Origin: Bacteroidales bacterium
GTDB taxonomy: Bacteria; Bacteroidota; Bacteroidia; Bacteroidales; Salinivirgaceae
Assembly (NCBI GenBank): GCA_012519055.1
Contig: JAAYQU010000042.1
Span: 1-60,859, forward strand
Reading direction: 5' to 3'
DNA: 60,859 nucleotides
Made by a program: the position numbers and the translations under genes. This document shows, one piece after another, positions 1 through 60,859 of the stretch (the first letter of the stretch is position 1; the number at the start of each line of letters is the position of its first letter). A model generated the notes under the pieces. It was not told the origin of the DNA, did not search any database, and saw only the letters and a list, made by a program, of their open reading frames with translations.

Positions 1-1
1 A

Positions 2-1846
2 AGTGTCAACAGCATTCAAATTCAACGTGGTGTTGGAACATCGTCGAATGGGGCTGCTGCTTTCGGTGCCTCAGTAAATATGCAGACTAACAGTCTGAGC
101 CACAAAGCATTTGCTGAAATAAATAACATTTTTGGAGCATTCAACACACGTAAACATACGCTTAAAGCCGGTACGGGACTTCTTGACAACAATTTTGCTT
201 TCGATATCAGAGTTTCGCAAATATCGTCTGATGGATTTATTGACCGAGCTACTGCCGATATGAAAAGCCTTTTCGCAAGTGGCGGATATTACTCTGACAA
301 ACACATTGTTAAGGCAAACATAACTTCAGGGAAACAGATAACGTATCAGGCATGGAACGGCGTTCCAAAAGTCAAATTAGAGAACGATACTGCTGGAATG
401 CAACAGTTTGCCGAAGATTCAGGATTTTCGCCCGAAGAGACAGAAAACCTATTTACAAGTAACAGCAGAACATATAATCAGTATATGTATGAAAATCAGG
501 TTGATGACTATAAACAAGATCACTATCAGCTATTTTACACCTACAAACATAATCAGAACCTGACAGCCAACGTAGCTTTGCATTATACACAAGGATTTGG
601 CTTTTACGAATCGTACCGATACAACAAAAAACTGTCAAGTTTTGCGCTCCCAAATATGCAAATAGGCGACACTACGATAAAACGAACAGATTTTATAAAC
701 CGTAAATACCTCGATAACGACTTTTACGGAGCCACCGCCTCAGCAAAATATCAAACAGATAAAACTGATATTACATTGGGTGGAGGGCTAAATCAATACT
801 TGGGCAGACATTTCGGAGAGATTTTATGGACAAAACATAATGATGGTTCATTTAAGCCTAATCACGAGTATTATCGCAACGCTGCAACAAAAAACGATGC
901 AAATATTTACCTGAAGTCGTCAATAAAACTGGGCGAAATGATTGACTTATACGGCGATTTACAACTACGCGGTATCAATTACGTTCTCAGTGGCTTCAAC
1001 GACGATAATATTGATATTAGCCAAAAGCACAATTTTCTATTTTTTAATCCGAAGGCAGGTGTTTTTATTCACAAGGACAGATTATCGGGTTTTTTCTCGG
1101 TAGCCCAGGCACATCGGGAACCTACCCGAAGCAATTTTACCGATGCTGATACAATTAAAGGTACGCCTACATTTGAAAGACTTTTAGATTTTGAAGCAGG
1201 TTTCAGCTATAAGTCTGAGATTATTATAGCTCAGGTAAACTTTTTTCATATGCAATACAAAGATCAGTTAGTTTTAACGGGAAACGTTAATGCAACAGGG
1301 CGTGCAATTATGGAGAATGTTGAAAAAAGCTATCGACATGGCGTTGAGCTCTCATTGTCGGTTAAACAACACAAAATTATTGATTGGACTCTGTTTGCAA
1401 CATTTAGCCGCAATAAAATCGACCAATTCATAGCCTATTTTGACGATTGGGACACTTATGCACAACGCTCTGACACTCTGAAAAATGTAGATATTTCCTT
1501 TTCTCCAAATACTCTCCTTGGTTCAATATTGACAGTTAAACCTATTAAAAACCTTGATATTACGCTTACTGACAATTTTATTGGAAAACAGTATATAGAT
1601 AATACTGCAAGTGCAGATCGTCAGTTAAAACAGTATTGGGTTACTAATTTGAGAATTAGCTACTTACTGAACACAAGAGTGTTTGATGTTTCATTTTTTA
1701 CGCAAATTAACAATTTATATAATGTCGATTATATAACTAATGCCTGGGTATATTCTTATTACTATAACAACGAACTGCGGGCACTTGACGGCTACTTCCC
1801 ACAGGCAAATCGACACTTTATGGTTGGCTTAAATCTTACTTTTTAA
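2..1846 (+). CDS. TonB-dependent outer-membrane receptor, 5' truncated by window edge
   Basis: The reading frame is open from base 2, so the gene begins before the window. The first codons read through the end of a plug domain (IQIQRGVGTSSNGAAAFG, then ASVNMQT), which is characteristic of TonB-dependent receptors. The remaining ~590 residues are rich in alternating aromatic and polar residues, as in a 22-strand barrel, and end in the usual terminal strand FMVGLNLTF with a C-terminal Phe for outer-membrane insertion. An ATG at 80 is internal to the plug and is not the start. Family knowledge: such receptors import siderophores, cobalamin or oligomers using TonB/ExbBD. The substrate cannot be inferred, because the N-terminus (a possible CarboxypepD_reg domain and TonB box) lies outside the window. 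Confidence 0.93.
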   Translation, partial: SVNSIQIQRGVGTSSNGAAAFGASVNMQTNSLSHKAFAEINNIFGAFNTRKHTLKAGTGLLDNNFAFDIRVSQISSDGFIDRATADMKSLFASGGYYSDKHIVKANITSGKQITYQAWNGVPKVKLENDTAGMQQFAEDSGFSPEETENLFTSNSRTYNQYMYENQVDDYKQDHYQLFYTYKHNQNLTANVALHYTQGFGFYESYRYNKKLSSFALPNMQIGDTTIKRTDFINRKYLDNDFYGATASAKYQTDKTDITLGGGLNQYLGRHFGEILWTKHNDGSFKPNHEYYRNAATKNDANIYLKSSIKLGEMIDLYGDLQLRGINYVLSGFNDDNIDISQKHNFLFFNPKAGVFIHKDRLSGFFSVAQAHREPTRSNFTDADTIKGTPTFERLLDFEAGFSYKSEIIIAQVNFFHMQYKDQLVLTGNVNATGRAIMENVEKSYRHGVELSLSVKQHKIIDWTLFATFSRNKIDQFIAYFDDWDTYAQRSDTLKNVDISFSPNTLLGSILTVKPIKNLDITLTDNFIGKQYIDNTASADRQLKQYWVTNLRISYLLNTRVFDVSFFTQINNLYNVDYITNAWVYSYYYNNELRALDGYFPQANRHFMVGLNLTF

Positions 1847-1856
1847 TTAATTTTAG

Positions 1857-1864
1857 TAGATTTG
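1857..1864 (+). promoter_or_regulatory. Candidate -7 element (TAGATTTG) for the YjbQ gene
   Basis: A perfect match to the Bacteroidota TAnnTTTG element lies 29 nt upstream of the ATG at 1893. No convincing -33 TTG was identified at the usual spacing. Confidence 0.4.
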
Positions 1865-1892
1865 ATACAAAATCAACATAATTAAAAAGAAA

Positions 1893-2309
1893 ATGAAGAC
1901 TTATAGAAAAGAGTTGTGGTTTAATACCGATACGCGCCGGGCGTTTTTAAATATCACTCCTGAAATAAAGAAATGCCTTGCCGAAAGTGGCATAAAAGAG
2001 GGATTGCTATTGTGTAACGCAATGCACATAACATCGAGCGTATTTATAAATGACGATGAAAGTGGCTTACATCACGATTTTGAAAAATGGTTAGAGACTT
2101 TAGCTCCCGAAAAACCGTACAGCCAGTATAAGCACAATAGCTTTGAAGATAACGCCGACGCACATTTGAAGCGAACTGTCATGGGACGTGAAGTTGTAGT
2201 TGCTATAACAGATGGTCAATTAGATTTTGGTCCGTGGGAGCAGATATTCTACGGCGAGTTTGACGGTAAGCGAAAGAAAAGGGTGTTGGTTAAAATTATT
2301 GGGGAATAA
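1893..2309 (+). CDS. yjbQ: YjbQ / UPF0047 family protein (secondary thiamine-phosphate synthase type)
   Basis: A 138-residue protein covering the full length of the UPF0047 family. Family features are the central [13 protein letters not shown] segment, an acidic-His stretch (ESGLHHDF), [10 protein letters not shown], and the C-terminal block [20 protein letters not shown] followed by a basic KRKKRV strand. Members form trimeric beta-sandwich proteins with a bound metal in a His/Asp pocket. The E. coli member has weak thiamine-phosphate synthase activity, and the physiological role is unclear. It stands alone, 46 nt after the receptor gene and convergent with the next gene. No thiamine gene adjoins it. 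Confidence 0.9.
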
Positions 2310-2360
2310 TGGGTTGAACACAGAAGTAACGGGTTTATACAGATTTTTGTTGAATAAGCA

Positions 2361-2387
2361 TAGAGACGCCATATTATGACGTCTCTA
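2361..2387. repeat. Inverted repeat between convergent genes
   Basis: Arms of ten bases (TAGAGACGCC and GACGTCTCTA) with one mismatch flank a 7-nt loop. No T-run follows on either strand. It looks more like a small REP-type palindrome than an intrinsic terminator, though it may stabilise mRNA 3' ends. Confidence 0.5.
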
Positions 2388-2425
2388 CAATACATTAACT
2401 TTCAGTTATTTAATTGTTAATTGAA

Positions 2426-3574
2426 TTAAATGCCGTTCAGAAAGTCAATCGCATTTTGCAAAGCCGTTTTTGCAACGCTATCTTGTTCATTTTTAAGAGC
2501 TCCGCGCAAGTCGGGTAAATAGTATGTAAATTCTGAATTTGCTATATACTGAGCTGCACGTGCGCGCACTAATGGCGATTGGTCATAAACCAATCCTTGC
2601 ACCCACCTTTTTGCATCCCACGAGATATTTTTTTCGAGCCAGTCAAGTGCCGCAATTTTCTCTTCGGGAGTACCGTAAAGAAAGGTTCTGAAATATTTTG
2701 ACTCCTGTTTCAACATATCTACAGAGAACAGGATTTCATCTGTGTGTATATCAGGTCGTACTGCATTTTCTGAATATTCTACAAACTCTTTGTTAAGTGT
2801 CCAGCGTACCATTCGCGGAATTAGCCAACGCATACCCGGTGTGGCTTCTGGATGTGCAATGGTAGAAAAAACACGTCCTTTTCCAAGCTCATTTCCAATG
2901 AAAAATGGTTTATTGTTGGTCATATCCTTTGGTGCGTTTCCTTGTTCATGCACGTCGCTTTCCATTATTGCGAAGGTCTGATATGTCATAGTATCATTGT
3001 CGGCTTCGACGAAAACAGGTCCTTCGTAGTAATAGACAAAAGCAGTATCGAGATTTGCAATTTCTATAAAAATAGCTTTCCCTGCGTCTGTAAGGGTGAA
3101 TTTTGCTAATCCGTGTCCGCGATTATCATGCTCAACATCAATGGCTTTTGCACCGTTAATTGCCATGCACGAATATTCGGGAGTATTAGAAAAAAGATAG
3201 GCTCCTGCACAAATCCCTACAGCACCACCACCTGAGCTGACAAAATCCCTTATTTTTGTCATATTTACATGACCAAGATTTAGATATTGTCTGCTACCGC
3301 CACCACCAGGCACAATAATAGCGTCTAACGTATCTAAACAACCGCTGGCAATATCAGCAGATGTGATAAAATAGGGAACCATCTCCTTGTCAATTTTAAT
3401 AGCCTCCATTGTCTCCCATTTGCACGTTTCAGAACCTCCATGTCCGAAGAATATACCGACTTTGATTTTAACTTCTGATTCAACCTGTTGTTGCTGTCCT
3501 GCACATCCGACAAAAAATTGCAAAAATGTAATTAGCACGGCAACTGAACTTATTCTAAAAATTAATTTTCTCAT
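2426..3574 (-). CDS. Lipoprotein with glutamine-amidotransferase-like (BPL_N-type) domain and C-terminal HEAT-like region
   Basis: The 382-residue protein has an N-terminal signal with lipobox FVGC (lipid Cys24), so it is probably membrane anchored. Residues ~37-255 form a class I glutamine-amidotransferase-like fold resembling the biotin-protein-ligase N-terminal (BPL_N) family: FFGHGG near the start, a VPGGGGS oxyanion-type loop at ~89, the nucleophile elbow GICAGAY (Cys122) and AHPE (His241, Glu243). A Cys-His-Glu triad therefore looks intact. Residues ~290-382 are helical and read as degenerate HEAT repeats (DWLEKNISWDAKRWVQ, SPLVRARAAQYI). The substrate is unknown. The gene is monocistronic by layout. 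Confidence 0.8.
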   Translation of the reverse strand: MRKLIFRISSVAVLITFLQFFVGCAGQQQQVESEVKIKVGIFFGHGGSETCKWETMEAIKIDKEMVPYFITSADIASGCLDTLDAIIVPGGGGSRQYLNLGHVNMTKIRDFVSSGGGAVGICAGAYLFSNTPEYSCMAINGAKAIDVEHDNRGHGLAKFTLTDAGKAIFIEIANLDTAFVYYYEGPVFVEADNDTMTYQTFAIMESDVHEQGNAPKDMTNNKPFFIGNELGKGRVFSTIAHPEATPGMRWLIPRMVRWTLNKEFVEYSENAVRPDIHTDEILFSVDMLKQESKYFRTFLYGTPEEKIAALDWLEKNISWDAKRWVQGLVYDQSPLVRARAAQYIANSEFTYYLPDLRGALKNEQDSVAKTALQNAIDFLNGI

Positions 3575-3731
3575 AAGTAGTAATAATTTAGGTTAATTTT
3601 ACGAATATCAAACAAATATTATCTATCTATTCATTTAAACAAAGATATATTTTTTAGGTGTAAAAAGATTGAAACTTAGGTAAATTCAATTAGCAAATGC
3701 AATTTAATAATTGTACAACACTGATATTTAA

Positions 3732-3792
3732 TACCAATTGTAATTTTAAAATAGTCCAATCTTTTTAAAATTTTACAATTGTAAATACCGAT
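3732..3792 (+). repeat. Dispersed palindromic element, copy A
   Basis: This 61-nt segment matches the reverse complement of 24109-24170 with only a few substitutions and two single-base indels. Shared blocks are TACCAA, TTGTAATT, TCCAATCTTTTT, AATTTTACAAT and GTAAATACCGATG. Internally it is an imperfect inverted repeat (CAATTGTAATTTTAAAA against TTTTAAAATTTTACAATTG). It is intergenic, non-coding and resembles a MITE or REP-type element. Confidence 0.65.
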
Positions 3793-3857
3793 GTTACAGA
3801 CACATAGTTCAAAAGAGCGGTAGCGAAGTTTGAACTATAGTGTATGTCCAATCGGTA
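3786..3857. repeat. Large interrupted hairpin adjoining copy A
   Basis: The outer arms TACCGAT and ATCGGTA and the inner arms TAGTTCAAA (3805-3813) and TTTGAACTA (3829-3837) are perfectly complementary. They bracket a GC-richer 15-nt loop. The outer arm overlaps the end of dispersed copy A, so the two may be one composite element. Confidence 0.55.
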
Positions 3858-3989
3858 TAACCATTAAGGAATTAAGGAATATTAAGTTTTGGGCTAAAGC
3901 CCATAAAACACACGCACGACCTAATCCACGATTTAAAAGTCATGGCTATTGTTTGATAATCAATCATTTAATTATTAATTGCTAATTGC

Positions 3990-6044
3990 TCAGAACTGCG
4001 CCTTTACTTTCAAAGTAAATAGCGAACGTGTATTACCGTCAATTCGGTCGTTTCCTGAACCTAACTCATCAACGTTACTCCAAATTGATTGCGACCATTT
4101 GGCATAAACTGCTATATCGCGGGTTATTTTCCAGGTAGCCACTAAATAGTATCGCGATCCTGTTGCATACAACGCTGGTACTGAAAAGGCATAGAGTACA
4201 TCTTTTTCGTATGCGTAAATACGAGTGTCGTAGCTATCAGTATTGAAAATTGCGTAACGTGCCGAAAGGCGTAACTGCTCTTTCAAAAATCTGAATGTAA
4301 GCTCTTGGTACATCATCCAACCTGTTTGCTTGCCTTTGTAGTTATTGAAAAATGTGGCAGCCACACGTGTCTGACTCGATAAATATTTTGTAAAATCGAT
4401 GTCTGATTGCAAATGGCAACGCGTTGTTGTTTCGGCGTTGAGCTGACGTGTGATTATGGTGTCTGACGTAACATCATAAGAGGTCTCTTTTAATCTAAAG
4501 CGTGCTGACAAACGTGCATTTCTGCTATACGACCAACGCATATCAACCATATAATCACTTCCGTAGGAAGGCGATGAGCGACGAAAACGCATCCAGGGAT
4601 ATTTGAAAATATCAACATACGCATTTACCTCCAGGGTTGAGAATGGATAAAAAATCATTCCTGCGTAAAGTCCTTCCTCGTTCGAACCATTATCAGAATC
4701 GCCAAAAGCGAGAGCCAAAGGAGAATAATATTGTGGCGAATAGTTACGATATAAAAGTGCAAGTTGCGATACATCGGATGTTTTAAAATGAACACCTTGG
4801 AGAAATGCAAATTTTTGATTTTTGTCAATTGCTGCCTCTCCCCACATCAACACTCCCCTATTTATGTATTGATAATCAACTGATAGATTGTAAAACAGAT
4901 CGGTGTTGGGTTCAAATATATTGTATAAGACGTTTCTACGCATAACTGGGTGATTATATTTTACCACCACCGAGTTTAATCCCAGTTTTAATTTTTCTGT
5001 ATCGTATTGGATATTCGCGCCTACAACACTTTGCTGTGCTGCCTTACGCCGTTTTAACTCACTTTCAGTGCGATGATAGCCTGATTCTGGTAGAGAAGTT
5101 ATATAGGTTGTACCTGTAGCACTATCTGTTGATATGCTGGCATCTACATTGTTATGAGAGAGGAAAATAATTGAACTAATATTTTTATATCGCAGAGATG
5201 TTGCTGCTCCACGCATAAAGCCAAACTCAGTAGCACCCGAATATTTTCTAATGCGACTGTTGTTATGTTTTATGGAGACCGCTCGTGAATTTTTACCCGA
5301 AATAAAACCATACCCCGCAGTTAAACCGTTTGCTAAAGCCACCGTGTAATCCCCAACCGCTACTTCTCTCACAAATCTGTCTAAATTTATATAGGCATGT
5401 GCCGAATAGTAGTCAAACCCTTCTGTGCGTGGTGATTTGAAAAATGTTTCGCCGGGATCTTTCTTGGCAGTTATCCCCACCGAGAAATCGCGTTTTGATT
5501 TGATAATATATCGTAAGTATAATTTATCAGGAGTGCCTTGATATGCTGCAGGTTTATCAGATTTTGGAAAGTAGCCATCAGCTTTTTCGATATTACGCCT
5601 ATATTCACTAATAACCTCATTTTTAGGATATCTGATTATTTGCTTTATTGTTTTTTTTGGCTCAGGAACATATACCGACACAAAGTAACTTAACGTGTTC
5701 AAATCCTCAGTTGTAAACTCTGGAAACATTGATAACTCCCATATAGTCTGAATATTACCGTGTTGTTTCCTGTACTTCTTAATTATTGCAATTTGATAGT
5801 CAGTAAGAAGGTAAACATCAGAAAGAGGCGACAGATCCTCATCATTGAGCGATATTGGCATCTCGCTAAGCATATACAACTCTTCCGACATGCGCTCTAT
5901 TTCTTCTTCAGGGACTTCGTTTTCTGCCCATGTTTCAACCATCTGTCCAACAATAGTTTGCACAATATCATCTTGAGCAAAAACGTCCGATGATAAGACT
6001 ATAATTAAAATAGAAAAAAGAGAAATTTTAAAAAAACGGTTCAT
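3990..6044 (-). CDS. Helix-hairpin-helix plus outer-membrane beta-barrel protein
   Basis: A 684-residue protein with a clear Sec signal (cleavage after VFAQ, ~residue 24). Residues ~30-130 contain two helix-hairpin-helix/ComEA-like segments (ISLNDEDLSPLSDVYLLTDYQ and TEDLNTLSYFV). From ~150 onward the sequence is alternating barrel-type strands with many Tyr, Arg and Ser residues, ending in LKVKAQF, a typical C-terminal outer-membrane signal. The same architecture recurs as an uncharacterised Bacteroidota family. It follows the PorV-like gene by 21 nt on the same strand, so the two probably form an operon. Function unknown; a periplasmic HhH module attached to a pore could bind DNA or another ligand, but that is only inference. 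Confidence 0.8.
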   Translation of the reverse strand: MNRFFKISLFSILIIVLSSDVFAQDDIVQTIVGQMVETWAENEVPEEEIERMSEELYMLSEMPISLNDEDLSPLSDVYLLTDYQIAIIKKYRKQHGNIQTIWELSMFPEFTTEDLNTLSYFVSVYVPEPKKTIKQIIRYPKNEVISEYRRNIEKADGYFPKSDKPAAYQGTPDKLYLRYIIKSKRDFSVGITAKKDPGETFFKSPRTEGFDYYSAHAYINLDRFVREVAVGDYTVALANGLTAGYGFISGKNSRAVSIKHNNSRIRKYSGATEFGFMRGAATSLRYKNISSIIFLSHNNVDASISTDSATGTTYITSLPESGYHRTESELKRRKAAQQSVVGANIQYDTEKLKLGLNSVVVKYNHPVMRRNVLYNIFEPNTDLFYNLSVDYQYINRGVLMWGEAAIDKNQKFAFLQGVHFKTSDVSQLALLYRNYSPQYYSPLALAFGDSDNGSNEEGLYAGMIFYPFSTLEVNAYVDIFKYPWMRFRRSSPSYGSDYMVDMRWSYSRNARLSARFRLKETSYDVTSDTIITRQLNAETTTRCHLQSDIDFTKYLSSQTRVAATFFNNYKGKQTGWMMYQELTFRFLKEQLRLSARYAIFNTDSYDTRIYAYEKDVLYAFSVPALYATGSRYYLVATWKITRDIAVYAKWSQSIWSNVDELGSGNDRIDGNTRSLFTLKVKAQF

Positions 6045-6065
6045 GGGCTTAACTATCTATCTGGT

Positions 6066-6926
6066 TTAGAATTGTTTCCCTAAAGATATATGAGGTGTAT
6101 ATCCTAATACATTATGATATCCTAATGCCATATTGATGCTTAATACTTTTAGGTTCGCCCCCACACCGAAACAAATTGTCTTATTATCATGGTTATATCC
6201 TGTTCTAACATTCAAATATTGTGTAATACTCAAATCTAAACCTGTGCGGAATGATGTTTTTTGATTCAGGAACTGGACGATTTCAAAACTATATGCCAAA
6301 GCATCTACGGGATAATACGCAATACCTGCTCTAATGGCTGTGTGAGCAATTTCGTCGGTATCTTTAACAGGTTTTGATTGAGTTGGGTTAAAAACGTGCG
6401 CCCCAAAAATCAACCTTTTACCTATTTTATACGATAATCCAACCTCGCCAATAAAGTTATTGTAAGTTCCGTAAGGTGCAGGCATTCCAATACGTAACCA
6501 ACTAATTTGTACTCCGAGACTTAGATTTTTTGTCAACTTGCGAGCATACGCAAGTCCCATGCGGTTTTCGTTATAATTAGTATATCCAAAGTATTGATAC
6601 TGAATTGAGGAGACTCCTCCCAAAACCGGAAGAGCAGCAAAAAGTGAATGTGTACCAAGCTCCTTTATTGCGAATGATAAAGACGAATATACTTCAACGT
6701 ATAGCGAATCAAAGTGTGTTAGCAACGCTTGATTTTGAAAATATCCAGCTTCAGGCACAGCAATCACAGATTGTCCAAGCCCTACTGCTCTAGCACCACC
6801 ATATTTTATATTACTGCCAGCAAATACTGTGAAGTTTGTTGATGCTACAAAACCAAATAGAAGTATAAAAAAGAGAACTTGTCTGTTTTTAGCTAAAATT
6901 GTCTCTGTTGTGCTCATTAAATACAT
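6066..6926 (-). CDS. PorV/FadL-like outer-membrane barrel protein
   Basis: A 286-residue protein with a hydrophobic signal segment (LFFILLFGFVASTNFTVFAG) and the motif GGARAVGLGQSVIAV, the N-terminal hallmark of PorV/UPF0164-type barrels. The rest is short amphipathic strands (GLAYARKLTKNLSLGVQ) ending in ISLGKQF. It is shorter than PorV or PorQ and cannot be assigned to either. The start may be the ATG at 6926 or the one at 6917; both leave a usable signal peptide. It is the first gene of a probable two-gene operon with the helix-hairpin-helix barrel gene. Confidence 0.75.
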   Translation of the reverse strand: MYLMSTTETILAKNRQVLFFILLFGFVASTNFTVFAGSNIKYGGARAVGLGQSVIAVPEAGYFQNQALLTHFDSLYVEVYSSLSFAIKELGTHSLFAALPVLGGVSSIQYQYFGYTNYNENRMGLAYARKLTKNLSLGVQISWLRIGMPAPYGTYNNFIGEVGLSYKIGKRLIFGAHVFNPTQSKPVKDTDEIAHTAIRAGIAYYPVDALAYSFEIVQFLNQKTSFRTGLDLSITQYLNVRTGYNHDNKTICFGVGANLKVLSINMALGYHNVLGYTPHISLGKQF

Positions 6927-7026
6927 TTTTTTTGAGTTCTCAAACTTACAGAAAAAATGTTAAAACAAAAACATTAGTTGTGAACAAACGGTTAAGAAAA
7001 ATTAGAAATTAGAAATCCAAACTTCA

Positions 7027-7137
7027 AGAGCCTGTCGAAAAATAAGCTTAGTGAACGTTTTCGGTGGCTAAGTGCACAGCAATCGAAGCCATCACAAAGG
7101 TGTCTATAAGAAATGGTCGCTTCTATAAACTCAGCAA
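7027..7137. repeat. Degenerate palindromic intergenic repeat (TGTCGAAA type)
   Basis: The stretch is GC-richer than its surroundings. Read in reverse complement it contains GTTGCTGAGTTTATAGAAGC and further on TTTCGACAGGCTC, which look like decayed arms of a single palindromic family. A related TGTCGAAAAGTAGCTGAG string occurs in reverse complement near 10072-10089. No ORF or RNA gene is supported here. Confidence 0.35.
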
Positions 7138-7202
7138 CCGTGGGCTTAACGCACCGCCGACTTTCTCATTGTACCTTGCAACTTCTAATTAACGCAAGGA
7201 AA

Positions 7203-7709
7203 TCAATTTACCTTAAACTTGAACTTTATTTCTGACAACTGTTTGTTAGCTTCGACAATTTTCGATTTCAACGCAGATTTATATTCAGTAAAGCGTTTAT
7301 ACAGTTCGTTGTCGGTTACTGAAAGTATCTGAACAGCCAATAAAGCAGCATTTTGCGAAGCATCAATACCAACAGTAGCAACAGGAATTCCCGGAGGCAT
7401 TTGGACTATCGCCAACAATGAATCCATGCCATCTAATGTCGCACTTATCGGAACTCCAATTACAGGAATCGGTGTCATAGCTGCAACAACACCTGGCAAA
7501 TGTGCCGCCATGCCTGCTGCCGCAATTATCACTTTTATCCCACGGCCGTGGGCGTTTTTGGCAAACTTTTCAACCTCTTCGGGTGTGCGATGTGCTGAAA
7601 GAGCATTTATCTCAAAAGGAATTTCAAACTCATCCAAAGTTTTGGCAGCCTTTTCCATCACTTTCATATCGGAAACACTACCCATAATTATACTTACTTT
7701 TGGTTGCAT
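7203..7709 (-). CDS. purE: N5-carboxyaminoimidazole ribonucleotide mutase
   Basis: A 168-residue class I PurE of normal length. It converts N5-CAIR to CAIR in de novo purine synthesis. Diagnostic blocks are GSVSDMKVM (phosphate loop, residues 10-18), SAHRTPE with the catalytic His40, the AAGMAAHLPGVVA segment with His70, and GIDASQNAALLAVQIL. No purK adjoins it. It is divergent from the hpt operon, which handles purine salvage, so both purine routes start from one intergenic region. Confidence 0.96.
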   Translation of the reverse strand: MQPKVSIIMGSVSDMKVMEKAAKTLDEFEIPFEINALSAHRTPEEVEKFAKNAHGRGIKVIIAAAGMAAHLPGVVAAMTPIPVIGVPISATLDGMDSLLAIVQMPPGIPVATVGIDASQNAALLAVQILSVTDNELYKRFTEYKSALKSKIVEANKQLSEIKFKFKVN

Positions 7710-7747
7710 CGAATATGTTTTTTATATTAAAATATTGTACTTTTGTG

Positions 7748-7755
7748 CAAAGATA
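7748..7755 (-). promoter_or_regulatory. Candidate -7 element (TATCTTTG) for purE
   Basis: A perfect TAnnTTTG match on the minus strand lies 38 nt upstream of the purE start. The same octamer precedes three other minus-strand genes in this window. No -33 TTG is clear. Confidence 0.5.
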
Positions 7756-7790
7756 GCCTCTTTTTATATTTTATAGGTTAAAAACCACAC

Positions 7791-7819
7791 TTGTAAAATC
7801 AGTTTTTAAACTCAATTTG
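7791..7819 (+). promoter_or_regulatory. Candidate promoter of hpt-obgE, almost abutting the start codon
   Basis: TTG at 7791-7793 is followed after 18 nt by TCAATTTG (7812-7819), one mismatch from TAnnTTTG. Transcription would start only a few bases before the ATG at 7828, implying a very short leader. This argues against the in-frame TTG at 7822 as the start codon. Confidence 0.4.
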
Positions 7820-7827
7820 CTTTGAAT

Positions 7828-8358
7828 ATGATTAATGTTTTTGACAAAAAGTTTAGCCTTTACATATCGCAGGCAGACATTCTCAAACGTGTTGATGTTT
7901 TAGCCACACAAATCAGCAACGAATTATCAGGAAAAGATATTATCTTTTTAGGGATTCTGAACGGCAGTTTTATGTTTACTTCCGATTTAATGAAGAGAAT
8001 AAACATGCCGTGTCAAATAACGTTTCTTAAATTGGCATCATATCAAGGAACCAGCACTAGTGGCAATGTAAAACGATTAATTGGTCTTAACGAAGATATT
8101 GCGGGAAAAACCGTTGTGGTTATTGAAGATATTGTTGATACAGGAACAACACTCGAACAAATCCGTAAACAGCTTATCGGGTACGAACCTGCCGAGGTTA
8201 AATATGCAACTCTTTTATACAAACCTCAAGCTTACAAAGGAAATATAAAACTCGATTATGTGGGATTTGAAATTCCCGATAAATTTGTTGTAGGCTATGG
8301 ACTTGATTACAGCGGATTTGGGCGTAACTACCCCGATATTTACGCTGTTTCAGAATAG
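7828..8358 (+). CDS. hpt: Hypoxanthine phosphoribosyltransferase
   Basis: A 176-residue type I phosphoribosyltransferase of purine salvage (hypoxanthine or guanine plus PRPP to the nucleotide). The PRPP-binding signature VVVIEDIVDTGTT (~97-109) is intact with its adjacent acidic pair, and GILNGSFMF and LKLASYQGTSTSG match the family. The C-terminal YVGFEIPDKFVVGYGLDY carries the base-binding residues and flexible hinge. I take the ATG at 7828 rather than an in-frame TTG at 7822. It lies 21 nt before obgE. Many Bacteroidota have adk between these two genes; here it is absent. Confidence 0.94.
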   Translation: MINVFDKKFSLYISQADILKRVDVLATQISNELSGKDIIFLGILNGSFMFTSDLMKRINMPCQITFLKLASYQGTSTSGNVKRLIGLNEDIAGKTVVVIEDIVDTGTTLEQIRKQLIGYEPAEVKYATLLYKPQAYKGNIKLDYVGFEIPDKFVVGYGLDYSGFGRNYPDIYAVSE

Positions 8359-8379
8359 TAATAACTCTAAAAAAACATT

Positions 8380-9378
8380 ATGTCGGATTCAAATTTTGTA
8401 GATTATATACGCATTTTCTGTAAATCAGGCAACGGAGGACGTGGTTCAACGCACCTACGTCGAGAGAAATTTGTGCCAAAAGGCGGTCCTGATGGAGGCG
8501 ATGGAGGACGAGGCGGACATATAATTCTTCGTGGCAATAGAAACATGTGGACACTGCTGCACTTACGTTATAAAAAACATATCCGTGCCGGTCATGGCGA
8601 ATCTGGAAGTAAACAACTAAGCACCGGAGCCGATGGCGAAGATGTTTATATTGAAGTTCCATTGGGCACGGTTGTTCGTAGCGAAGATACAGGAGAAATA
8701 ATAGCCGAAATTACCGAACATGGAGAAGAGACAATTATGCTTCGTGGTGGCAGAGGAGGTTTGGGCAACAACCATTTTAAATCGCCAACCATGCGCACAC
8801 CACGTTTTGCACAGCCTGGAGAACCCGGTATTGAGGGCTGGTTCACTTTAGAACTCAAAATATTGGCTGATATTGGTTTAGTTGGTTTCCCAAATGCTGG
8901 GAAAAGCACACTATTGTCTGTTATATCGGCTGCGAAACCCAAAATTGCCGACTACGAATTTACCACCCTTACGCCAAACTTGGGTATTGTTGAGTATCGT
9001 GACGACTTGTCATTTGTAATGGCTGATATTCCCGGAATTATTGAGGGAGCCAGCGAAGGGAAAGGTTTAGGACTACGTTTTTTAAGGCATATTGAACGCA
9101 ACTCAGCCTTACTGTTCGTTATCCCTGCCGACAATGCTGATATCAAAAATGAATACAATATTTTACTAAACGAGTTAAAGCAATACAATCCAGAACTGTT
9201 GGATAAAAACAGAATGCTAGCCATAACAAAAACCGATTTAATTGATGATGAGCTGAAAAGAGAGATGGAAAAAGATTTGCCAGATATACCCCATGTATTT
9301 ATTTCATCGGTTACAAATCAAAATCTGACTGAACTGAAAGATATGATTTGGGAAAATTTACACCAAAAGGCTGATTAA
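8380..9378 (+). CDS. obgE: GTPase Obg/CgtA
   Basis: 332 residues with the glycine-rich Obg fold (~1-158, repeated GGxGG turns such as [12 protein letters not shown]) followed by a GTPase domain. The P-loop is GFPNAGKST (169-177), the switch I region ends in [12 protein letters not shown]3 is DIPG (217-220) and G4 is ITKTD in place of NKxD, a variation found in other Bacteroidota Obg proteins. There is no long C-terminal extension. The protein acts in 50S ribosome assembly and growth control. It is the middle gene of hpt-obgE-PAP2, ending 3 nt before the next start. Confidence 0.96.
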
Positions 9379-9381
9379 GAG

Positions 9382-9936
9382 ATGATTGTTCAAGCAGACG
9401 AAAAACTTTTTCTGTTTCTCAACGGTTTACACTGCGAAGTCCTAGATTTTCTGATGTGGCATATCAGCGGAAAGTATATTTGGATAGTATTATATGCTAT
9501 TTTATTATACGCAATTATAAAAAAATACAAACTACAAGGGCTATTTTTTGTTTTGGGCATTGTCCTAACTATTATTGCAACCGATCAAATAAGTGTCTTG
9601 ATTAAAAACAGTGTCGAACGGTTTAGACCAACTCACAATCCCGATTTTGGACATTTAGTACACGTAGTACGCAATTATCGCGGTGGAGACTACGGATTTA
9701 TCTCATCTCACGCCGCCAACTGCTTTGGTTTGGCAACTTTTATTGCCCTTATTTTTCAAAAACGCTGGATAACAGTATCAATGCTTTTTTGGGCAGCATT
9801 AGTCTCCTACAGTCGCATATATCTGGGGGTGCATTATCCCGGTGATGTTATCTGTGGTGGGATTTTAGGGGTTATTGTAGCTTACTTAATGTTTTTAGGA
9901 ACACGATATTTATTAAGACTTAAAAAGAGTGATTAA
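9382..9936 (+). CDS. PAP2-family membrane phosphatase
   Basis: 184 residues with about five membrane segments and all three phosphatidic-acid-phosphatase motifs: KNSVERFRP (Lys75 to Pro83), SSHAAN (residues 108-113, with Ser in place of the usual Pro-Ser-Gly) and SRIYLGVHYPGD (Ser144, Arg145, His151, Asp155). The SSHAAN form is typical of Bacteroidota members. Likely substrates are lipid diphosphates such as undecaprenyl pyrophosphate or phosphatidylglycerophosphate; the sequence does not decide between them. It starts 3 nt after obgE, so it is translationally linked to that operon. Confidence 0.9.
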   Translation: MIVQADEKLFLFLNGLHCEVLDFLMWHISGKYIWIVLYAILLYAIIKKYKLQGLFFVLGIVLTIIATDQISVLIKNSVERFRPTHNPDFGHLVHVVRNYRGGDYGFISSHAANCFGLATFIALIFQKRWITVSMLFWAALVSYSRIYLGVHYPGDVICGGILGVIVAYLMFLGTRYLLRLKKSD

Positions 9937-9983
9937 TCAATTACAAATCGTGTCTCAATATTTAATTTTGTAAACACAACAAC

Positions 9984-10030
9984 AATTCACATTTTGTAAT
10001 TTACAAAATGTAATTTACAAAATGTGAATT
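9984..10030. terminator. Strong inverted repeat between convergent genes
   Basis: The arms AATTCACATTTTGTAA and TTACAAAATGTGAATT are perfectly complementary over 16 bp. The 15-nt spacer contains a third copy of the TTACAAAAT unit, so two alternative stems are possible. It lies between the PAP2 gene and the convergent M14 gene, and TAAAAAATA follows. It probably terminates both transcripts, though the flanking T-runs are short. Confidence 0.6.
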
Positions 10031-10113
10031 AAAAAATATAGATCATCTTGCCTATCCAACCAACACTTAAACTCAGCTACTTTTCGACAAACTATAGTGA
10101 TTCTTACTAATAT

Positions 10114-12735
10114 CTAGTATATCAACACCTTTAACGCAATACCATTCGTTGTTTTAACAAAATAAATTCCATTTGAAAAATTCGCAACATCAATATAAGA
10201 GGTTTCAGAACTAACAGTTTTACTATACAACTTTTCCCCTCTAATTGAATATATTTCAACTGTTTGTCCAATACATTCAGGGGTAAGTGTAACCACAAGC
10301 CTGTTATAATCACGTTGATAATATGCAAAAATTTCGTTTGACAAGCTTTGCTCTATACCCACAGGCTCTTTAATTTCAACTATTGTACTACTTTGGATTT
10401 GTCCGGATCCATAATCTAGAATAAATGTAATATTCTCTTCGCCGAGCCATGTGTCGTTTACACCCTGAAAAGTAATAATCCAATCGGTTTTGGAAACTTC
10501 TATATTCGAATTTCCTTCCCAACTCAAGTTCAAATTATCAAAATTTAATGTGGCGATATATTCTGTAAAATCAACATGCAACGATGTAGCTTGCTCGAAC
10601 TCAAATCTCTCTGGTAAGTTCATTGTTGGTTCAAGCTGATAATCCATTTTCATTAATTTAAAGTCGTCAAAATAGAAGCCATCGAGACTTACTAAATTAT
10701 CGCTAACGAGTATGAAGCGTAGATAAATTGTTTTTCCCAAATATTCCTCCAAAGAAATATTTTCTTTAACCCAGTCACTTGATCCATCATATACAGGTTT
10801 CCCGGGATCTTGATCTTCTGACCCACTGTGAGTATATAAGCCTTCGAGGGGTATCCATTGCTCATTATTTTCAGAAACCTGAAGCTGAACATAATCAAAG
10901 TTTTTTTCAATTGTCCATTTAGCCCAAAACTCGATATTAGCGTATGTTGAATTGCTAAGATCTATCGGATTTTTATAATTAATGGTTGTCGTTGAATTGG
11001 CTGAATAATTTCCGTTAGGCGAATCGGCAATTGATTTTGTGGGTGAATGATAACTTAAAGTTGTGGTATTCCATGTCTCTGAAATCCAATTATCCATAGT
11101 TTCGCAATTATCATCAATCTCGGCAATAAGCTCTCCATAAAATTTTGTTATTGTATCGGTTTGAACATATACACCGTTATTTACAAGAACAGCAAAAACT
11201 ACTTTTGAGCCCGGCACTGTATTAAATTTCAAATTTAACTGAATTGAGCCACTCTCCTCGTCTAAGACGTTCATATTGTGGAACATTAAGGAATCACCAA
11301 CTGAAAGTATATTGCTTGAAACAGGCTTTATTGAAACTGAAAAATTTGCATTTTCAACCCAACCCAATGATTTTAGATTAAACGTAAAATCATATGCGTG
11401 AGAATCTATAGTTAAATCAGAAAGATCAGTAATTTCAGAATAAGGGAGTGCAAAGCGCATAATGTACAAATTCATTTCAGTGTGTCCCGCACAAAGTGCT
11501 TCTATTTTATCCATTGCGGGCCAGAAACCGTCAGCAGCACTTCCAGCTTCAGGAGTGAATGACAATATTTTATTTTTTGTTGTTTGCTCGCCATAGAACC
11601 AGTCGTCACTACCGCCATTAGAGAGATATAAAAGTGTTTGATAACATGTTCCATACTCATATCCGTTCTGTTTTGTCATTCGTTTGGCATATTCTACAAA
11701 GACAGTTGAGTCGGGGGTTAAAATATTTTCATAACCCCAAGGATAAATCAGTATATCGCTGTAAGTATGATTGTTAAGTGCTAACTTAAATTGACGCGAT
11801 TCGCAGAAATATTTTATATTTTGTGTCTCTGGCTCACTAAAAGGAGCTGTACCTCGATACGATTCTGCCGTTCCTGTAGGTGATGAACCATTATTGTCGT
11901 AACCCCACATATATCCGAAATTTCTGTTCACATCCACACCCATTGAACCATCACCATTATTGCGGCGATTTTTTCGCCACAAGCCTCCTCCTTCAGGGTT
12001 ATTTATTTCATTATAAACATACCCGTCTGGGTTTACACAGGGAATAAAATATATCTCCAAATTATCAACTAAAGCTTTAATTTCCTGGTTGGTATCATAG
12101 TTTTCCAATAAATACCACATTTGAAAAAGCATTTGTTGCATTCCGGCGGGCTCTCGCGCATGTGTTAATGCATTATATAATACTTTAGGCTTATCTTGAT
12201 CAACATCAGGATTGTTTGAAATACGTACCCAGTGTATATATCGTCCTTCAATAGTCGTTAATGAAGGATTGATAATATCTTTTGCAGATATTAAATTTGG
12301 GAAAAGATTTCGCATTTTGTCAAGTTCTGCTAGTATTTCACTATAAGTATGATAACCTCCAAGTGTTCCGAGCGTGAAATTTACAGGTGTTACAACTCCA
12401 TCTATGTTACGATTAGCGTTTCTCATCTCAAGATTCATCTCTTCTACGTTAAATCCTTTGTTACGATTTACGTAATAAGATTCTAAATCATCGACAAGGA
12501 TTTCAGTTTCAATACCTAGATCTTTAATCTTAGCAAAATCTTGTTCCGATAACTCTGTAATAAAATAGTTACCGGGTTTCAACTCAGTTCTTTCAAGAGC
12601 CAATCCATTTAGCATTAATGCATTATAATGTTCGGTTGTCCTTGCAAAGACTTTAACTCTCAAATATTTTTGACTCTGACCTGATAGAAACATTGTTTGA
12701 GTCAATAAAAGCAGAATACATAAATACTTTTTCAT
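10114..12735 (-). CDS. Secreted M14 zinc carboxypeptidase with T9SS sorting domain
   Basis: 873 residues with a signal peptide (LLLLTQTMFLSGQ), a propeptide to ~115, then an M14 peptidase. Zinc ligands are His192 and Glu195 in THAREP and His323 in NNHTYSD. Substrate-binding blocks are NPDGYVYN, WRKNRRNN and DVNRNFGY, and the catalytic Glu396 lies in FTPEAG. Residues ~400-800 are beta-rich, including a jelly-roll-like region around WISETW to YFDDFKLMK. The C-terminal ~75 residues (EIYSIRGEKLYSKTV to NGIYFVKT) form a type A T9SS sorting domain. Predicted to be exported by the T9SS and attached to the cell surface or released, digesting peptides from the C-terminus. Confidence 0.93.
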   Translation of the reverse strand: MKKYLCILLLLTQTMFLSGQSQKYLRVKVFARTTEHYNALMLNGLALERTELKPGNYFITELSEQDFAKIKDLGIETEILVDDLESYYVNRNKGFNVEEMNLEMRNANRNIDGVVTPVNFTLGTLGGYHTYSEILAELDKMRNLFPNLISAKDIINPSLTTIEGRYIHWVRISNNPDVDQDKPKVLYNALTHAREPAGMQQMLFQMWYLLENYDTNQEIKALVDNLEIYFIPCVNPDGYVYNEINNPEGGGLWRKNRRNNGDGSMGVDVNRNFGYMWGYDNNGSSPTGTAESYRGTAPFSEPETQNIKYFCESRQFKLALNNHTYSDILIYPWGYENILTPDSTVFVEYAKRMTKQNGYEYGTCYQTLLYLSNGGSDDWFYGEQTTKNKILSFTPEAGSAADGFWPAMDKIEALCAGHTEMNLYIMRFALPYSEITDLSDLTIDSHAYDFTFNLKSLGWVENANFSVSIKPVSSNILSVGDSLMFHNMNVLDEESGSIQLNLKFNTVPGSKVVFAVLVNNGVYVQTDTITKFYGELIAEIDDNCETMDNWISETWNTTTLSYHSPTKSIADSPNGNYSANSTTTINYKNPIDLSNSTYANIEFWAKWTIEKNFDYVQLQVSENNEQWIPLEGLYTHSGSEDQDPGKPVYDGSSDWVKENISLEEYLGKTIYLRFILVSDNLVSLDGFYFDDFKLMKMDYQLEPTMNLPERFEFEQATSLHVDFTEYIATLNFDNLNLSWEGNSNIEVSKTDWIITFQGVNDTWLGEENITFILDYGSGQIQSSTIVEIKEPVGIEQSLSNEIFAYYQRDYNRLVVTLTPECIGQTVEIYSIRGEKLYSKTVSSETSYIDVANFSNGIYFVKTTNGIALKVLIY

Positions 12736-12773
12736 TTCATTTTTTATTAATTGGTTATTAGTAGTATATAATT

Positions 12774-13388
12774 TTATCCTTTATATGGTACACGTTCGGC
12801 TATGCTATTGCCCAATGTAATTTCATCTGTGTATTGTAACTGGTCACCGAAAGCAATACCACGCGCTAATGTCGATAATCTTTCAACTTTATCTCCAAAC
12901 ATTCTATAAATATAATATGCTGTGGTGTCTCCCTCCATTGTTGTGGGCAGGGCAAAAATTAGCTCACTTATATTATTGTTTTCAATTCTTGTTTTCAACA
13001 GATTGATAGTTAAATCGTTCGGACTCACGCCATTAACAGGTGATATTACGCCACCAAGTATATGATAAACCCCCTTGTATCGTAAAGTGCTCTCAATAGC
13101 CATCATATCACGAATATCCTCGACTACGCACACAAGAGATTGATCTCGTTTAGGGTCGGCGCAAATGCTGCACAAATCAGTTTCAGTAATATTATGGCAC
13201 TCTTGGCAAAATTTAACATTTTCGACCAATTCTATTATCGACACACCTAAACGTGAAGCCTCTTCCTTTGACTTCCCAAGTAAATGTAAGATTAGCCGTA
13301 AAGCTGTTCTGCTACCAATTCCCGGTAATTTCGACAGTTCGTTAACTGCGTTTTCCAATAACTTAGAAGGAAGTTTTAAATCACTCAT
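12774..13388 (-). CDS. recR: Recombination mediator RecR
   Basis: 204 residues, full length. The N-terminal helix-hairpin-helix includes LSKLPGIGSRTALRLILHLL. A C4 zinc motif follows (CQECHNITETDLCSIC), then a Toprim domain beginning LVCVVEDIRDMMAIE and the Walker-like C-terminal region with ARGIAFGDQLQYTDEITLG. It acts with RecFO to load RecA at gaps. It is followed on the same strand by the M14 gene 38 nt away, probably without functional linkage. Confidence 0.96.
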   Translation of the reverse strand: MSDLKLPSKLLENAVNELSKLPGIGSRTALRLILHLLGKSKEEASRLGVSIIELVENVKFCQECHNITETDLCSICADPKRDQSLVCVVEDIRDMMAIESTLRYKGVYHILGGVISPVNGVSPNDLTINLLKTRIENNNISELIFALPTTMEGDTTAYYIYRMFGDKVERLSTLARGIAFGDQLQYTDEITLGNSIAERVPYKG

Positions 13389-13757
13389 TAATTATAACGT
13401 TTCCTACAAATATAGTCGCAAATGATAAGTAATCATATTTTTATTCTATAAAAAAGTAAGAGAATTATATGTGAGCTAAATTAAAAAACTTACAATTATC
13501 TAAAACACAGAAATATACACATTAATTACCCACAATATAAAACTTACATAACAGTGATTTAAATAAAAAACAAAGTTGAAAACAAATTTAACTTTAAACA
13601 TCTTTATATCTGATGCTTAACATCTTAGTTAATTATGTATTGGTTTTGTATGGTTACAACAATACATTGTAATGTTTTTGTTTTGGCAAAAAGTTTTTTT
13701 GTGTTTAATGGTAAACTCATTTTTGCATAATCATAGCAACATTAAAAAAACAAGAAA
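13389..13757. other. 369-bp divergent intergenic region
   Basis: It separates recR (minus) from the delta-60 gene (plus). It contains TATATTTG on the minus strand (13407-13414), a perfect -7 element 18 nt before recR. On the plus side, CATTTTTG about 35 nt before the ATG at 13758 is a one-mismatch -7 candidate with a TTTG upstream. No ORF, RNA gene or repeat is evident in the A+T-rich middle. Confidence 0.45.
13407..13414 (-). promoter_or_regulatory. Candidate -7 element (TATATTTG) for recR
   Basis: Perfect TAnnTTTG match 18 nt upstream of the recR start codon on the minus strand. Confidence 0.42.
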
Positions 13758-15950
13758 ATGAAGAGAAATTACTTTTTAACACTATTATTTGGGTTGACGT
13801 TTTTGGGCTTAAACGCACAAAATCCAGCCGATTTAGATCCAACATTTGGGAATAATGGCGCATTAACACTAACAAGCCTTGGTGCGCCAAGCATGGCAAA
13901 CGACGTTGCTATTCAGCCTGACGGTAAAATTATTGTTGTTGGCGAAGCAAATTCAGGTTCATTTAGCTTTACAGTTATACGATTAAACAACGATGGTTCG
14001 TTTGACGATAGTTTTGGTACAAATGGCGTAGTGCAAACCACTCATGCATCTGGAGCACGAGCCAAAGGCATTGCATTACAAGGTGACGGGAAAATAGTTG
14101 TTTGTGGCAGTTCTTGGGATGGCGGTAGCACATATAACTCATTAGTTGTACGTTACAATGCCGATGGAACTATCGACAACACATTTGGAGCAAACGGCTT
14201 AACACTTCTTACAGGTTTATCCAACTCAATGAGAGTTGCAATTCAAAATGACGGGAAAATTGTTGTTGGCGGTTATAAATTTGATGGCGTATACGACCAC
14301 TGTGGATTGGCACGTTTAAACAGTAACGGTACGATTGATGCTACTTATGGCACAAATGGTTATGTCGTGACACAGATGAAAGATACAGATGGAGTAACCA
14401 ACGTATCAAGCTATATAGAAGATATTACCCTACAAGAGGATGGAAAAATTGTTGCTGTAGGATTTGCTATTCGAGCTGAAACAACAGCCGATGTTCTTAT
14501 TGCACGATATAACGTAGATGGAACACTTGACAACACTTTTAACAGTACTGGCTTTATTTTAGAGGATCTCGGAACTTGTTATGACATTGCGGCATCTGTC
14601 AAAATACAACCTGACAACAAAATTGTAGTTGGAGGACACAAAGAAACACAACTTATAGTAGGATCACCCGATTACGATATAGCCGTTATACGTTTAAATC
14701 CTGATGGAACAAAAGACCAAGGATTCGGAACAAACGGCTATACATATGTTCATACCGGAGCCGAAGCAAGCTACAACAATGATATTGCAATACAAGACGA
14801 TGGGAAAATTCTATATGCAGGTCAGGGTGCAACTTACTCAACAGGTAAATATGACGTATTGGTAGGGAGATTAAACAGTGATGGTTCTATAGATAACACT
14901 TTCGGTGAGAACGGATATATGCTTTATAATCCCATAGATACTGAAAGTCATACAAAAAGTATGGCAATTGACGAAGATGGGAAAATAGTGCTTGTGGGAT
15001 TCTCTCCCTTAATACCAGGAGACTTATTTTATTTCAGAGTTATGCGTTTAATGGGCGAAGCTGAAGGTGAAGCAATACCTGAAGTTTACGTTACAGTTAA
15101 CAATATTGCAGCTACTACATTTGACGTCAACTTTATACCAAACACATTCTGTCAATCGTACTATTTTGTTGCAATGACAGCAGCTGAAGTAGCACAATGG
15201 TTACCAATGATGGGAAGTGTAGCTAACATGATTAAAGCTTGGGGTATTGAAAAAAATGGAGCATATACTCACAACTATACCCAAATGACACCAGATACAG
15301 AGTATTTTGTTTATACTCTTTGCGTTGATTATAATGATGTTGAGTTCCCATATGACTCGGTTAGTGTACACACCACAACCCTAGGAGGTGGAGGTGTAGC
15401 CACAGCTGAGGTAACTGTTCATGATGTTACTGAAACATCTGTTAAAACGGTTGTTGTTCCAAATATAGAGACTGCAGAATATCATTACGGTATAATTACA
15501 AAAGAGTATTTCGAAGAGATTGGCATAGAAGAGGCTCTAGAAATTATTAAAAATGACGGCTATCCACTTTATGAAACTGACATTTGGATATGGCTTGACT
15601 TAACACCTGAAACCGACTACAAAGTTGTTGCTGTCTGTAAAAACGGAAACGGAGAGTGGGGACCAGCAACTATCGTAGATTTCAAAACTAAGCCAGTATC
15701 AATTAATGAATTTGATTTCTCAACTACTTTAGTTTACCCAAATCCAAGTAACGGTATGTTTAATATAGTTGGTAGTAAATTGTCTGGTGCTAATATCCGT
15801 ATAGTTGACTTAAATGGAAAAGAGGTTTACAATAGCCAATTAAACGGTACAGATATTGCAATAGACATAACTAACTGTGTTAACGGATTATACATTATAG
15901 AAATTGAAAAGGACGGCAACGTTTTCTCTTCAAGAATATTAAAACACTAA
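13758..15950 (+). CDS. Delta-60 repeat secreted protein with T9SS sorting domain
   Basis: 730 residues with a signal peptide ending LNAQ. Residues ~25-435 hold about seven delta-60 repeats, each with DGKIVVVG and a following RLNxDGSxDxxFGTNG block; this pattern suggests a beta-propeller-like array. Residues ~440-650 form two fibronectin-III-like segments (TPDTEYFVYTLC and TPETDYKVVAVC). The last ~75 residues are a T9SS sorting domain (VYPNPSNGMFNI, DLNGKEVYNSQLNG, CVNGLYIIEI). Predicted to be a surface or secreted protein; ligand unknown. The next T9SS cargo gene starts 11 nt downstream on the same strand. Confidence 0.9.
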   Translation: MKRNYFLTLLFGLTFLGLNAQNPADLDPTFGNNGALTLTSLGAPSMANDVAIQPDGKIIVVGEANSGSFSFTVIRLNNDGSFDDSFGTNGVVQTTHASGARAKGIALQGDGKIVVCGSSWDGGSTYNSLVVRYNADGTIDNTFGANGLTLLTGLSNSMRVAIQNDGKIVVGGYKFDGVYDHCGLARLNSNGTIDATYGTNGYVVTQMKDTDGVTNVSSYIEDITLQEDGKIVAVGFAIRAETTADVLIARYNVDGTLDNTFNSTGFILEDLGTCYDIAASVKIQPDNKIVVGGHKETQLIVGSPDYDIAVIRLNPDGTKDQGFGTNGYTYVHTGAEASYNNDIAIQDDGKILYAGQGATYSTGKYDVLVGRLNSDGSIDNTFGENGYMLYNPIDTESHTKSMAIDEDGKIVLVGFSPLIPGDLFYFRVMRLMGEAEGEAIPEVYVTVNNIAATTFDVNFIPNTFCQSYYFVAMTAAEVAQWLPMMGSVANMIKAWGIEKNGAYTHNYTQMTPDTEYFVYTLCVDYNDVEFPYDSVSVHTTTLGGGGVATAEVTVHDVTETSVKTVVVPNIETAEYHYGIITKEYFEEIGIEEALEIIKNDGYPLYETDIWIWLDLTPETDYKVVAVCKNGNGEWGPATIVDFKTKPVSINEFDFSTTLVYPNPSNGMFNIVGSKLSGANIRIVDLNGKEVYNSQLNGTDIAIDITNCVNGLYIIEIEKDGNVFSSRILKH

Positions 15951-15961
15951 ATAGTAAACAG

Positions 15962-18900
15962 ATGAACGGATTAAAATTAACAGCCATTCTATTTTTAACA
16001 TTTTGGTTTGCATTTTCATTTGCACAACCCAAAGTAGCTAATGGAATACAACTAAAAGCTAAAACAGAACTAAATCAAGGCACTAAGCAAGGTTTTTCTT
16101 TTGAAAACAGAAACAGTACTACACAAAGCGCCGCACGCGAAGTTGATGAGTGGATACATATCGGAACAAACTCTTCTCCGTATGGTTCTTATAACTTCCC
16201 AATTGACATGTATTTTAAAACCTCACTGTCGCAAACCATATACACAGCCGCAGAGATCAATCACGCAGCATGTGCAGTGGAAAAACTTGAGTACACATAC
16301 AAAACATTGACTAACGACTATCCCCCTTTAATTACAGGAGAGCTTTTCAGAATATGGCTTTGCAATACAGATGCAACCTCCTTATCAGAAGAGAGTGGAT
16401 ATTGGATTCCTGCAAGTAATTTTACTTTAGTTTACGATGGAGAAATACAATTCACTAGTGGAACAAACCAAAAATTCATAATAAACCTCACTCAACCATT
16501 TATTTACAGTGGTTCAAACCTATGTGTAATGATTGAGCACAGACCTAGTGAAATACAGTATCTCAACCACTTTAACTTTAATGCTTCTAATACTCCCAAC
16601 GAAATAAGATCACGACGTTATGCAGATCTTAACGGTACTCCATTCAATTTTGATTTACCAACAACTGATCCTTCGCAAACAGGTATGAGTGCAAGTCACG
16701 TTGCCGATATTAGTATAGGTGTTAGCAATGCCAGTAGCGGAAGTTTAAGTGGTACAATTACAAACACTTCAAGTAATCCGATAGAAAATGTATTAGTAAA
16801 AATTGAAGGAACCGATTTAAATACAAATTCAAATGCAACAGGTCAATATAATTTTCCCATGGTAACCCCCGGAAGTTATGATGTCAGCTACACTGTATTT
16901 GGATATAATGACCAGACTATTAACGTAAACATCGACAGTGCAACAACACAAGATGTTACCATGATAGAAAGATCTTTGGCAACCGTACAAGGAACTGTTC
17001 TTGACAATGACAACAATCCTATTGGAGATGTAAACATTTCAGTAACAGGATACTCCGAATACAATACCACTACAAATGCAAGTGGTGCATTTAGCATACC
17101 ACAGGTTTATTATGCCGAAGGCTACACTCTTGTAGCTTCTAAAGAAGGTTTTTTTAATCATACAGGAACGTTTGATGCTAACGATGCAACTATTTCGTTA
17201 GGTAATATTTATTTAAATGACATATTAGAAGAACCATCAAAAGTAACAGCAGTTAAAGATGGCAACTCTGTTGAAGTTACATGGTTATCTCCTTCTGAAA
17301 GGACAATTTATCGCCGCGATGGTGGACAGCAACTCTTGCAAATAGGACACAACTTTAATGGAGCGGTGGCTGTTTTTGGACAAGTATTTAGAGAGCCAGC
17401 ACAGCTATATCAAATGAGTTGGTACACCACCTTTATTGATGAGCCTCATAATTTTGTAAACGTATTTGTTTTTGCTTTAGATGCAAATGGAAATCCCACA
17501 AATACCGTGCTTTTCAATCAAAACAATGTTCCAAGCGTTGATGACCAATGGAGCTCATTCGTATTCCCTGAAACAATAGTTGTTGAAAACGGGTTTATGA
17601 TTGCCATAAGTTACGAAGGACGTGTGGAAATCGGTATTGATGCCGGCTTAGATGACAACTATCCATATGAAAATGGTGTCAACTGGGTAAACGAAAACTA
17701 TTTAACAGATCCATTTTATTTATTAGAAGATTTAGGTTTAGGTCAAATACCCGGTAACCTTATGATACGTGCCGAAGGGTATAATACCAATACTGGCGGT
17801 AAATTAGGAGCAGATAGAAACTATCAAGGCAGATCATTAAATGGTTACAATCTGTATCGTCTTACACCGGGACAAGAAGAGGTTCCTGCTCAATGGACAA
17901 CACTTGCAACCAATCTAACAGATAAAAACTACACAGATGATGTGTCAAACGTAGATAATGGTTGGTACCGTTATGCTGTTCGTGGAGTATATTCAGGTAA
18001 TGCTCAATCGGATGCTGGTTTCTCAAATATATTTGAAGTTGGTTTAACAACTATTGTTACACTTAACGTAACTGCAAATTCAGGAGCAGGAGAAAGCGTT
18101 GGTGCAATAATAAATCTTACAAGCACAAACGGTCAGCATAACTACTCTTATATTGTTGAAAATGAAGACGGTGTTGTTAGCTTAGGTTCTATTTTTAAAG
18201 CCAATTACAATATTCGTATAACTCACGATGGTTTCGACGATTTAGTTATGTCAAACGTTGACTTGTCAACAAACGAAACTTATACACTTGATTGCGAGCT
18301 GATTGAAACATTAGCCAAACCGTTTAACTTACAAGTTGAGATAAAATATCCAATTGTTACACTGAAATGGAATCATACTGAAAATATTTTTGAAGACTTT
18401 GAATCGTGTTCAGACTTTGCAATAGCACCACAAGGTGTTGTTGATTGGAAATATAACGATGTTGACAAGCTAGCAACAGTAGGTATTGATGGCTTTGAAT
18501 ATCCAAACAAAAATGAGCCACACTCATATATGACTTTCACTCCATCACAAACCAACCCACCAATTGATGTGGAAATATATGAAATGATTGCTCCATACAG
18601 TGGTGAAAAATTCTTGATAAGTTTTGGTAATTTTTACGGAGACAACGATGATTACTTTATATCTCCGAAACTTAACTTTGAAAATGATTTTAAATTCAGA
18701 TTTCAAGCAAAATCACTTATGTTAGACCCTGCTCCAAATAAAATTAAGGTTGGATATTCTACTACAGGTTACCAACCGACAGATTTTACCTGGCTAACAA
18801 CAGAAGCTATTATTTTACCGGATTATTGGGAAACATATCAATATACTATTCCTGCAAATGCCAAATATGTTACTATACACAACGTATCGGACGGTGGATA

Positions 18901-19378
18901 TGTTCTTATGATTGATGATGTTGAGATTTTTGCACAAAACAGCAAATCAGACAACAGACATTTGGTTAATTATAAGGTTTACTTAAACGACAGTCTAATG
19001 GGAGAAACCACCGATTATACATTTGACTTTGACTTAAGTAATCCTCCTAAAAGTGAATCTTATACAGCCGGAGTAGTAGCAGTTTACTCTTCTGGAGAGA
19101 GCGAAATGGCAACCACATATTTTTCAATTATAGGTATTAACGAAAACACTGAAATCGGCGCACTGAAAGTTTATCCAAACCCATCTAACGGAACGGTTAC
19201 AGTTCAACTTGACGACGAGTACGAAATAACTGTGACAAACATTCAAGGTTCTGTTGTTTACAGCAAAACTGTAATCGGAACGGAGCAATTAGATTTGAGC
19301 GGACTAAGTAGTGGAATGTATATTATTAATGCAAAATCGGCTAGTAATGTTTTAAGACAAACTATAATAATCCGATAA
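15962..19378 (+). CDS. Large adhesin-like T9SS cargo with carboxypeptidase-regulatory and cleaved-adhesin-type domains
   Basis: 1138 residues with a signal peptide (FWFAFSFAQ). Two carboxypeptidase-regulatory-like beta-sandwiches lie at ~258-335 (SGTITNTSSNPIENVLVKIEG) and ~340-415 (GTVLDNDNNPIGDVNISV). A beta-rich segment at ~450-605 (GQVFREPAQLYQMSWYTTF) is followed by an Fn3-like domain. A cleaved-adhesin-type jelly roll at ~810-1000 begins EDFESCSDF and contains DDYFISPKLNF and VLMIDDVEIF, as in gingipain adhesin domains. The C-terminal ~75 residues are a T9SS sorting domain (KVYPNPSNGTVTV). No catalytic motif is seen, so adhesion or carbohydrate/protein binding is the likelier role. Probably cotranscribed with the delta-60 gene. 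Confidence 0.9.
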   Translation: MNGLKLTAILFLTFWFAFSFAQPKVANGIQLKAKTELNQGTKQGFSFENRNSTTQSAAREVDEWIHIGTNSSPYGSYNFPIDMYFKTSLSQTIYTAAEINHAACAVEKLEYTYKTLTNDYPPLITGELFRIWLCNTDATSLSEESGYWIPASNFTLVYDGEIQFTSGTNQKFIINLTQPFIYSGSNLCVMIEHRPSEIQYLNHFNFNASNTPNEIRSRRYADLNGTPFNFDLPTTDPSQTGMSASHVADISIGVSNASSGSLSGTITNTSSNPIENVLVKIEGTDLNTNSNATGQYNFPMVTPGSYDVSYTVFGYNDQTINVNIDSATTQDVTMIERSLATVQGTVLDNDNNPIGDVNISVTGYSEYNTTTNASGAFSIPQVYYAEGYTLVASKEGFFNHTGTFDANDATISLGNIYLNDILEEPSKVTAVKDGNSVEVTWLSPSERTIYRRDGGQQLLQIGHNFNGAVAVFGQVFREPAQLYQMSWYTTFIDEPHNFVNVFVFALDANGNPTNTVLFNQNNVPSVDDQWSSFVFPETIVVENGFMIAISYEGRVEIGIDAGLDDNYPYENGVNWVNENYLTDPFYLLEDLGLGQIPGNLMIRAEGYNTNTGGKLGADRNYQGRSLNGYNLYRLTPGQEEVPAQWTTLATNLTDKNYTDDVSNVDNGWYRYAVRGVYSGNAQSDAGFSNIFEVGLTTIVTLNVTANSGAGESVGAIINLTSTNGQHNYSYIVENEDGVVSLGSIFKANYNIRITHDGFDDLVMSNVDLSTNETYTLDCELIETLAKPFNLQVEIKYPIVTLKWNHTENIFEDFESCSDFAIAPQGVVDWKYNDVDKLATVGIDGFEYPNKNEPHSYMTFTPSQTNPPIDVEIYEMIAPYSGEKFLISFGNFYGDNDDYFISPKLNFENDFKFRFQAKSLMLDPAPNKIKVGYSTTGYQPTDFTWLTTEAIILPDYWETYQYTIPANAKYVTIHNVSDGGYVLMIDDVEIFAQNSKSDNRHLVNYKVYLNDSLMGETTDYTFDFDLSNPPKSESYTAGVVAVYSSGESEMATTYFSIIGINENTEIGALKVYPNPSNGTVTVQLDDEYEITVTNIQGSVVYSKTVIGTEQLDLSGLSSGMYIINAKSASNVLRQTIIIR

Positions 19379-19406
19379 TTATCTGAACGGTTTATTAATA
19401 ACAAGG

Positions 19407-19435
19407 AGCTGTTTCAAAATGAGACAGCTTTTTTT
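19407..19435 (+). terminator. Rho-independent terminator of the delta-60/adhesin operon
   Basis: AGCTGTTTC and GAGACAGCT form a 9-bp stem with one G-U pair and a 5-nt loop, followed by a run of seven T. It begins 29 nt after the adhesin stop codon. Confidence 0.8.
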
Positions 19436-19481
19436 ATATCATACGATGAGCGTAAATTTTTCTCTGCATGATATTTGAAAC

Positions 19482-20783
19482 TTAGCGATTAATAATAAAC
19501 TTAGTTGTTTCCGAATAGTTGTTTCCTATGACATTGAAAAAATAAACTCCAGTAGAAAGAAAATGTACTGGTATGTTAATGGCTGAGTTAGAGGTTTCGG
19601 CAGCAATCTCTGACGAGAAAATTGTTTTACCTTCTATTGAGATTATTGATATCTGTAGCTCTCCAATAGCATAATAAGGGAAAATTACAGATAGCTCTTG
19701 TGATACAGGATTTGGAAAAACTGATAACGTATTGTTAGTAATAGCAGTATGCGTAATTGAAGTGGTAGTATCGACATACTTTAAAATAAGGTCTGTATAT
19801 GGGTAGTTGGTTTCTGCTCCTACATAGCCAACGTTGTCACGAAAATGCAAGTTGTTGACAAAAAAGTAATTTAGTCCTTGATAAATATTAAACGTTTCTC
19901 CTCCGTTAGTACTTTGGTACACATTGTTTGGATGAATCATCCAAATAACATTTTCTTTTTGATAACAAATTTCCACATACTTATCACATGCATGAAAATC
20001 AATCAAGTGTGAATGTTTAATTGTACTGAAAGCATCGTCGGTAACATATAAATAATATTCACATTGCTCGTCGTTCTTGCCTTTTGTTAATATAATGGCA
20101 TTGTTTTCGTCAAGAAATGAGACATGTTGTATGGAATACTTCTCAACAGGAGAAGGTTTTGTTTGCCAACTTAGTCCATTGTTGTCTGAATAAAAAAAGT
20201 CGTTATTAGCCTTTCCAAATGCCCATAACCTCCCTTTTTTTGTTTTATGAAAACAGTTGAACCCTCGGTTTAAATTGCTTGCTCCATCAGCCGGAAACCA
20301 ACTAAATCCTCCGTCTAAAGAATATACGATAGAAGAGGGTGTGCTTCTATAAGCAACAACTGTATCCTCTGAGATATAAATTCGAGGATTATAATATGAG
20401 GTTGGAGAGATTTCCCATTCTTCAAAAGTTAATCCTCCATCGGTTGTTTTGTAAATTTTATCGCCCATCATTCTTAACATTTTTAGATAAGCAGTGGTAC
20501 CACTTACAGGATATATCTGAGTTGGTTGACACGTAGGCTCCGGCTCGAAAATAAGAGAGTCTGGCATTTGATAAACATTTTGGAATGTCTCTCCTCCGTT
20601 GGTTGTGTAGTAAAGGTTACGGAAGCAAATTGCCCAACCTGTATCGGGTGTGTGGAAATTTGTTATAATTACTTCGAGACAATTGCCTTCGTGCCAAATG
20701 TTTTCCCACTGTTGCGCATTAGACGGGTACCATACCGCCAATAGCAACAGGAATGTAACTAATTTTAAAAATCTGTTTTTCAT
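19482..20783 (-). CDS. YCF48/BNR-like secreted protein with T9SS sorting domain (paralogue 1)
   Basis: 433 residues beginning with the signal MKNRFLKLVTFLLLLAVW, cleaved after YPSNAQ. The body has repeated beta-propeller blades with the sialidase/YCF48-type motif TTNGGETFQ, TTDGGLTFEEW, SLDGGFSWF, STNGGETFN. The end (SVFPNPVSQELSVIF to FLSTGVYFFNVIG) is a T9SS sorting domain. No enzymatic residues are recognised. It follows its paralogue with only 12 nt between coding regions, so the pair is a tandem duplication and probably cotranscribed. Confidence 0.88.
   Translation of the reverse strand: MKNRFLKLVTFLLLLAVWYPSNAQQWENIWHEGNCLEVIITNFHTPDTGWAICFRNLYYTTNGGETFQNVYQMPDSLIFEPEPTCQPTQIYPVSGTTAYLKMLRMMGDKIYKTTDGGLTFEEWEISPTSYYNPRIYISEDTVVAYRSTPSSIVYSLDGGFSWFPADGASNLNRGFNCFHKTKKGRLWAFGKANNDFFYSDNNGLSWQTKPSPVEKYSIQHVSFLDENNAIILTKGKNDEQCEYYLYVTDDAFSTIKHSHLIDFHACDKYVEICYQKENVIWMIHPNNVYQSTNGGETFNIYQGLNYFFVNNLHFRDNVGYVGAETNYPYTDLILKYVDTTTSITHTAITNNTLSVFPNPVSQELSVIFPYYAIGELQISIISIEGKTIFSSEIAAETSNSAINIPVHFLSTGVYFFNVIGNNYSETTKFIINR
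20704..20783 (-). repeat. 80-bp signal-peptide cassette, copy 1
   Basis: The first 80 coding bases of this gene match those of the upstream paralogue (22003-22082) except for one silent C/T difference. Similarity drops sharply at codon 27. Confidence 0.85.
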
Positions 20784-20795
20784 GGCTACGTTTTT

Positions 20796-22082
20796 TTAAA
20801 GTTTAATAAATTTTTCACAAAAACGTTTATTGTCGGTTATTACAGTTATTAAATGGACTCCTGAGGAGAGTTTAGTAATATCAATCTGCTTATCAATCTG
20901 TTCAATATTGTCAAGTAAAACAACCTGTCCTGTTAAGTTTGTTATGGTAATTTTACCGTTTGTTGCATTGTGTGGCAATTTAATATTTAATTTGTTATAT
21001 GAGGGATTAGGAAATAGAATTAACTTCTCTTGAGTTATGGTTTCATAGGGGATACTAACATAAGCAGTGTCCACTCTTTTTGCAATGGTATATCCATCGT
21101 GTAAAAAAACTGCTCCTTGAGTGCGAAGTGCTGCTTGGAAAGACATTGTTCCTTGAAACAGAGTGTCTTCTATTAATTCTGTATTGTCAATTCCTTTTGT
21201 CCAAATCTTTCCAATATTTTGCTTGTTATATCCATAAAACAGAACCGTAGTGTCGTTAATAAAAATTCCTTTTCGCCATGGCTCAACGTCAATTTCGTAC
21301 CACGAATAACTATTAAAATTGTCTTTAGTTATTGAGGCGTTTCCGTAATAATCTGCATATCCAAACTGATATCCAGTTATTAAAATAGTGTCTTTGTTCA
21401 AAGCATCTAACTCGGAAAAAACAACTTCACTATTTACCCATCCAATATTTAATGATATCCAATTTGCTCCTTGATTTGTGGTATAAAAAATTCTTCCATT
21501 CACTCCTGAAGTGTTTGCTGCAATCCATCCTACCGAATCATTAATAAATGTAATATTATTCACAATTTTAGCAACTGGTCCACTACTATTGTAGGGTAAT
21601 TCCATTTCAATCCATGTCTCTCCTCCATCAGTGGTTTTCATATATGTGTTAACGTTTGCAACAAAACCTACGTTTTTATTAATGAAGTAAATAGGTTTTA
21701 TAGGGGATGACCATTCATCGTAGTAATAACCAAATTGAAGATTAAGCAATTGCCAGTTGTTTCCGCCATCGTTGGTTTTGAAAAGTTTTAGCGTATTTTC
21801 CTGAACAATCATATAGCCAACTAAAGTGTCGGTCATAAAAATATAGCGCATACCTGTCATGGGGTATAGTTCTGTCCATGTTTTTCCGCCATCGCGCGTA
21901 CGTAGTAGCTGAAAGTTTCCTGTGCGGAAAACCCAGCCATCGTTGGCATTAATAAAGTGACATCGGTATCTGCTAGAGCCTTCGGGCAGAGGGTCTAAAA
22001 TCTCCCACTGTTGCGCATTAGACGGGTACCATACCGCTAATAGCAACAGGAATGTAACTAATTTTAAAAATCTGTTTTTCAT
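20796..22082 (-). CDS. YCF48/BNR-like secreted protein with T9SS sorting domain (paralogue 2)
   Basis: 428 residues with the same first 27 residues as paralogue 1 (through SNAQQWE). Propeller-type repeats include FFRTGN-like turns and the motif TRDGGKTWTELYP, TNDGGNNWQLL, TTDGGETWIEM, TTNQGANWISL. The C-terminal domain (LILFPNPSYNKLNIKL, NLTGQVVLLDN, LSSGVHLITVI) is a T9SS sorting domain. Family knowledge: such repeats appear in photosystem assembly factor YCF48 and in many secreted Bacteroidota proteins without known activity. It is the first gene of the tandem pair. Confidence 0.88.
   Translation of the reverse strand: MKNRFLKLVTFLLLLAVWYPSNAQQWEILDPLPEGSSRYRCHFINANDGWVFRTGNFQLLRTRDGGKTWTELYPMTGMRYIFMTDTLVGYMIVQENTLKLFKTNDGGNNWQLLNLQFGYYYDEWSSPIKPIYFINKNVGFVANVNTYMKTTDGGETWIEMELPYNSSGPVAKIVNNITFINDSVGWIAANTSGVNGRIFYTTNQGANWISLNIGWVNSEVVFSELDALNKDTILITGYQFGYADYYGNASITKDNFNSYSWYEIDVEPWRKGIFINDTTVLFYGYNKQNIGKIWTKGIDNTELIEDTLFQGTMSFQAALRTQGAVFLHDGYTIAKRVDTAYVSIPYETITQEKLILFPNPSYNKLNIKLPHNATNGKITITNLTGQVVLLDNIEQIDKQIDITKLSSGVHLITVITDNKRFCEKFIKL
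22003..22082 (-). repeat. 80-bp signal-peptide cassette, copy 2
   Basis: See copy 1 at 20704-20783; 79 of 80 bases are identical while the mature proteins align only at scattered motifs. Confidence 0.85.
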
Positions 22083-22276
22083 ACGCTTACAATTTTAAAG
22101 TTGAATATATTATTTGTTTTATCATATTGAATTTGCAATATAATGATTTGTTTTAAGGGTTTGGGTTTGAATATTTTATGTTCTTTCTTATTACTTCGTC
22201 ACTGAAAAAGATACTATATTTATAACATGTTTATTAACTGTTAATTACCCATTGTTCATTGCACATTGCCAATTGC

Positions 22277-24046
22277 TTAATTGTATTTGCTAAAAAATTC
22301 AGAAAAACTTATATTACTGTTAGTTAAGTTTAGCTTTTTGCGTAAGCGTGTTCGGGCGACTTCAACACTCTTGAAATTCAAATAGGTTAATGAAGCAATA
22401 TCTTTTGTAGTCATGTTAAGTTTTAAAAAGGCGCATAGACGTTTTTCACTGAGAGTTAGTTCCGGAAAATCCGTTTCTAATCTTTCAAAGAATTTTGAAT
22501 AAACCTTAGTAAAATAGAAGTAAAACTCTTCCCACTGGTTTTGCTCTTCTTGTTCCCTGATTTGCCTTATAATTGCATCTAATTCAGTCTTTTTTGTTTG
22601 TGCCAAGCTCTGAGAAAAATCATCAAGCAGCTTGGCAGTAGAATCAATAAACTCATTTTTTTCATTAATAGCCAAAACCTTGCCTACAACCTCGAAATTT
22701 CTTAATTCAAGTTCTCTCTCCATCTTTTCAACCTCTAGTTTTGCCTTTTCTTTCTCAATTTTGGCATACTTAGATTTCTGCCTTGCTCGGTACATAACAA
22801 TAAAACTTAGTAGAGTAACAATGATCAATATGAAGGTAACAGTATAAAACTTAAATACACTTTTTCGGTGTTCGGCATCTTGTCTTTCAATTTGTTCCTT
22901 TTTGTCTATCTCCTGAAGTTTTATTTTATGTTCAAACATCAACCGCATTATCTCGCTTTTGGCCTCATTTTCAACTAAACTGTCAGATGCTTGTTTATAC
23001 ATATTGGCATAATATAAAGCATTTTTGTATTGCCCCTCTTTTGTATAAATTTGTTGTAAAAGATCTGAAGAAGCACTTTTTTCGGCATAAATTGATAGTT
23101 TATTAGCTATTTCAAATGATTTCAAAAGATATGGTTTTGCTTTGGAAAGCATCCCCCTATTGAAATATTCCTCTCCTAATAAAAACAGAGTTCGTGAGTA
23201 AACAACCTGATCAGGATGATTTTCAGCTATTTCTAACGATTTTTTAAAATAGTGAATTGCGCTATCGCTATCACCTGTCTTTGATTTTACAATACCAATA
23301 TTGTTTAAACAGATAATTGAGAGTTCATCATCATTTATAGTATCATTGCCTACTAAAACGTTATTATAATGAGTTAAAGCCAAGTCATATTTTTCTGTCA
23401 TTCTAAAAATATGACCTATGTTAATCAAAACAACCAAATAGCTATATGTATCTTTTTTCTCTTTAAATATTTCAAGTGCCAGGTTGTAATATTTGTATGC
23501 CTCGTCGTATTCGCCCTCACTAAAAAAAACTGCTCCAAGATTATTGTACTCTCTCTCTTTGTCAAAACTTTCGGAATAATTAACCGCCTGCATAAAATAT
23601 TCCAATGATTTACCAATCAAGCCTTGAGTAAAGTATATGGAGCCGGAATTCACATAACATTCACGCAATGTCAATGAATCGTTTTGTGCTTTTGCATACT
23701 CTATACACTCCTCATAATGGTTAATTGATTTCTCATAATTATTAACCTTTAAATATAAGTTTCCCAATAGTCTATGACTGAACAACAATCCTGCTTTATA
23801 ATCACTTTGTTTGGATATTGTTATCGATTCTAACAGGAGTTTTATTGCCTCTTCCGGATTGTCATTTCTAATCTCATAAGCACTCGAAACAAGTGTTTTG
23901 ACCTTCTGATTTTTAGATGAACTTTGAATAACATGCAATAAGGAATCAACACTGCTTTGAGATTTCAAACTGTTTGCAACCAGCATAAGAACAGATAGTA
24001 TAAAAATTCTAAATCCTAATGTAAATGTGATTTTTGTTTTTATCAT
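22277..24046 (-). CDS. TPR-containing membrane-anchored regulator with C-terminal LuxR/GerE-like helix-turn-helix
   Basis: 589 residues from the ATG at 24046. A longer frame begins at a TTG at 24103, but that lies at the edge of a repeat and gives no plausible signal. After a signal segment (LGFRIFILSVLMLVANSLKS) come about eight tetratricopeptide repeats (~30-370; YEKSINHYEECIEYA, YDEAYKYYNLALEIF). A membrane helix at ~396-417 (FYTVTFILIIVTLLSFIVMY) leads into a Lys/Glu coiled coil. The final ~70 residues carry a LuxR-like HTH (LTLSEKRLCAFLKL, TTKDIASLTYLNFKSVEVARTRLRKKL). This is a known Bacteroidota architecture: periplasmic sensing by TPRs, then a membrane segment and a cytoplasmic HTH. 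No kinase or receiver domain is present. It lies among T9SS cargo genes and might regulate them. Confidence 0.87.
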   Translation of the reverse strand: MIKTKITFTLGFRIFILSVLMLVANSLKSQSSVDSLLHVIQSSSKNQKVKTLVSSAYEIRNDNPEEAIKLLLESITISKQSDYKAGLLFSHRLLGNLYLKVNNYEKSINHYEECIEYAKAQNDSLTLRECYVNSGSIYFTQGLIGKSLEYFMQAVNYSESFDKEREYNNLGAVFFSEGEYDEAYKYYNLALEIFKEKKDTYSYLVVLINIGHIFRMTEKYDLALTHYNNVLVGNDTINDDELSIICLNNIGIVKSKTGDSDSAIHYFKKSLEIAENHPDQVVYSRTLFLLGEEYFNRGMLSKAKPYLLKSFEIANKLSIYAEKSASSDLLQQIYTKEGQYKNALYYANMYKQASDSLVENEAKSEIMRLMFEHKIKLQEIDKKEQIERQDAEHRKSVFKFYTVTFILIIVTLLSFIVMYRARQKSKYAKIEKEKAKLEVEKMERELELRNFEVVGKVLAINEKNEFIDSTAKLLDDFSQSLAQTKKTELDAIIRQIREQEEQNQWEEFYFYFTKVYSKFFERLETDFPELTLSEKRLCAFLKLNMTTKDIASLTYLNFKSVEVARTRLRKKLNLTNSNISFSEFFSKYN

Positions 24047-24108
24047 TGTATAATTTTTAATTTTAAATAGAGCGCAATTTGGTAATTTCAAGTATAATAC
24101 CAATTAGT

Positions 24109-24170
24109 CATCGGTATTTACCATTGTAAAATTAAAAAAAGATTGGATTTTTTTTAATTACAATTTGGTA
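24109..24170 (-). repeat. Dispersed palindromic element, copy B
   Basis: A 62-nt reverse-complement match to 3732-3792. In this copy the ends TACCAAATTG and CTAATTGGTA (to 24100) form short terminal inverted repeats. It lies between the predicted promoter (24191-24220) and the start codon of the TPR/HTH gene, so it would be transcribed as a hairpin in the leader. Confidence 0.65.
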
Positions 24171-24190
24171 TAAAATGCAACATTACTTAC

Positions 24191-24220
24191 CAAAGATACA
24201 AAAAGTCAACCATCTCACAA
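24191..24220 (-). promoter_or_regulatory. Promoter of the TPR/HTH regulator gene
   Basis: On the minus strand, TTG is followed after 19 nt by TATCTTTG, a complete match to the Bacteroidota -33/-7 consensus. The predicted leader is roughly 135-140 nt and contains dispersed copy B. Confidence 0.62.
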
Positions 24221-24329
24221 CGATAATGAGCTAGTTGACTTTATTGTACAAACTTATGAATGTTTCTTACTATACTTCTGAATACTACAAATTAACTTTT
24301 AAAAGATTCTATAAAGATTATTTTAGTGA

Positions 24330-25913
24330 CTACTGTGGTTTAGTTGCACCCATTAAATCCCTTTCAGATAAATGCTCTTTGCGTAGTAAATCATTAATGG
24401 TTTTTACGGGATTGAAGGTCGAAATTGGAACTTCAACAAATACAGTATTCCAATTTGCCATAGCTCCGTTCCATAATCCGGGTAATTCAAGGGCTTTAAG
24501 CTCCCGTCCATCTTTCGATTTAGTGCTAATAATTCCTGTATTATCGTCACGATATTTGTATAGATCGAATGGTTTGCCTTTATAATCGGTAATATGGCAT
24601 ACTAAATCTACAGGGTTAAAGTGTGTAGCACTATCTAATAACTTTTGGTGTTCTTTATTTTTAGGATCTATTTGTGAAGTTTCTACAATTTGCAGTCTGT
24701 TTACACCGTTCTCTCCTTTAACCCAAAATGGACCGCCTCCGGGTTCTCCTTCATTTCTGACCATTCCACAAACTCTTAAAGGTCTATTTAGAGCATCTTT
24801 CAACCACTTAATTTTCTGTTCTCTTTTTGCCGATAATTGCTCAAAGGCAGCAGGATTATTCAACCTTTTTCCACAGAAATTGATCATTTTTGTAAGAGTT
24901 TGTTCTGTAATTGACTCTGGATTTTCAAGTCTTTTCATGTAGGTTTCAATCCTATCCTGTAGCTCGTACAATATGCCACCAAGAACCTCTTTATACTTAA
25001 TTGTATCTGGTTTTAACCTGTCAATTATAACGTTATCAATATTTTTAATGAAAACCACGTCATAATCAAGATTGTTAAGATTTGTCAACAAAGCTCCGTG
25101 TCCTGCAGGCCTAAACAGAATGCTTCCGTCTAACTCGCGAAATGGCTTGTTATCTTTGGTAACTGCAATAGTATCAGTTGCTGGATCTTGTACCGAAAAT
25201 TCAATTTTATATTTAACTCCAAATTTTGCCTCATATTTTGGAACTACTTCTTTCATAAGCTTTTCAAACAACTTTAAGTGTTCAGGAGATACAGTAAAAT
25301 GGATGTTAACCTTTCCATTACATGATGCATACTGCGCTCCTTCTACCAGGTGTTCTTCTGCTGCAGTTCTGGAACCTTCGTCGCATTTATGAAATTTTAT
25401 CAACCCTTTAGGAAGATTACCGTAGTTTAAACCTTTTGGCGATAGCATAAGATTTAAAATATAGACATAATCTTTTTTAGCAAATCGTGCTTCAATATCT
25501 TCGCCTTGTGCCTCAGCAATTGCGTGAAACTCAGGGTAAAATGCGAATAGCCTTAAATTTTCACAAACGTAGTAAATTGAATTAAAGGAACGATCTACCA
25601 GTAACTCTAAATATTTTTCTTGACTTTTATCATATTGGTGGATAATTTCAAATACTTTTTGAAACATCCGTGTTGCTGCTCCACTTGCGGGTACGAATTT
25701 TACAGTTTTTTTATGCGACAACATCTTTTGATGTAATTTTTGATATTTTTCAATCGTTACATCGTCAATTTTTAAAATTCCATTTCCTACAGTTGCAGGC
25801 GCAGATATGTTTAGAAACGGAAATCCATTTTTGAAATGTTCTATTTGTCGCTCAACATCAGAACTCTTGATTCCTTTGTTTTCAAATTGTTTTAAATCAG
25901 ATTTGTCTAACAT
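24330..25913 (-). CDS. DUF4301 family protein, possible nucleotidyltransferase fold
   Basis: 527 residues, full length for DUF4301, a Bacteroidota family of unknown function. Two segments resemble UDP-sugar pyrophosphorylases: KFVPASGAATRM (72-83), like the glycine-rich nucleotide loop, and PAGHGALL (268-275) followed by IKNIDNVI (288-295), like the GHG and N-x-DN motifs of UDP-glucose and UDP-GlcNAc pyrophosphorylases. KGLIKFHKC (~168-176) and FSVQDPATDTIAV (~238-250) could carry sugar/phosphate contacts. There is no signal peptide, so it is cytosolic. The resemblance is my inference and the substrate is unknown. The gene stands alone, with its own promoter and terminating short of the regulator gene. 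Confidence 0.85.
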   Translation of the reverse strand: MLDKSDLKQFENKGIKSSDVERQIEHFKNGFPFLNISAPATVGNGILKIDDVTIEKYQKLHQKMLSHKKTVKFVPASGAATRMFQKVFEIIHQYDKSQEKYLELLVDRSFNSIYYVCENLRLFAFYPEFHAIAEAQGEDIEARFAKKDYVYILNLMLSPKGLNYGNLPKGLIKFHKCDEGSRTAAEEHLVEGAQYASCNGKVNIHFTVSPEHLKLFEKLMKEVVPKYEAKFGVKYKIEFSVQDPATDTIAVTKDNKPFRELDGSILFRPAGHGALLTNLNNLDYDVVFIKNIDNVIIDRLKPDTIKYKEVLGGILYELQDRIETYMKRLENPESITEQTLTKMINFCGKRLNNPAAFEQLSAKREQKIKWLKDALNRPLRVCGMVRNEGEPGGGPFWVKGENGVNRLQIVETSQIDPKNKEHQKLLDSATHFNPVDLVCHITDYKGKPFDLYKYRDDNTGIISTKSKDGRELKALELPGLWNGAMANWNTVFVEVPISTFNPVKTINDLLRKEHLSERDLMGATKPQ

Positions 25914-25944
25914 ATTGCATTAGGTTTTTTTTAATAATCTAATT

Positions 25945-25952
25945 CAAAGATA
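25945..25952 (-). promoter_or_regulatory. Candidate -7 element (TATCTTTG) for the DUF4301 gene
   Basis: Perfect TAnnTTTG match 31 nt upstream of the start codon on the minus strand. Confidence 0.5.
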
Positions 25953-26002
25953 CAAATAATTATTCCTATTTGTTAATGATTTGTTAAAAATATTATTAAC
26001 AT

Positions 26003-26040
26003 AAAAATCGAAACTGCCTAAAACATAGACAGTTTCGATT
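26003..26040 (-). terminator. Rho-independent terminator of the triple-module gene
   Basis: On the minus strand AATCGAAACTG and CAGTTTCGATT pair over 11 bp around a 13-nt loop, then TTTTTAT follows. It begins 20 nt after the stop codon at 26061. Confidence 0.8.
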
Positions 26041-26060
26041 GTAGCATTAATACTGATACG

Positions 26061-29000
26061 CTATTGTTTTATTATTCTTACTGTTTGAGATTTTATGATA
26101 TCAGTTAATCTTATTATGTAAACCCCACCTTTTAAACCTTCAAGATTCAACAACAGTTTGTCGGATGCAAAATATTGCGTCATAATCAATGAGCCTTCGA
26201 TAGAGTAAATTTCGAGTTTTACTTTACTAAAACTCTCACGCTCAATGGTTAACATGTCAAAAACAGGGTTAGGATAACAACGAATTGTACTTGATGCTTG
26301 ATCGAAAATACCGTTTATCAGATTAACAGCGACAACTTGATCTTCATTTTCAACAATAAGAGTGCCCGTATAAACTTCATAACCCTCTTTTTCAACTAAA
26401 TAAGGATAAGTTCCGTTTGCCAATAACAATTCGTTTTGACCTGTTTCATCGGTGTATAACACTTCATCGTTAATACTTATTTTTGCATTATATACCGGTG
26501 CTCCTCCAGAGGTGATATTAAATGTTACGTAAAAATGTGGTGCATAATGGTTATAAATAGTGTATATGCTACTTGCACCTTGGTCGAAAAATATTTCGCA
26601 TAATATCTCCTCTGATTCTGTTATTTCTTTAATTGTAATAATTCCAAACACGTTAAATGTCAACGTCGCTGTATTGCCATCGTTATCGGTTATTGTGTAG
26701 TCTTCTCCTTCTGTTAAAGTATTATTGAAAGCTGTTATTGATGTTACTTCATTAGCATCATTCCAAGTAATAACTGTTGATAAATATTCTGTCTCTTCGC
26801 TGAAGACTTCACCTGATGTTGGATTTATTGTTGCTGAAGCAAATGGACGGAAGTTTGCTGTAACTACTTTATTATCATTAACTAAAAGTATTTCAGTAGT
26901 ATTGCTTGAAGCAATATCACCTGTCCAACCTTCGAAAACTTGACCTTCGTCGGGAATAGCTTGCAAAGTTATAGAAGTTCCGCTGTTATAAGAATAGACT
27001 CCTTCATCGGGAACAATTTGTCCTAACCCATTTTTAGTCAAAGTAACAGAATAGTGTGTTTCAGCTGACACTACGCCTTTTACAAAAATATTATCAATAC
27101 GGTTTGTTCCTGATGTGCCAACAATTGATCCATTGATTGAAGTGTCGCTTGTCATTATCCAACGTAAATATACTTTACCTTGATTATTGCATATTTCAGG
27201 CAAAGCGATATCTGACAATGCTCCACTTGTAAAATTGGTAGAAGCAACACCGATTTCTGAGCCTGCAACATCAATCCACTCTGTACCATCTAATTTAACC
27301 TGAACTTTAAAATCGCGTGGACCTGTATTAGAACCCCGTTGTTTCGAGGAAAGTGTGATATTTTCATATCCTGTTGTTGCAAAATCAATAATCCAATATT
27401 TGCCATCGGCACCGTTGTGCCATTGAGAGGTATTAATAGCTTTTGTACCATCGCCTGTAATATAAGAATAAGTACCCGTAAACTCTGGCTCTCGTGAGAT
27501 CTCCCTATCTAAATTAACGGCTATACCACCACTTGCTAATCTATTTTCAACAGAATCAGGAAAGGTCCACTCAACAATTGTTTCGGGCAGTTGGATAAAT
27601 GTTGCTGTGATTGTGATATCTGAATTTATCGTTACTGTTTCGTTACTATTTGTAGAAACTAATCCGCCTGTCCAACCATCAAATAACCACGAAACACCAG
27701 ATACTGCAGATAAAGCAACTTCACTTCCTTCGTTAAATAACATTGGTGCGGTATATTCTGCACCATTAACTGTTACAGAGCCCTCCCCTACAATATTGAT
27801 TGTTAGGGTGTGTTCTGTTCCTGTAATCTGCTCAAATTCAACGGTAACATTTATATTTTCTGATAAATTCTCTACTGTATAGGTGTTTGTTGTGTTTCCT
27901 AAAACTATAGTTCCGTTATTTTTCCACTCTTTGACTTTATAGCCTGAATCTGGTGAAGCAGTAAAGACAACGTCGTTGTTATAAGAAACAGTATTACCAC
28001 TGAATATTTCAGTTCCACTAACAGTTGCTGATAAATTGCCGTTACCTCCTATAACACTGAAGTTTACAGAGTATTGGCCTGTAGCTTCTGTAAATTGTGC
28101 CGTGATTGTTTTATCTGCATCCATAATTACAGCAACAGGATTATCTGTTGAAACAACATCGCCTGACCAGCCTGTAAATGTCCAGCCTGAATTTGGCACT
28201 GCTTGAACAGAGATATTTGTACCAGTGTTATAAGCATATGTGCCTGATGCTGGGGAAGTTGTTCCTTCGCCTATTGCCGTTAAAGTCAAACTGTGTTGTA
28301 CACTTGTTGACATATTATCTCCTTTAATAAAGATATTGTCAATACGGTTTGTTCCTGAGGTGCCAACAATTAAACCATTGATTGAAGTGTCGCTTGTAAT
28401 TATCCAACGCAAATAAACTTTACCTTGGTTGTTGCATATTTCAGGCAAAGCAATATCTGACAATGTACCACTTGTAAAACTGGTGGAAGAAACAACAATT
28501 TCTGAACCGACAACATCAATCCACTCTGTACCATCTAATTTTACTTGAACTTTAAAATCGCGTGGACCTGTGTTAGAACCCCGCTGTTTAGAAGATAGTG
28601 TAATATTTTCATATCCTGTTGTAGCAAAGTCGATAATCCAATATTTACTATTTGCTCCATTATCCCATTGATTGGTGTTTATAGCTTTTGTTCCGTCTCC
28701 TGCAATATACGAATAGGTACCTGTAAAATCCGGCTCTCGTGAAATCTCTCTATCTAAGTTAACGGCTATACCACCACTTGCTAGCCTACTTTCAACAGAA
28801 TCAGGAAAGGTCCACTCAACAATTGTTTCGGGCAGTTGAGTAAATGTTGCAGTGATTGTTATATCTGAGTTTATTGTTACTGTTTCGTTACTATTTGTAG
28901 AAACCAATCCGCCTGTCCAACCCTCAAATGTCCAAGGAGCAATTGATACTGCTGATAAAACGACTTCACTTCCCTCACTAAATGACATGGGTATGGTATA

Positions 29001-30455
29001 TTCTGCTCCGTTAACTGTTACAGAACCGTTTCCTACAATATTAATTGTTAATGTATATTCCGGAGACAATTCAAACTCAACAGTAACATTTATATCGTTC
29101 GATAAATTCTCTACTGTATAAGTGTTTGTTGTGTTTCCAGCAACTACAACATCATTGTTTTTCCACTCTTTTACACGATAGCCTGTGTTAGGATAAGCAA
29201 TAAAAACGACATCTTTGCTAGGTTCTACTTCACTACCAGAACTTATATTTAAGCTGTCAACTGTTGCAGATAGTGAACCATTGCTACCAACTACACTAAA
29301 ATTAACTGTATATGTTATTATTGGAATAGGCTCAAACTCAACAGTCACAGCTGCATCTGACGAAATGTTTTCTAACGTATATGTATTTGTAGTATTATTT
29401 TCAACCACAGCTGAATTGTGTGTCCACTCTTTTACACGATATCCCATATCTGGAATAGCAGTAAAAACAATATTGTTGCCACCAGAAACTGTATCTCCAG
29501 TAGTTATTCCTACTTCATTAACGGTTGCTGTTAAATTGCCGTTACCTCCCACCACACTAAAATTCACTGTGTGATAGACTATTAACTCTGTAAATTGCGC
29601 TGTGATTGCTCTTCCAATATTCATAGTAACAGCAAGAGGATTATCAGTTGAAGTAATATCGCCTGACCAGCCTGTGAACGTCCAACCTGAATCTGGAACT
29701 GCTTGAATAGAGATATTTGTACCTTGATTATATACGTATATTCCCGACGTTGGAATAGTAGTTCCATTGCCTAATGACGATAAAGTCAAACTGTGTTGTA
29801 CACTTGTTGACACACTATATCCTTTAATAAAGATATTGTCAATACGGTTTGTTCCTGAGGTACCAACAATTGAACTATTGATTGCAGTGTCGTTTGTCAT
29901 TATCCAACGCAAATAGACTTTCCCTTGATTATTACAAATTTCAGGCAAAGCAATATCTGACAATGTACCACTTGCAAAACTGGTAGCAGCAACAACAATT
30001 TCTGAGCCTGCAACATCTATCCACTCTGTACCATCTAACTTCACCTGAACTTTAAAATCACGTGGACCTGTATTTGAACCTCGTTGTTTTGAAGAAAGCG
30101 TGATGTTCTCATACCCCGTTGTTGCAAAATCAATAATCCAATATTTACTATCTGCACCATCTTCCCACCTACTGGAATTAACAGCTCGTGTCCCGTCGCC
30201 TGTAATATCAGAATAATTACCTGTAAACTCTGGTTCTCGCGAAATCTCTCTATCTAAGTTAACTGCTATGCCACCGCTGGCTTTTCTGTCAAGTCCGCTG
30301 ACAGGAAAAGTCCATTCAACAATTGTGTCGGAAGATCGAATAAATGTTTCATTGTAGCTTGTGCTTGACAAACCCACCTGACCTAATCCCAAACTTGCTG
30401 TTGCAGCGAGCGTTATGAAGGTCATTAACGTTTTTATTAAAGATTTGATTTTCAT
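26061..30455 (-). CDS. 1464-residue modular secreted protein: three near-identical beta modules, InlB-like repeats, X2-like domain, T9SS sorting domain
   Basis: After a signal peptide (LAATASLGLGQ) the protein alternates a ~169-residue module with divergent InlB B-repeat-like units. The module (TIVEWTF ... ASGGIAVNLDREISREP ... KYWIIDFATTGYENITLSSKQRG ... SGTNRIDNIFIKG) occurs at residues 44-212 and twice more, around 600-765 and 980-1145, nearly identical each time. The InlB-like units (HSLTLSSLGNGTTIPTSG, GWTFTGWSGDI, VTAQFTE and VNFSVVGGNG, GYRVKEW, VTVEFE) fill the spaces. Near ~1230-1310 a segment resembles carbohydrate-binding X2 (ATINPTSGEVF to YTITDNDGNTATLTF), and a PEGA-like segment and a T9SS sorting domain (CYPNPVFDMLTIE, GLKGGVYIIRL) end it. 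Probably a surface or secreted binding protein; no catalytic domain is seen. Confidence 0.9.
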   Translation of the reverse strand: MKIKSLIKTLMTFITLAATASLGLGQVGLSSTSYNETFIRSSDTIVEWTFPVSGLDRKASGGIAVNLDREISREPEFTGNYSDITGDGTRAVNSSRWEDGADSKYWIIDFATTGYENITLSSKQRGSNTGPRDFKVQVKLDGTEWIDVAGSEIVVAATSFASGTLSDIALPEICNNQGKVYLRWIMTNDTAINSSIVGTSGTNRIDNIFIKGYSVSTSVQHSLTLSSLGNGTTIPTSGIYVYNQGTNISIQAVPDSGWTFTGWSGDITSTDNPLAVTMNIGRAITAQFTELIVYHTVNFSVVGGNGNLTATVNEVGITTGDTVSGGNNIVFTAIPDMGYRVKEWTHNSAVVENNTTNTYTLENISSDAAVTVEFEPIPIITYTVNFSVVGSNGSLSATVDSLNISSGSEVEPSKDVVFIAYPNTGYRVKEWKNNDVVVAGNTTNTYTVENLSNDINVTVEFELSPEYTLTINIVGNGSVTVNGAEYTIPMSFSEGSEVVLSAVSIAPWTFEGWTGGLVSTNSNETVTINSDITITATFTQLPETIVEWTFPDSVESRLASGGIAVNLDREISREPDFTGTYSYIAGDGTKAINTNQWDNGANSKYWIIDFATTGYENITLSSKQRGSNTGPRDFKVQVKLDGTEWIDVVGSEIVVSSTSFTSGTLSDIALPEICNNQGKVYLRWIITSDTSINGLIVGTSGTNRIDNIFIKGDNMSTSVQHSLTLTAIGEGTTSPASGTYAYNTGTNISVQAVPNSGWTFTGWSGDVVSTDNPVAVIMDADKTITAQFTEATGQYSVNFSVIGGNGNLSATVSGTEIFSGNTVSYNNDVVFTASPDSGYKVKEWKNNGTIVLGNTTNTYTVENLSENINVTVEFEQITGTEHTLTINIVGEGSVTVNGAEYTAPMLFNEGSEVALSAVSGVSWLFDGWTGGLVSTNSNETVTINSDITITATFIQLPETIVEWTFPDSVENRLASGGIAVNLDREISREPEFTGTYSYITGDGTKAINTSQWHNGADGKYWIIDFATTGYENITLSSKQRGSNTGPRDFKVQVKLDGTEWIDVAGSEIGVASTNFTSGALSDIALPEICNNQGKVYLRWIMTSDTSINGSIVGTSGTNRIDNIFVKGVVSAETHYSVTLTKNGLGQIVPDEGVYSYNSGTSITLQAIPDEGQVFEGWTGDIASSNTTEILLVNDNKVVTANFRPFASATINPTSGEVFSEETEYLSTVITWNDANEVTSITAFNNTLTEGEDYTITDNDGNTATLTFNVFGIITIKEITESEEILCEIFFDQGASSIYTIYNHYAPHFYVTFNITSGGAPVYNAKISINDEVLYTDETGQNELLLANGTYPYLVEKEGYEVYTGTLIVENEDQVVAVNLINGIFDQASSTIRCYPNPVFDMLTIERESFSKVKLEIYSIEGSLIMTQYFASDKLLLNLEGLKGGVYIIRLTDIIKSQTVRIIKQ
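27073..27581 (-). repeat. Coding repeat module 3
   Basis: Third copy of the ~169-residue module (TIVEWTF to DNIFVKG). It is nearly identical to copies 1 and 2 at the protein level, and long stretches are also identical at the DNA level. Confidence 0.8.
28320..28827 (-). repeat. Coding repeat module 2
   Basis: Second copy of the ~169-residue module. It differs from copy 3 at scattered positions (for example ANSKYW against ADGKYW). Confidence 0.8.
29820..30326 (-). repeat. Coding repeat module 1
   Basis: First copy of the module, residues 44-212 of the protein. It is slightly more divergent at its N-terminal side (FPVSGLDRKASGG against FPDSVESRLASGG). Confidence 0.8.
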
Positions 30456-30656
30456 ATGTTAATATTTTTCAGTTTACGGTTTATATTAATCAACAATTTA
30501 GTTAAACCACCTTTTTTATGTAAGTAACGAAATTAAGAAAATTTACAAAAAAGTTAGTTACGATATCATTAAGATTTGGTTATTGTTTTATTTTGGTTAT
30601 CATAAAATTCACATCACTAAGTGATAAGAATAAATTTAATCTTGAACCCTAAAAAT

Positions 30657-30688
30657 ACAAAAAAAGCTACTTTTTTCAAGTAGCTTTT
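30657..30688 (-). terminator. Rho-independent terminator of the M6 protease gene
   Basis: AAAAGCTACTT and AAGTAGCTTTT form a perfect 11-bp stem with a 5-nt loop. On the minus strand it is followed by a T-run of about seven. It lies 18 nt after the stop codon at 30707. Confidence 0.85.
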
Positions 30689-30706
30689 CATTAATTCTAA
30701 AATAAG

Positions 30707-32746
30707 TTACAACTTAATAAACTTGTTTATTGTTTTTTTCATTTTATTGCTATCGTACACTTCTATCAAATATACTCCTGATTTTAAAGACGATATATCT
30801 ATTTGTCTCAAAGCTTCTTCTGATGTAATGTTCATTAAAACCACTCCTGATATATCATAAATAACAGCTTGTCGAATATCTGTTAGTGTACTAATATAAA
30901 GTGAATTGTTTGCTGGGTTTGGATAAATAACAAACTGATTTTCAATATCATCAACGTGAGTATCTTCTGCATAAATAGCATTTATTGTATCATTCTTAAA
31001 TCCCATTGTATAGCTATAAGAAGGGTTGGAACTTAAAAAAACGTTCGATTTTTCTGTCCATGCAATAAACCTCCAGCCTTGATTGGGATTTGCTTGTAAC
31101 TCAACAACAGTCCCGGATTCATACGTACCTGCACCAGTTGGGTTTCCTCCTTCCGTAGGTTTGGGGTCAACAACTAATTCAAATAATGGAACAGTTCCAA
31201 AACTTACATTAAAAGATATAGAATCTCCTATTCCAGTCACATTATATATGTTCAAGCCTCCTGCAGAACCATCAGTAAGGAAGCTAGAAGGATCTGTGTT
31301 ATCATTTATTGCGGTATGTCCACTGTTGGCTGAATATGCAGCTGCATCAACAATTCCATTTGTTGTAGTTGTACCACCGGGTCGATAAACATAAACCTCG
31401 TCAAATATATATTCCCCATCATAATCAGCATTACCATCAAAATTGGTATTAATTCTATATACAATCAGTCCTTGACCTGGCAGCTGTGACTCAAACTCAC
31501 CTGAATATTTACGGTACTCCACCATAAAAAACTGATTGTTCATATGAGATGCTATTCGAAAACAGCTATTTGTTTGTTGAGTGCTTGGATATAGTGTGTA
31601 TTGTCCCGACACGGTTATTTCGGGTATATTAGTAATCCAGTTTTGCTGAGCATATTTCCACTTCATATAGGTAAGCATATGGCCACCTCCACTCTGCATA
31701 ATATCCCACTTCCCTACTGGTCTTAAGTCAGTTCCATTATAATAATGGTATAAATCGGGTGCTCCCAAAACGTGAAACATTTCATGGCATAATGTCCTAA
31801 CGCTAACTTGGTTTTCTGGCTGAAAAGTAAAATCATAAACTCTTTTGCCATTAATATACACAGTGTACAAATATAACGCCCACCTATGCGCCCACAACAA
31901 ATCATTCCACTCGCCACAATCTCCGTTAATCATAAAACAAACATTATCGACGTATCCATCATTATCTGCGTCAATATTTAAGTCTGATGGTATTGGGTGG
32001 TTTGCATTAATCCAATTAACGGCATCAACCAACAACTGTTGTTCGCGCTGTGCTCTTTGACTATGACCATCGTATCCTCCCGGATTATCAGTTGCATGGT
32101 AAGGTTCAAAGTAACTCCTTGGATGTGAGTCTTGATATGAAAAATTTTGAGTTTCAGGGTCACTAACCGGAGGATAATGTGTGCTATTGATTGTCAACTG
32201 ATCATATGACACCTCACGGTAATATGCTTTGAGAGAATTACCTGTGGGTAAATTTAACCTATTATCATACACCTGACGTGGTGTCTGAATATCACTCTCC
32301 CCTGCAAATCTGATATATATCACAATATTATTGATCGTACCTGTATGCAACGTATTGCGTTGGTCTCTAGATGGATTTAATACTGGTTTTTCCGGTATTT
32401 CTAAATTTTTTCTTGCATTCTTGCCTGTATTCATAAAAATGCTTTTATTAATATCCTGCATTTTTACAATTCCAACACTATTGGGCAAATGTTCTCCAAC
32501 AATAAACTGCGAAGCCACAAAGGTTTCACCTGATAATACAGCATAGTAGTAATAGTTGTCTGAACCTTTAATAATTGGATATCCGTCATTATCATGGACC
32601 CAATTAAAAAATTCATCGCCCGACATAAAGCACTCTATAAGAGTACCATTTGGCTGTTTAATAGTATATGGTAATTTTTGAAAAGGTGCTGCTAATAAAC
32701 TGTATGTAAGAAGAGTAGCAACAATAGATAAATAAAATTTGTTCAT
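30707..32746 (-). CDS. Secreted M6-family metalloprotease with T9SS sorting domain
   Basis: 679 residues from the ATG at 32746. A longer frame starts at a TTG at 32818 but adds residues ahead of a good signal peptide (MNKFYLSIVATLLTYSLLAA). The catalytic zinc motif is HEMFH (His321, Glu322, His325) followed by VLGAPDLYHY, as in M6/immune-inhibitor-A-type peptidases, with the preceding conserved DADNDGYVDNVCFMINGD. An N-terminal propeptide-like region spans ~20-120. An InlB-like repeat (PTEGGNPTGAGTYESG, GWRFIAWTE) precedes the T9SS sorting domain (VIYPNPANNSLYIS, SLKSGVYLIEVY). Predicted to be a secreted or surface endopeptidase. Confidence 0.93.
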   Translation of the reverse strand: MNKFYLSIVATLLTYSLLAAPFQKLPYTIKQPNGTLIECFMSGDEFFNWVHDNDGYPIIKGSDNYYYYAVLSGETFVASQFIVGEHLPNSVGIVKMQDINKSIFMNTGKNARKNLEIPEKPVLNPSRDQRNTLHTGTINNIVIYIRFAGESDIQTPRQVYDNRLNLPTGNSLKAYYREVSYDQLTINSTHYPPVSDPETQNFSYQDSHPRSYFEPYHATDNPGGYDGHSQRAQREQQLLVDAVNWINANHPIPSDLNIDADNDGYVDNVCFMINGDCGEWNDLLWAHRWALYLYTVYINGKRVYDFTFQPENQVSVRTLCHEMFHVLGAPDLYHYYNGTDLRPVGKWDIMQSGGGHMLTYMKWKYAQQNWITNIPEITVSGQYTLYPSTQQTNSCFRIASHMNNQFFMVEYRKYSGEFESQLPGQGLIVYRINTNFDGNADYDGEYIFDEVYVYRPGGTTTTNGIVDAAAYSANSGHTAINDNTDPSSFLTDGSAGGLNIYNVTGIGDSISFNVSFGTVPLFELVVDPKPTEGGNPTGAGTYESGTVVELQANPNQGWRFIAWTEKSNVFLSSNPSYSYTMGFKNDTINAIYAEDTHVDDIENQFVIYPNPANNSLYISTLTDIRQAVIYDISGVVLMNITSEEALRQIDISSLKSGVYLIEVYDSNKMKKTINKFIKL

Positions 32747-32840
32747 GATTTTATAGTTTTTTGATTTAAAATCATACGAAACTTGCGTAGATTTTACAAT
32801 CACGTTATTGTTTGACAAATTTGTAGTTTAATAATTAAAC

Positions 32841-32869
32841 AAAACGTTAAAAAAAGCAGTTAACGTTTT
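32841..32869. promoter_or_regulatory. Palindromic site in the leader of the M6 protease gene
   Basis: Perfect 10-bp arms AAAACGTTAA and TTAACGTTTT flank a 9-nt spacer, and each contains the half-palindrome AACGTT. It lies just downstream of a TAAATTTG -7 element (32872-32879, minus strand). It could be an operator or leader hairpin. Confidence 0.4.
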
Positions 32870-32871
32870 CA

Positions 32872-32879
32872 CAAATTTA
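32872..32879 (-). promoter_or_regulatory. Candidate -7 element (TAAATTTG) for the M6 protease gene
   Basis: Perfect TAnnTTTG match on the minus strand, about 126 nt upstream of the chosen ATG. The palindrome 32841-32869 lies immediately downstream. Confidence 0.42.
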
Positions 32880-32989
32880 GAATAATTATTTGATTTGCCC
32901 GAACAATACTACTCCAAAAATAATTTTAATTGGTCTAGTTTAACGTGAGTTATTTTGAAAAATCACAAAAGTATCACTACGGTTAAGTG

Positions 32990-33550
32990 TTAATTAACTT
33001 TATATGTGCGTATTTTGTCAAATAAATCCTCTATTTTTTCAGAGACTATAAATGTGTTTTTGTGAGCTTGATTTAAAAAGCCCTCTTCAATCATTTGTTC
33101 GATAAATCTGATAAAAAGTTCGTAGAAGCCATTGATATTAGCTATTCCTACTGGTTTAGTATGCAAACCAATTTGAGATGTTACAATAACATCGAGTATT
33201 TCGTCAAGAGTTCCAAAACCTCCCGGTAAAGCTATAAATGCATCAGCAAGTTGTATCATTTTTTCTTTGCGTTCTGACATGGTTTCCACAATAATGATTT
33301 CGTCAACAATGCTATCTGTCAAACCCTTTTCGTGCATAAAGCATGGGATTATTCCCACTATTTTCCCACCATGTTGTTTTACGCTTTTTGCTAATTGATG
33401 CATTAAACCTACTTTAGAACCTCCATAAATCAATTCTACATTATTTTTAGCTAGCAGTCGACCGAGGATTATTGCTGTGCTTGTATACTCTTGCTTATTG
33501 CCAACATTAGAACCACAGAAAACACAAATTTTTTTGATATCGTTTGCCAT
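32990..33550 (-). CDS. LOG-family protein (cytokinin riboside 5'-monophosphate phosphoribohydrolase type)
   Basis: 186 residues, full length for the TIGR00730/LOG family with a Rossmann-like fold. Signatures are VFCGSNVGNKQEYT near the N-terminus, LIYGGSKVGLM and the nucleotide-binding/catalytic motif PGGFGTLDEI. Characterised members hydrolyse nucleoside 5'-monophosphates to base and ribose 5-phosphate. The true substrate in non-plant-associated bacteria is uncertain; nucleotide housekeeping is the usual assumption. It sits behind a terminator that separates it from the upstream lipoprotein gene. Confidence 0.92.
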   Translation of the reverse strand: MANDIKKICVFCGSNVGNKQEYTSTAIILGRLLAKNNVELIYGGSKVGLMHQLAKSVKQHGGKIVGIIPCFMHEKGLTDSIVDEIIIVETMSERKEKMIQLADAFIALPGGFGTLDEILDVIVTSQIGLHTKPVGIANINGFYELFIRFIEQMIEEGFLNQAHKNTFIVSEKIEDLFDKIRTYKVN

Positions 33551-33561
33551 AATAGTTTACT

Positions 33562-33603
33562 AAAAAAACAGTGAACATGATTAACGGATAACCATGTTCA
33601 CTG
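33562..33603 (-). terminator. Rho-independent terminator of the OB-fold lipoprotein gene
   Basis: CAGTGAACATG and CATGTTCACTG form a perfect 11-bp stem around a 13-nt loop, followed on the minus strand by seven T. It lies between the lipoprotein stop (33683) and the LOG gene start (33550). Confidence 0.85.
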
Positions 33604-33682
33604 CTAATTTGTTTACTTGCTTTTTAAATAATTTTATTAAGCTATTACACTTATAAAAAATTATTTTTCTTTTTGCTTAAAC

Positions 33683-34315
33683 CTATTCTACTGCTGGTTC
33701 TTCTTCCACAGGCGCAGTTTCTTCTGCTGGTTCTGCTTCCTCTGCTGGTTCTGCTTCTACCACTTCAGCTACAACTTGTTCAATTTTAAAAGCTTTTAAA
33801 GCGTAAAACATGATGTATCCAACCTCTGAAGCAGCAATTTGTTCGCGGTAGGTTTTAATTTGTTCGCAACTACCTTTGTGTTCTCCCATGTCGGCTTTTT
33901 CTCCACTTGGAGTATCATCGTGTCCTTCAGCATCGCCTTCATGTTCTTGGCTGGCAAGTTCTTCTTCCCATTTTGCCAAATACTCTTCATCAATTTTAAT
34001 CCCTTCAAGAACGCCTGTAACTGTATAAGTTAAGCCTTCCATTTCGGGAGTAAACGATGTTAAGTCTCCTGATAATTCTACTTTTAATTTTTGATCTGTC
34101 TCTGTGCAAACCAAAAACATTTTGTCGCCACCGTGACGACATACGTGTCCAACTGTACCCTGAACGGTCACAGTATCTCCAACGTATTGATCTACATTTT
34201 CCATCAACGCACTAATACTTAACGCGTCAACTTCTACTGTTTCTGTCTTTTGTTGTGGTCCGCCACAAGCAAACATAAAGACTGCAACAGCCATCAAACT
34301 AAAAATTTTTTTCAT
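33683..34315 (-). CDS. Lipoprotein with OB-fold-like domain and acidic repetitive tail
   Basis: 210 residues with lipobox MFAC (Cys17) followed by GGPQQ, so it is a lipoprotein. Residues ~35-105 (YVGDTVTVQGTVGHVC, DKMFLVC, LKVELSGDL, YTVTGVLEG) look like an OB-fold, as in the tRNA_anti-like family. A His/Asp/Glu-rich insert follows (~125-148, EHEGDAEGHDDTPSGE, with GEHKGSC). The C-terminal ~35 residues are low-complexity Glu/Ala/Pro/Val repeats (EAEPAEEAEPAEE). The function is not known. The His-rich acidic insert could bind divalent metal, but this is inference. Its promoter overlaps a perfect palindrome. Confidence 0.8.
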   Translation of the reverse strand: MKKIFSLMAVAVFMFACGGPQQKTETVEVDALSISALMENVDQYVGDTVTVQGTVGHVCRHGGDKMFLVCTETDQKLKVELSGDLTSFTPEMEGLTYTVTGVLEGIKIDEEYLAKWEEELASQEHEGDAEGHDDTPSGEKADMGEHKGSCEQIKTYREQIAASEVGYIMFYALKAFKIEQVVAEVVEAEPAEEAEPAEETAPVEEEPAVE

Positions 34316-34378
34316 AATAGCCTATTGTTTAAATTAGTGATTAATCCTATTGTCCGCACCTTAGCTACGACAACAATG

Positions 34379-34386
34379 CAAAGATA
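34379..34386 (-). promoter_or_regulatory. Candidate -7 element (TATCTTTG) for the OB-fold lipoprotein gene
   Basis: Perfect TAnnTTTG match on the minus strand, 63 nt before the start codon and one base away from the palindrome 34388-34405. Confidence 0.5.
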
Positions 34387-34387
34387 A

Positions 34388-34405
34388 CAATTTGTTAACA
34401 AATTG
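34388..34405. promoter_or_regulatory. Perfect 18-bp palindrome upstream of a -7 element (operator candidate)
   Basis: CAATTTGTTAACAAATTG is its own reverse complement. It occupies the spacer between the -7 box and the expected -33 position of the lipoprotein promoter, where a dimeric repressor would block RNA polymerase. Confidence 0.5.
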
Positions 34406-34629
34406 CTATACAATAATAAAAAAATTTTTCAACATAGTTATAATCTGCCTTATATAAAGGTTTTCGGACTATGCTTCCATGATATTACAAATTTATGTAA
34501 ATCGTATATTTTCTGAGATTAACAGCATAATTTTAAATTTTTGATCAATTAAGGTCAATAACCAAAATATTGCTTACTTTCGCATTTAGCTAAACTCAAT
34601 ATTTTAATCGAAATAAAATCAAAAAGATT

Positions 34630-35175
34630 ATGAAGATATATACCCGAACAGGAGATAATGGAACAACTGCATTGCTTAGCGGACAGCGTGTTCCCAAGTA
34701 TCATATAAGAATAGAGAGCTATGGAACAATAGATGAGTTAAGCTCATATATTGGTGTTGTGCGTGATATGCCCAAGGTGGACAAGCATACAATTGAATCA
34801 TTAATAGAGATACAAAACCGTTTGGTATCAGTTGCATCTATTTTATCAATTGAGGGTGAAAATATTAATTTTAAAGTGCCTGAAATAAACAACTCTCACG
34901 TAGAGTTCCTAGAAAAAGAGATGGACGCCATAGATGCTACTTTACCTCAATTATCATCTTTTGTTCTACCTGGAGGCAATTTGGCAGTGTCGCACACCCA
35001 TGTTGCACGTTGTATTTGCAGACGAGCTGAACGCTTGGTTCTGCAAGTTCATGAACAGTTTGGCGGTTGTGAAATGGTTATCAAATACCTAAACCGACTA
35101 TCTGATTATTTATTTGTTCTGTCAAGAAAATTTAGTATGGATTTTAAGGGTAAAGAAATTGTTTGGAAACCATGA
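34630..35175 (+). CDS. PduO-type ATP:cob(I)alamin adenosyltransferase
   Basis: 181 residues, all-helical family. It converts cob(I)alamin and ATP to adenosylcobalamin. The N-terminal ATP-binding loop is TRTGDNGTTALLSGQRVPK, followed by ESYGTIDELSSYIGVVRD. The C-terminal region contains the signature LPGGNLAVSHTHVARCICRRAER and then NRLSDYLFVLSR. It serves B12-dependent enzymes such as methylmalonyl-CoA mutase, which are not in the window. It is followed 65 nt later by the DUF2795 gene, which has its own -7 element. Confidence 0.95.
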   Translation: MKIYTRTGDNGTTALLSGQRVPKYHIRIESYGTIDELSSYIGVVRDMPKVDKHTIESLIEIQNRLVSVASILSIEGENINFKVPEINNSHVEFLEKEMDAIDATLPQLSSFVLPGGNLAVSHTHVARCICRRAERLVLQVHEQFGGCEMVIKYLNRLSDYLFVLSRKFSMDFKGKEIVWKP

Positions 35176-35196
35176 TATAAAATTGAAATAATTTTA

Positions 35197-35204
35197 TATT
35201 TTTG
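35197..35204 (+). promoter_or_regulatory. Candidate -7 element (TATTTTTG) for the DUF2795 gene
   Basis: Perfect TAnnTTTG match 36 nt upstream of the ATG at 35241. It directly follows the inverted repeat ATAAAATT / AATTTTAT (35178-35198). Confidence 0.42.
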
Positions 35205-35240
35205 CGCCACTTTTACTAACATTAAAAAACAACAATCGTT

Positions 35241-35462
35241 ATGTATTGGACTTTAGAGTTGGCATCAAAATTGGAAGACGCACCATGGCCCGCCACAAGA
35301 GACGAGCTTATTGATTATGCCATTCGCTCGGGAGCACCTATGGAGGTGGTAGAGAATCTTCAGGAAATTGAAGAAGAGGGCGAGATTTATGAAAGCATTG
35401 AAGATATTTGGCCCGACTACCCCAGTAAAGAAGATTTCTTTTTTAACGAAGATGAGTATTAA
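35241..35462 (+). CDS. DUF2795 family small acidic protein
   Basis: 73 residues, matching the small Bacteroidota DUF2795 proteins throughout: MYWTLELASKLEDAPWPATR, then DELIDYAIRSGAPMEVVENL and the acidic Trp-containing end EDIWPDYPSKEDFFFNEDEY. The family is conserved and cytosolic with no assigned function; the helical layout suggests a protein-protein adaptor. It has its own promoter element and a strong terminator, consistent with an independent, well-expressed gene. Confidence 0.9.
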   Translation: MYWTLELASKLEDAPWPATRDELIDYAIRSGAPMEVVENLQEIEEEGEIYESIEDIWPDYPSKEDFFFNEDEY

Positions 35463-35470
35463 AATTAAAT

Positions 35471-35504
35471 AAAAAAACCGTCACAAAAAGTGACGGTTTT
35501 TTTT
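35471..35504. terminator. Bidirectional rho-independent terminator
   Basis: AAAAAAACCGTCA and TGACGGTTTTTTT form a 13-bp stem with a 7-nt loop, with A-run and T-run on its flanks. It lies between the convergent DUF2795 and aldehyde dehydrogenase genes. Confidence 0.9.
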
Positions 35505-35546
35505 ATCCTATTCGTTGTTACTTTCCGATTTTCGCATACTATATAT

Positions 35547-36917
35547 TTACTTTACAACTACTGTTTTTAAATTAGTAAATTCCCTTATTCCCCACAACGA
35601 TAATTCACGTCCATATCCGCTATTTTTAATGCCTCCAAAGGGTAAACGCGGATCAGATTTAACAAAATCATTTACAAAACAACATCCTGATTTTAAGTGG
35701 TTTTGAGCAATATAAGTACCTTTTTGAATGTCCTGGGTAAATATCGCTGCTCCTAATCCAAACATCGTATCGTTTGCGACAAAAATAGCTTCCTTTTCAT
35801 CTTTTACTCGAATAACTGAAGCTACCGGACCAAACAGCTCATCGTGGTAAGCTGGCATTCCTGGTTTAACATTGGTTAAGACGGTGGGCATATAAAGGGG
35901 CATGTCATTATCGAATGCTTTTTCGCCTACCAAAATTTCAGCCCCCATTGAAATAGATTTTTTTACCTGAGAGCTAAGCTCACGACAAAATTCTATTTTT
36001 GCCAATGGACCATAAGTTGTCTCTTTATCTAAAGGATTACCCGTTTTAGCTTTACTCATTTTTTCTGCAAAAGTTGTAATAAATTGATCATAAACTTCGT
36101 TCACAACAATAAATCGTTTTGCTCCAATACAACTTTGTCCTGCATTTATAAGTCGTCCTGTTACACATTTTTCAACTGTGCTATTCAAATCAGCATCAGC
36201 CAGAATAATGTATGGGTCACTTCCTCCTAGTTCAAGTACTGCCTTTTTTAAATTTCTGCCTGCTGTATTTGCAACAGCAATTCCTGCTTCTGTGCTGCCA
36301 GTGAGAGTTACAGCTGAAATTCTTTTATCTTCAATTAAACTCGATGTCTCTTCCCCTCTAATCAAAATAGTGGATAAAATATTCTCTTCGAATCCTGCCT
36401 CAACAAATAGTTTCTCGATAGCTAATGCACAACCGCTTACGTTGCTAGCATGTTTCAAAACTATTGTATTCCCAGCCATAAGAATAGGAGCAGCTGCCCT
36501 AAAAACCTGCCAAAATGGAAAGTTCCACGGCATAATAGCTAAAATAACTCCTAAAGGATTATAAACTACATATGACTTTGCGTAATCTGTTTTGATATTG
36601 ATTGGGGATAAAAAATCTTTCGCATTTTTTGCATAATATTCGCAAACAAAAGCGCATTTCTCTACCTCTGCTTCCGATTCAACTAAGACCTTACCCATTT
36701 CTCTTGTAATAAGGGTTGCGAGTTCATGTCTCCTTTTTCTAAGAAGGCTTGCCAAAGACAGGAATAGATCACTTTTTCTGTCCATTGATATTTGAGACCA
36801 ATGATTTTGAAGTTTTGCAGAAGCTTGCAATATTTTGTCAATACGACTATTATCGTACAAATTATATTCTGCAATTATCTCTCCTGTATAGGGATTTTTA
36901 CTCTCTATGGTTCTCAT
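35547..36917 (-). CDS. NAD(P)-dependent aldehyde dehydrogenase, succinate-semialdehyde dehydrogenase type
   Basis: 456 residues, a compact ALDH close to the Sad/YneI type. The signature PWNFPFWQVFRAAAPILMAGNT leads to the cofactor site KHASNVSG. The catalytic Glu lies in LELGGSDPYI and the nucleophile is Cys263 in NAGQSCIGAKRF. PRLPFGGIKNSGYGRELS closes the domain. The likely reaction is oxidation of succinate semialdehyde to succinate; other short aldehydes are possible. No GABA transaminase or decarboxylase is adjacent, but glutaminase is 1.4 kb away on the same strand. Confidence 0.9.
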   Translation of the reverse strand: MRTIESKNPYTGEIIAEYNLYDNSRIDKILQASAKLQNHWSQISMDRKSDLFLSLASLLRKRRHELATLITREMGKVLVESEAEVEKCAFVCEYYAKNAKDFLSPINIKTDYAKSYVVYNPLGVILAIMPWNFPFWQVFRAAAPILMAGNTIVLKHASNVSGCALAIEKLFVEAGFEENILSTILIRGEETSSLIEDKRISAVTLTGSTEAGIAVANTAGRNLKKAVLELGGSDPYIILADADLNSTVEKCVTGRLINAGQSCIGAKRFIVVNEVYDQFITTFAEKMSKAKTGNPLDKETTYGPLAKIEFCRELSSQVKKSISMGAEILVGEKAFDNDMPLYMPTVLTNVKPGMPAYHDELFGPVASVIRVKDEKEAIFVANDTMFGLGAAIFTQDIQKGTYIAQNHLKSGCCFVNDFVKSDPRLPFGGIKNSGYGRELSLWGIREFTNLKTVVVK

Positions 36918-36958
36918 TTTATCAAGATTATAAGTTAATTAATATTGCTACCACATAT

Positions 36959-36997
36959 TAAAAAAAAGATGGGTCTCTTCGAGTGAAGCCCATCTTT
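36959..36997 (-). terminator. Rho-independent terminator of the small charged-protein gene
   Basis: AAAGATGGG and CCCATCTTT form a 9-bp stem around a 15-nt loop, and on the minus strand a run of eight T follows. It lies 22 nt after the stop at 37019 and before the dehydrogenase start. Confidence 0.85.
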
Positions 36998-37018
36998 ATT
37001 ATTTTTTTTTACTCGATT

Positions 37019-37249
37019 TTACAATTCATCATCGTCGTCCATGTAATCCCAAATACTATCGGAATCCTCATCATCTTCTTCGTCTAAAAGATACTCATCA
37101 ATTTCTTCATCTTCATCGAAGTTATCATAAATCGAGAGCGGCTTTTTTTGTTTCTGCGGAGCTGCCGATCTCCGCCCCTTTCCTTCACGTTCAAAATCAT
37201 CATTCAATTTTGAGTGATTCTTAAATGGTTCATTCTTTGCCTTTTTCAT
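37019..37249 (-). CDS. Small bipolar charged protein, unknown
   Basis: 76 residues with a basic N-terminal half (KKAKNEPFKNHSK, GKGRRSAAPQKQKKP) and a very acidic C-terminal half (DEDEEIDEYLLDEEDDEDSD, then MDDDDEL). No signal, membrane or metal motif is seen. Its own -7 element (37323-37330), a long leader and a strong terminator support a real gene. The layout suggests an intrinsically disordered nucleic-acid or ribosome-associated protein; I do not recognise a named family. Confidence 0.72.
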   Translation of the reverse strand: MKKAKNEPFKNHSKLNDDFEREGKGRRSAAPQKQKKPLSIYDNFDEDEEIDEYLLDEEDDEDSDSIWDYMDDDDEL

Positions 37250-37322
37250 CGATCAGGATGTGTTGACAATAATTGTTTTATTGGTTAATAATTAAACTTT
37301 ACATCTATTGTAGATGCTTTCA

Positions 37323-37330
37323 CAAAGCTA
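37323..37330 (-). promoter_or_regulatory. Candidate -7 element (TAGCTTTG) for the small charged-protein gene
   Basis: Perfect TAnnTTTG match on the minus strand, 73 nt before the start codon. Confidence 0.42.
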
Positions 37331-37437
37331 AAGTAGCAACTATATTTGAAAAGAAATAATTTTTGCAACATTTTTTGCCATCTTTTTTACAACCAGCATT
37401 TCAAATTTTTATATCGCATTGATAATCAAACAAAAGA

Positions 37438-38349
37438 CTAAAAAATGCTTTTGCCTGTGTATGTTGTAAATAGTTCTAAAAAAAGTGATCCCACAACTGA
37501 ATTTCCCGACTTATCTAGACCCGGTGACCACACAGCCAAAGTCATTTCATTGGGGATAACTGCAATTATCCCACCACCTACTCCACTTTTTGCTGGCAAT
37601 CCAACTCTGTATGCAAATTTTCCAACAGCATCGTATGTGCCACAAGTTAAAAGCAATGAATTTACTTTTTTATTTTGTCTATAAGATAAAATATGCTGAC
37701 CATTTGAGTGTGTTCCGTTATTTGCAAGAAAACTAAAAGCTCTAACCAGATCCAAGCAACTCATTTCTAATGAGCATTGCGTAAAATAACAATCAAGTAC
37801 ACGCTCTACGTCATTGTGAATATTGCCGTAGCTTTTCATAAAGTTAACAAGGGCAGCATTTCTAAATCCTGTTTCTTTCTCAGAATTTCGTACTTCGATA
37901 TTGTAGTTAATCCCATGATTTTGAGCTAATTCTCGAGCAAAGAACAAAATTTCATCTTCGGGATTTGTATATTGTGATAATAAAATATCTGTTATAACTA
38001 ATGCTCCTGCGTTGATAAATGGATTTCGGGGTACCCCGTTTTCATATTCAAGCTGAACAAGTGAATTGAATGCGCTTCCAGATGGCTCTAGACCCACTTT
38101 GTTTTCTAAAACAGAATCGTCATTATTTAGGCAAAGTACTAACGTTAATAGTTTGCTTATACTTTGTGTACTAAATGGTTTTAAAGCTTCCCCTACGAAA
38201 TATTCTTCTCCCGATTTGGTTCTCATTGCAAAACCAAACGAATTTACATCAACACGCTCTAGTGCAGGGATATAGTTGGCTACTTTCCCTTTACCTATTG
38301 AAGGTTTAACCTCTTGATAAATCTTTTCTATTAAATGTTGATAATTCAC
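37438..38349 (-). CDS. glsA: Glutaminase
   Basis: 303 residues, full length for the serine-dependent glutaminase family (beta-lactamase-like fold). It hydrolyses glutamine to glutamate and ammonia. The catalytic S-x-x-K is in STQSISK (Ser63, Lys66). Further family blocks are ENGVPRNPFINAGALV, FMKSYGNIHNDVERVLDCYFTQCSLEMS, FLANNGTHS and the final KSGVGGGIIAVIPNEMTLAVWSPGLDKSGNS. It is cytosolic. It starts 5 nt after the outer-membrane protein gene upstream, so the two may share a transcript. Confidence 0.95.
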   Translation of the reverse strand: MNYQHLIEKIYQEVKPSIGKGKVANYIPALERVDVNSFGFAMRTKSGEEYFVGEALKPFSTQSISKLLTLVLCLNNDDSVLENKVGLEPSGSAFNSLVQLEYENGVPRNPFINAGALVITDILLSQYTNPEDEILFFARELAQNHGINYNIEVRNSEKETGFRNAALVNFMKSYGNIHNDVERVLDCYFTQCSLEMSCLDLVRAFSFLANNGTHSNGQHILSYRQNKKVNSLLLTCGTYDAVGKFAYRVGLPAKSGVGGGIIAVIPNEMTLAVWSPGLDKSGNSVVGSLFLELFTTYTGKSIF

Positions 38350-38354
38350 CGTAT

Positions 38355-38885
38355 TTAAAATCTATATGTTGCTCCTATTTTTAAACCTGAAAACATGATC
38401 CCCACATCTAACTCCAATTGAGCAGCCCATTGATTGCTAAAATAATATCTACTACCAACGTGCAATCCTAAGTATAATCCACTACCTCTATTACCAGTGT
38501 ATGACACATTTGAGTACGATTTAGTCTGTGTAAGAAGCATATATCCGGCTGAAGCTCCCGCGTATAAATCCATACACACGGGCAATTCGAGAAGTTTATC
38601 GAAATAGTAGTTACTAAAACATCCAAGAGAAATCATTGTGTGAAGATATTTGCTTCCTACATAAACTTCTCGATTAATGAGCAGTCTCGTTTCAGCTCCC
38701 ATGGTAAGCTCTCTATAGATAAAATGCTCTCCTTGCAAATAAAACGGGACACCTATATTCGATGCTCCTAATCCAAAATTAAGCAGTGTATTTCCGCGCT
38801 TATTATCAATGGTTCCTTGTGGAACTTGCGAGTACAATTGTATATGAATTCCTAGAACAAGGGTAATTAAAAATATTTTTCTCAT
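38355..38885 (-). CDS. Small outer-membrane barrel-like protein, unknown
   Basis: 176 residues with a signal peptide (LITLVLGIHIQLYSQ). The mature part is built of glycine-rich alternating strands (NFGLGASNIGVPFYL, YLGLHVGSRYYF, AAQLELDVGIMFSG) and ends in IGATYRF with a C-terminal Phe, consistent with an eight-stranded outer-membrane barrel. No named family is recognised. It lies 5 nt upstream of glsA, an unusual neighbour for a cytosolic enzyme, which may be chance. Confidence 0.7.
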   Translation of the reverse strand: MRKIFLITLVLGIHIQLYSQVPQGTIDNKRGNTLLNFGLGASNIGVPFYLQGEHFIYRELTMGAETRLLINREVYVGSKYLHTMISLGCFSNYYFDKLLELPVCMDLYAGASAGYMLLTQTKSYSNVSYTGNRGSGLYLGLHVGSRYYFSNQWAAQLELDVGIMFSGLKIGATYRF

Positions 38886-39134
38886 TACTTATATTAGTTA
38901 GATTACTTAATGGGATTTTGTGTTGTTTTAAAAAAATTAATTTGTTTACTCTCAACGTAATTATGCTTTAATTGTTGTAAAATTTCACCTGTAAATATGT
39001 AGTAATGATTGTGAACTATAAAACTATTTTTATCTGTTTGCAATATAAGTATTGCTTTTTCATAATAATCTGATATAAAAGTATAACTACTTTGATGTTT
39101 AAATAAAACTTCAAAGTAGTAATGTTACATAATG

Positions 39135-40598
39135 CTACTTAATCAATGATGTATGTTTTTTCTGTCTTCCCAGTATCCAGTTTGTTCCGAATCGGAATGA
39201 TATTCTTTGACCATTTTGCGGAAAAACTGCATCAAGCAAATTGTCTGTTATTAAAAAAGTTTGCCAGCCTCCCAATCTCAAAGCAACACCTAAGCCTACA
39301 TTTTTATAACTGTTTTTCATTAGCGTGTATGATACTACAGCTCCAAATCCTCTATTATTAAGATTTGCAGATAAGGTAACTGACGAATTAAATTCTTTAT
39401 TCCATAAACGACCATGATAAAGAGCTCCAAAACTTATAATATCCGTGAGCTGATAACTTGTGCCTAAATACATTTTTAATGGAATGATGGTCTTATATGA
39501 CTGATGTGACGGTTTGATATCAAATGTTTTAAATAAACTGTCTATATACATACTTCCCATATTATTAGTGGTATCAGTGATAAGATCATTCAAACAAACA
39601 CCTATGAAATCAAACTCACCTTTTGCTCTGAGGTTTGTAACGTTATCTTTCCATCTTATAAAACCGAGGTCTATGATGCTTGCATGTAGCTTCAAATTGC
39701 TAACAGGACTGTAAGTCGCACCTAAATCTATTGCTACTCCACCATTTTTCATATTGGTAATATAGCTAACCGGGTCAAATTCTTTTTCTTTTGTTTTAAA
39801 AACCACTGAATCTCCTTCCGAGTCGTAACGAAAATCAAGAATTTCAAATATTGGTTGAGACGCATTGATATTGAAATCTGCATTAAAAATAAAGTCTCCT
39901 GTCTCTGGATTGGTTCTCCATTCTAGTTTCGATTTATCAAACTGTAAATTTCCCATTCCGAACAATACTTTAGCTTTTGCTCCGTACGAGAGAACAGTAC
40001 TGTGCTCATAAGCTGCTCCAAACCCTATTTCTCGGTAGTGTAGTGCTTTAGCTCCGAATCCACTTAAATCTATATAAGGATCTGGAAAATTATCATTACC
40101 ATAAACGGCTAACCTAAGCAAATCGCGTGGGAACGATACTCCTGCTTCAACTTTTTCAACCAAGGAAAAATGCCAAAAAATATCTTTTGTTCTGAAACCA
40201 AAATGGAGCAGGTCAATATATGTATGGAAATCCATTCTAACAATTGGTCTAAGTCCATCGGCAAAAGCACGCGATTTGCTAACATCGTGAAAGACGGTGG
40301 CTAAAGAGTCTCCAAATGCTCCTCCCGGTTTGTAAATAATATCACTATAACAAAAACTATTTATACTTAAGCCAATATTTAGCGGTGGTAAAATTTGACC
40401 CGAAACAGGTATTATTACTCCTCCAAAATATCCATTGTAGGTGAGAGTTGAAGATGGATTTAGTCTTACACTATTAGGAACGCTGTGCAAATAATACATT
40501 CCCATATTTTCTTGCGCTTTAACCTGTAAAGCCACAAAGAAAAAAATCAATAAAAAGACATTTCCTAATATTTTTATTTTGTATTTACTCATTTCCAT
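39135..40598 (-). CDS. DUF5723 family outer-membrane protein
   Basis: 487 residues with a signal peptide (NVFLLIFFFVALQVKAQ) and the early motif HSVPNSVRLNPSSTLTYNGYFG seen in DUF5723 proteins. The body is barrel-like (FGFRTKDIFWHFSLVEKVEAG, GGVAIDLGATYSPVSNLKL, VGLGVALRLGGWQ), in the manner of PorV/FadL relatives. The start could be the ATG at 40598 or the one at 40592. It lies 7 nt after a lipoprotein gene on the same strand, so the two form an operon, and the pair probably works together at the outer membrane. Function unknown. Confidence 0.82.
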   Translation of the reverse strand: MEMSKYKIKILGNVFLLIFFFVALQVKAQENMGMYYLHSVPNSVRLNPSSTLTYNGYFGGVIIPVSGQILPPLNIGLSINSFCYSDIIYKPGGAFGDSLATVFHDVSKSRAFADGLRPIVRMDFHTYIDLLHFGFRTKDIFWHFSLVEKVEAGVSFPRDLLRLAVYGNDNFPDPYIDLSGFGAKALHYREIGFGAAYEHSTVLSYGAKAKVLFGMGNLQFDKSKLEWRTNPETGDFIFNADFNINASQPIFEILDFRYDSEGDSVVFKTKEKEFDPVSYITNMKNGGVAIDLGATYSPVSNLKLHASIIDLGFIRWKDNVTNLRAKGEFDFIGVCLNDLITDTTNNMGSMYIDSLFKTFDIKPSHQSYKTIIPLKMYLGTSYQLTDIISFGALYHGRLWNKEFNSSVTLSANLNNRGFGAVVSYTLMKNSYKNVGLGVALRLGGWQTFLITDNLLDAVFPQNGQRISFRFGTNWILGRQKKHTSLIK

Positions 40599-40605
40599 TA
40601 CTTTT

Positions 40606-42291
40606 TTATAAATGCTCTTCGATTTCTACTTCAGCTTTAGCCGTAACTTTGACATCTACACCATAGTGACGATAATACAAAACACTCTCTTGGGGTTGCG
40701 TATTTGATGAAGGTAACGTGGTGTTGTAAAATGCTCTAAGTATCATATATTTAGAACCTTTCCACTTATCAAATCTATCTTTAGTAACCTCAATAACTGT
40801 TGTTTTTTTAGTTTTACCAGTAACTACACCATTCATAACTATACCTGACTCTATTATTACTTGTTCCTCAGGGGTTCCGAAAATTGAGTCTTTATAGGTA
40901 TAATTTACATCGGTAAGTATTCCTTGAAGTCTGATATCATGAGGAAAACCATTTGTAATATCAAGTGTAACTTGAATTTTTTTAAAATAATTAAAAATAG
41001 TTGTGTCTGAACCAGTATCAAAATCGACTGTATCGACAAAACATATATTAGGTGTTCTTCCCCAGAAAGGTACGTCGAGCTGCGACACAACAGAGATTTT
41101 ACTATTTTTACTCATAAAGTTGCGCTGTGTTCCTGATTCTGTGGGATTCAAATTAATTTTTGCAACATATTCTATACTACTTGGCAAATCATATAAAAGT
41201 TGAGGAAGATTGGTTAGCTCTCCGAAAACCTCTACCGTATCAGTGGATTCCACTAAAGAATATGGGTATGAATTCACCGGTAGTACTAAATACTCTGGGT
41301 TTACGTCGAAAAATGGCACATTACCTGTAAGGGGATCTACTCTACCTAATCTTTTATTATGTACATTGACATAATCGAATCCATATTTAGTGGGTATTCC
41401 AAAGGAATTGGAAATAATAAAACGAATTACTGGCGCTTCTACATAAAAGGCTCCTGATGTAATTTCGTTTGTAAAACCGAGATCTATTTTTGATGGTCCT
41501 AATTCATTTTCAAATGGACCTACATATCCAAAAAGCCAACTATATTCATTGTCATTAAAATCAATCTGTATGTCAATTTTATGTTCCGGATTAAAAGGCT
41601 GTGAGCCTTCATTTCTTAAGGCAAGGGTGTAATTAATAAACAGTGAGTTAACTCCACTATGTGCTTTAGTCAAATCTAAAACATATCCCTCTAAATCGGT
41701 AAATGTATGATCATAACTGTATGAGTTGCCTTGTGGTTCGATATAAATCATCCTAACATATGAATTGCCGTTCTTTCTTAATTCGGGAAATGTCATGATT
41801 AGTTGTCCTCTGTTAGGCATATTAGAGTTTACTCTTATACGAAGTTTATTACTATCAAAAACCATACTGTCTAATAATTGACCTAAAACAACTCCAAATG
41901 GATATTCCGTTTCGTGTTTTGTCATTACAACAGTGGTAGGGGCAAAACCTCCTGCACTATCATAATCAGTCTTATTAAACTGCATAGTAAAAGTCTGATT
42001 CATTAGAGTTATTAGATCTTCAGCCGTTTGCGACATCATTGTGTCCTGAAGCCGTATAATAACCAAATTAGAGTCATTCGGCACCAAATGATTGTCAGCA
42101 ACAGAGTCGGCTATTTTCGCAATGTCTTCTACTGTCATTGAGCCATATGCAATAGGAAAAATCCAACTGGATTGTAGTTGTACTTTTGTTGACAACTTGT
42201 CAAGTTCAAAGTTATCGCCTATACATGAGGGGAAAACAACTAGCATGACCATCATTACAGGCACTATTATTTTTTTTACTATACTGTTCAT
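40606..42291 (-). CDS. Lipoprotein, beta-rich, partner of DUF5723 protein
   Basis: 561 residues with lipobox FPSC (Cys23) followed by IGDNFELDKLSTKVQL. The mature protein is beta-rich with several domains reminiscent of SusE/F-type or Ig-like folds (EDIAKIADSVADNHLVPNDS, VEVFGELTNLPQLL, KIQVTLDITNGFPHDIRL). I do not recognise the family with confidence. Its stop precedes the DUF5723 start by 7 nt, which argues for joint expression and a lipoprotein plus barrel assembly. Confidence 0.75.
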   Translation of the reverse strand: MNSIVKKIIVPVMMVMLVVFPSCIGDNFELDKLSTKVQLQSSWIFPIAYGSMTVEDIAKIADSVADNHLVPNDSNLVIIRLQDTMMSQTAEDLITLMNQTFTMQFNKTDYDSAGGFAPTTVVMTKHETEYPFGVVLGQLLDSMVFDSNKLRIRVNSNMPNRGQLIMTFPELRKNGNSYVRMIYIEPQGNSYSYDHTFTDLEGYVLDLTKAHSGVNSLFINYTLALRNEGSQPFNPEHKIDIQIDFNDNEYSWLFGYVGPFENELGPSKIDLGFTNEITSGAFYVEAPVIRFIISNSFGIPTKYGFDYVNVHNKRLGRVDPLTGNVPFFDVNPEYLVLPVNSYPYSLVESTDTVEVFGELTNLPQLLYDLPSSIEYVAKINLNPTESGTQRNFMSKNSKISVVSQLDVPFWGRTPNICFVDTVDFDTGSDTTIFNYFKKIQVTLDITNGFPHDIRLQGILTDVNYTYKDSIFGTPEEQVIIESGIVMNGVVTGKTKKTTVIEVTKDRFDKWKGSKYMILRAFYNTTLPSSNTQPQESVLYYRHYGVDVKVTAKAEVEIEEHL

Positions 42292-42406
42292 ATCTTTATA
42301 ATTTTACCAGTTAAAGATTATATTATGGAACTAACATGATAGTTTGCAACGTTTTTCAAATTTTGTCTGCATGTTTTGTTTCATAGTAATATTTTATTCT
42401 GTTTTA

Positions 42407-44509
42407 TTATTTTTTCAAGATTTTAAATTCAACACGCCTATTTAACTGACGTCCTTCCTCTGTTGTGTTTGGAGCAATAGGTTCATTAAATCCATATCCT
42501 TTGTATGTAAGTCTCGATGTTGGGATTCCTTGATTTATCAGATAATCGACAACAGCTTTTGCACGTCCTTCTGATATTCTAATATTGCTTGCTTCTGAAC
42601 CTATATTGTCTGTATGTCCCGATATCTCAATCACCAAGGATTTATATGTGTTCATCATAACCACTACCCTCTCTAATTCAGGATATGAGCTTGGATGTAA
42701 AACTGTTTTTCCAAATTCAAAGAAAATATTATTTAAAACTACTTTCGAACCAGCTTCTAATTTATTTAACATTATGTTTTTTGTAATTTCCTGATAATTA
42801 GTAGCAGCTGGTATATTAAAGTTTTCCGAATGGTGCAAATAATCAGTTGCCTTAACCATCATAGCATAGTTCCTTCCCGAAGGCAGAGTAATCATATATT
42901 CGCCTGTTTCTGGATTCCCCTCTACGGTTTGTACTATTTCGTTTTTCTCGTTGTCGACAACCTCAATAGTTGCTCCAATAGGACGTTCTGTGAATGAGTC
43001 GCTAATAACGCCTTTTACAATTGTAAGACGAATTGTTTTAATTTCAACTGTTTTTTCAATTACAGTTTCAGTTATTGGGTTGGCTAATGAAGCTAACAAC
43101 ATATCCTCTGAATTCTGAATTAACGGCTTTTCAGGTCCTAAGAAGGTAATCATATAAATATCCCAATCGCCATTACTACTATCCTGACCTTGTGAAGCAT
43201 AATAACCAAAACGTTGATTCGCAGTTATTGAGAAAAACATATCATCATCGGGCGTATTTATGGGATGACCAAGATTCTGCGGAACTCCCCATGTTCCATC
43301 TCGTTCAATTTCGCACTTAAAAATATCAAAACCTCCCATTGATGTATGCCCATTCGAACTAAAATAAAGAGTTTGTCCATCGGGGCTTATAAAAACTGCT
43401 TCTTCATCATAGGGGGAATTAACTAGATTCCCGAGATTCAATGGTTTCCCCCAATTTTTTTTGATATCAGTTCTGCGTGATTCGTAAATATCACTACCAC
43501 CTTTTGAAGTTTCAGGGTTGTTAGATGTAAGCCACATTGTTTTACCATCAAAATGCATCGATGCAGATGTTTCTCTGTGTTTTGAATTTATTTTCCCAAA
43601 CGAGCGCTTAGATGGCTTACTCCATCTTGCTTTGCTTTTTGTTTTTGTTATAGATAAATCTCCATTTCTGTCTTTGCCGTCAAACAAGATTAATTCTTGA
43701 CCACTCGGAGATATTCCTACTACAGCATTATTTGCTTTCGAATTAACGGGCTTAGGAAGCTGTTCAGGCTCGGTCCAAACTCCTTTTTCTTTTGTGGTTT
43801 TGTATATCTTCTCGTAATAATTTTGTGTTGACTTATATTTCGGTGTTTTTTTCTTACCCACAATAGGTCGTTGTGATGTAAAATAAAGAGTCCTGCCATC
43901 AATTGAGACAACTGGCGAATACTCTGAAAACGCTGTATTTACATTATCACCAATATTATCAATGAAAACTCGCTGAGGCTCTTTAACATATTTTTCTCCA
44001 TACTCTGTTTCTTGCACGTATTTTTGGATTACCGGTGTTAGTCGTAGTAGTTCCTTTGTATCCAATGTAGCCCTGTATTTTAAGTAATATTCGCGGGCTT
44101 TCTCAAACTTATAGTTCAAATGATATCCCCTTGCCAGTTTAAATAAAATGTCTTTTGCAATATTGGGATTTTGCTTATGTGCAATCTCAAAATGTTGCAG
44201 ACATCTCTTTTTATTGGTTGAGGCCAAATAACTACTCCCTAAATAATAATTTAAGGCTGCGTTGTTCGGATCAAATTCATAGGCAGCATTAAAATATTTT
44301 GCTGCTTCACGGTAATCGCCTACTTTGCCTTTTTTATAGTGTTTCAGTCCTTTCTTTGCATTTTTCTTAGCCTGTTTATAATTGGCAGGGACTTCGAAAT
44401 CTGCTGAATTAATTTTTAATTTAACTTTCTGTGCTACAGCATCTTGCGACAAGGCAAATGACAATACTATAGTTATTATGAATATTATATTTCTGTACAA
44501 ATTTGTCAT
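42407..44509 (-). CDS. PorE-like protein: TPR, beta-propeller, carboxypeptidase-regulatory and OmpA domains
   Basis: 700 residues. A Sec signal (FALSQDAVAQ) is followed by TPRs at ~65-150 (YREAAKYFNAAYEFDPNNAAL), a PD40-type propeller at ~190-450 (SEYSPVVSIDGRTLYFTSQR, DEEAVFISPDGQTLYFSSNG, TPDDDMFFSI), a carboxypeptidase-regulatory-like domain at ~495-575 (VKGVISDSFTERPIGATIEV) and a C-terminal OmpA peptidoglycan-binding domain (~585-700; FFEFGKTVLHP, ISGHTDNIGS, NRRVEF). This order matches PorE of the T9SS, which anchors the secretion machinery to peptidoglycan. Unlike typical PorE, I see no lipobox cysteine. It could also be one of several paralogous OmpA proteins with the same layout. A TPR protein gene lies just upstream. 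Confidence 0.85.
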   Translation of the reverse strand: MTNLYRNIIFIITIVLSFALSQDAVAQKVKLKINSADFEVPANYKQAKKNAKKGLKHYKKGKVGDYREAAKYFNAAYEFDPNNAALNYYLGSSYLASTNKKRCLQHFEIAHKQNPNIAKDILFKLARGYHLNYKFEKAREYYLKYRATLDTKELLRLTPVIQKYVQETEYGEKYVKEPQRVFIDNIGDNVNTAFSEYSPVVSIDGRTLYFTSQRPIVGKKKTPKYKSTQNYYEKIYKTTKEKGVWTEPEQLPKPVNSKANNAVVGISPSGQELILFDGKDRNGDLSITKTKSKARWSKPSKRSFGKINSKHRETSASMHFDGKTMWLTSNNPETSKGGSDIYESRRTDIKKNWGKPLNLGNLVNSPYDEEAVFISPDGQTLYFSSNGHTSMGGFDIFKCEIERDGTWGVPQNLGHPINTPDDDMFFSITANQRFGYYASQGQDSSNGDWDIYMITFLGPEKPLIQNSEDMLLASLANPITETVIEKTVEIKTIRLTIVKGVISDSFTERPIGATIEVVDNEKNEIVQTVEGNPETGEYMITLPSGRNYAMMVKATDYLHHSENFNIPAATNYQEITKNIMLNKLEAGSKVVLNNIFFEFGKTVLHPSSYPELERVVVMMNTYKSLVIEISGHTDNIGSEASNIRISEGRAKAVVDYLINQGIPTSRLTYKGYGFNEPIAPNTTEEGRQLNRRVEFKILKK

Positions 44510-44523
44510 AACTGTGGAAAAAT

Positions 44524-45600
44524 TTATTCGGTTTCACAAAAAATCACGAAGCTTTTCGCTTGAATTTGTCCTAAGTTAATTGCCTGTTTCCAATCAAGAC
44601 ATGCTCCTCTAACATCACGTATCATTTCGCGTGCATTGCCGCGGTTTAAATACGCTTCTCCATAATCAGGATTTAACTCAATGGCTTTTGACAGGGCAAC
44701 AATTGCTTCATTATATCTTTCTAATTTGATCAGAGATGTTCCCAAGTTATTGTACGCAAATGGATAATCGTCTCGAAGTTCAATTACATGCTCAAAATCT
44801 TCAACTGCACCTTCGTAATCGGCTAAGTTAAATCGGGCACAACCTCTATTATTCCACACAAGTGGAAGAGTCGAATCCATTTTTATTGCCAAGTTGTACT
44901 CTTCAAGTGCACCTTGATTATCGCCCTGACGACGCTTTGCACTTCCAAGATTACTATAAGCTAATGCTAAATGGGGATCAAGAGCAATGGCTTTGTTGTA
45001 ATCTTCAATAGCCCCCAAATAGTTTTCTAACATGCGCTTTGCGCTTGCTCTATCGTTCCATGCATAAGCAAAATCTTCTTTACGATTAATACTTAAAGTA
45101 AAATCAGCTACAGCTGCGTCATAATTCTTTCTAAGAAACTCTATTACACCTCTGTAATAATAAGCCCTATAATCTTCAAACTTATTGTTTATAGCACTTG
45201 TATAATCTGAATATGCTGAATCCTGATTATTTAGCTGTTCATATGACCTAGCCCTGTTAAAATATGCTACCCCAAGAGTATTTGTAATTTCAATAGCTTT
45301 AGAGAAATCGGCAACTGCATTTCCATAATCTTTTAACTGCATATATGTACTCCCACGATTTAAATATGCTTTTGCAAAATTTCCATCATAAGATATCGAT
45401 TTTCCAAAGCTTTCGAGAGCCTTTTCGTACTCTCCATTGCCAAACTGCGTTACACCAAGATTATAAGCCAATTCGGCTTCTTGGTTCTCGGCAGCGACTA
45501 ATGTAGGATCGTCAAAAATCTGATTATCAAACTCTTGACTAAAGAGCCTTATACCGACAAAAAATGTTGAAATTAATAAAAACGTGATTTTTAATCTCAT
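44524..45600 (-). CDS. Exported tetratricopeptide-repeat protein
   Basis: 358 residues from the ATG at 45600. A longer frame from a TTG at 45633 would start inside the -7 element at 45631-45638, so it is rejected. After a signal peptide (LLISTFFVGIRLFSQ) come about nine TPR units of 34 residues (NGEYEKALESFGKSISYDGN, LKDYGNAVADFSKAIEITNT, LENYLGAIEDYNKAIALDPH, LERYNEAIVALSKAIELNPD). The short C-terminal segment includes RGACLDWKQAINLGQ, common at the end of Bacteroidota TPR proteins. It lies 14 nt upstream of the PorE-like gene and is probably cotranscribed, perhaps as a periplasmic scaffold. Confidence 0.85.
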   Translation of the reverse strand: MRLKITFLLISTFFVGIRLFSQEFDNQIFDDPTLVAAENQEAELAYNLGVTQFGNGEYEKALESFGKSISYDGNFAKAYLNRGSTYMQLKDYGNAVADFSKAIEITNTLGVAYFNRARSYEQLNNQDSAYSDYTSAINNKFEDYRAYYYRGVIEFLRKNYDAAVADFTLSINRKEDFAYAWNDRASAKRMLENYLGAIEDYNKAIALDPHLALAYSNLGSAKRRQGDNQGALEEYNLAIKMDSTLPLVWNNRGCARFNLADYEGAVEDFEHVIELRDDYPFAYNNLGTSLIKLERYNEAIVALSKAIELNPDYGEAYLNRGNAREMIRDVRGACLDWKQAINLGQIQAKSFVIFCETE

Positions 45601-45630
45601 TTTGATTGATATGTTAAATGGTTTGTAATG

Positions 45631-45638
45631 CAAATATA
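45631..45638 (-). promoter_or_regulatory. Candidate -7 element (TATATTTG) for the TPR/PorE-like operon
   Basis: Perfect TAnnTTTG match 30 nt upstream of the ATG at 45600. Its position decides against the upstream TTG start. Confidence 0.48.
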
Positions 45639-45787
45639 ATGTATTTATACATTAAAGTAAGCGTAAAATTGATGAATGGTAGATTTGAGGCGTCAAAATG
45701 CAACATCATTTATTAAAAATGAGTTTTTTCCTTAGATGTTGCGTTTTAAATATACTTTTGTCATAGGAATAAAACAATTTTTGCTTA

Positions 45788-45816
45788 TTGTTGTAACGAA
45801 AAATTATATAATTTTG
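45788..45816 (+). promoter_or_regulatory. Candidate promoter for the outer-membrane/lipoprotein pair
   Basis: TTG (45788-45790) is followed after 18 nt by TAATTTTG (45809-45816), 22 nt before the ATG at 45839. The direct repeat ATTATATAA (about 45804 and 45820) overlaps the -7 element. Confidence 0.5.
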
Positions 45817-45838
45817 TAATTATATAAATCTGTTTTTT

Positions 45839-46612
45839 ATGAAGAAAATTCTTTTATCATTTTTGGTTTTGAGCGTAGGGGTGAGTTCTTACGCACAAAG
45901 AAACTGTTCTATTCATCTATCTGTTGATGGACTTGGCGTTGGAGCCATTGATGGAACGAAAGAAAACCTTTGGGACATACGGCAAACTTTCGACAGCCAT
46001 TCTAGTTACGAAAGTGATTATCTGACAAGTAAATCATTAATAAAATACTTGAGCATTAAGCCAGAGTTTAGATTTTCCGACAAGCTTAGTCTTTATACTG
46101 GACTACAGTACACTTATATGAGAAACTGTTTTTTAGGTGAATATGAAAACGGCTTTTTCTATGTTCGCTCTAATCAAAACGCTGAATACGAAACAAACTT
46201 ATTTCGCTTAAAGAATATCGAAGAAACAGCTGGCTACCTATCTATCCCTATTGAGGTAAAATATACACCTTTGCGCTTTCAAGGTTTTAACTTCTACGGC
46301 AGATTAGGGTTAGACTTTGGAGTGAATGTCCACTCAAAAAGAAGTGCCGAGTTTTTTCAAGCCGAGATGCAACAATACGAAGCCGACGTACTTAATATAG
46401 TACCATTTTCTCCTAATAAGCTTTTGGTTACAACATACGTGGGCATTGGCATGGGTTATAAATTTACTAATGGTGTTACTTTAAGTGCAGATATGCCTAC
46501 TGTAAAAAGGATTTTAACCAAGAAGCACTCATCTATTATTAAAGTTGACTTTCTTACTGGCATACAACTATCACTTAGTATTCCGTTAATAAACAAAGAA
46601 TCAAAAGAATAA
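45839..46612 (+). CDS. Outer-membrane barrel protein, PorT/OmpW-like
   Basis: 257 residues with a signal peptide (SFLVLSVGVSSYAQ). The mature part has strand patterns such as SIKPEFRFSDKLSLYTGLQYTY, YLSIPIEVKYTPLRFQGFNFYG and YVGIGMGYKFTNGVTLSADM, resembling the outer-membrane barrel (OMP_b-brl_2, PorT-like) family. A specific function cannot be assigned. It is followed 21 nt later by a lipoprotein gene on the same strand, so the two form a likely operon. Confidence 0.72.
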   Translation: MKKILLSFLVLSVGVSSYAQRNCSIHLSVDGLGVGAIDGTKENLWDIRQTFDSHSSYESDYLTSKSLIKYLSIKPEFRFSDKLSLYTGLQYTYMRNCFLGEYENGFFYVRSNQNAEYETNLFRLKNIEETAGYLSIPIEVKYTPLRFQGFNFYGRLGLDFGVNVHSKRSAEFFQAEMQQYEADVLNIVPFSPNKLLVTTYVGIGMGYKFTNGVTLSADMPTVKRILTKKHSSIIKVDFLTGIQLSLSIPLINKESKE

Positions 46613-46633
46613 AACATTAATAACTACAAACGT

Positions 46634-47236
46634 ATGAAAACATATATTCATCTTACATTAATCGTAATCTTATCTTTTCTCCTTTTTGGATGCTATAATG
46701 AAAAGGATTTTGAACTTAACCAAAGCGTTTTTATCGAAGATTCGCTCTATCCCGAACTTCCAATATACTCCGAATGGGGTTACAACACTTTCGGGGTTTA
46801 TATTGACAGAAAGCCTTTTGTCTCTCGTGAATACATAACGCCTGTAAAGGTCATTGTAAAGTCCGACACACTACATTTTAACTTAAATGGTACATTTAAT
46901 GGCAAACAAACCTCTCTAAAATTTAGTATTAAAGGTTATTCCCCAAACAATCATGATGAGCTTTCAGTGTTGAACGATGTACGTATAAACCTGAGCGGAG
47001 AAAACGTAGAGACCTATTTTACAAATGGCGACACAACGTACCATCTCGACATTCTTGACGGTGAAATTCATTTTAAGAAATTTCAAAAACTCATGGTTGA
47101 TAAAGAATTTATGAAATCGATACTTTCCGGCACCTTTAAGTTTAGGACGGTCCTAAACAACGAACCAACAGCATTTGCTAACGGTCGGTTTGACTTAGGC
47201 ATTGGATATGATAATTTCTTCAAATTCAATAATTAG
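46634..47236 (+). CDS. Lipoprotein, unknown
   Basis: 200 residues with lipobox LFGC (Cys20) followed by YNEKDFELNQ. The mature region is beta-rich (VKVIVKSDTLHFNLNGTFNG, INLSGENVETYFTNGDTTYH, GTFKFRTVLNNEPTAFANGRF) without a recognised family. It is the second gene of a pair with the barrel gene upstream, which suggests a membrane-associated partner. No terminator with a T-run follows; the nearest structure is the stem-loop at 47279-47311. Confidence 0.75.
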   Translation: MKTYIHLTLIVILSFLLFGCYNEKDFELNQSVFIEDSLYPELPIYSEWGYNTFGVYIDRKPFVSREYITPVKVIVKSDTLHFNLNGTFNGKQTSLKFSIKGYSPNNHDELSVLNDVRINLSGENVETYFTNGDTTYHLDILDGEIHFKKFQKLMVDKEFMKSILSGTFKFRTVLNNEPTAFANGRFDLGIGYDNFFKFNN

Positions 47237-47278
47237 TGAAGATAATAAAACAGGTAATAGGTGCAAGGTAAAACATAA

Positions 47279-47311
47279 CAACTCATTAGACACAAAACAG
47301 CCAATGAGTTG
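47279..47311. repeat. Stem-loop downstream of the lipoprotein gene
   Basis: CAACTCATT and AATGAGTTG pair perfectly around a 15-nt loop. There is no T-run, so it may be a processing or stability hairpin rather than a terminator. Confidence 0.4.
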
Positions 47312-47426
47312 AAAATAAAGATATTATAAGCATATTGCATTATAGTATCTTTTATGTATTATGCGCCAAATTTAAAAAATATTTCTACCTTAATATTATA
47401 ATTGCCTTTTTTGCGATACGTCATTA

Positions 47427-47457
47427 TTTCATCTGTTAAAAGATTTTGTTACCTTTG
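47427..47457 (+). promoter_or_regulatory. Candidate promoter for the FISUMP lipoprotein gene
   Basis: TACCTTTG (47450-47457) is a perfect TAnnTTTG match. TTTC at 47427-47430, a one-mismatch -33 box, lies 19 nt upstream. The ATG at 47534 gives a leader of about 70 nt. Confidence 0.5.
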
Positions 47458-47533
47458 TAGATATTGTAAAACACATAGTTTATGAACTAATGTGGAAATT
47501 TGATGTGACGTTAAATTAAAAATTATAATAATC

Positions 47534-48571
47534 ATGAAAACTACAAGAATTTTTATTTTTACACTGTTAGTGGGACTATTTCTACTCTTTGCAAATGGTT
47601 GTGAAAAAGTTGAAGGAGACGGAATAAACGGCAATAACATGAGCATACCCACATTATCAACAACGGAAATTACCAACATTACTCAAACCTCTGCAAATAG
47701 CGGTGGTAGCATTACTTCAGATGGTGGATCAGATGTAACAGCTCGTGGAGTGTGTTGGAGCACAAATCAAACTCCAACAATATCAGACAACATTACCACA
47801 GATGGAACAGGAGTAGGTATGTTTTCTAGTATATTAACTGATTTGTCGCCCAATACAACATACTACGTACGAGCATACGCAACAAATAGCAAGGGTACAG
47901 GTTATGGCAATACCTTAACTTTTACTACACAAGAACAAGATGAGAACAGTTTTACGGATCCCCGCGATGGTAACGTTTATAAATTCGTAACCATTGGTGA
48001 ACAGATTTGGATGGCAGAGAACTTAAAATATTTACCAAATGTAGTTGGTCCTGAGACATGGTCAGAAACAGAGCCATATTATTATGTTTATGACTATGAA
48101 GGCACAGATGTAACAGCAGCCAAAGTAACAGCCAATTATAACACCTACGGTGTATTGTATAATTGGATAGCAGCAGTCGACGGAACGACAGGTAGCGAAA
48201 CTAATCCAAGCGGAATTCAAGGTATTTGTCCCGCAGGTTGGCACTTGCCAAGTGATGCAGAGTGGACGCAATTAATCGATTATCTAGGTGGAGATTGGAT
48301 CGCCGGCGATAAGCTTAAAGAGGCAGGGACTACTCACTGGGAAAGTCCAAACGAAGGTGCAACCAATGAATCTGGCTTTACAGCCCTGCCAGGTGGGTAC
48401 TATGTAAACGGATTCGGTGCTATTGGAAGATTCGGTAATTGGTGGAGTGCTACAGAAGATCCTACTACGAATTCTGCATGGTACCGTGACATGCGCTGCT
48501 TCGAAAGCTCAGTCTATAGGAGCAATGTCGATAGAAGCTGGGGAATGTCTGTTCGTTGTATAAAGGATTAA
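47534..48571 (+). CDS. FISUMP-domain lipoprotein
   Basis: 345 residues. Lipobox ANGC (Cys23) follows a hydrophobic signal. An Fn3-like domain at ~45-132 (ITQTSANSGGSITSDGGSDV, RGVCWSTNQTPTI, SPNTTYYVRAYATNSKG) precedes a Fibrobacter-succinogenes-major-paralogous (TIGR02145) domain from ~138 to the end: DGNVYKFVTIGEQIWMAENL, YGVLYNWIAAV, GICPAGWHLPSDAEWTQL, FTALPGGYYVNGFG, NWWSATE, GMSVRCIKD. Such domains occur in many surface lipoproteins of Bacteroidota and Fibrobacterota, with adhesive or carbohydrate-binding roles suspected. Confidence 0.9.
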   Translation: MKTTRIFIFTLLVGLFLLFANGCEKVEGDGINGNNMSIPTLSTTEITNITQTSANSGGSITSDGGSDVTARGVCWSTNQTPTISDNITTDGTGVGMFSSILTDLSPNTTYYVRAYATNSKGTGYGNTLTFTTQEQDENSFTDPRDGNVYKFVTIGEQIWMAENLKYLPNVVGPETWSETEPYYYVYDYEGTDVTAAKVTANYNTYGVLYNWIAAVDGTTGSETNPSGIQGICPAGWHLPSDAEWTQLIDYLGGDWIAGDKLKEAGTTHWESPNEGATNESGFTALPGGYYVNGFGAIGRFGNWWSATEDPTTNSAWYRDMRCFESSVYRSNVDRSWGMSVRCIKD

Positions 48572-48694
48572 AATCTATTAAAAGGAGAAAGAGAAAAGTA
48601 ACAAGATAAAATTTAAACAATCAAGGCACAATATCCATTCATAAGCTTATTAAAAAATAGATTTCACCTATCACGCGCTTAGCGTTGTGATAAC

Positions 48695-48735
48695 AAAAAA
48701 ACGATTAGCGATTTTTTCCTCGCTAATCGTTTTTT
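48695..48735. terminator. Bidirectional rho-independent terminator
   Basis: AAAAAACGATTAGCGA and TCGCTAATCGTTTTTT form a long perfect stem with a loop of about nine bases, with A-run and T-run flanks. It serves the FISUMP gene on the plus strand and fabD on the minus strand. Confidence 0.92.
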
Positions 48736-48768
48736 ATATATTGGTAAAGAGATTAAAATGCTCTACAC

Positions 48769-49650
48769 CTATAGTGCCGCACTCATTACAACCACCTCTT
48801 TACTTACCTTCCCTATCAAACCTTGTAATACTGTGCCTGGTCCTACTTCGGTAAACTCTGTCATACCATCAGCAAGCATATTTTTAGAAATCTGCGTCCA
48901 ACGTACAGGCGAAGTTAGTTGAGCAATTAAATTCTTTTTGATTGTTTCTGGCTCAATGTGCGGTTTTGCATCAACGTTTTGATATACAGGTGCAATAGGC
49001 TTATTGAATACCGTATTGTTGATAGCCTCGGCTAGTTCAACTCGTGCCGGCTCCATCAATGGGCTGTGGAACGCTCCTCCAACTTTCAAAGGAAGTGCTC
49101 GCTTAGCTCCTGCTTCTTTTAGTTTTTCGCATGCAATTTCAATTCCTTTTATAGAACCTGAAATAACTAACTGCCCGGGACAGTTGTAGTTGGCAGGAAC
49201 AACAATCTCGTCAATTTTTTGACAAACCTCTTCTACGATGCTGTCGTCAAGTCCTAAGATAGCCGCCATGGTTGAAGGCTCTTTTTCACAAGCCTTTTGC
49301 ATTGCCAAAGCTCTTTTGTAAACTAACTTTAATCCGTCAGCAAACGAAAGTGCATTAACTGTCGTAAGTGCAGAAAACTCGCCTAAAGAGTGACCAGCAA
49401 CCATATCCGGATTAAATTTATTGCCTAATGCTTTCGCTAATATTACAGAATGTAGAAAAATAGCTGGTTGTGTTACCTTTGTTTGACGCAAATCCTCTTC
49501 GGTACCTGCAAACATCAAATCAGTAATTCTGAATCCCAATATCTCATTGGCTTGTTCAAACAAATCTTTGGCAATTGGCAAATTATCGTAAAGATCTTTG
49601 CCCATACCTACAAATTGTGCTCCCTGACCGGGAAATCCGTATGCTTTCAT
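48769..49650 (-). CDS. fabD: Malonyl-CoA:acyl-carrier-protein transacylase
   Basis: 293 residues. It transfers malonyl from CoA to ACP for fatty acid synthesis. The N-terminal block is FPGQGAQFVGMGKDL. The nucleophile Ser88 lies in GHSLGEFSAL and the catalytic His195 in GGAFHSPLM. QPAIFLHSV and ANYNCPGQLVISG match the family. The end, FTEVGPGTVLQGLIGKV, is canonical. It is monocistronic here, with no neighbouring fab genes, and is preceded by a TATTTTTG -7 element. Confidence 0.96.
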   Translation of the reverse strand: MKAYGFPGQGAQFVGMGKDLYDNLPIAKDLFEQANEILGFRITDLMFAGTEEDLRQTKVTQPAIFLHSVILAKALGNKFNPDMVAGHSLGEFSALTTVNALSFADGLKLVYKRALAMQKACEKEPSTMAAILGLDDSIVEEVCQKIDEIVVPANYNCPGQLVISGSIKGIEIACEKLKEAGAKRALPLKVGGAFHSPLMEPARVELAEAINNTVFNKPIAPVYQNVDAKPHIEPETIKKNLIAQLTSPVRWTQISKNMLADGMTEFTEVGPGTVLQGLIGKVSKEVVVMSAAL

Positions 49651-50014
49651 ATGTTTATAATTTTAATTACATGAAGTATAAATACCTTAATATCACGCCT
49701 TTGTGTAAAACAATACCGGTATATACACTTCAAAAGTTGATTAAATTTCTGTTTATTTCAAGACAAAAATACAATTTTATTAGCTTTTTAGCGCAATTAC
49801 AAATAAGTTATAAAACAGATAGGCAAAATATTATAAACTTAGATTTAAAGAATCAACTTGAATTAACCACTAATAACCTATTTCTATCACTAAAAAGTGC
49901 TTTAAATAAATCTTTTTTAACAGCAAAGCATCATTTTACCAAAAAAATATATACTTTAGCGCAAAATCGCCACTAATAACATGGTCAATACTCTCTAACA
50001 CTAAAACATAAGAT
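49651..50014. other. 364-bp divergent intergenic region
   Basis: It lies between fabD (minus) and the M14 peptidase gene (plus). It contains the fabD -7 element (49764-49771). Just upstream of the M14 gene, TACTTTAG near 49962 is a one-mismatch -7 candidate. A plus-strand frame from 49575 to 49976 is open but overlaps fabD in antisense and has no protein-like composition. No repeat or RNA gene is evident. Confidence 0.45.
49764..49771 (-). promoter_or_regulatory. Candidate -7 element (TATTTTTG) for fabD
   Basis: Perfect TAnnTTTG match on the minus strand, 113 nt before the fabD start. A minus-strand TTG lies about 22 nt further upstream. Confidence 0.42.
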
Positions 50015-51142
50015 ATGAAGGTTACTGCAAATTTTGATGGAGGAAACATTGAGGTAATAAAAGCCGAAACCCCTGAAAACATAGAGCTTGCTATCAGGCG
50101 AGACACTAAAAGTACATTTATGCAATGGTTCTATTTTCGTTTAGAGGGTGCACAAGGCTTCCCATGTAAAATATCAATTGTTAACGCCTCAGAAGTTAGC
50201 TATCCAGAAGGATGGACGGGCTACCGTGCAGTTGCTTCATACGACCTAAAAACATGGTTCAGAGTTCCTACATCTTTTGATGGGAAGGAACTACATATAA
50301 CACATATGCCCGAATACAACTCGGTTTATTATGCATATTTTGCACCATATTCGCACCAACGACATCTTGAGATGATCCATAAAGCCCAAACAAGCAAGCA
50401 GATGGTTCTTGAAAACCTGGGGCAAACCGTAGAGGGTCGCAATATCGATTTACTTGTGGCGGGCGAAATTGCCGATAGCAAACCAAAAATTTGGATTATT
50501 GGTCGCCAACACCCTGGCGAACCCATGGCTGAATGGTTTATGGAGGGGCTAATTGAAAGACTTTGTAATACAAACGATCCTGTTTCACGCACACTTTTGG
50601 ACCAAGCTATTTTTTATCTGATTCCAAATATCAACCCCGATGGCTCAATACATGGTAATTTGCGAACCAACGCAGCCGGACATAACTTAAACCGCGCCTG
50701 GCAAAATCCCGACCCCATAGAAACACCCGAAGTATATTACGTTCGTCAACGTATGATAGATACAGGTGTTGATATGTGTTTAGATATCCACGGTGATGAG
50801 GCTCTTCCCTACTGTTTTGCAACATCAAACGCTGGAATCCCCTCGTTTAGCAAACGTTTAGGCATGTTGGAAAAAGAGTTTACCGATATTTGGAAAAAAA
50901 CAAGTCCTGATTTTCAAACCGATAGAGGTTACGAAATAGATAAACCAGGGAAGGCAAAAATGGACATTTGTAGCAAATGGGTTGGCGAGAATTTCGACTG
51001 CCTATCATTGACAATTGAAATGCCATTTAAAGATAACAACAACCTACCCGATTCGACATACGGCTGGAGCCCCGAAAGAAGCAAATGCCTTGGAGCATCA
51101 GTCCTTAATGTAATATTGCAAATGGTTGATATATTGGTTTAA
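50015..51142 (+). CDS. M14 metallocarboxypeptidase of the cytosolic carboxypeptidase (AGBL/CCP) type
   Basis: 375 residues without a signal peptide, so it is cytosolic. An N-terminal beta-sandwich (~1-115; FMQWFYFRLEGAQGFPCKI, YRAVASYDLKTWFRVPTSFD) precedes the peptidase domain, the layout of bacterial and eukaryotic cytosolic carboxypeptidases. Zinc ligands are His166 and Glu169 in RQHPGEPMAEW and His259 in DIHGDE. Substrate-binding blocks are NINPDGSIHGNLRTN and AGHNLNRAW. The catalytic Glu335 lies in LTIEMPF. Family knowledge: eukaryotic members remove C-terminal Glu residues from tubulin and other proteins; bacterial substrates are mostly unknown. It lies 14 nt upstream of an E1/ThiF-like gene on the same strand, suggesting a shared operon. 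Confidence 0.92.
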   Translation: MKVTANFDGGNIEVIKAETPENIELAIRRDTKSTFMQWFYFRLEGAQGFPCKISIVNASEVSYPEGWTGYRAVASYDLKTWFRVPTSFDGKELHITHMPEYNSVYYAYFAPYSHQRHLEMIHKAQTSKQMVLENLGQTVEGRNIDLLVAGEIADSKPKIWIIGRQHPGEPMAEWFMEGLIERLCNTNDPVSRTLLDQAIFYLIPNINPDGSIHGNLRTNAAGHNLNRAWQNPDPIETPEVYYVRQRMIDTGVDMCLDIHGDEALPYCFATSNAGIPSFSKRLGMLEKEFTDIWKKTSPDFQTDRGYEIDKPGKAKMDICSKWVGENFDCLSLTIEMPFKDNNNLPDSTYGWSPERSKCLGASVLNVILQMVDILV

Positions 51143-51156
51143 TTCATTAATAACAA

Positions 51157-51747
51157 ATGCTTAGCACAGAAACTATAAAACGCAGGTTACGCGATAAAAA
51201 GGTGGGTATCGCAGGTAGTGGAGGATTAGGCTCAAACTGTGCTATGGCTTTAGCTCGTGCAGGTATTGGCCACTTAGTTTTAACCGATTTCGATGTTGTA
51301 GTAGAATCAAACCTTGAAGTTCAATACTATTTTAAGGATCAAATTGGACATAAAAAAGTGCTTGCATTAGCCGAAAATATTAAAAAAGTAAATCCACTAA
51401 TTAAAACCGAAACACACGACATTAAGTTAGACGAGAATTCGATTGTAACCATATTCCGTAATTGCGATGTTATTGTCGAAGCATTTAGTTTAGTTGAAAA
51501 CAAACAGATGCTTGTCGAAACGGTATTATTAAATTTTCCTGAAAAGTTTTTAATAATGAGTTCAGGGTTCGCAGGTTGGGGTAATAGCGATAGAATTTCA
51601 CAAGCTTCATATGAGAAATTGATTATTTGTGGTGATTTCATGACTGGAGCAAAAGAAACTCTACCGCCTTTAGCACCAAGGATTGGAATTGTTTCGAATA
51701 TGCAAGCAAATGCAGTACTTGAAATTTTACTTAATAAAAAACTATAG
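51157..51747 (+). CDS. ThiF/E1-like adenylyltransferase-fold protein with altered active site
   Basis: 196 residues, matching the short ThiF family-2 type. The nucleotide-binding glycine loop GIAGSGGLGSN (17-27) and acidic DFDVV (44-48) are intact. The usual NLNRQ motif reads NLEVQ (52-56), losing the ATP-contacting Arg. The usual EAFD reads EAFS (Ser111), losing the Mg/ATP-binding Asp. The C-terminal half fits the family (SSGFAGWGNS, LIICGDFMTGAKETLPPLAPRIGIVSNMQANAVLEILL). There is no zinc-binding Cys pair, and no ThiS or MoaD partner is in view. It may be an inactive or repurposed E1-like protein. The neighbouring M14 peptidase suggests a joint role. The family call is good; activity is doubtful. 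Confidence 0.85.
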   Translation: MLSTETIKRRLRDKKVGIAGSGGLGSNCAMALARAGIGHLVLTDFDVVVESNLEVQYYFKDQIGHKKVLALAENIKKVNPLIKTETHDIKLDENSIVTIFRNCDVIVEAFSLVENKQMLVETVLLNFPEKFLIMSSGFAGWGNSDRISQASYEKLIICGDFMTGAKETLPPLAPRIGIVSNMQANAVLEILLNKKL

Positions 51748-51776
51748 TTTATCAACTATTTGCAATAAGATAAACT

Positions 51777-51784
51777 TATATTTG
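51777..51784 (+). promoter_or_regulatory. Candidate -7 element (TATATTTG) for the FtsB-like gene
   Basis: Perfect TAnnTTTG match 51 nt upstream of the ATG at 51836. Confidence 0.42.
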
Positions 51785-51835
51785 ATCGTATTTTTCAAAT
51801 AAGAACACTATAACAATACGTGTAAATTAATAATC

Positions 51836-52135
51836 ATGAAGGGTCTGAAAAACTTTTACTTTAAGAGGTTACATAACAAATATGGGTTAACATTTATAGT
51901 ATTTCTAGTTTGGATGATTTTTTTTGATACTAACAATCTGATTGACAGGGTTGACAGTATCAAGCAACGGCGAAAATTAAAAAGTGATATTGAGTACTTT
52001 AAGCATAGAATAGAAACCGACTCTAAAAACCTTAAAGAGTTAAAAACTAATCCGGAAGTACTTGAAAAATTTGGGCGTGAGCAATACTTTATGAAAAAAG
52101 ACAACGAAGATATTTTTATAATCGTTAAAGATTAA
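51836..52135 (+). CDS. FtsB/DivIC-type septum formation initiator
   Basis: 99 residues with one N-terminal membrane helix (YGLTFIVFLVWMIFF) preceded by a basic cytoplasmic end. A coiled coil follows (~35-75; LIDRVDSIKQRRKLKSDIEY, FKHRIETDSKNLKELKT), then the conserved LEKFGREQYFMKKDNEDIFII, which matches the Bacteroidota septum formation initiator family. It is a bitopic division protein that joins FtsL and FtsQ in the divisome. It lies 88 nt after the E1-like gene, with its own -7 element, and ends 1 nt before a convergent gene stop. Confidence 0.92.
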   Translation: MKGLKNFYFKRLHNKYGLTFIVFLVWMIFFDTNNLIDRVDSIKQRRKLKSDIEYFKHRIETDSKNLKELKTNPEVLEKFGREQYFMKKDNEDIFIIVKD

Positions 52136-52136
52136 A

Positions 52137-53054
52137 TCATTTTGTCAAGCGCTGTATAAGACTTTTACGACTCACAAAACTATAATGCTCTGTTTCCGCA
52201 CCAAATCCCAAGTTACGTTGCGCTATTGACTTTATGCTCGAACCTGTAAAATCAAATATTTTATCCTCTCCTGCATATCTTTCAATTACTCGGTCGATCA
52301 ACAAAAACATTGCACGCTTATCTTTTCCAACGTTACTTGATGAACATAAAAGGAAATAAACACGTTGAGCATCAACAATAAACAAGCCTGCTGAAATTAA
52401 CTCACTATTATCGTAAACTCCAACAAGCAAAGGTTGGGAATAAATTTTTGCATTGTATATCAAATTCTTAATACTATTGGCATTTGGTTTTGTAAACTCT
52501 TGAGGCTCCCATTGGCACTGAAACTCAAGAAATTGCTCAACGTCTAAATTATAATCTATTGTCAATTCAAATTCGTTTGCAGCTTGAATATTGCGCCGTG
52601 TATTTCTATTGTAGTCGGCAGCTATATGGTCGTAACCTTTAATCAATCTCAAAATTTGATTATCCCGCTGAACGACATCATAATTACTGTTTATCTCAGT
52701 TTTAAAAGTGCCATTTAAGTGAACAATCAAGTATTTACTCGGAATAGAGCTTAAAAATTCAAACACTATTTCAGGCGAACAGCCATCTTTCCCTATTACC
52801 CCAAGTCGCTGAGTAATAAATGGTTGATAAATATATTGTATAAAATACTTTTCCCTAAAAGGCAAAGGCATTACAAACTCATAATCACCATAAATCAGGG
52901 CATTCCAATTAGAGTTGGTCATTGAATCAAGATACCACGATTCAAAATAAATCAACCGCATGAAACTTTGACGAACCAAAGAGTCCCATTTAACAACGTC
53001 TATTTGCGACCGTTTGTAAAATTCAATTTTTTTATCTCCATTTCCCTTTCTCAT
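52137..53054 (-). CDS. GNAT/FemAB-like acyltransferase family protein
   Basis: 305 residues from the ATG at 53054 (a TTG at 53075 is the longer option). The layout matches Bacteroidota proteins annotated as GNAT-fold: an N-terminal half around YFESWYLDSMTNSNWNALI with FVMPLPFREKYFIQYIYQP, and a C-terminal half with LIYNAKIYSQPLLVGVYDNS, ISAGLFIVDAQRVYFLLCSS and FDFTGSSIKSIAQRNLGFGA, which looks like a FemAB-type acyl-acceptor fold. No acceptor can be named. It lies 39 nt after the plug gene on the same strand. Confidence 0.72.
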   Translation of the reverse strand: MRKGNGDKKIEFYKRSQIDVVKWDSLVRQSFMRLIYFESWYLDSMTNSNWNALIYGDYEFVMPLPFREKYFIQYIYQPFITQRLGVIGKDGCSPEIVFEFLSSIPSKYLIVHLNGTFKTEINSNYDVVQRDNQILRLIKGYDHIAADYNRNTRRNIQAANEFELTIDYNLDVEQFLEFQCQWEPQEFTKPNANSIKNLIYNAKIYSQPLLVGVYDNSELISAGLFIVDAQRVYFLLCSSSNVGKDKRAMFLLIDRVIERYAGEDKIFDFTGSSIKSIAQRNLGFGAETEHYSFVSRKSLIQRLTK

Positions 53055-53093
53055 AAAAACATAATTAGCTTCCAACCCACTCCAATATAAACT

Positions 53094-54407
53094 CTACGGA
53101 AAAGAGGTAACCACCGTGAAACCTAACAAATCGTCAAGTCCTGTGGAGCGATCGCAATTGTAAACAAAAATCAAATAGTCGTTACTTGTTTGGGCAAAAT
53201 TCCCCTCAATCTTGCTGAAATCAATGCGATTGTCGTAATTATAAACAAAAGCATAACAATAGTCATGAAATCCCTGTTTTAGCAACATTTTATTTTCGTA
53301 AAGCGCCTTATCAACATCGTAAACCATTAAATTCCAAGGATTTAACGAATATCCCGTCAATGCACCATAAACATATACATTACCCTCTATCATCGGTAAC
53401 TCCGATTTTAGCGTAAAATAGGCATAAAAATAGTCAGCTTCAGTATTACTATTCCACGACCCAAACTTTTCGATATGGTTTTTACCGTTCATATCGTCTG
53501 AACTACGTGGCGGTGTATTGGTCCTAAACATATCGGTTGGCAACTGTACATGATCAACTCCACGTATCGTAACTAACTTTTCAACATCAGAGTAATTAGT
53601 ACTTAACTCTTTTAAATTCAAAGTTCTAAACTCGTTATTTGGACTTAACTCTTTTTCGTAAGTTATAATATTCCCCCTGACAAACAACGGGGAAATATCC
53701 GTAACCGCCCCATGCCAAATATAGTTGGGCACAACAACCACTTTCAAATCAGAAAAGACATCGCTAACCTGAACCCTTGAAATATCAATTGACAACTCAA
53801 GTTTTTGGTTGTTGTAATTCATACTACCGCCATGTATCATTCGAATATTTGCGTCAATAGAAATTTTATTGTCATAAACCGTGAAACGCCGCGATATCAC
53901 AACATCATCTGTGGAAGCATCAAAAACTTTAAGCAAAAAGTTACCCGTTCGTTTTATTTTGATGTCGTTGTTTGGAATCCTCAAAACGTAGTGACGATAC
54001 GGAATTGTAGTTGCTATCGACAACTCGTAGTCGTTCAAACTGTTATTAGCAAAACCATCTAAATAACTGTTTACATCGTTGTTTTGAACTTGCCAGTTTG
54101 CATCGTAATGCTCAATTGTATAATAATAATTGTGTTGCGTAGAGTCTATATCATCGAAATGCAACTCTAACGACGAACTGCCATTAATCGCGAGATTTGG
54201 ATATGTCATTGTACTTCCCGATAAGTAAGTTTGAACTGATTGAACATAAGGGACGTGTACTCGATTATTATTCAATGATGTCGCTTCCCATATTTTATCA
54301 ACAACCTCTTGCGATGGAAATAGTGGTTGAGAAAACGCCTGACCGTATGCAATAAAAAAAACAACAAAAAATAATTGCTTTTCAATTGAGTATAACTTCT
54401 TTTTCAT
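53094..54407 (-). CDS. T9SS plug-domain protein (DUF5103)
   Basis: 437 residues from the ATG at 54407; residues encoded upstream of it precede the true signal (KQLFFVVFFIAYGQAFSQ). Two beta-sandwich domains follow, matching the DUF5103 / type 9 secretion plug family: YPNLAINGSSSLELHFDDID, then the signature YYYTIEHYDANWQVQNNDVNSYLDGF, NSLNDYELSIATTIPYRHYV, and in the second half YAYFTLKSELPMIEGNVYVYGALTG and NRIDFSKIEGNFAQTSNDYLIF. Family knowledge: the plug occludes the SprA translocon channel of the T9SS on its periplasmic side. It fits the many T9SS cargo genes in this window. It is divergent from nqrA. Confidence 0.88.
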   Translation of the reverse strand: MKKKLYSIEKQLFFVVFFIAYGQAFSQPLFPSQEVVDKIWEATSLNNNRVHVPYVQSVQTYLSGSTMTYPNLAINGSSSLELHFDDIDSTQHNYYYTIEHYDANWQVQNNDVNSYLDGFANNSLNDYELSIATTIPYRHYVLRIPNNDIKIKRTGNFLLKVFDASTDDVVISRRFTVYDNKISIDANIRMIHGGSMNYNNQKLELSIDISRVQVSDVFSDLKVVVVPNYIWHGAVTDISPLFVRGNIITYEKELSPNNEFRTLNLKELSTNYSDVEKLVTIRGVDHVQLPTDMFRTNTPPRSSDDMNGKNHIEKFGSWNSNTEADYFYAYFTLKSELPMIEGNVYVYGALTGYSLNPWNLMVYDVDKALYENKMLLKQGFHDYCYAFVYNYDNRIDFSKIEGNFAQTSNDYLIFVYNCDRSTGLDDLLGFTVVTSFP

Positions 54408-54561
54408 TATACATATCTCATAATTACAATAAAAACCAATCAAAAAACGAATATACTAAGAAAGATATTATGTTTGACACATTTTTGAGCAACATATATT
54501 TTTGTCTTAATGACACTAAAATATAAATCAGAAATATAGAAATTATATATCTTATTTTACC

Positions 54562-54569
54562 TACATTTG
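54562..54569 (+). promoter_or_regulatory. Candidate -7 element (TACATTTG) for the nqr operon
   Basis: Perfect TAnnTTTG match 50 nt upstream of the nqrA ATG at 54620. The region upstream is A+T-rich; no clear -33 TTG was found. Confidence 0.48.
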
Positions 54570-54619
54570 CACGATTATTGAGATAAAAACCAAGCACAAA
54601 CAAATAACAAAAAAAACTA

Positions 54620-55972
54620 ATGTCAAAAGTAATAAAAATCCGCAAAGGGCTCGATATTCCTATAGTTGGAGAAGCCGACCGGAAAATTACAGATGTACCA
54701 AATTCTGAGACTTTTGCTATTAAACCTTTGGAATTTAAAGGATTAAGTCTAAAGCTCGTAGTAAAAATTGATGACGAGGTAAAAATCGGAACACCAATAT
54801 TACACGATAAAGCCAATCCCGACATTGTTATAACAGCACCAGTTTCTGGAAAGGTTACTGCTATAAATCGTGGAGAACGCCGCTCGTTATTGGAAGTAGT
54901 TATAAAATCTGACAAAACTAATAGCACTGTCGATTTTGAAAACATAAATCGTTCGTCGCTTGACAGAAAGTTAATAACTGAACACCTTTTAAAAACAGGA
55001 CTTTGGGCTTTTATAACACAACGTCCATTCGGACTTGTAGCGAATCCAGAAAACAGTCCACGCGATATTTTTATATCAACTTTTGATTCATCTCCACTTG
55101 CCCCCGATATCTCGTTTATAATTGAGCAAGACAAGCAAAGTTTTGCAGCAGGTGTAGAAATACTGCAACAATTAACTTCGGGCAAAGTTCATTTAGGTTT
55201 AAATGCGGATAAATCAAACGAAATGTTTGAAAATATCAAAAGTATCGAAAAACATTACTTTACGGGACCACATCCAGCAGGTAATGTTGGGATACAAATT
55301 CATCATATCGCTCCCATTATTAAGAATGACGATATTGTTTGGACTGTCAGACCACAAGATGTTCAAAATATAGGACGATATTTCAGCACAGGAAAACTTG
55401 ATTTCCAGCGCATTATAGCAATAACAGGTAGTGAAGTTATCAACCGAAGTTATGTAAAAACTACTGTTGGTGCTAATTTTGAGCCTTTACTAAAAAACAA
55501 CGTAAGTATGGATAAAAACTTGCGATATATTAGTGGTAATCCACTAACAGGCAGCAAAGAGGAAGCAACAAGTTTTCTCGGTTTTTATCATGATCAAATT
55601 ACCGTTATACCCGAAGGTGACGAATACGAGTTTATGGGCTGGGCTATGCCTCGGTTTAGTAAATATTCGGCTTCAAAAGCTTATTTCAGTTGGTTGTTCC
55701 CAAAACGTAAATACGTTATAGATGCAAATATAAACGGAGATGAACGAGCTTTTGTCGTTACCGGCGAATATGAGAAGTATCTGCCAATGAACATTTTACC
55801 CGTATATCTGCTTAAAGCCGTTATCACAAAAGATATTGACAAAATGGAGCAGTTGGGAATATACGAGGTTATTGAAGAAGATTTAGCGCTTTGCGAGTTT
55901 GCCTGTACCTCCAAAATTGAGGTACAAAAGACTCTACGAGAAGGAATTGAGTTTTTAATTAGTGAGTTATAA
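54620..55972 (+). CDS. nqrA: Na+-translocating NADH:quinone oxidoreductase subunit A
   Basis: 450 residues. It is the cytoplasmic, membrane-associated subunit of Na+-NQR that binds ubiquinone/menaquinone. The start KIRKGLDIPIVGEADR, ILHDKANPDIVITAPVSGKVTAINRGERRSL, the central FTGPHPAGNVGIQIHHIAPI and MPRFSKYSASKAYFSWLFP all match NqrA. It is the first gene of a six-gene operon in the canonical order A-F. Confidence 0.97.
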   Translation: MSKVIKIRKGLDIPIVGEADRKITDVPNSETFAIKPLEFKGLSLKLVVKIDDEVKIGTPILHDKANPDIVITAPVSGKVTAINRGERRSLLEVVIKSDKTNSTVDFENINRSSLDRKLITEHLLKTGLWAFITQRPFGLVANPENSPRDIFISTFDSSPLAPDISFIIEQDKQSFAAGVEILQQLTSGKVHLGLNADKSNEMFENIKSIEKHYFTGPHPAGNVGIQIHHIAPIIKNDDIVWTVRPQDVQNIGRYFSTGKLDFQRIIAITGSEVINRSYVKTTVGANFEPLLKNNVSMDKNLRYISGNPLTGSKEEATSFLGFYHDQITVIPEGDEYEFMGWAMPRFSKYSASKAYFSWLFPKRKYVIDANINGDERAFVVTGEYEKYLPMNILPVYLLKAVITKDIDKMEQLGIYEVIEEDLALCEFACTSKIEVQKTLREGIEFLISEL

Positions 55973-55982
55973 AACAGAACAC

Positions 55983-57149
55983 ATGAAGGCTGCAAGAAAA
56001 TTATTAGACAATATAAAACCGAAGGTTCAAAAAGGTGCCAAGTTTCACTGGCTCCATTCAACCTACGATGCATTTGAAACATTCGCATTTGTACCTAAAA
56101 CAACAAGCAAATCTGGTTCACATATCCACGACGTAATAGATATGAAACGAACCATGACAGTTGTGATATTAGCGCTTATGCCGGCACTCTTATTTGGGAT
56201 GTATAATGTTGGATATCAACACTATTTATCAACAGGAGCATTAGCAACGACATCGTTCTTTTCACTGTTTTGGTTTGGGTTCCTTAAAGTACTTCCCATA
56301 ATAATTGTAAGCTATGTAACTGGTCTTGGTATTGAATTTTTATTTGCTCAACTGCGTGGACATCAAGTAAACGAGGGCTTTTTGGTTACAGGAATGTTAA
56401 TTCCACTAATTATGCCTCCCAATATTCCACTTTGGATGGTGGCAGTTAGTACAGCATTTGCGGTTATCTTTAGTAAAGAAGTGTTTGGTGGTACTGGAAT
56501 GAACTTTATGAACCCCGCACTGACAGCGCGAGCATTCCTTTTCTTTGCTTATCCATCGCACATTTCGGGCGACGCAGTTTGGATTGCAGAAAAAGCCGAT
56601 GCTTTCTCTGGAGCCACACCATTAGCATTAGCTGCAAGCGGTGAACCACAAACTCATAGTATTGCAGAAATGCTCATAGGCTTTGTGCCAGGCTCAATAG
56701 GAGAAACATCAGTAATAGCCATAGGCATTGGAGCACTATTACTATTGGCAACAGGCATAGCAAGTTGGCGTATAATGCTTTCGGGAACAATCGGTGCACT
56801 TTTAATGGGAATTATACTCAATTTGACAGCAACTGCCACAAACCCATTTATGTCGGTACCATTTTGGCATCACTTACTGATGGGTGGATTCGCATTCGGA
56901 ATTGTGTTTATGGCAACCGACCCTGTTACTGCATCGCAAACCCAGACAGGTAAATGGATATATGGTTTTCTGATAGGATTTTTAGCAGTTCTTATCAGAG
57001 TTTTAAACCCAGCTTATCCAGAAGGAATGATGTTATCAATACTATTGATGAATGTTTTTGCACCACTTATTGACCATTATGTTGTTCAAGCAAACATCAA
57101 ACAACGCATGAAACGGACTCGACAAACTAATCCTGCTGTGCAAGGATAA
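55983..57149 (+). CDS. nqrB: Na+-translocating NADH:quinone oxidoreductase subunit B
   Basis: 388 residues from the ATG at 55983; an in-frame GTG at 55962 overlaps the nqrA end but adds an atypical N-terminus. A cytoplasmic segment is followed by about ten membrane helices. FMN is attached covalently to Thr212 in DAFSGATPLA, the S-G-A-T motif. KEVFGGTGMNFMNPALTARAF and FMATDPVTASQT match NqrB. It is the main sodium-pumping membrane subunit and the second gene of the operon. Confidence 0.97.
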   Translation: MKAARKLLDNIKPKVQKGAKFHWLHSTYDAFETFAFVPKTTSKSGSHIHDVIDMKRTMTVVILALMPALLFGMYNVGYQHYLSTGALATTSFFSLFWFGFLKVLPIIIVSYVTGLGIEFLFAQLRGHQVNEGFLVTGMLIPLIMPPNIPLWMVAVSTAFAVIFSKEVFGGTGMNFMNPALTARAFLFFAYPSHISGDAVWIAEKADAFSGATPLALAASGEPQTHSIAEMLIGFVPGSIGETSVIAIGIGALLLLATGIASWRIMLSGTIGALLMGIILNLTATATNPFMSVPFWHHLLMGGFAFGIVFMATDPVTASQTQTGKWIYGFLIGFLAVLIRVLNPAYPEGMMLSILLMNVFAPLIDHYVVQANIKQRMKRTRQTNPAVQG

Positions 57150-57230
57150 TAGTTGAGTTCAATATGAACATAAATTAAGAGATTTATAAGATATTCAAAA
57201 AGAACTGTTTAGCTTAAAATTATCGGAATA

Positions 57231-57965
57231 ATGAATACACAAGGAAATGCATATACAATAATATATTCTTCGATAATGGTTATTTTGGTTGCTGCGGCAT
57301 TGTCATTTACTGCACTAACCTTAAAACCAAGACAGGATAAGAATATAGAGGTTGAGAAAAAGCAAAACATACTCACATCTGTACATATAGGTTTAGATGC
57401 TGACCAGCAAAGCGACAAGGCTGGATACATCGAAAGTTTATATAACAAATATATTACCGAAGCTTTTTTGGTTGACAGCAAGGGAGACAGAATAGATGGT
57501 GACGCTTTCACTGTTGATATCAAAAAAGAAATAGGCAAACCATTAGAAAACAGACAACTACCTGTATTTGTATGTACGAATGACCAAAACATAAAAAACT
57601 ATATTCTGCCCGTTTATGGTAGCGGATTATGGGGAGCCATATGGGGATATGTAGCTGTACAAGACGACTTTAACACTGTAGTTGGCGTTATGTTTGACCA
57701 CGCATCGGAAACACCCGGTTTAGGAGCAGAAATAAGCACCCCTCCTTTTCAAAAGCAATTCGATGGCAAAAAACTTTTCGACGAAGAGAAGTTTGTTTCC
57801 GTTAAAGTTGTAAAGGGTCAAAACACCACAGAAAATCCACACGCTGTTGATGGAATTTCGGGAGGAACAATCACAAGTAACGGAGTTGAACAAATGCTTT
57901 CCGAGTGTTTATCGGGATATTTAGAATTTTTCAAATCGCAAAAAAACGACCAATATGAGCAATAA
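57231..57965 (+). CDS. nqrC: Na+-translocating NADH:quinone oxidoreductase subunit C
   Basis: 244 residues with one N-terminal membrane helix ([20 protein letters not shown]) and a periplasmic domain. The second covalent FMN is carried on Thr213 in [24 protein letters not shown] and [13 protein letters not shown] are family blocks. The stop overlaps the nqrD start by 11 nt, which indicates translational coupling. Confidence 0.97.
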
Positions 57966-58611
57966 AGAACCTCTATTTTCAGCAAAAAACAGACGATTAA
58001 TTACTTCGCCTCTTAGCAAAGATAATCCAATCACAATACAGGTATTGGGAGTCTGTTCGGCACTGGCTGTTACTGCTAAGCTTCAACCAGCTGTTGTTAT
58101 GGCAATATCAGTAACTGTAGTTGTTGCACTTGCAAACGTTATTATTTCACTTATCAGAAATACAATCCCAAACAGAATTCGTATTATAGTACAGTTAGTT
58201 GTTGCCGCGGCATTAGTAATTATTGTCGATCAAATACTGAAAGCATATGTGTACGAGATATCAAAGCAACTTTCAGTATTTGTGGGACTTATTATCACAA
58301 ACTGTATATTAATGGGACGCTTAGAAGCTTTTGCACTTGCAAATAAGCCATGGCCCTCATTTCTCGATGGAATCGGTAACGGTTTGGGATATGGTATTAT
58401 ACTAATAGTGGTTGGATTTTTCCGTGAGCTATTTGGCTCTGGCACTATTTGGGGATATACTGTTGTACCTGAAAGTTGGTATATAGAAAACGGTGGATTC
58501 TACGCAAATAACGGAATGATGATATTGCCCCCTATGGCACTTATCACAATTGCAATTATTATATGGGTACAACGAAGCCGCGACCATTCACTTATTGAAG
58601 AAAATAATTAA
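57955..58611 (+). CDS. nqrD: Na+-translocating NADH:quinone oxidoreductase subunit D
   Basis: 218 residues with six membrane helices, in the RnfA/RnfE/NqrD/NqrE family. Signatures are [58 protein letters not shown] and [15 protein letters not shown]. Together with NqrE it forms the membrane site carrying an iron centre. Start codon ATG at 57955 overlaps nqrC. Confidence 0.97.
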
Positions 58612-58634
58612 CACTACAAGAAAAATCGAAGATT

Positions 58635-59252
58635 ATGGAAAATTTACTTAACATATTCGTAAAGTCGGTATTTATAGAAAATATGATATTTGCCTATTTT
58701 CTTGGCATGTGTTCGTATATTGCTGTTTCAAAGACAGTTAAAACAAGTATGGGACTCGGAATTGCAGTTATATTTGTTCTGGGAATTACACTTCCAATAA
58801 ACTATCTGCTTGAAAATTACATACTTAAAGAAGGTGCTTTAGCTTGGTTAGGCGAGTCATTTGCAACAGTTGACCTTAGCTTTTTAAGCTTTATAATGTT
58901 TATTGCTGTAATAGCATCAATGGTTCAATTAGTCGAAATGTTTGTGGAGAAATATGCTCCTGCACTATACAACTCTTTAGGAATATTTTTACCACTGATA
59001 GCTGTTAACTGCGCTATTCTTGGAGGTTCGTTATTTATGCAAGAACGCGCTTATGAAAATATTGCCGAAGCAACCGTATTTGGAATTGGCTCGGGAGTAG
59101 GCTGGTTACTGGCTATTGTTGGAATTGCAGCAATACGCGAGCGCATACGCTATTCGAATGTACCAAAACCACTACGCGGTCTTGGTATTACTTTTATTGT
59201 CACAGGATTAATGGGTATCGCCTTTATGGCATTTATGGGTATTAAACTATAA
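58635..59252 (+). CDS. nqrE: Na+-translocating NADH:quinone oxidoreductase subunit E
   Basis: 205 residues with six membrane helices, in the same family as NqrD. Characteristic blocks are [52 protein letters not shown] and [21 protein letters not shown]. The paired Cys residues (CSY and NCAILGG) are the expected ligands of the membrane iron centre shared with NqrD. Confidence 0.97.
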
Positions 59253-59263
59253 ACTAAGTAGTT

Positions 59264-60520
59264 ATGATTTCATTAGTTATAAGTACAACAATTATTACAA
59301 GTATAGCAGTTTTTCTGTTAGTTATTCTTTTATTAGTTTCTATATTGCTTTATGCAAAGGCAAAACTAACACCTCCTGGAAAACTTATAATAAATATAAA
59401 CAACGGCGAGCGAGAGCTTGAAGTTGAAGGTGGAGGCAGTTTGCTTGCTACATTAGGAAACAACAAAATATTCCTCCCATCTGCTTGTGGTGGTGGTGGA
59501 ACTTGCGCAATGTGTAAATGTGTGGTTAATTCAGGCGCAGGCTCAATACTACCAACAGAAGTAGGTTTTTTTACCCGTAAAGAACAACAAAATAATTGGC
59601 GGTTAGCTTGTCAGGTTAAGGTTCGCGACAATATTGAAATGACAATCCCTCAAGAGATACTTGGAATAAAAAAATGGGAATGTGAAGTTATTAGCAACAA
59701 AAACGTAGCTACATACATAACCGAATTTGTAGTGAAGTTGCCCGAAGGAGAAAGACTTGATTTTAAATCAGGCGGATATATTCAAATTGACGTCCCAAAA
59801 ATAAATATCGATTTTAAAGATATGGATCCTGGCGATAAGTACAGAGAAGAGTGGGAAAGAATGAAAATGTTCGACCTAAAAATGAAAAATCCAGAACCAA
59901 CTTATCGTGCATACTCAATGGCAAACCATCCTGCTGAAGGAAATATTATAATGCTAAATATAAGGATAGCTACGCCACCATTCAATCGCGCTAAACGAGA
60001 GTTTGAAAAGGTTAATCCGGGGGTATGTTCATCATACATATTCTCAAGGAAACCAGGCGACAAGGTTACAATAAGCGGTCCATACGGTGAATTTTTCATT
60101 AAACCAACGAAACGTGAAATGATATTTATTGGTGGTGGCGCGGGTATGGCTCCCATGCGCTCACATATCTTCCATCTGTTCCAAACCGAAAAAACTGATA
60201 GAAAAGTTTCATATTGGTATGGAGCACGTTCACTCAGAGAAGTTTTCTACGATGACCAGTTTAGAGCAATTGAGAAAGAGTTTTCAAATTTTGAATTTCA
60301 CTTAGCTTTGAGCGAACCGCTGCCCGAAGATAACTGGAATGGACCTACAGGATTTATACATCAAGTTCTTTTCGATAACTACTTGTCAAAACACGAAGAA
60401 CCTGAAGAAGTTGAGTATTACCTATGCGGACCTCCAATGATGAATGACGCAGTTAATAAAATGCTGTACGAATTGGGAGTGCCAAAAGAAAATATTGCAT
60501 TCGACGATTTCGGCGGATAA
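59264..60520 (+). CDS. nqrF: Na+-translocating NADH:quinone oxidoreductase subunit F
   Basis: 418 residues. An N-terminal membrane helix (~12-31) anchors a 2Fe-2S ferredoxin domain with Cys75, Cys81, Cys84 and Cys116 (SACGGGGTCAMCKC and RLACQ). A ferredoxin-reductase module follows: FAD contact RAYSMANHPAEG and the NADH-binding GGGAGMAPMRSHIFHL, with YLCGPPMMNDAVNKML near the end. NqrF takes electrons from NADH into the complex. It is the last gene of the operon, followed 4 nt later by a terminator stem. Confidence 0.97.
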   Translation: MISLVISTTIITSIAVFLLVILLLVSILLYAKAKLTPPGKLIININNGERELEVEGGGSLLATLGNNKIFLPSACGGGGTCAMCKCVVNSGAGSILPTEVGFFTRKEQQNNWRLACQVKVRDNIEMTIPQEILGIKKWECEVISNKNVATYITEFVVKLPEGERLDFKSGGYIQIDVPKINIDFKDMDPGDKYREEWERMKMFDLKMKNPEPTYRAYSMANHPAEGNIIMLNIRIATPPFNRAKREFEKVNPGVCSSYIFSRKPGDKVTISGPYGEFFIKPTKREMIFIGGGAGMAPMRSHIFHLFQTEKTDRKVSYWYGARSLREVFYDDQFRAIEKEFSNFEFHLALSEPLPEDNWNGPTGFIHQVLFDNYLSKHEEPEEVEYYLCGPPMMNDAVNKMLYELGVPKENIAFDDFGG

Positions 60521-60524
60521 AAAC

Positions 60525-60561
60525 AAAAAAGCTCGCACCAAATTCTATTGCGAGCTTTTTT
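60525..60561 (+). terminator. Rho-independent terminator of the nqr operon
   Basis: AAAAAAGCTCGCA and TGCGAGCTTTTTT form a perfect 13-bp stem around an 11-nt loop, ending in a T-run. It starts 4 nt after the nqrF stop codon. Confidence 0.92.
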
Positions 60562-60609
60562 ATATTATTCATAAACACTATGCACAAAATTAAAAATAAG
60601 TACCTATAA

Positions 60610-60641
60610 TTGCATTAAAAAGTTTTAAATTTGTAGATTTG
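60610..60641 (+). promoter_or_regulatory. Candidate promoter for the terminal gene
   Basis: TAAATTTG (60626-60633) and TAGATTTG (60634-60641) are two consecutive perfect TAnnTTTG octamers. TTG at 60610-60612 lies 21 nt before the second one. The putative GTG start is 76 nt downstream. Confidence 0.4.
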
Positions 60642-60716
60642 ATTCTTTATTACAAAATTGTTTTGATTTTATAGAAAATTCTGAGTACATCTTATTACTC
60701 AATAATTATCTGTTTT

Positions 60717-60859
60717 GTGGATAAACGTTTGATATACATATTTTTATTTTTATCTTTAATTCTCAAAGGGTTTATAGCCTCCGGACAAGAATTAAAAGAT
60801 ATTACCCCTGCGAAAAAAGCCCTATTCGACCAACACATTGAATTAGCTCAAATAGCTGA
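60717..60859 (+). CDS. Exported protein, 3' truncated by window edge, GTG start proposed
   Basis: A frame from GTG at 60717 encodes at least 47 residues and is open to the window end. It begins with a basic end and a hydrophobic core (IYIFLFLSLILKGFIAS) followed by GQELKDITPAKKALFDQHIE, so it looks like a signal peptide and the start of a mature exported protein. A TTG at 60729 is the alternative start. I cannot name the family from this fragment. Many Bacteroidota have an apbE-like FMN transferase near nqr; nothing visible here confirms that. Confidence 0.5.
   Translation, partial: MDKRLIYIFLFLSLILKGFIASGQELKDITPAKKALFDQHIELAQIA

What the first reader, a model, noticed from the sequence alone, without database searches (positions are those of the whole stretch)
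51157..51747. E1/ThiF-like protein lacking two expected catalytic residues
The protein keeps the glycine-rich nucleotide loop and overall ThiF family-2 layout. The NLNRQ motif has become NLEVQ (Arg to Val at residue 55) and the EAFD motif has become EAFS (Asp to Ser at residue 111). These two positions bind the ATP phosphates and Mg in MoeB and ThiF. No ThiS/MoaD-like carrier gene is in the window. It could be a pseudoenzyme that binds a carrier or nucleotide without adenylating it, or an E1 variant with rewired chemistry.
Basis: partly seen in the sequence, partly recalled or inferred. Interest (0 to 1): 0.6.

Follow-up and report, generated by a model that had tools for sequence, protein, structure and literature searches.

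The report
Carrier-less, catalytically broken ThiF-like E1 homologue
A Bacteroidales genome carries an intact gene for a protein-activating enzyme that has lost two of its key catalytic amino acids and its usual small partner protein, so it looks like a relict or 'pseudo' enzyme left over from a tungsten-enzyme cofactor pathway.

Summary
ORF 51157-51747 (196 aa) passes the ThiF cut-offs NF006395 and TIGR02354, but has Val at the MoeB Arg73 position and Ser at the Asp130 position; the Gly41 and Lys86 equivalents are kept. Among 96 ThiF-bearing genomes in an even draw of 295 from its order, it alone lacks the Arg; only it and one relative lack the Asp. Of 34 near-invariant columns it breaks three, two of them catalytic.

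The thiamine frame is not supported. In the order this ThiF co-occurs with AFOR_N-type aldehyde oxidoreductases (86 of 96 versus 30 of 199), usually beside a ThiS-like -GG gene. All five family relatives keep that thiS; here it is missing, and the genome has no ThiS, ThiC, MoaC, MoaE or AFOR_N match over cut-off; its ThiG match is a nitronate monooxygenase.

Best reading: a folded, non-adenylating pseudo-E1, a relict of a tungsten-enzyme ThiF-ThiS pair that lost its carrier. Decay and retention for a non-catalytic role cannot be separated. Four relatives lack the Asp but keep thiS.

The parts
51157..51747 (+). ThiF-like (E1 superfamily) protein, 196 aa, predicted non-adenylating
   Evidence: NF006395 236.3 bits (cut 159), TIGR02354 180.6 (cut 152.2); model pLDDT 94.3; nearest folds TcdA, MoeB, ThiF
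51310..51324 (+). N-L-E-V-Q (family NLNRQ): N54E and R55V; R55 = MoeB Arg73 / ThiF Arg70
   Evidence: ThiF numbering from PMC13139853
51478..51489 (+). E-A-F-S (family EAFD): D111S; D111 = MoeB Asp130 / ThiF Asp127
   Evidence: ThiF numbering from PMC13139853
51214..51231 (+). Glycine-rich nucleotide loop G20-S-G-G-L-G25, kept (G23 = MoeB Gly41)
51355..51357 (+). K67 = MoeB Lys86, kept
51748..51835 (+). 88-bp spacer; in all five family relatives a ThiS-like -GG gene follows thiF here; no thiS and no residual similarity in the window
   Evidence: relatives; local alignment to the G001 and G002 spacers no better than shuffles: 247 and 185 of 300 shuffles as high
50015..51142 (+). M14 carboxypeptidase-like gene directly upstream (14-bp gap); same place in both same-genus relatives
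   Evidence: PF18027 and PF00246
51836..52135 (+). DivIC/FtsB-like gene downstream, a syntenic anchor
   Evidence: PF04977

Best explanation
The protein descends from a ThiF of the kind that activates a small ThiS-like sulfur carrier for tungsten-oxidoreductase (WOR/AOR) cofactor synthesis. In this lineage the oxidoreductase, the molybdopterin genes and also thiS were lost, and the adenylation site was freed: the Mg/carboxylate Asp became Ser and the phosphate-binding Arg became Val. What remains is a folded E1-like domain, perhaps still able to hold a nucleotide through its glycine loop and Lys67, that does not adenylate a carrier. It is now an inactive relict, probably transcribed with the upstream M14 gene, under reduced constraint. 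Shown: residue losses, thiS absence, absence of the pathway genes searched for, co-occurrence of relatives with AOR. Inferred: lack of activity, the carrier's role in tungsten cofactor synthesis, descent and order of losses, cotranscription, relaxed constraint.
For: R55 lost only here (1 of 96) and D111 in 2 of 96. Mutating the equivalent residues in yeast Tcd2 (R128A, D188A) lowered the ct6A/t6A ratio by 91% and to 0.65% of wild type (PMC13139853, passages). ThiF-AOR co-occurrence 86/10/30/169, odds ratio 48, not corrected for kinship. An AOR (median 719 aa) or a fragment of one is near thiF in 57 of 80 named loci, and in 43 of the 56 that hold over 3.5 kb upstream; 16 of 80 also hold MoaA-, MoeA-, ModE- or transporter-like genes. 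thiS sits next to thiF in 5 of 5 family relatives but not here, with M14 and DivIC in place. Own genome (100% complete by the tool): ThiS (TIGR01683), ThiC, MoaC, MoaE and AFOR_N 0 matches. More query-only than sister-only replacements in ThiF (23 vs 13), against 21 vs 31 for M14 (Fisher p 0.05).
Against: The ORF is intact, and 31 of 34 near-invariant columns are kept (51 of 57 at the 95% level). ThiF differs from its nearest relative at 34% of residues while the silent-site distance could not be estimated (saturated), so constraint acted for most of the branch. The rate test on ThiF alone is not significant (23 vs 13, p 0.13), and DivIC leans the same way (11 vs 8, p 0.65). The Arg and Asn54 codons differ from those of the nearest relative at 3 and 2 bases, which suggests the site was free for long while the rest was held. 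Four other family members also lack the Asp yet keep thiS, and eight genomes of other families without an AFOR_N match keep both residues (four of the eight are only 68-79% complete), so loss of AOR does not by itself erode the site. 13 of 93 order genomes show no -GG gene within 900 bp, so a missing neighbour thiS alone is not unique.
Confidence: 0.5

Rival explanations
1. Maintained pseudo-E1: the protein is kept by selection for a non-catalytic job, such as binding a nucleotide or a partner protein, as inactive E1 subunits (SAE1, APPBP1; recalled) or yeast Tcd1 do.
For: Intact ORF, high-confidence fold, and only the two catalytic residues plus one conservative change (V176I) are altered among 34 columns conserved at 99%. 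Tcd1 has Thr at the Arg position and works as partner of Tcd2 (PMC13139853, passages). Asp-less relatives in the second genus are 76-83% identical with silent-site distance not estimable (saturated), so a form without Asp at 111 can be maintained.
Against: No candidate partner: the only other ThiF over the Pfam cut-off is TcdA-like, whose sequence reads NINRQ and IDAID, i.e. a complete site of its own. At the 95% level three further conserved columns are changed (N54E, G135S, E164G). Absence of stops is weak evidence: simulated neutral ORFs stay open in 66% of runs at 10 substitutions and 29% at 30.
Confidence: 0.3
2. Still an active adenylyltransferase, acting on another substrate with a rearranged ATP site.
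For: Glycine loop, D44 and Lys67 are kept. ThiF-fold enzymes with other substrates are close in fold (TcdA, MccB, HcgE).
Against: The Asp is kept in ThiF, MoeB, TcdA and the yeast Tcds (PMC13139853, passages). No neighbouring Arg or Asp replaces those lost. The immediate neighbours (M14, DivIC) are those of its same-genus relatives, not a new pathway.
Confidence: 0.1
3. A canonical thiamine ThiF of unusual sequence.
For: Passes TIGR02354 and NF006395, both labelled thiamine/ThiS adenylyltransferase.
Against: No ThiS and no ThiC. The ThiG match in this genome is a nitronate monooxygenase. A member of the same models, L048, sits beside an AOR gene.
Confidence: 0.03
4. Assembly or sequencing artefact.
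For: The window is from a draft assembly of 53 contigs; no second assembly of the species could be searched here.
Against: The three codons (54, 55, 111) differ from the nearest relative at six bases in all, in frame, with intact flanks and the same gene order as G002 over six genes, thiS apart.
Confidence: 0.04

Closest known systems
WOR-linked ThiF with the ThiS-like WorX (beside CsWOR87 of Cetobacterium somerae, PMC13328260; AOR-MoaD-MoeB neighbourhoods, PMC1779556)
   Same: Same type of gene pair in the relatives: thiF followed by a small -GG carrier, often next to an AOR/WOR gene
   Different: Here no carrier, no AOR, and two ATP-site residues lost. That the relatives' carrier is the same family as WorX is inferred from position and annotation, not tested by sequence
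E. coli ThiF and MoeB
   Same: Fold (VIA-align Z 22.2 to ThiF and 22.4 to ATP-bound MoeB), glycine loop, Lys83/Lys86 equivalent
   Different: Shorter protein (196 vs about 250 aa); Arg70/73 and Asp127/130 positions replaced; no ThiS or MoaD found in the genome
Yeast Tcd1 (partner of Tcd2)
   Same: ThiF fold (9hmp, Z 23.2) with the phosphate-binding Arg replaced (Thr in Tcd1; PMC13139853)
   Different: Tcd1 keeps the Asp, has a C-terminal domain and a known partner; none is known here
TcdA
   Same: Best structural match (Z 23.9)
   Different: Sequence score far below the TcdA cut-off (48 vs 304 bits); the genome has a separate TcdA-like gene

Membership tests
ThiF family 2 (TIGR02354 / NF006395) | Score over the curated cut-off | tested here: met
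   180.6 vs 152.2 and 236.3 vs 159 bits
ThiF family 2 (TIGR02354 / NF006395) | Catalytic Arg (NLNRQ) and Asp (EAFD) | tested here: not met
   V55 and S111; Arg kept in 95 and Asp in 94 of 96 order genomes
ThiF family 2 (TIGR02354 / NF006395) | ThiS partner and thiamine genes | tested here: not met
   ThiS; ThiC; the ThiG match is a nitronate monooxygenase. Other thi genes were not searched
ThiF family 2 (TIGR02354 / NF006395) | Adenylates the C-terminus of a carrier | not testable with these tools
   Needs biochemistry
WOR-linked ThiF/WorX pair | Descent from AOR-associated thiF | tested here: inconclusive
   Most close relatives with enough flank are beside an AOR (43 of 56) and co-occur with it; the same-genus trio groups 99/97. 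No thiamine-operon ThiF was put in the tree
WOR-linked ThiF/WorX pair | ThiS-like carrier gene adjacent | tested here: not met
   Absent here; present in 5 of 5 family relatives, 75 of 80 named loci, 80 of 93 order genomes
WOR-linked ThiF/WorX pair | AOR/WOR in the genome | tested here: not met
   AFOR_N 0 in G000; 1 of 6 family genomes
MoeB | Score over TIGR02355 cut-off | tested here: not met
   71.9 vs 376.55 bits; MoaE 0 of 6 family genomes
TcdA | Score over NF011696 cut-off | tested here: not met
   48.2 vs 304 bits
E1 / ThiF fold superfamily | ThiF Rossmann fold | tested here: met
   PF00899 97.1 bits (cut 28.1); pLDDT 94.3; Z 22-24 to TcdA, MoeB, ThiF

The most novel reading that the evidence does not exclude
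The second genus keeps thiS with its Gly-Gly end and a ThiF without Asp111 under constraint. In the window's genome the E1-like protein has gone one step further and works without any carrier, as a free-standing bacterial pseudo-E1.
Probability: 0.22. Interest if true: 0.65.

Novelty: new variant of a known kind. Interest (0 to 1): 0.4.

Why it matters
It catches an E1-carrier pair in different states of adenylation-site loss within one bacterial family: full site with thiS, no Asp111 with thiS, and neither Arg nor Asp without thiS. This is the kind of series from which inactive E1 subunits could have arisen. It also warns that the annotation 'thiamine biosynthesis ThiF / ThiS adenylyltransferase' is given in Bacteroidales to proteins that go with tungsten-type aldehyde oxidoreductases.

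Tried and rejected
Thiamine role: rejected. A second canonical ThiF elsewhere in the genome: PF00899 gave four places, two over the cut-off, this ORF and a TcdA-like gene. Displaced Arg or Asp inside the ORF: not seen in the alignment; in the second genus an Asp sits one residue later (EAIGDA) and could compensate, not so here. That loss of AOR alone erodes the site: not supported, since eight genomes of other families without an AFOR_N match keep Arg and Asp. Residual thiS in the spacer: none. M14 peptidase as trimmer of a carrier tail: no support, as the relatives' carriers already end in -GG and no M14-like cluster was seen by eye among those recurring in 4 or more of the 80 loci. dN/dS: silent-site distances not estimable or above 2 for ThiF, so ratios mean little. 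Rfam: no match in 48500-55000. Papers: a search for Salinivirga, ThiF, ThiS-like, E1-like and pseudoenzyme (at least two per paper) found 37 papers, 10 listed; none of the listed titles or abstract starts describes this case; nothing wider is claimed. Papers were seen as listings or as passages found by term, none in full.

Full report
What is there. The ORF 51157-51747 (+) encodes 196 aa. It scores over the cut-offs of NF006395, TIGR02354 and PF00899, but far below those of MoeB and TcdA. Aligned to MoeB, Gly41 and Lys86 are matched by G23 and K67, while Arg73 and Asp130 are matched by V55 and S111. These are the four MoeB positions that PMC12355090 (passages) lists as corresponding to residues of the UBA1 active site. 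PMC13139853 (passages) reports that mutating the equivalent residues of yeast Tcd2 lowers the product ratio by 91% (Arg) and to 0.65% (Asp).

How rare it is. In the five family relatives Arg is kept 5 of 5; the Asp position is D (G002), N (G001) and G (G003-G005, where the next residue is D). In the order, 96 of 295 evenly drawn genomes have this ThiF at E <= 1e-30. Arg is kept in 95 and Asp in 94 of these 96: 93 were parsed automatically; G018, G134 and G057 were read by eye. A caveat is that one of the two patterns used to find those loci fixes residue 55 to R or V. Of 34 columns at least 99% conserved in 77 loci outside the family, the window protein breaks three (R55V, D111S, V176I). A left-out reference breaks 0.12 on average and at most 2 (0 of 77 reach 3). 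At the 95% level it breaks 6 of 57 (references at most 4), at 90% 6 of 71 (4 of 77 references reach that). The second-genus proteins break three of the 34 as well (N52S or C, F110I, D111G).

The partner and the pathway. In all five relatives a 67-aa ThiS-like protein ending in Gly-Gly is encoded just after thiF; the three scanned (G001, G002, G003) pass the TIGR01683 cut-off, and all five pass PF02597. In the window thiF and the DivIC gene are 88 bp apart, with no thiS and no residual similarity. Gene order otherwise matches G002 over M14, thiF, DivIC and the next three genes, up to NqrA; G001's short contig shows M14, thiF, thiS, DivIC. Genome-wide, no ThiS was found. In the six family genomes ThiC is 0 of 6, MoaC 0 of 6, MoaE 0 of 6, and AFOR_N 1 of 6 (G002 only). 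PF05690 (ThiG) matches were partial in all six; the one in the window's genome is a nitronate monooxygenase, the others were not identified.

What the relatives do. ThiF and AFOR_N co-occur: 86 genomes have both, 10 only ThiF, 30 only AOR, 169 neither (from; no correction for kinship). Among the 80 named loci an AOR (52) or a fragment of one (5) is held near thiF, i.e. 57 of 80, and 43 of the 56 with over 3.5 kb upstream; 16 of 80 hold a MoeA-like (9), MoaA-like (4), ModE-like (11) or transporter-like gene. Representatives of the MoaA, MoeA, solute-binding and permease clusters were confirmed by Pfam, one locus (L102) also has MoaC, and the ModE and ModC labels are mine by eye. PMC13328260 (passages) describes a ThiS-like WorX near some tungsten oxidoreductases, with a thiF beside it in one case, and says WorX's exact function is unknown. 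PMC1779556 (passages) describes AOR-MoaD-MoeB neighbourhoods. So the family is best seen as carrier-activating enzymes for tungsten-type cofactor synthesis (inference), not thiamine enzymes.

State of the protein. AlphaFold2 gives pLDDT 94.3 and pTM 0.91. The nearest folds are TcdA (Z 23.9, rmsd 2.4, 191 aligned), MoeB with ATP (Z 22.4, 2.1, 176) and ThiF with ThiS (Z 22.2, 2.1, 176). The query's tip branch is the longest of its genus (0.64 vs 0.35 and 0.47) but not of the tree of 33 rows. Query-only changes are 23 and sister-only changes 13 (p 0.13); for M14 21 and 31, for DivIC 11 and 8 (ThiF against M14, Fisher p 0.05). In the 188-column alignment the ThiF counts are 21 and 12. The R55 codon differs from the nearest relative's at three bases, the N54 codon at two and the 111 codon at one. 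Simulated neutral drift leaves the ORF open in 66% of runs after 10 substitutions and 29% after 30, so an open frame says little about the recent past.

Reading. Loss of carrier adenylation is likely (my estimate about 0.8, inference). Whether the protein is a decaying relict (0.5) or a maintained pseudo-E1 (0.3) is not settled. Asp111 is missing in five of the six family genomes, four of which keep thiS, so the site can change while the carrier is still there. Whether the Asp was lost once or several times is not resolved (the grouping inside the genus is 98/71, and the family is not one clade in this tree).

Limits. No second assembly of the species could be searched. The five relatives are 85-99% complete, and some order genomes less, so single absences there are weak. 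Activity, cotranscription and metal use are not shown.

Noticed in passing
order sample of 295 genomes (G handles): AFOR_N is found in 116 of 295 genomes but MoaE (PF02391) in only 19; of the 86 genomes with both ThiF and AOR, three (G027, G236, G297) have MoaE. Which protein does the molybdopterin-synthase step in the others is open; a divergent MoaE below the Pfam model is possible.
   Followed up: partly
L010, L008, L009 (G003, G004, G005): The second genus of the family has ThiF with Asn52 and Asp111 both replaced (S or C, and G) and an Asp one residue later, with a -GG ThiS-like gene after it, but no AFOR_N, MoaC, MoaE or ThiC match: an E1-carrier pair with no known pathway.
   Followed up: partly
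L155:8717-10597 (G002): The only AFOR_N match of the family, in G002, best fits the archaeal GAPOR model (367 bits, cut-off 1300), unlike the ~720-aa AOR linked to thiF elsewhere; G002 has no MoaC or MoaE match (92% complete).
   Followed up: partly
window 50015-51142: Cytosolic-carboxypeptidase-like M14 gene 14 bp upstream of thiF, in the same place in both same-genus relatives but not seen beside thiF in the second genus.
   Followed up: partly
NCBIfam NF006395 and TIGR02354: Models named for thiamine ThiF pick up an AOR-linked Bacteroidales protein well over cut-off (L048), so the automatic annotation 'thiamine biosynthesis' is probably misleading for this group.
   Followed up: partly
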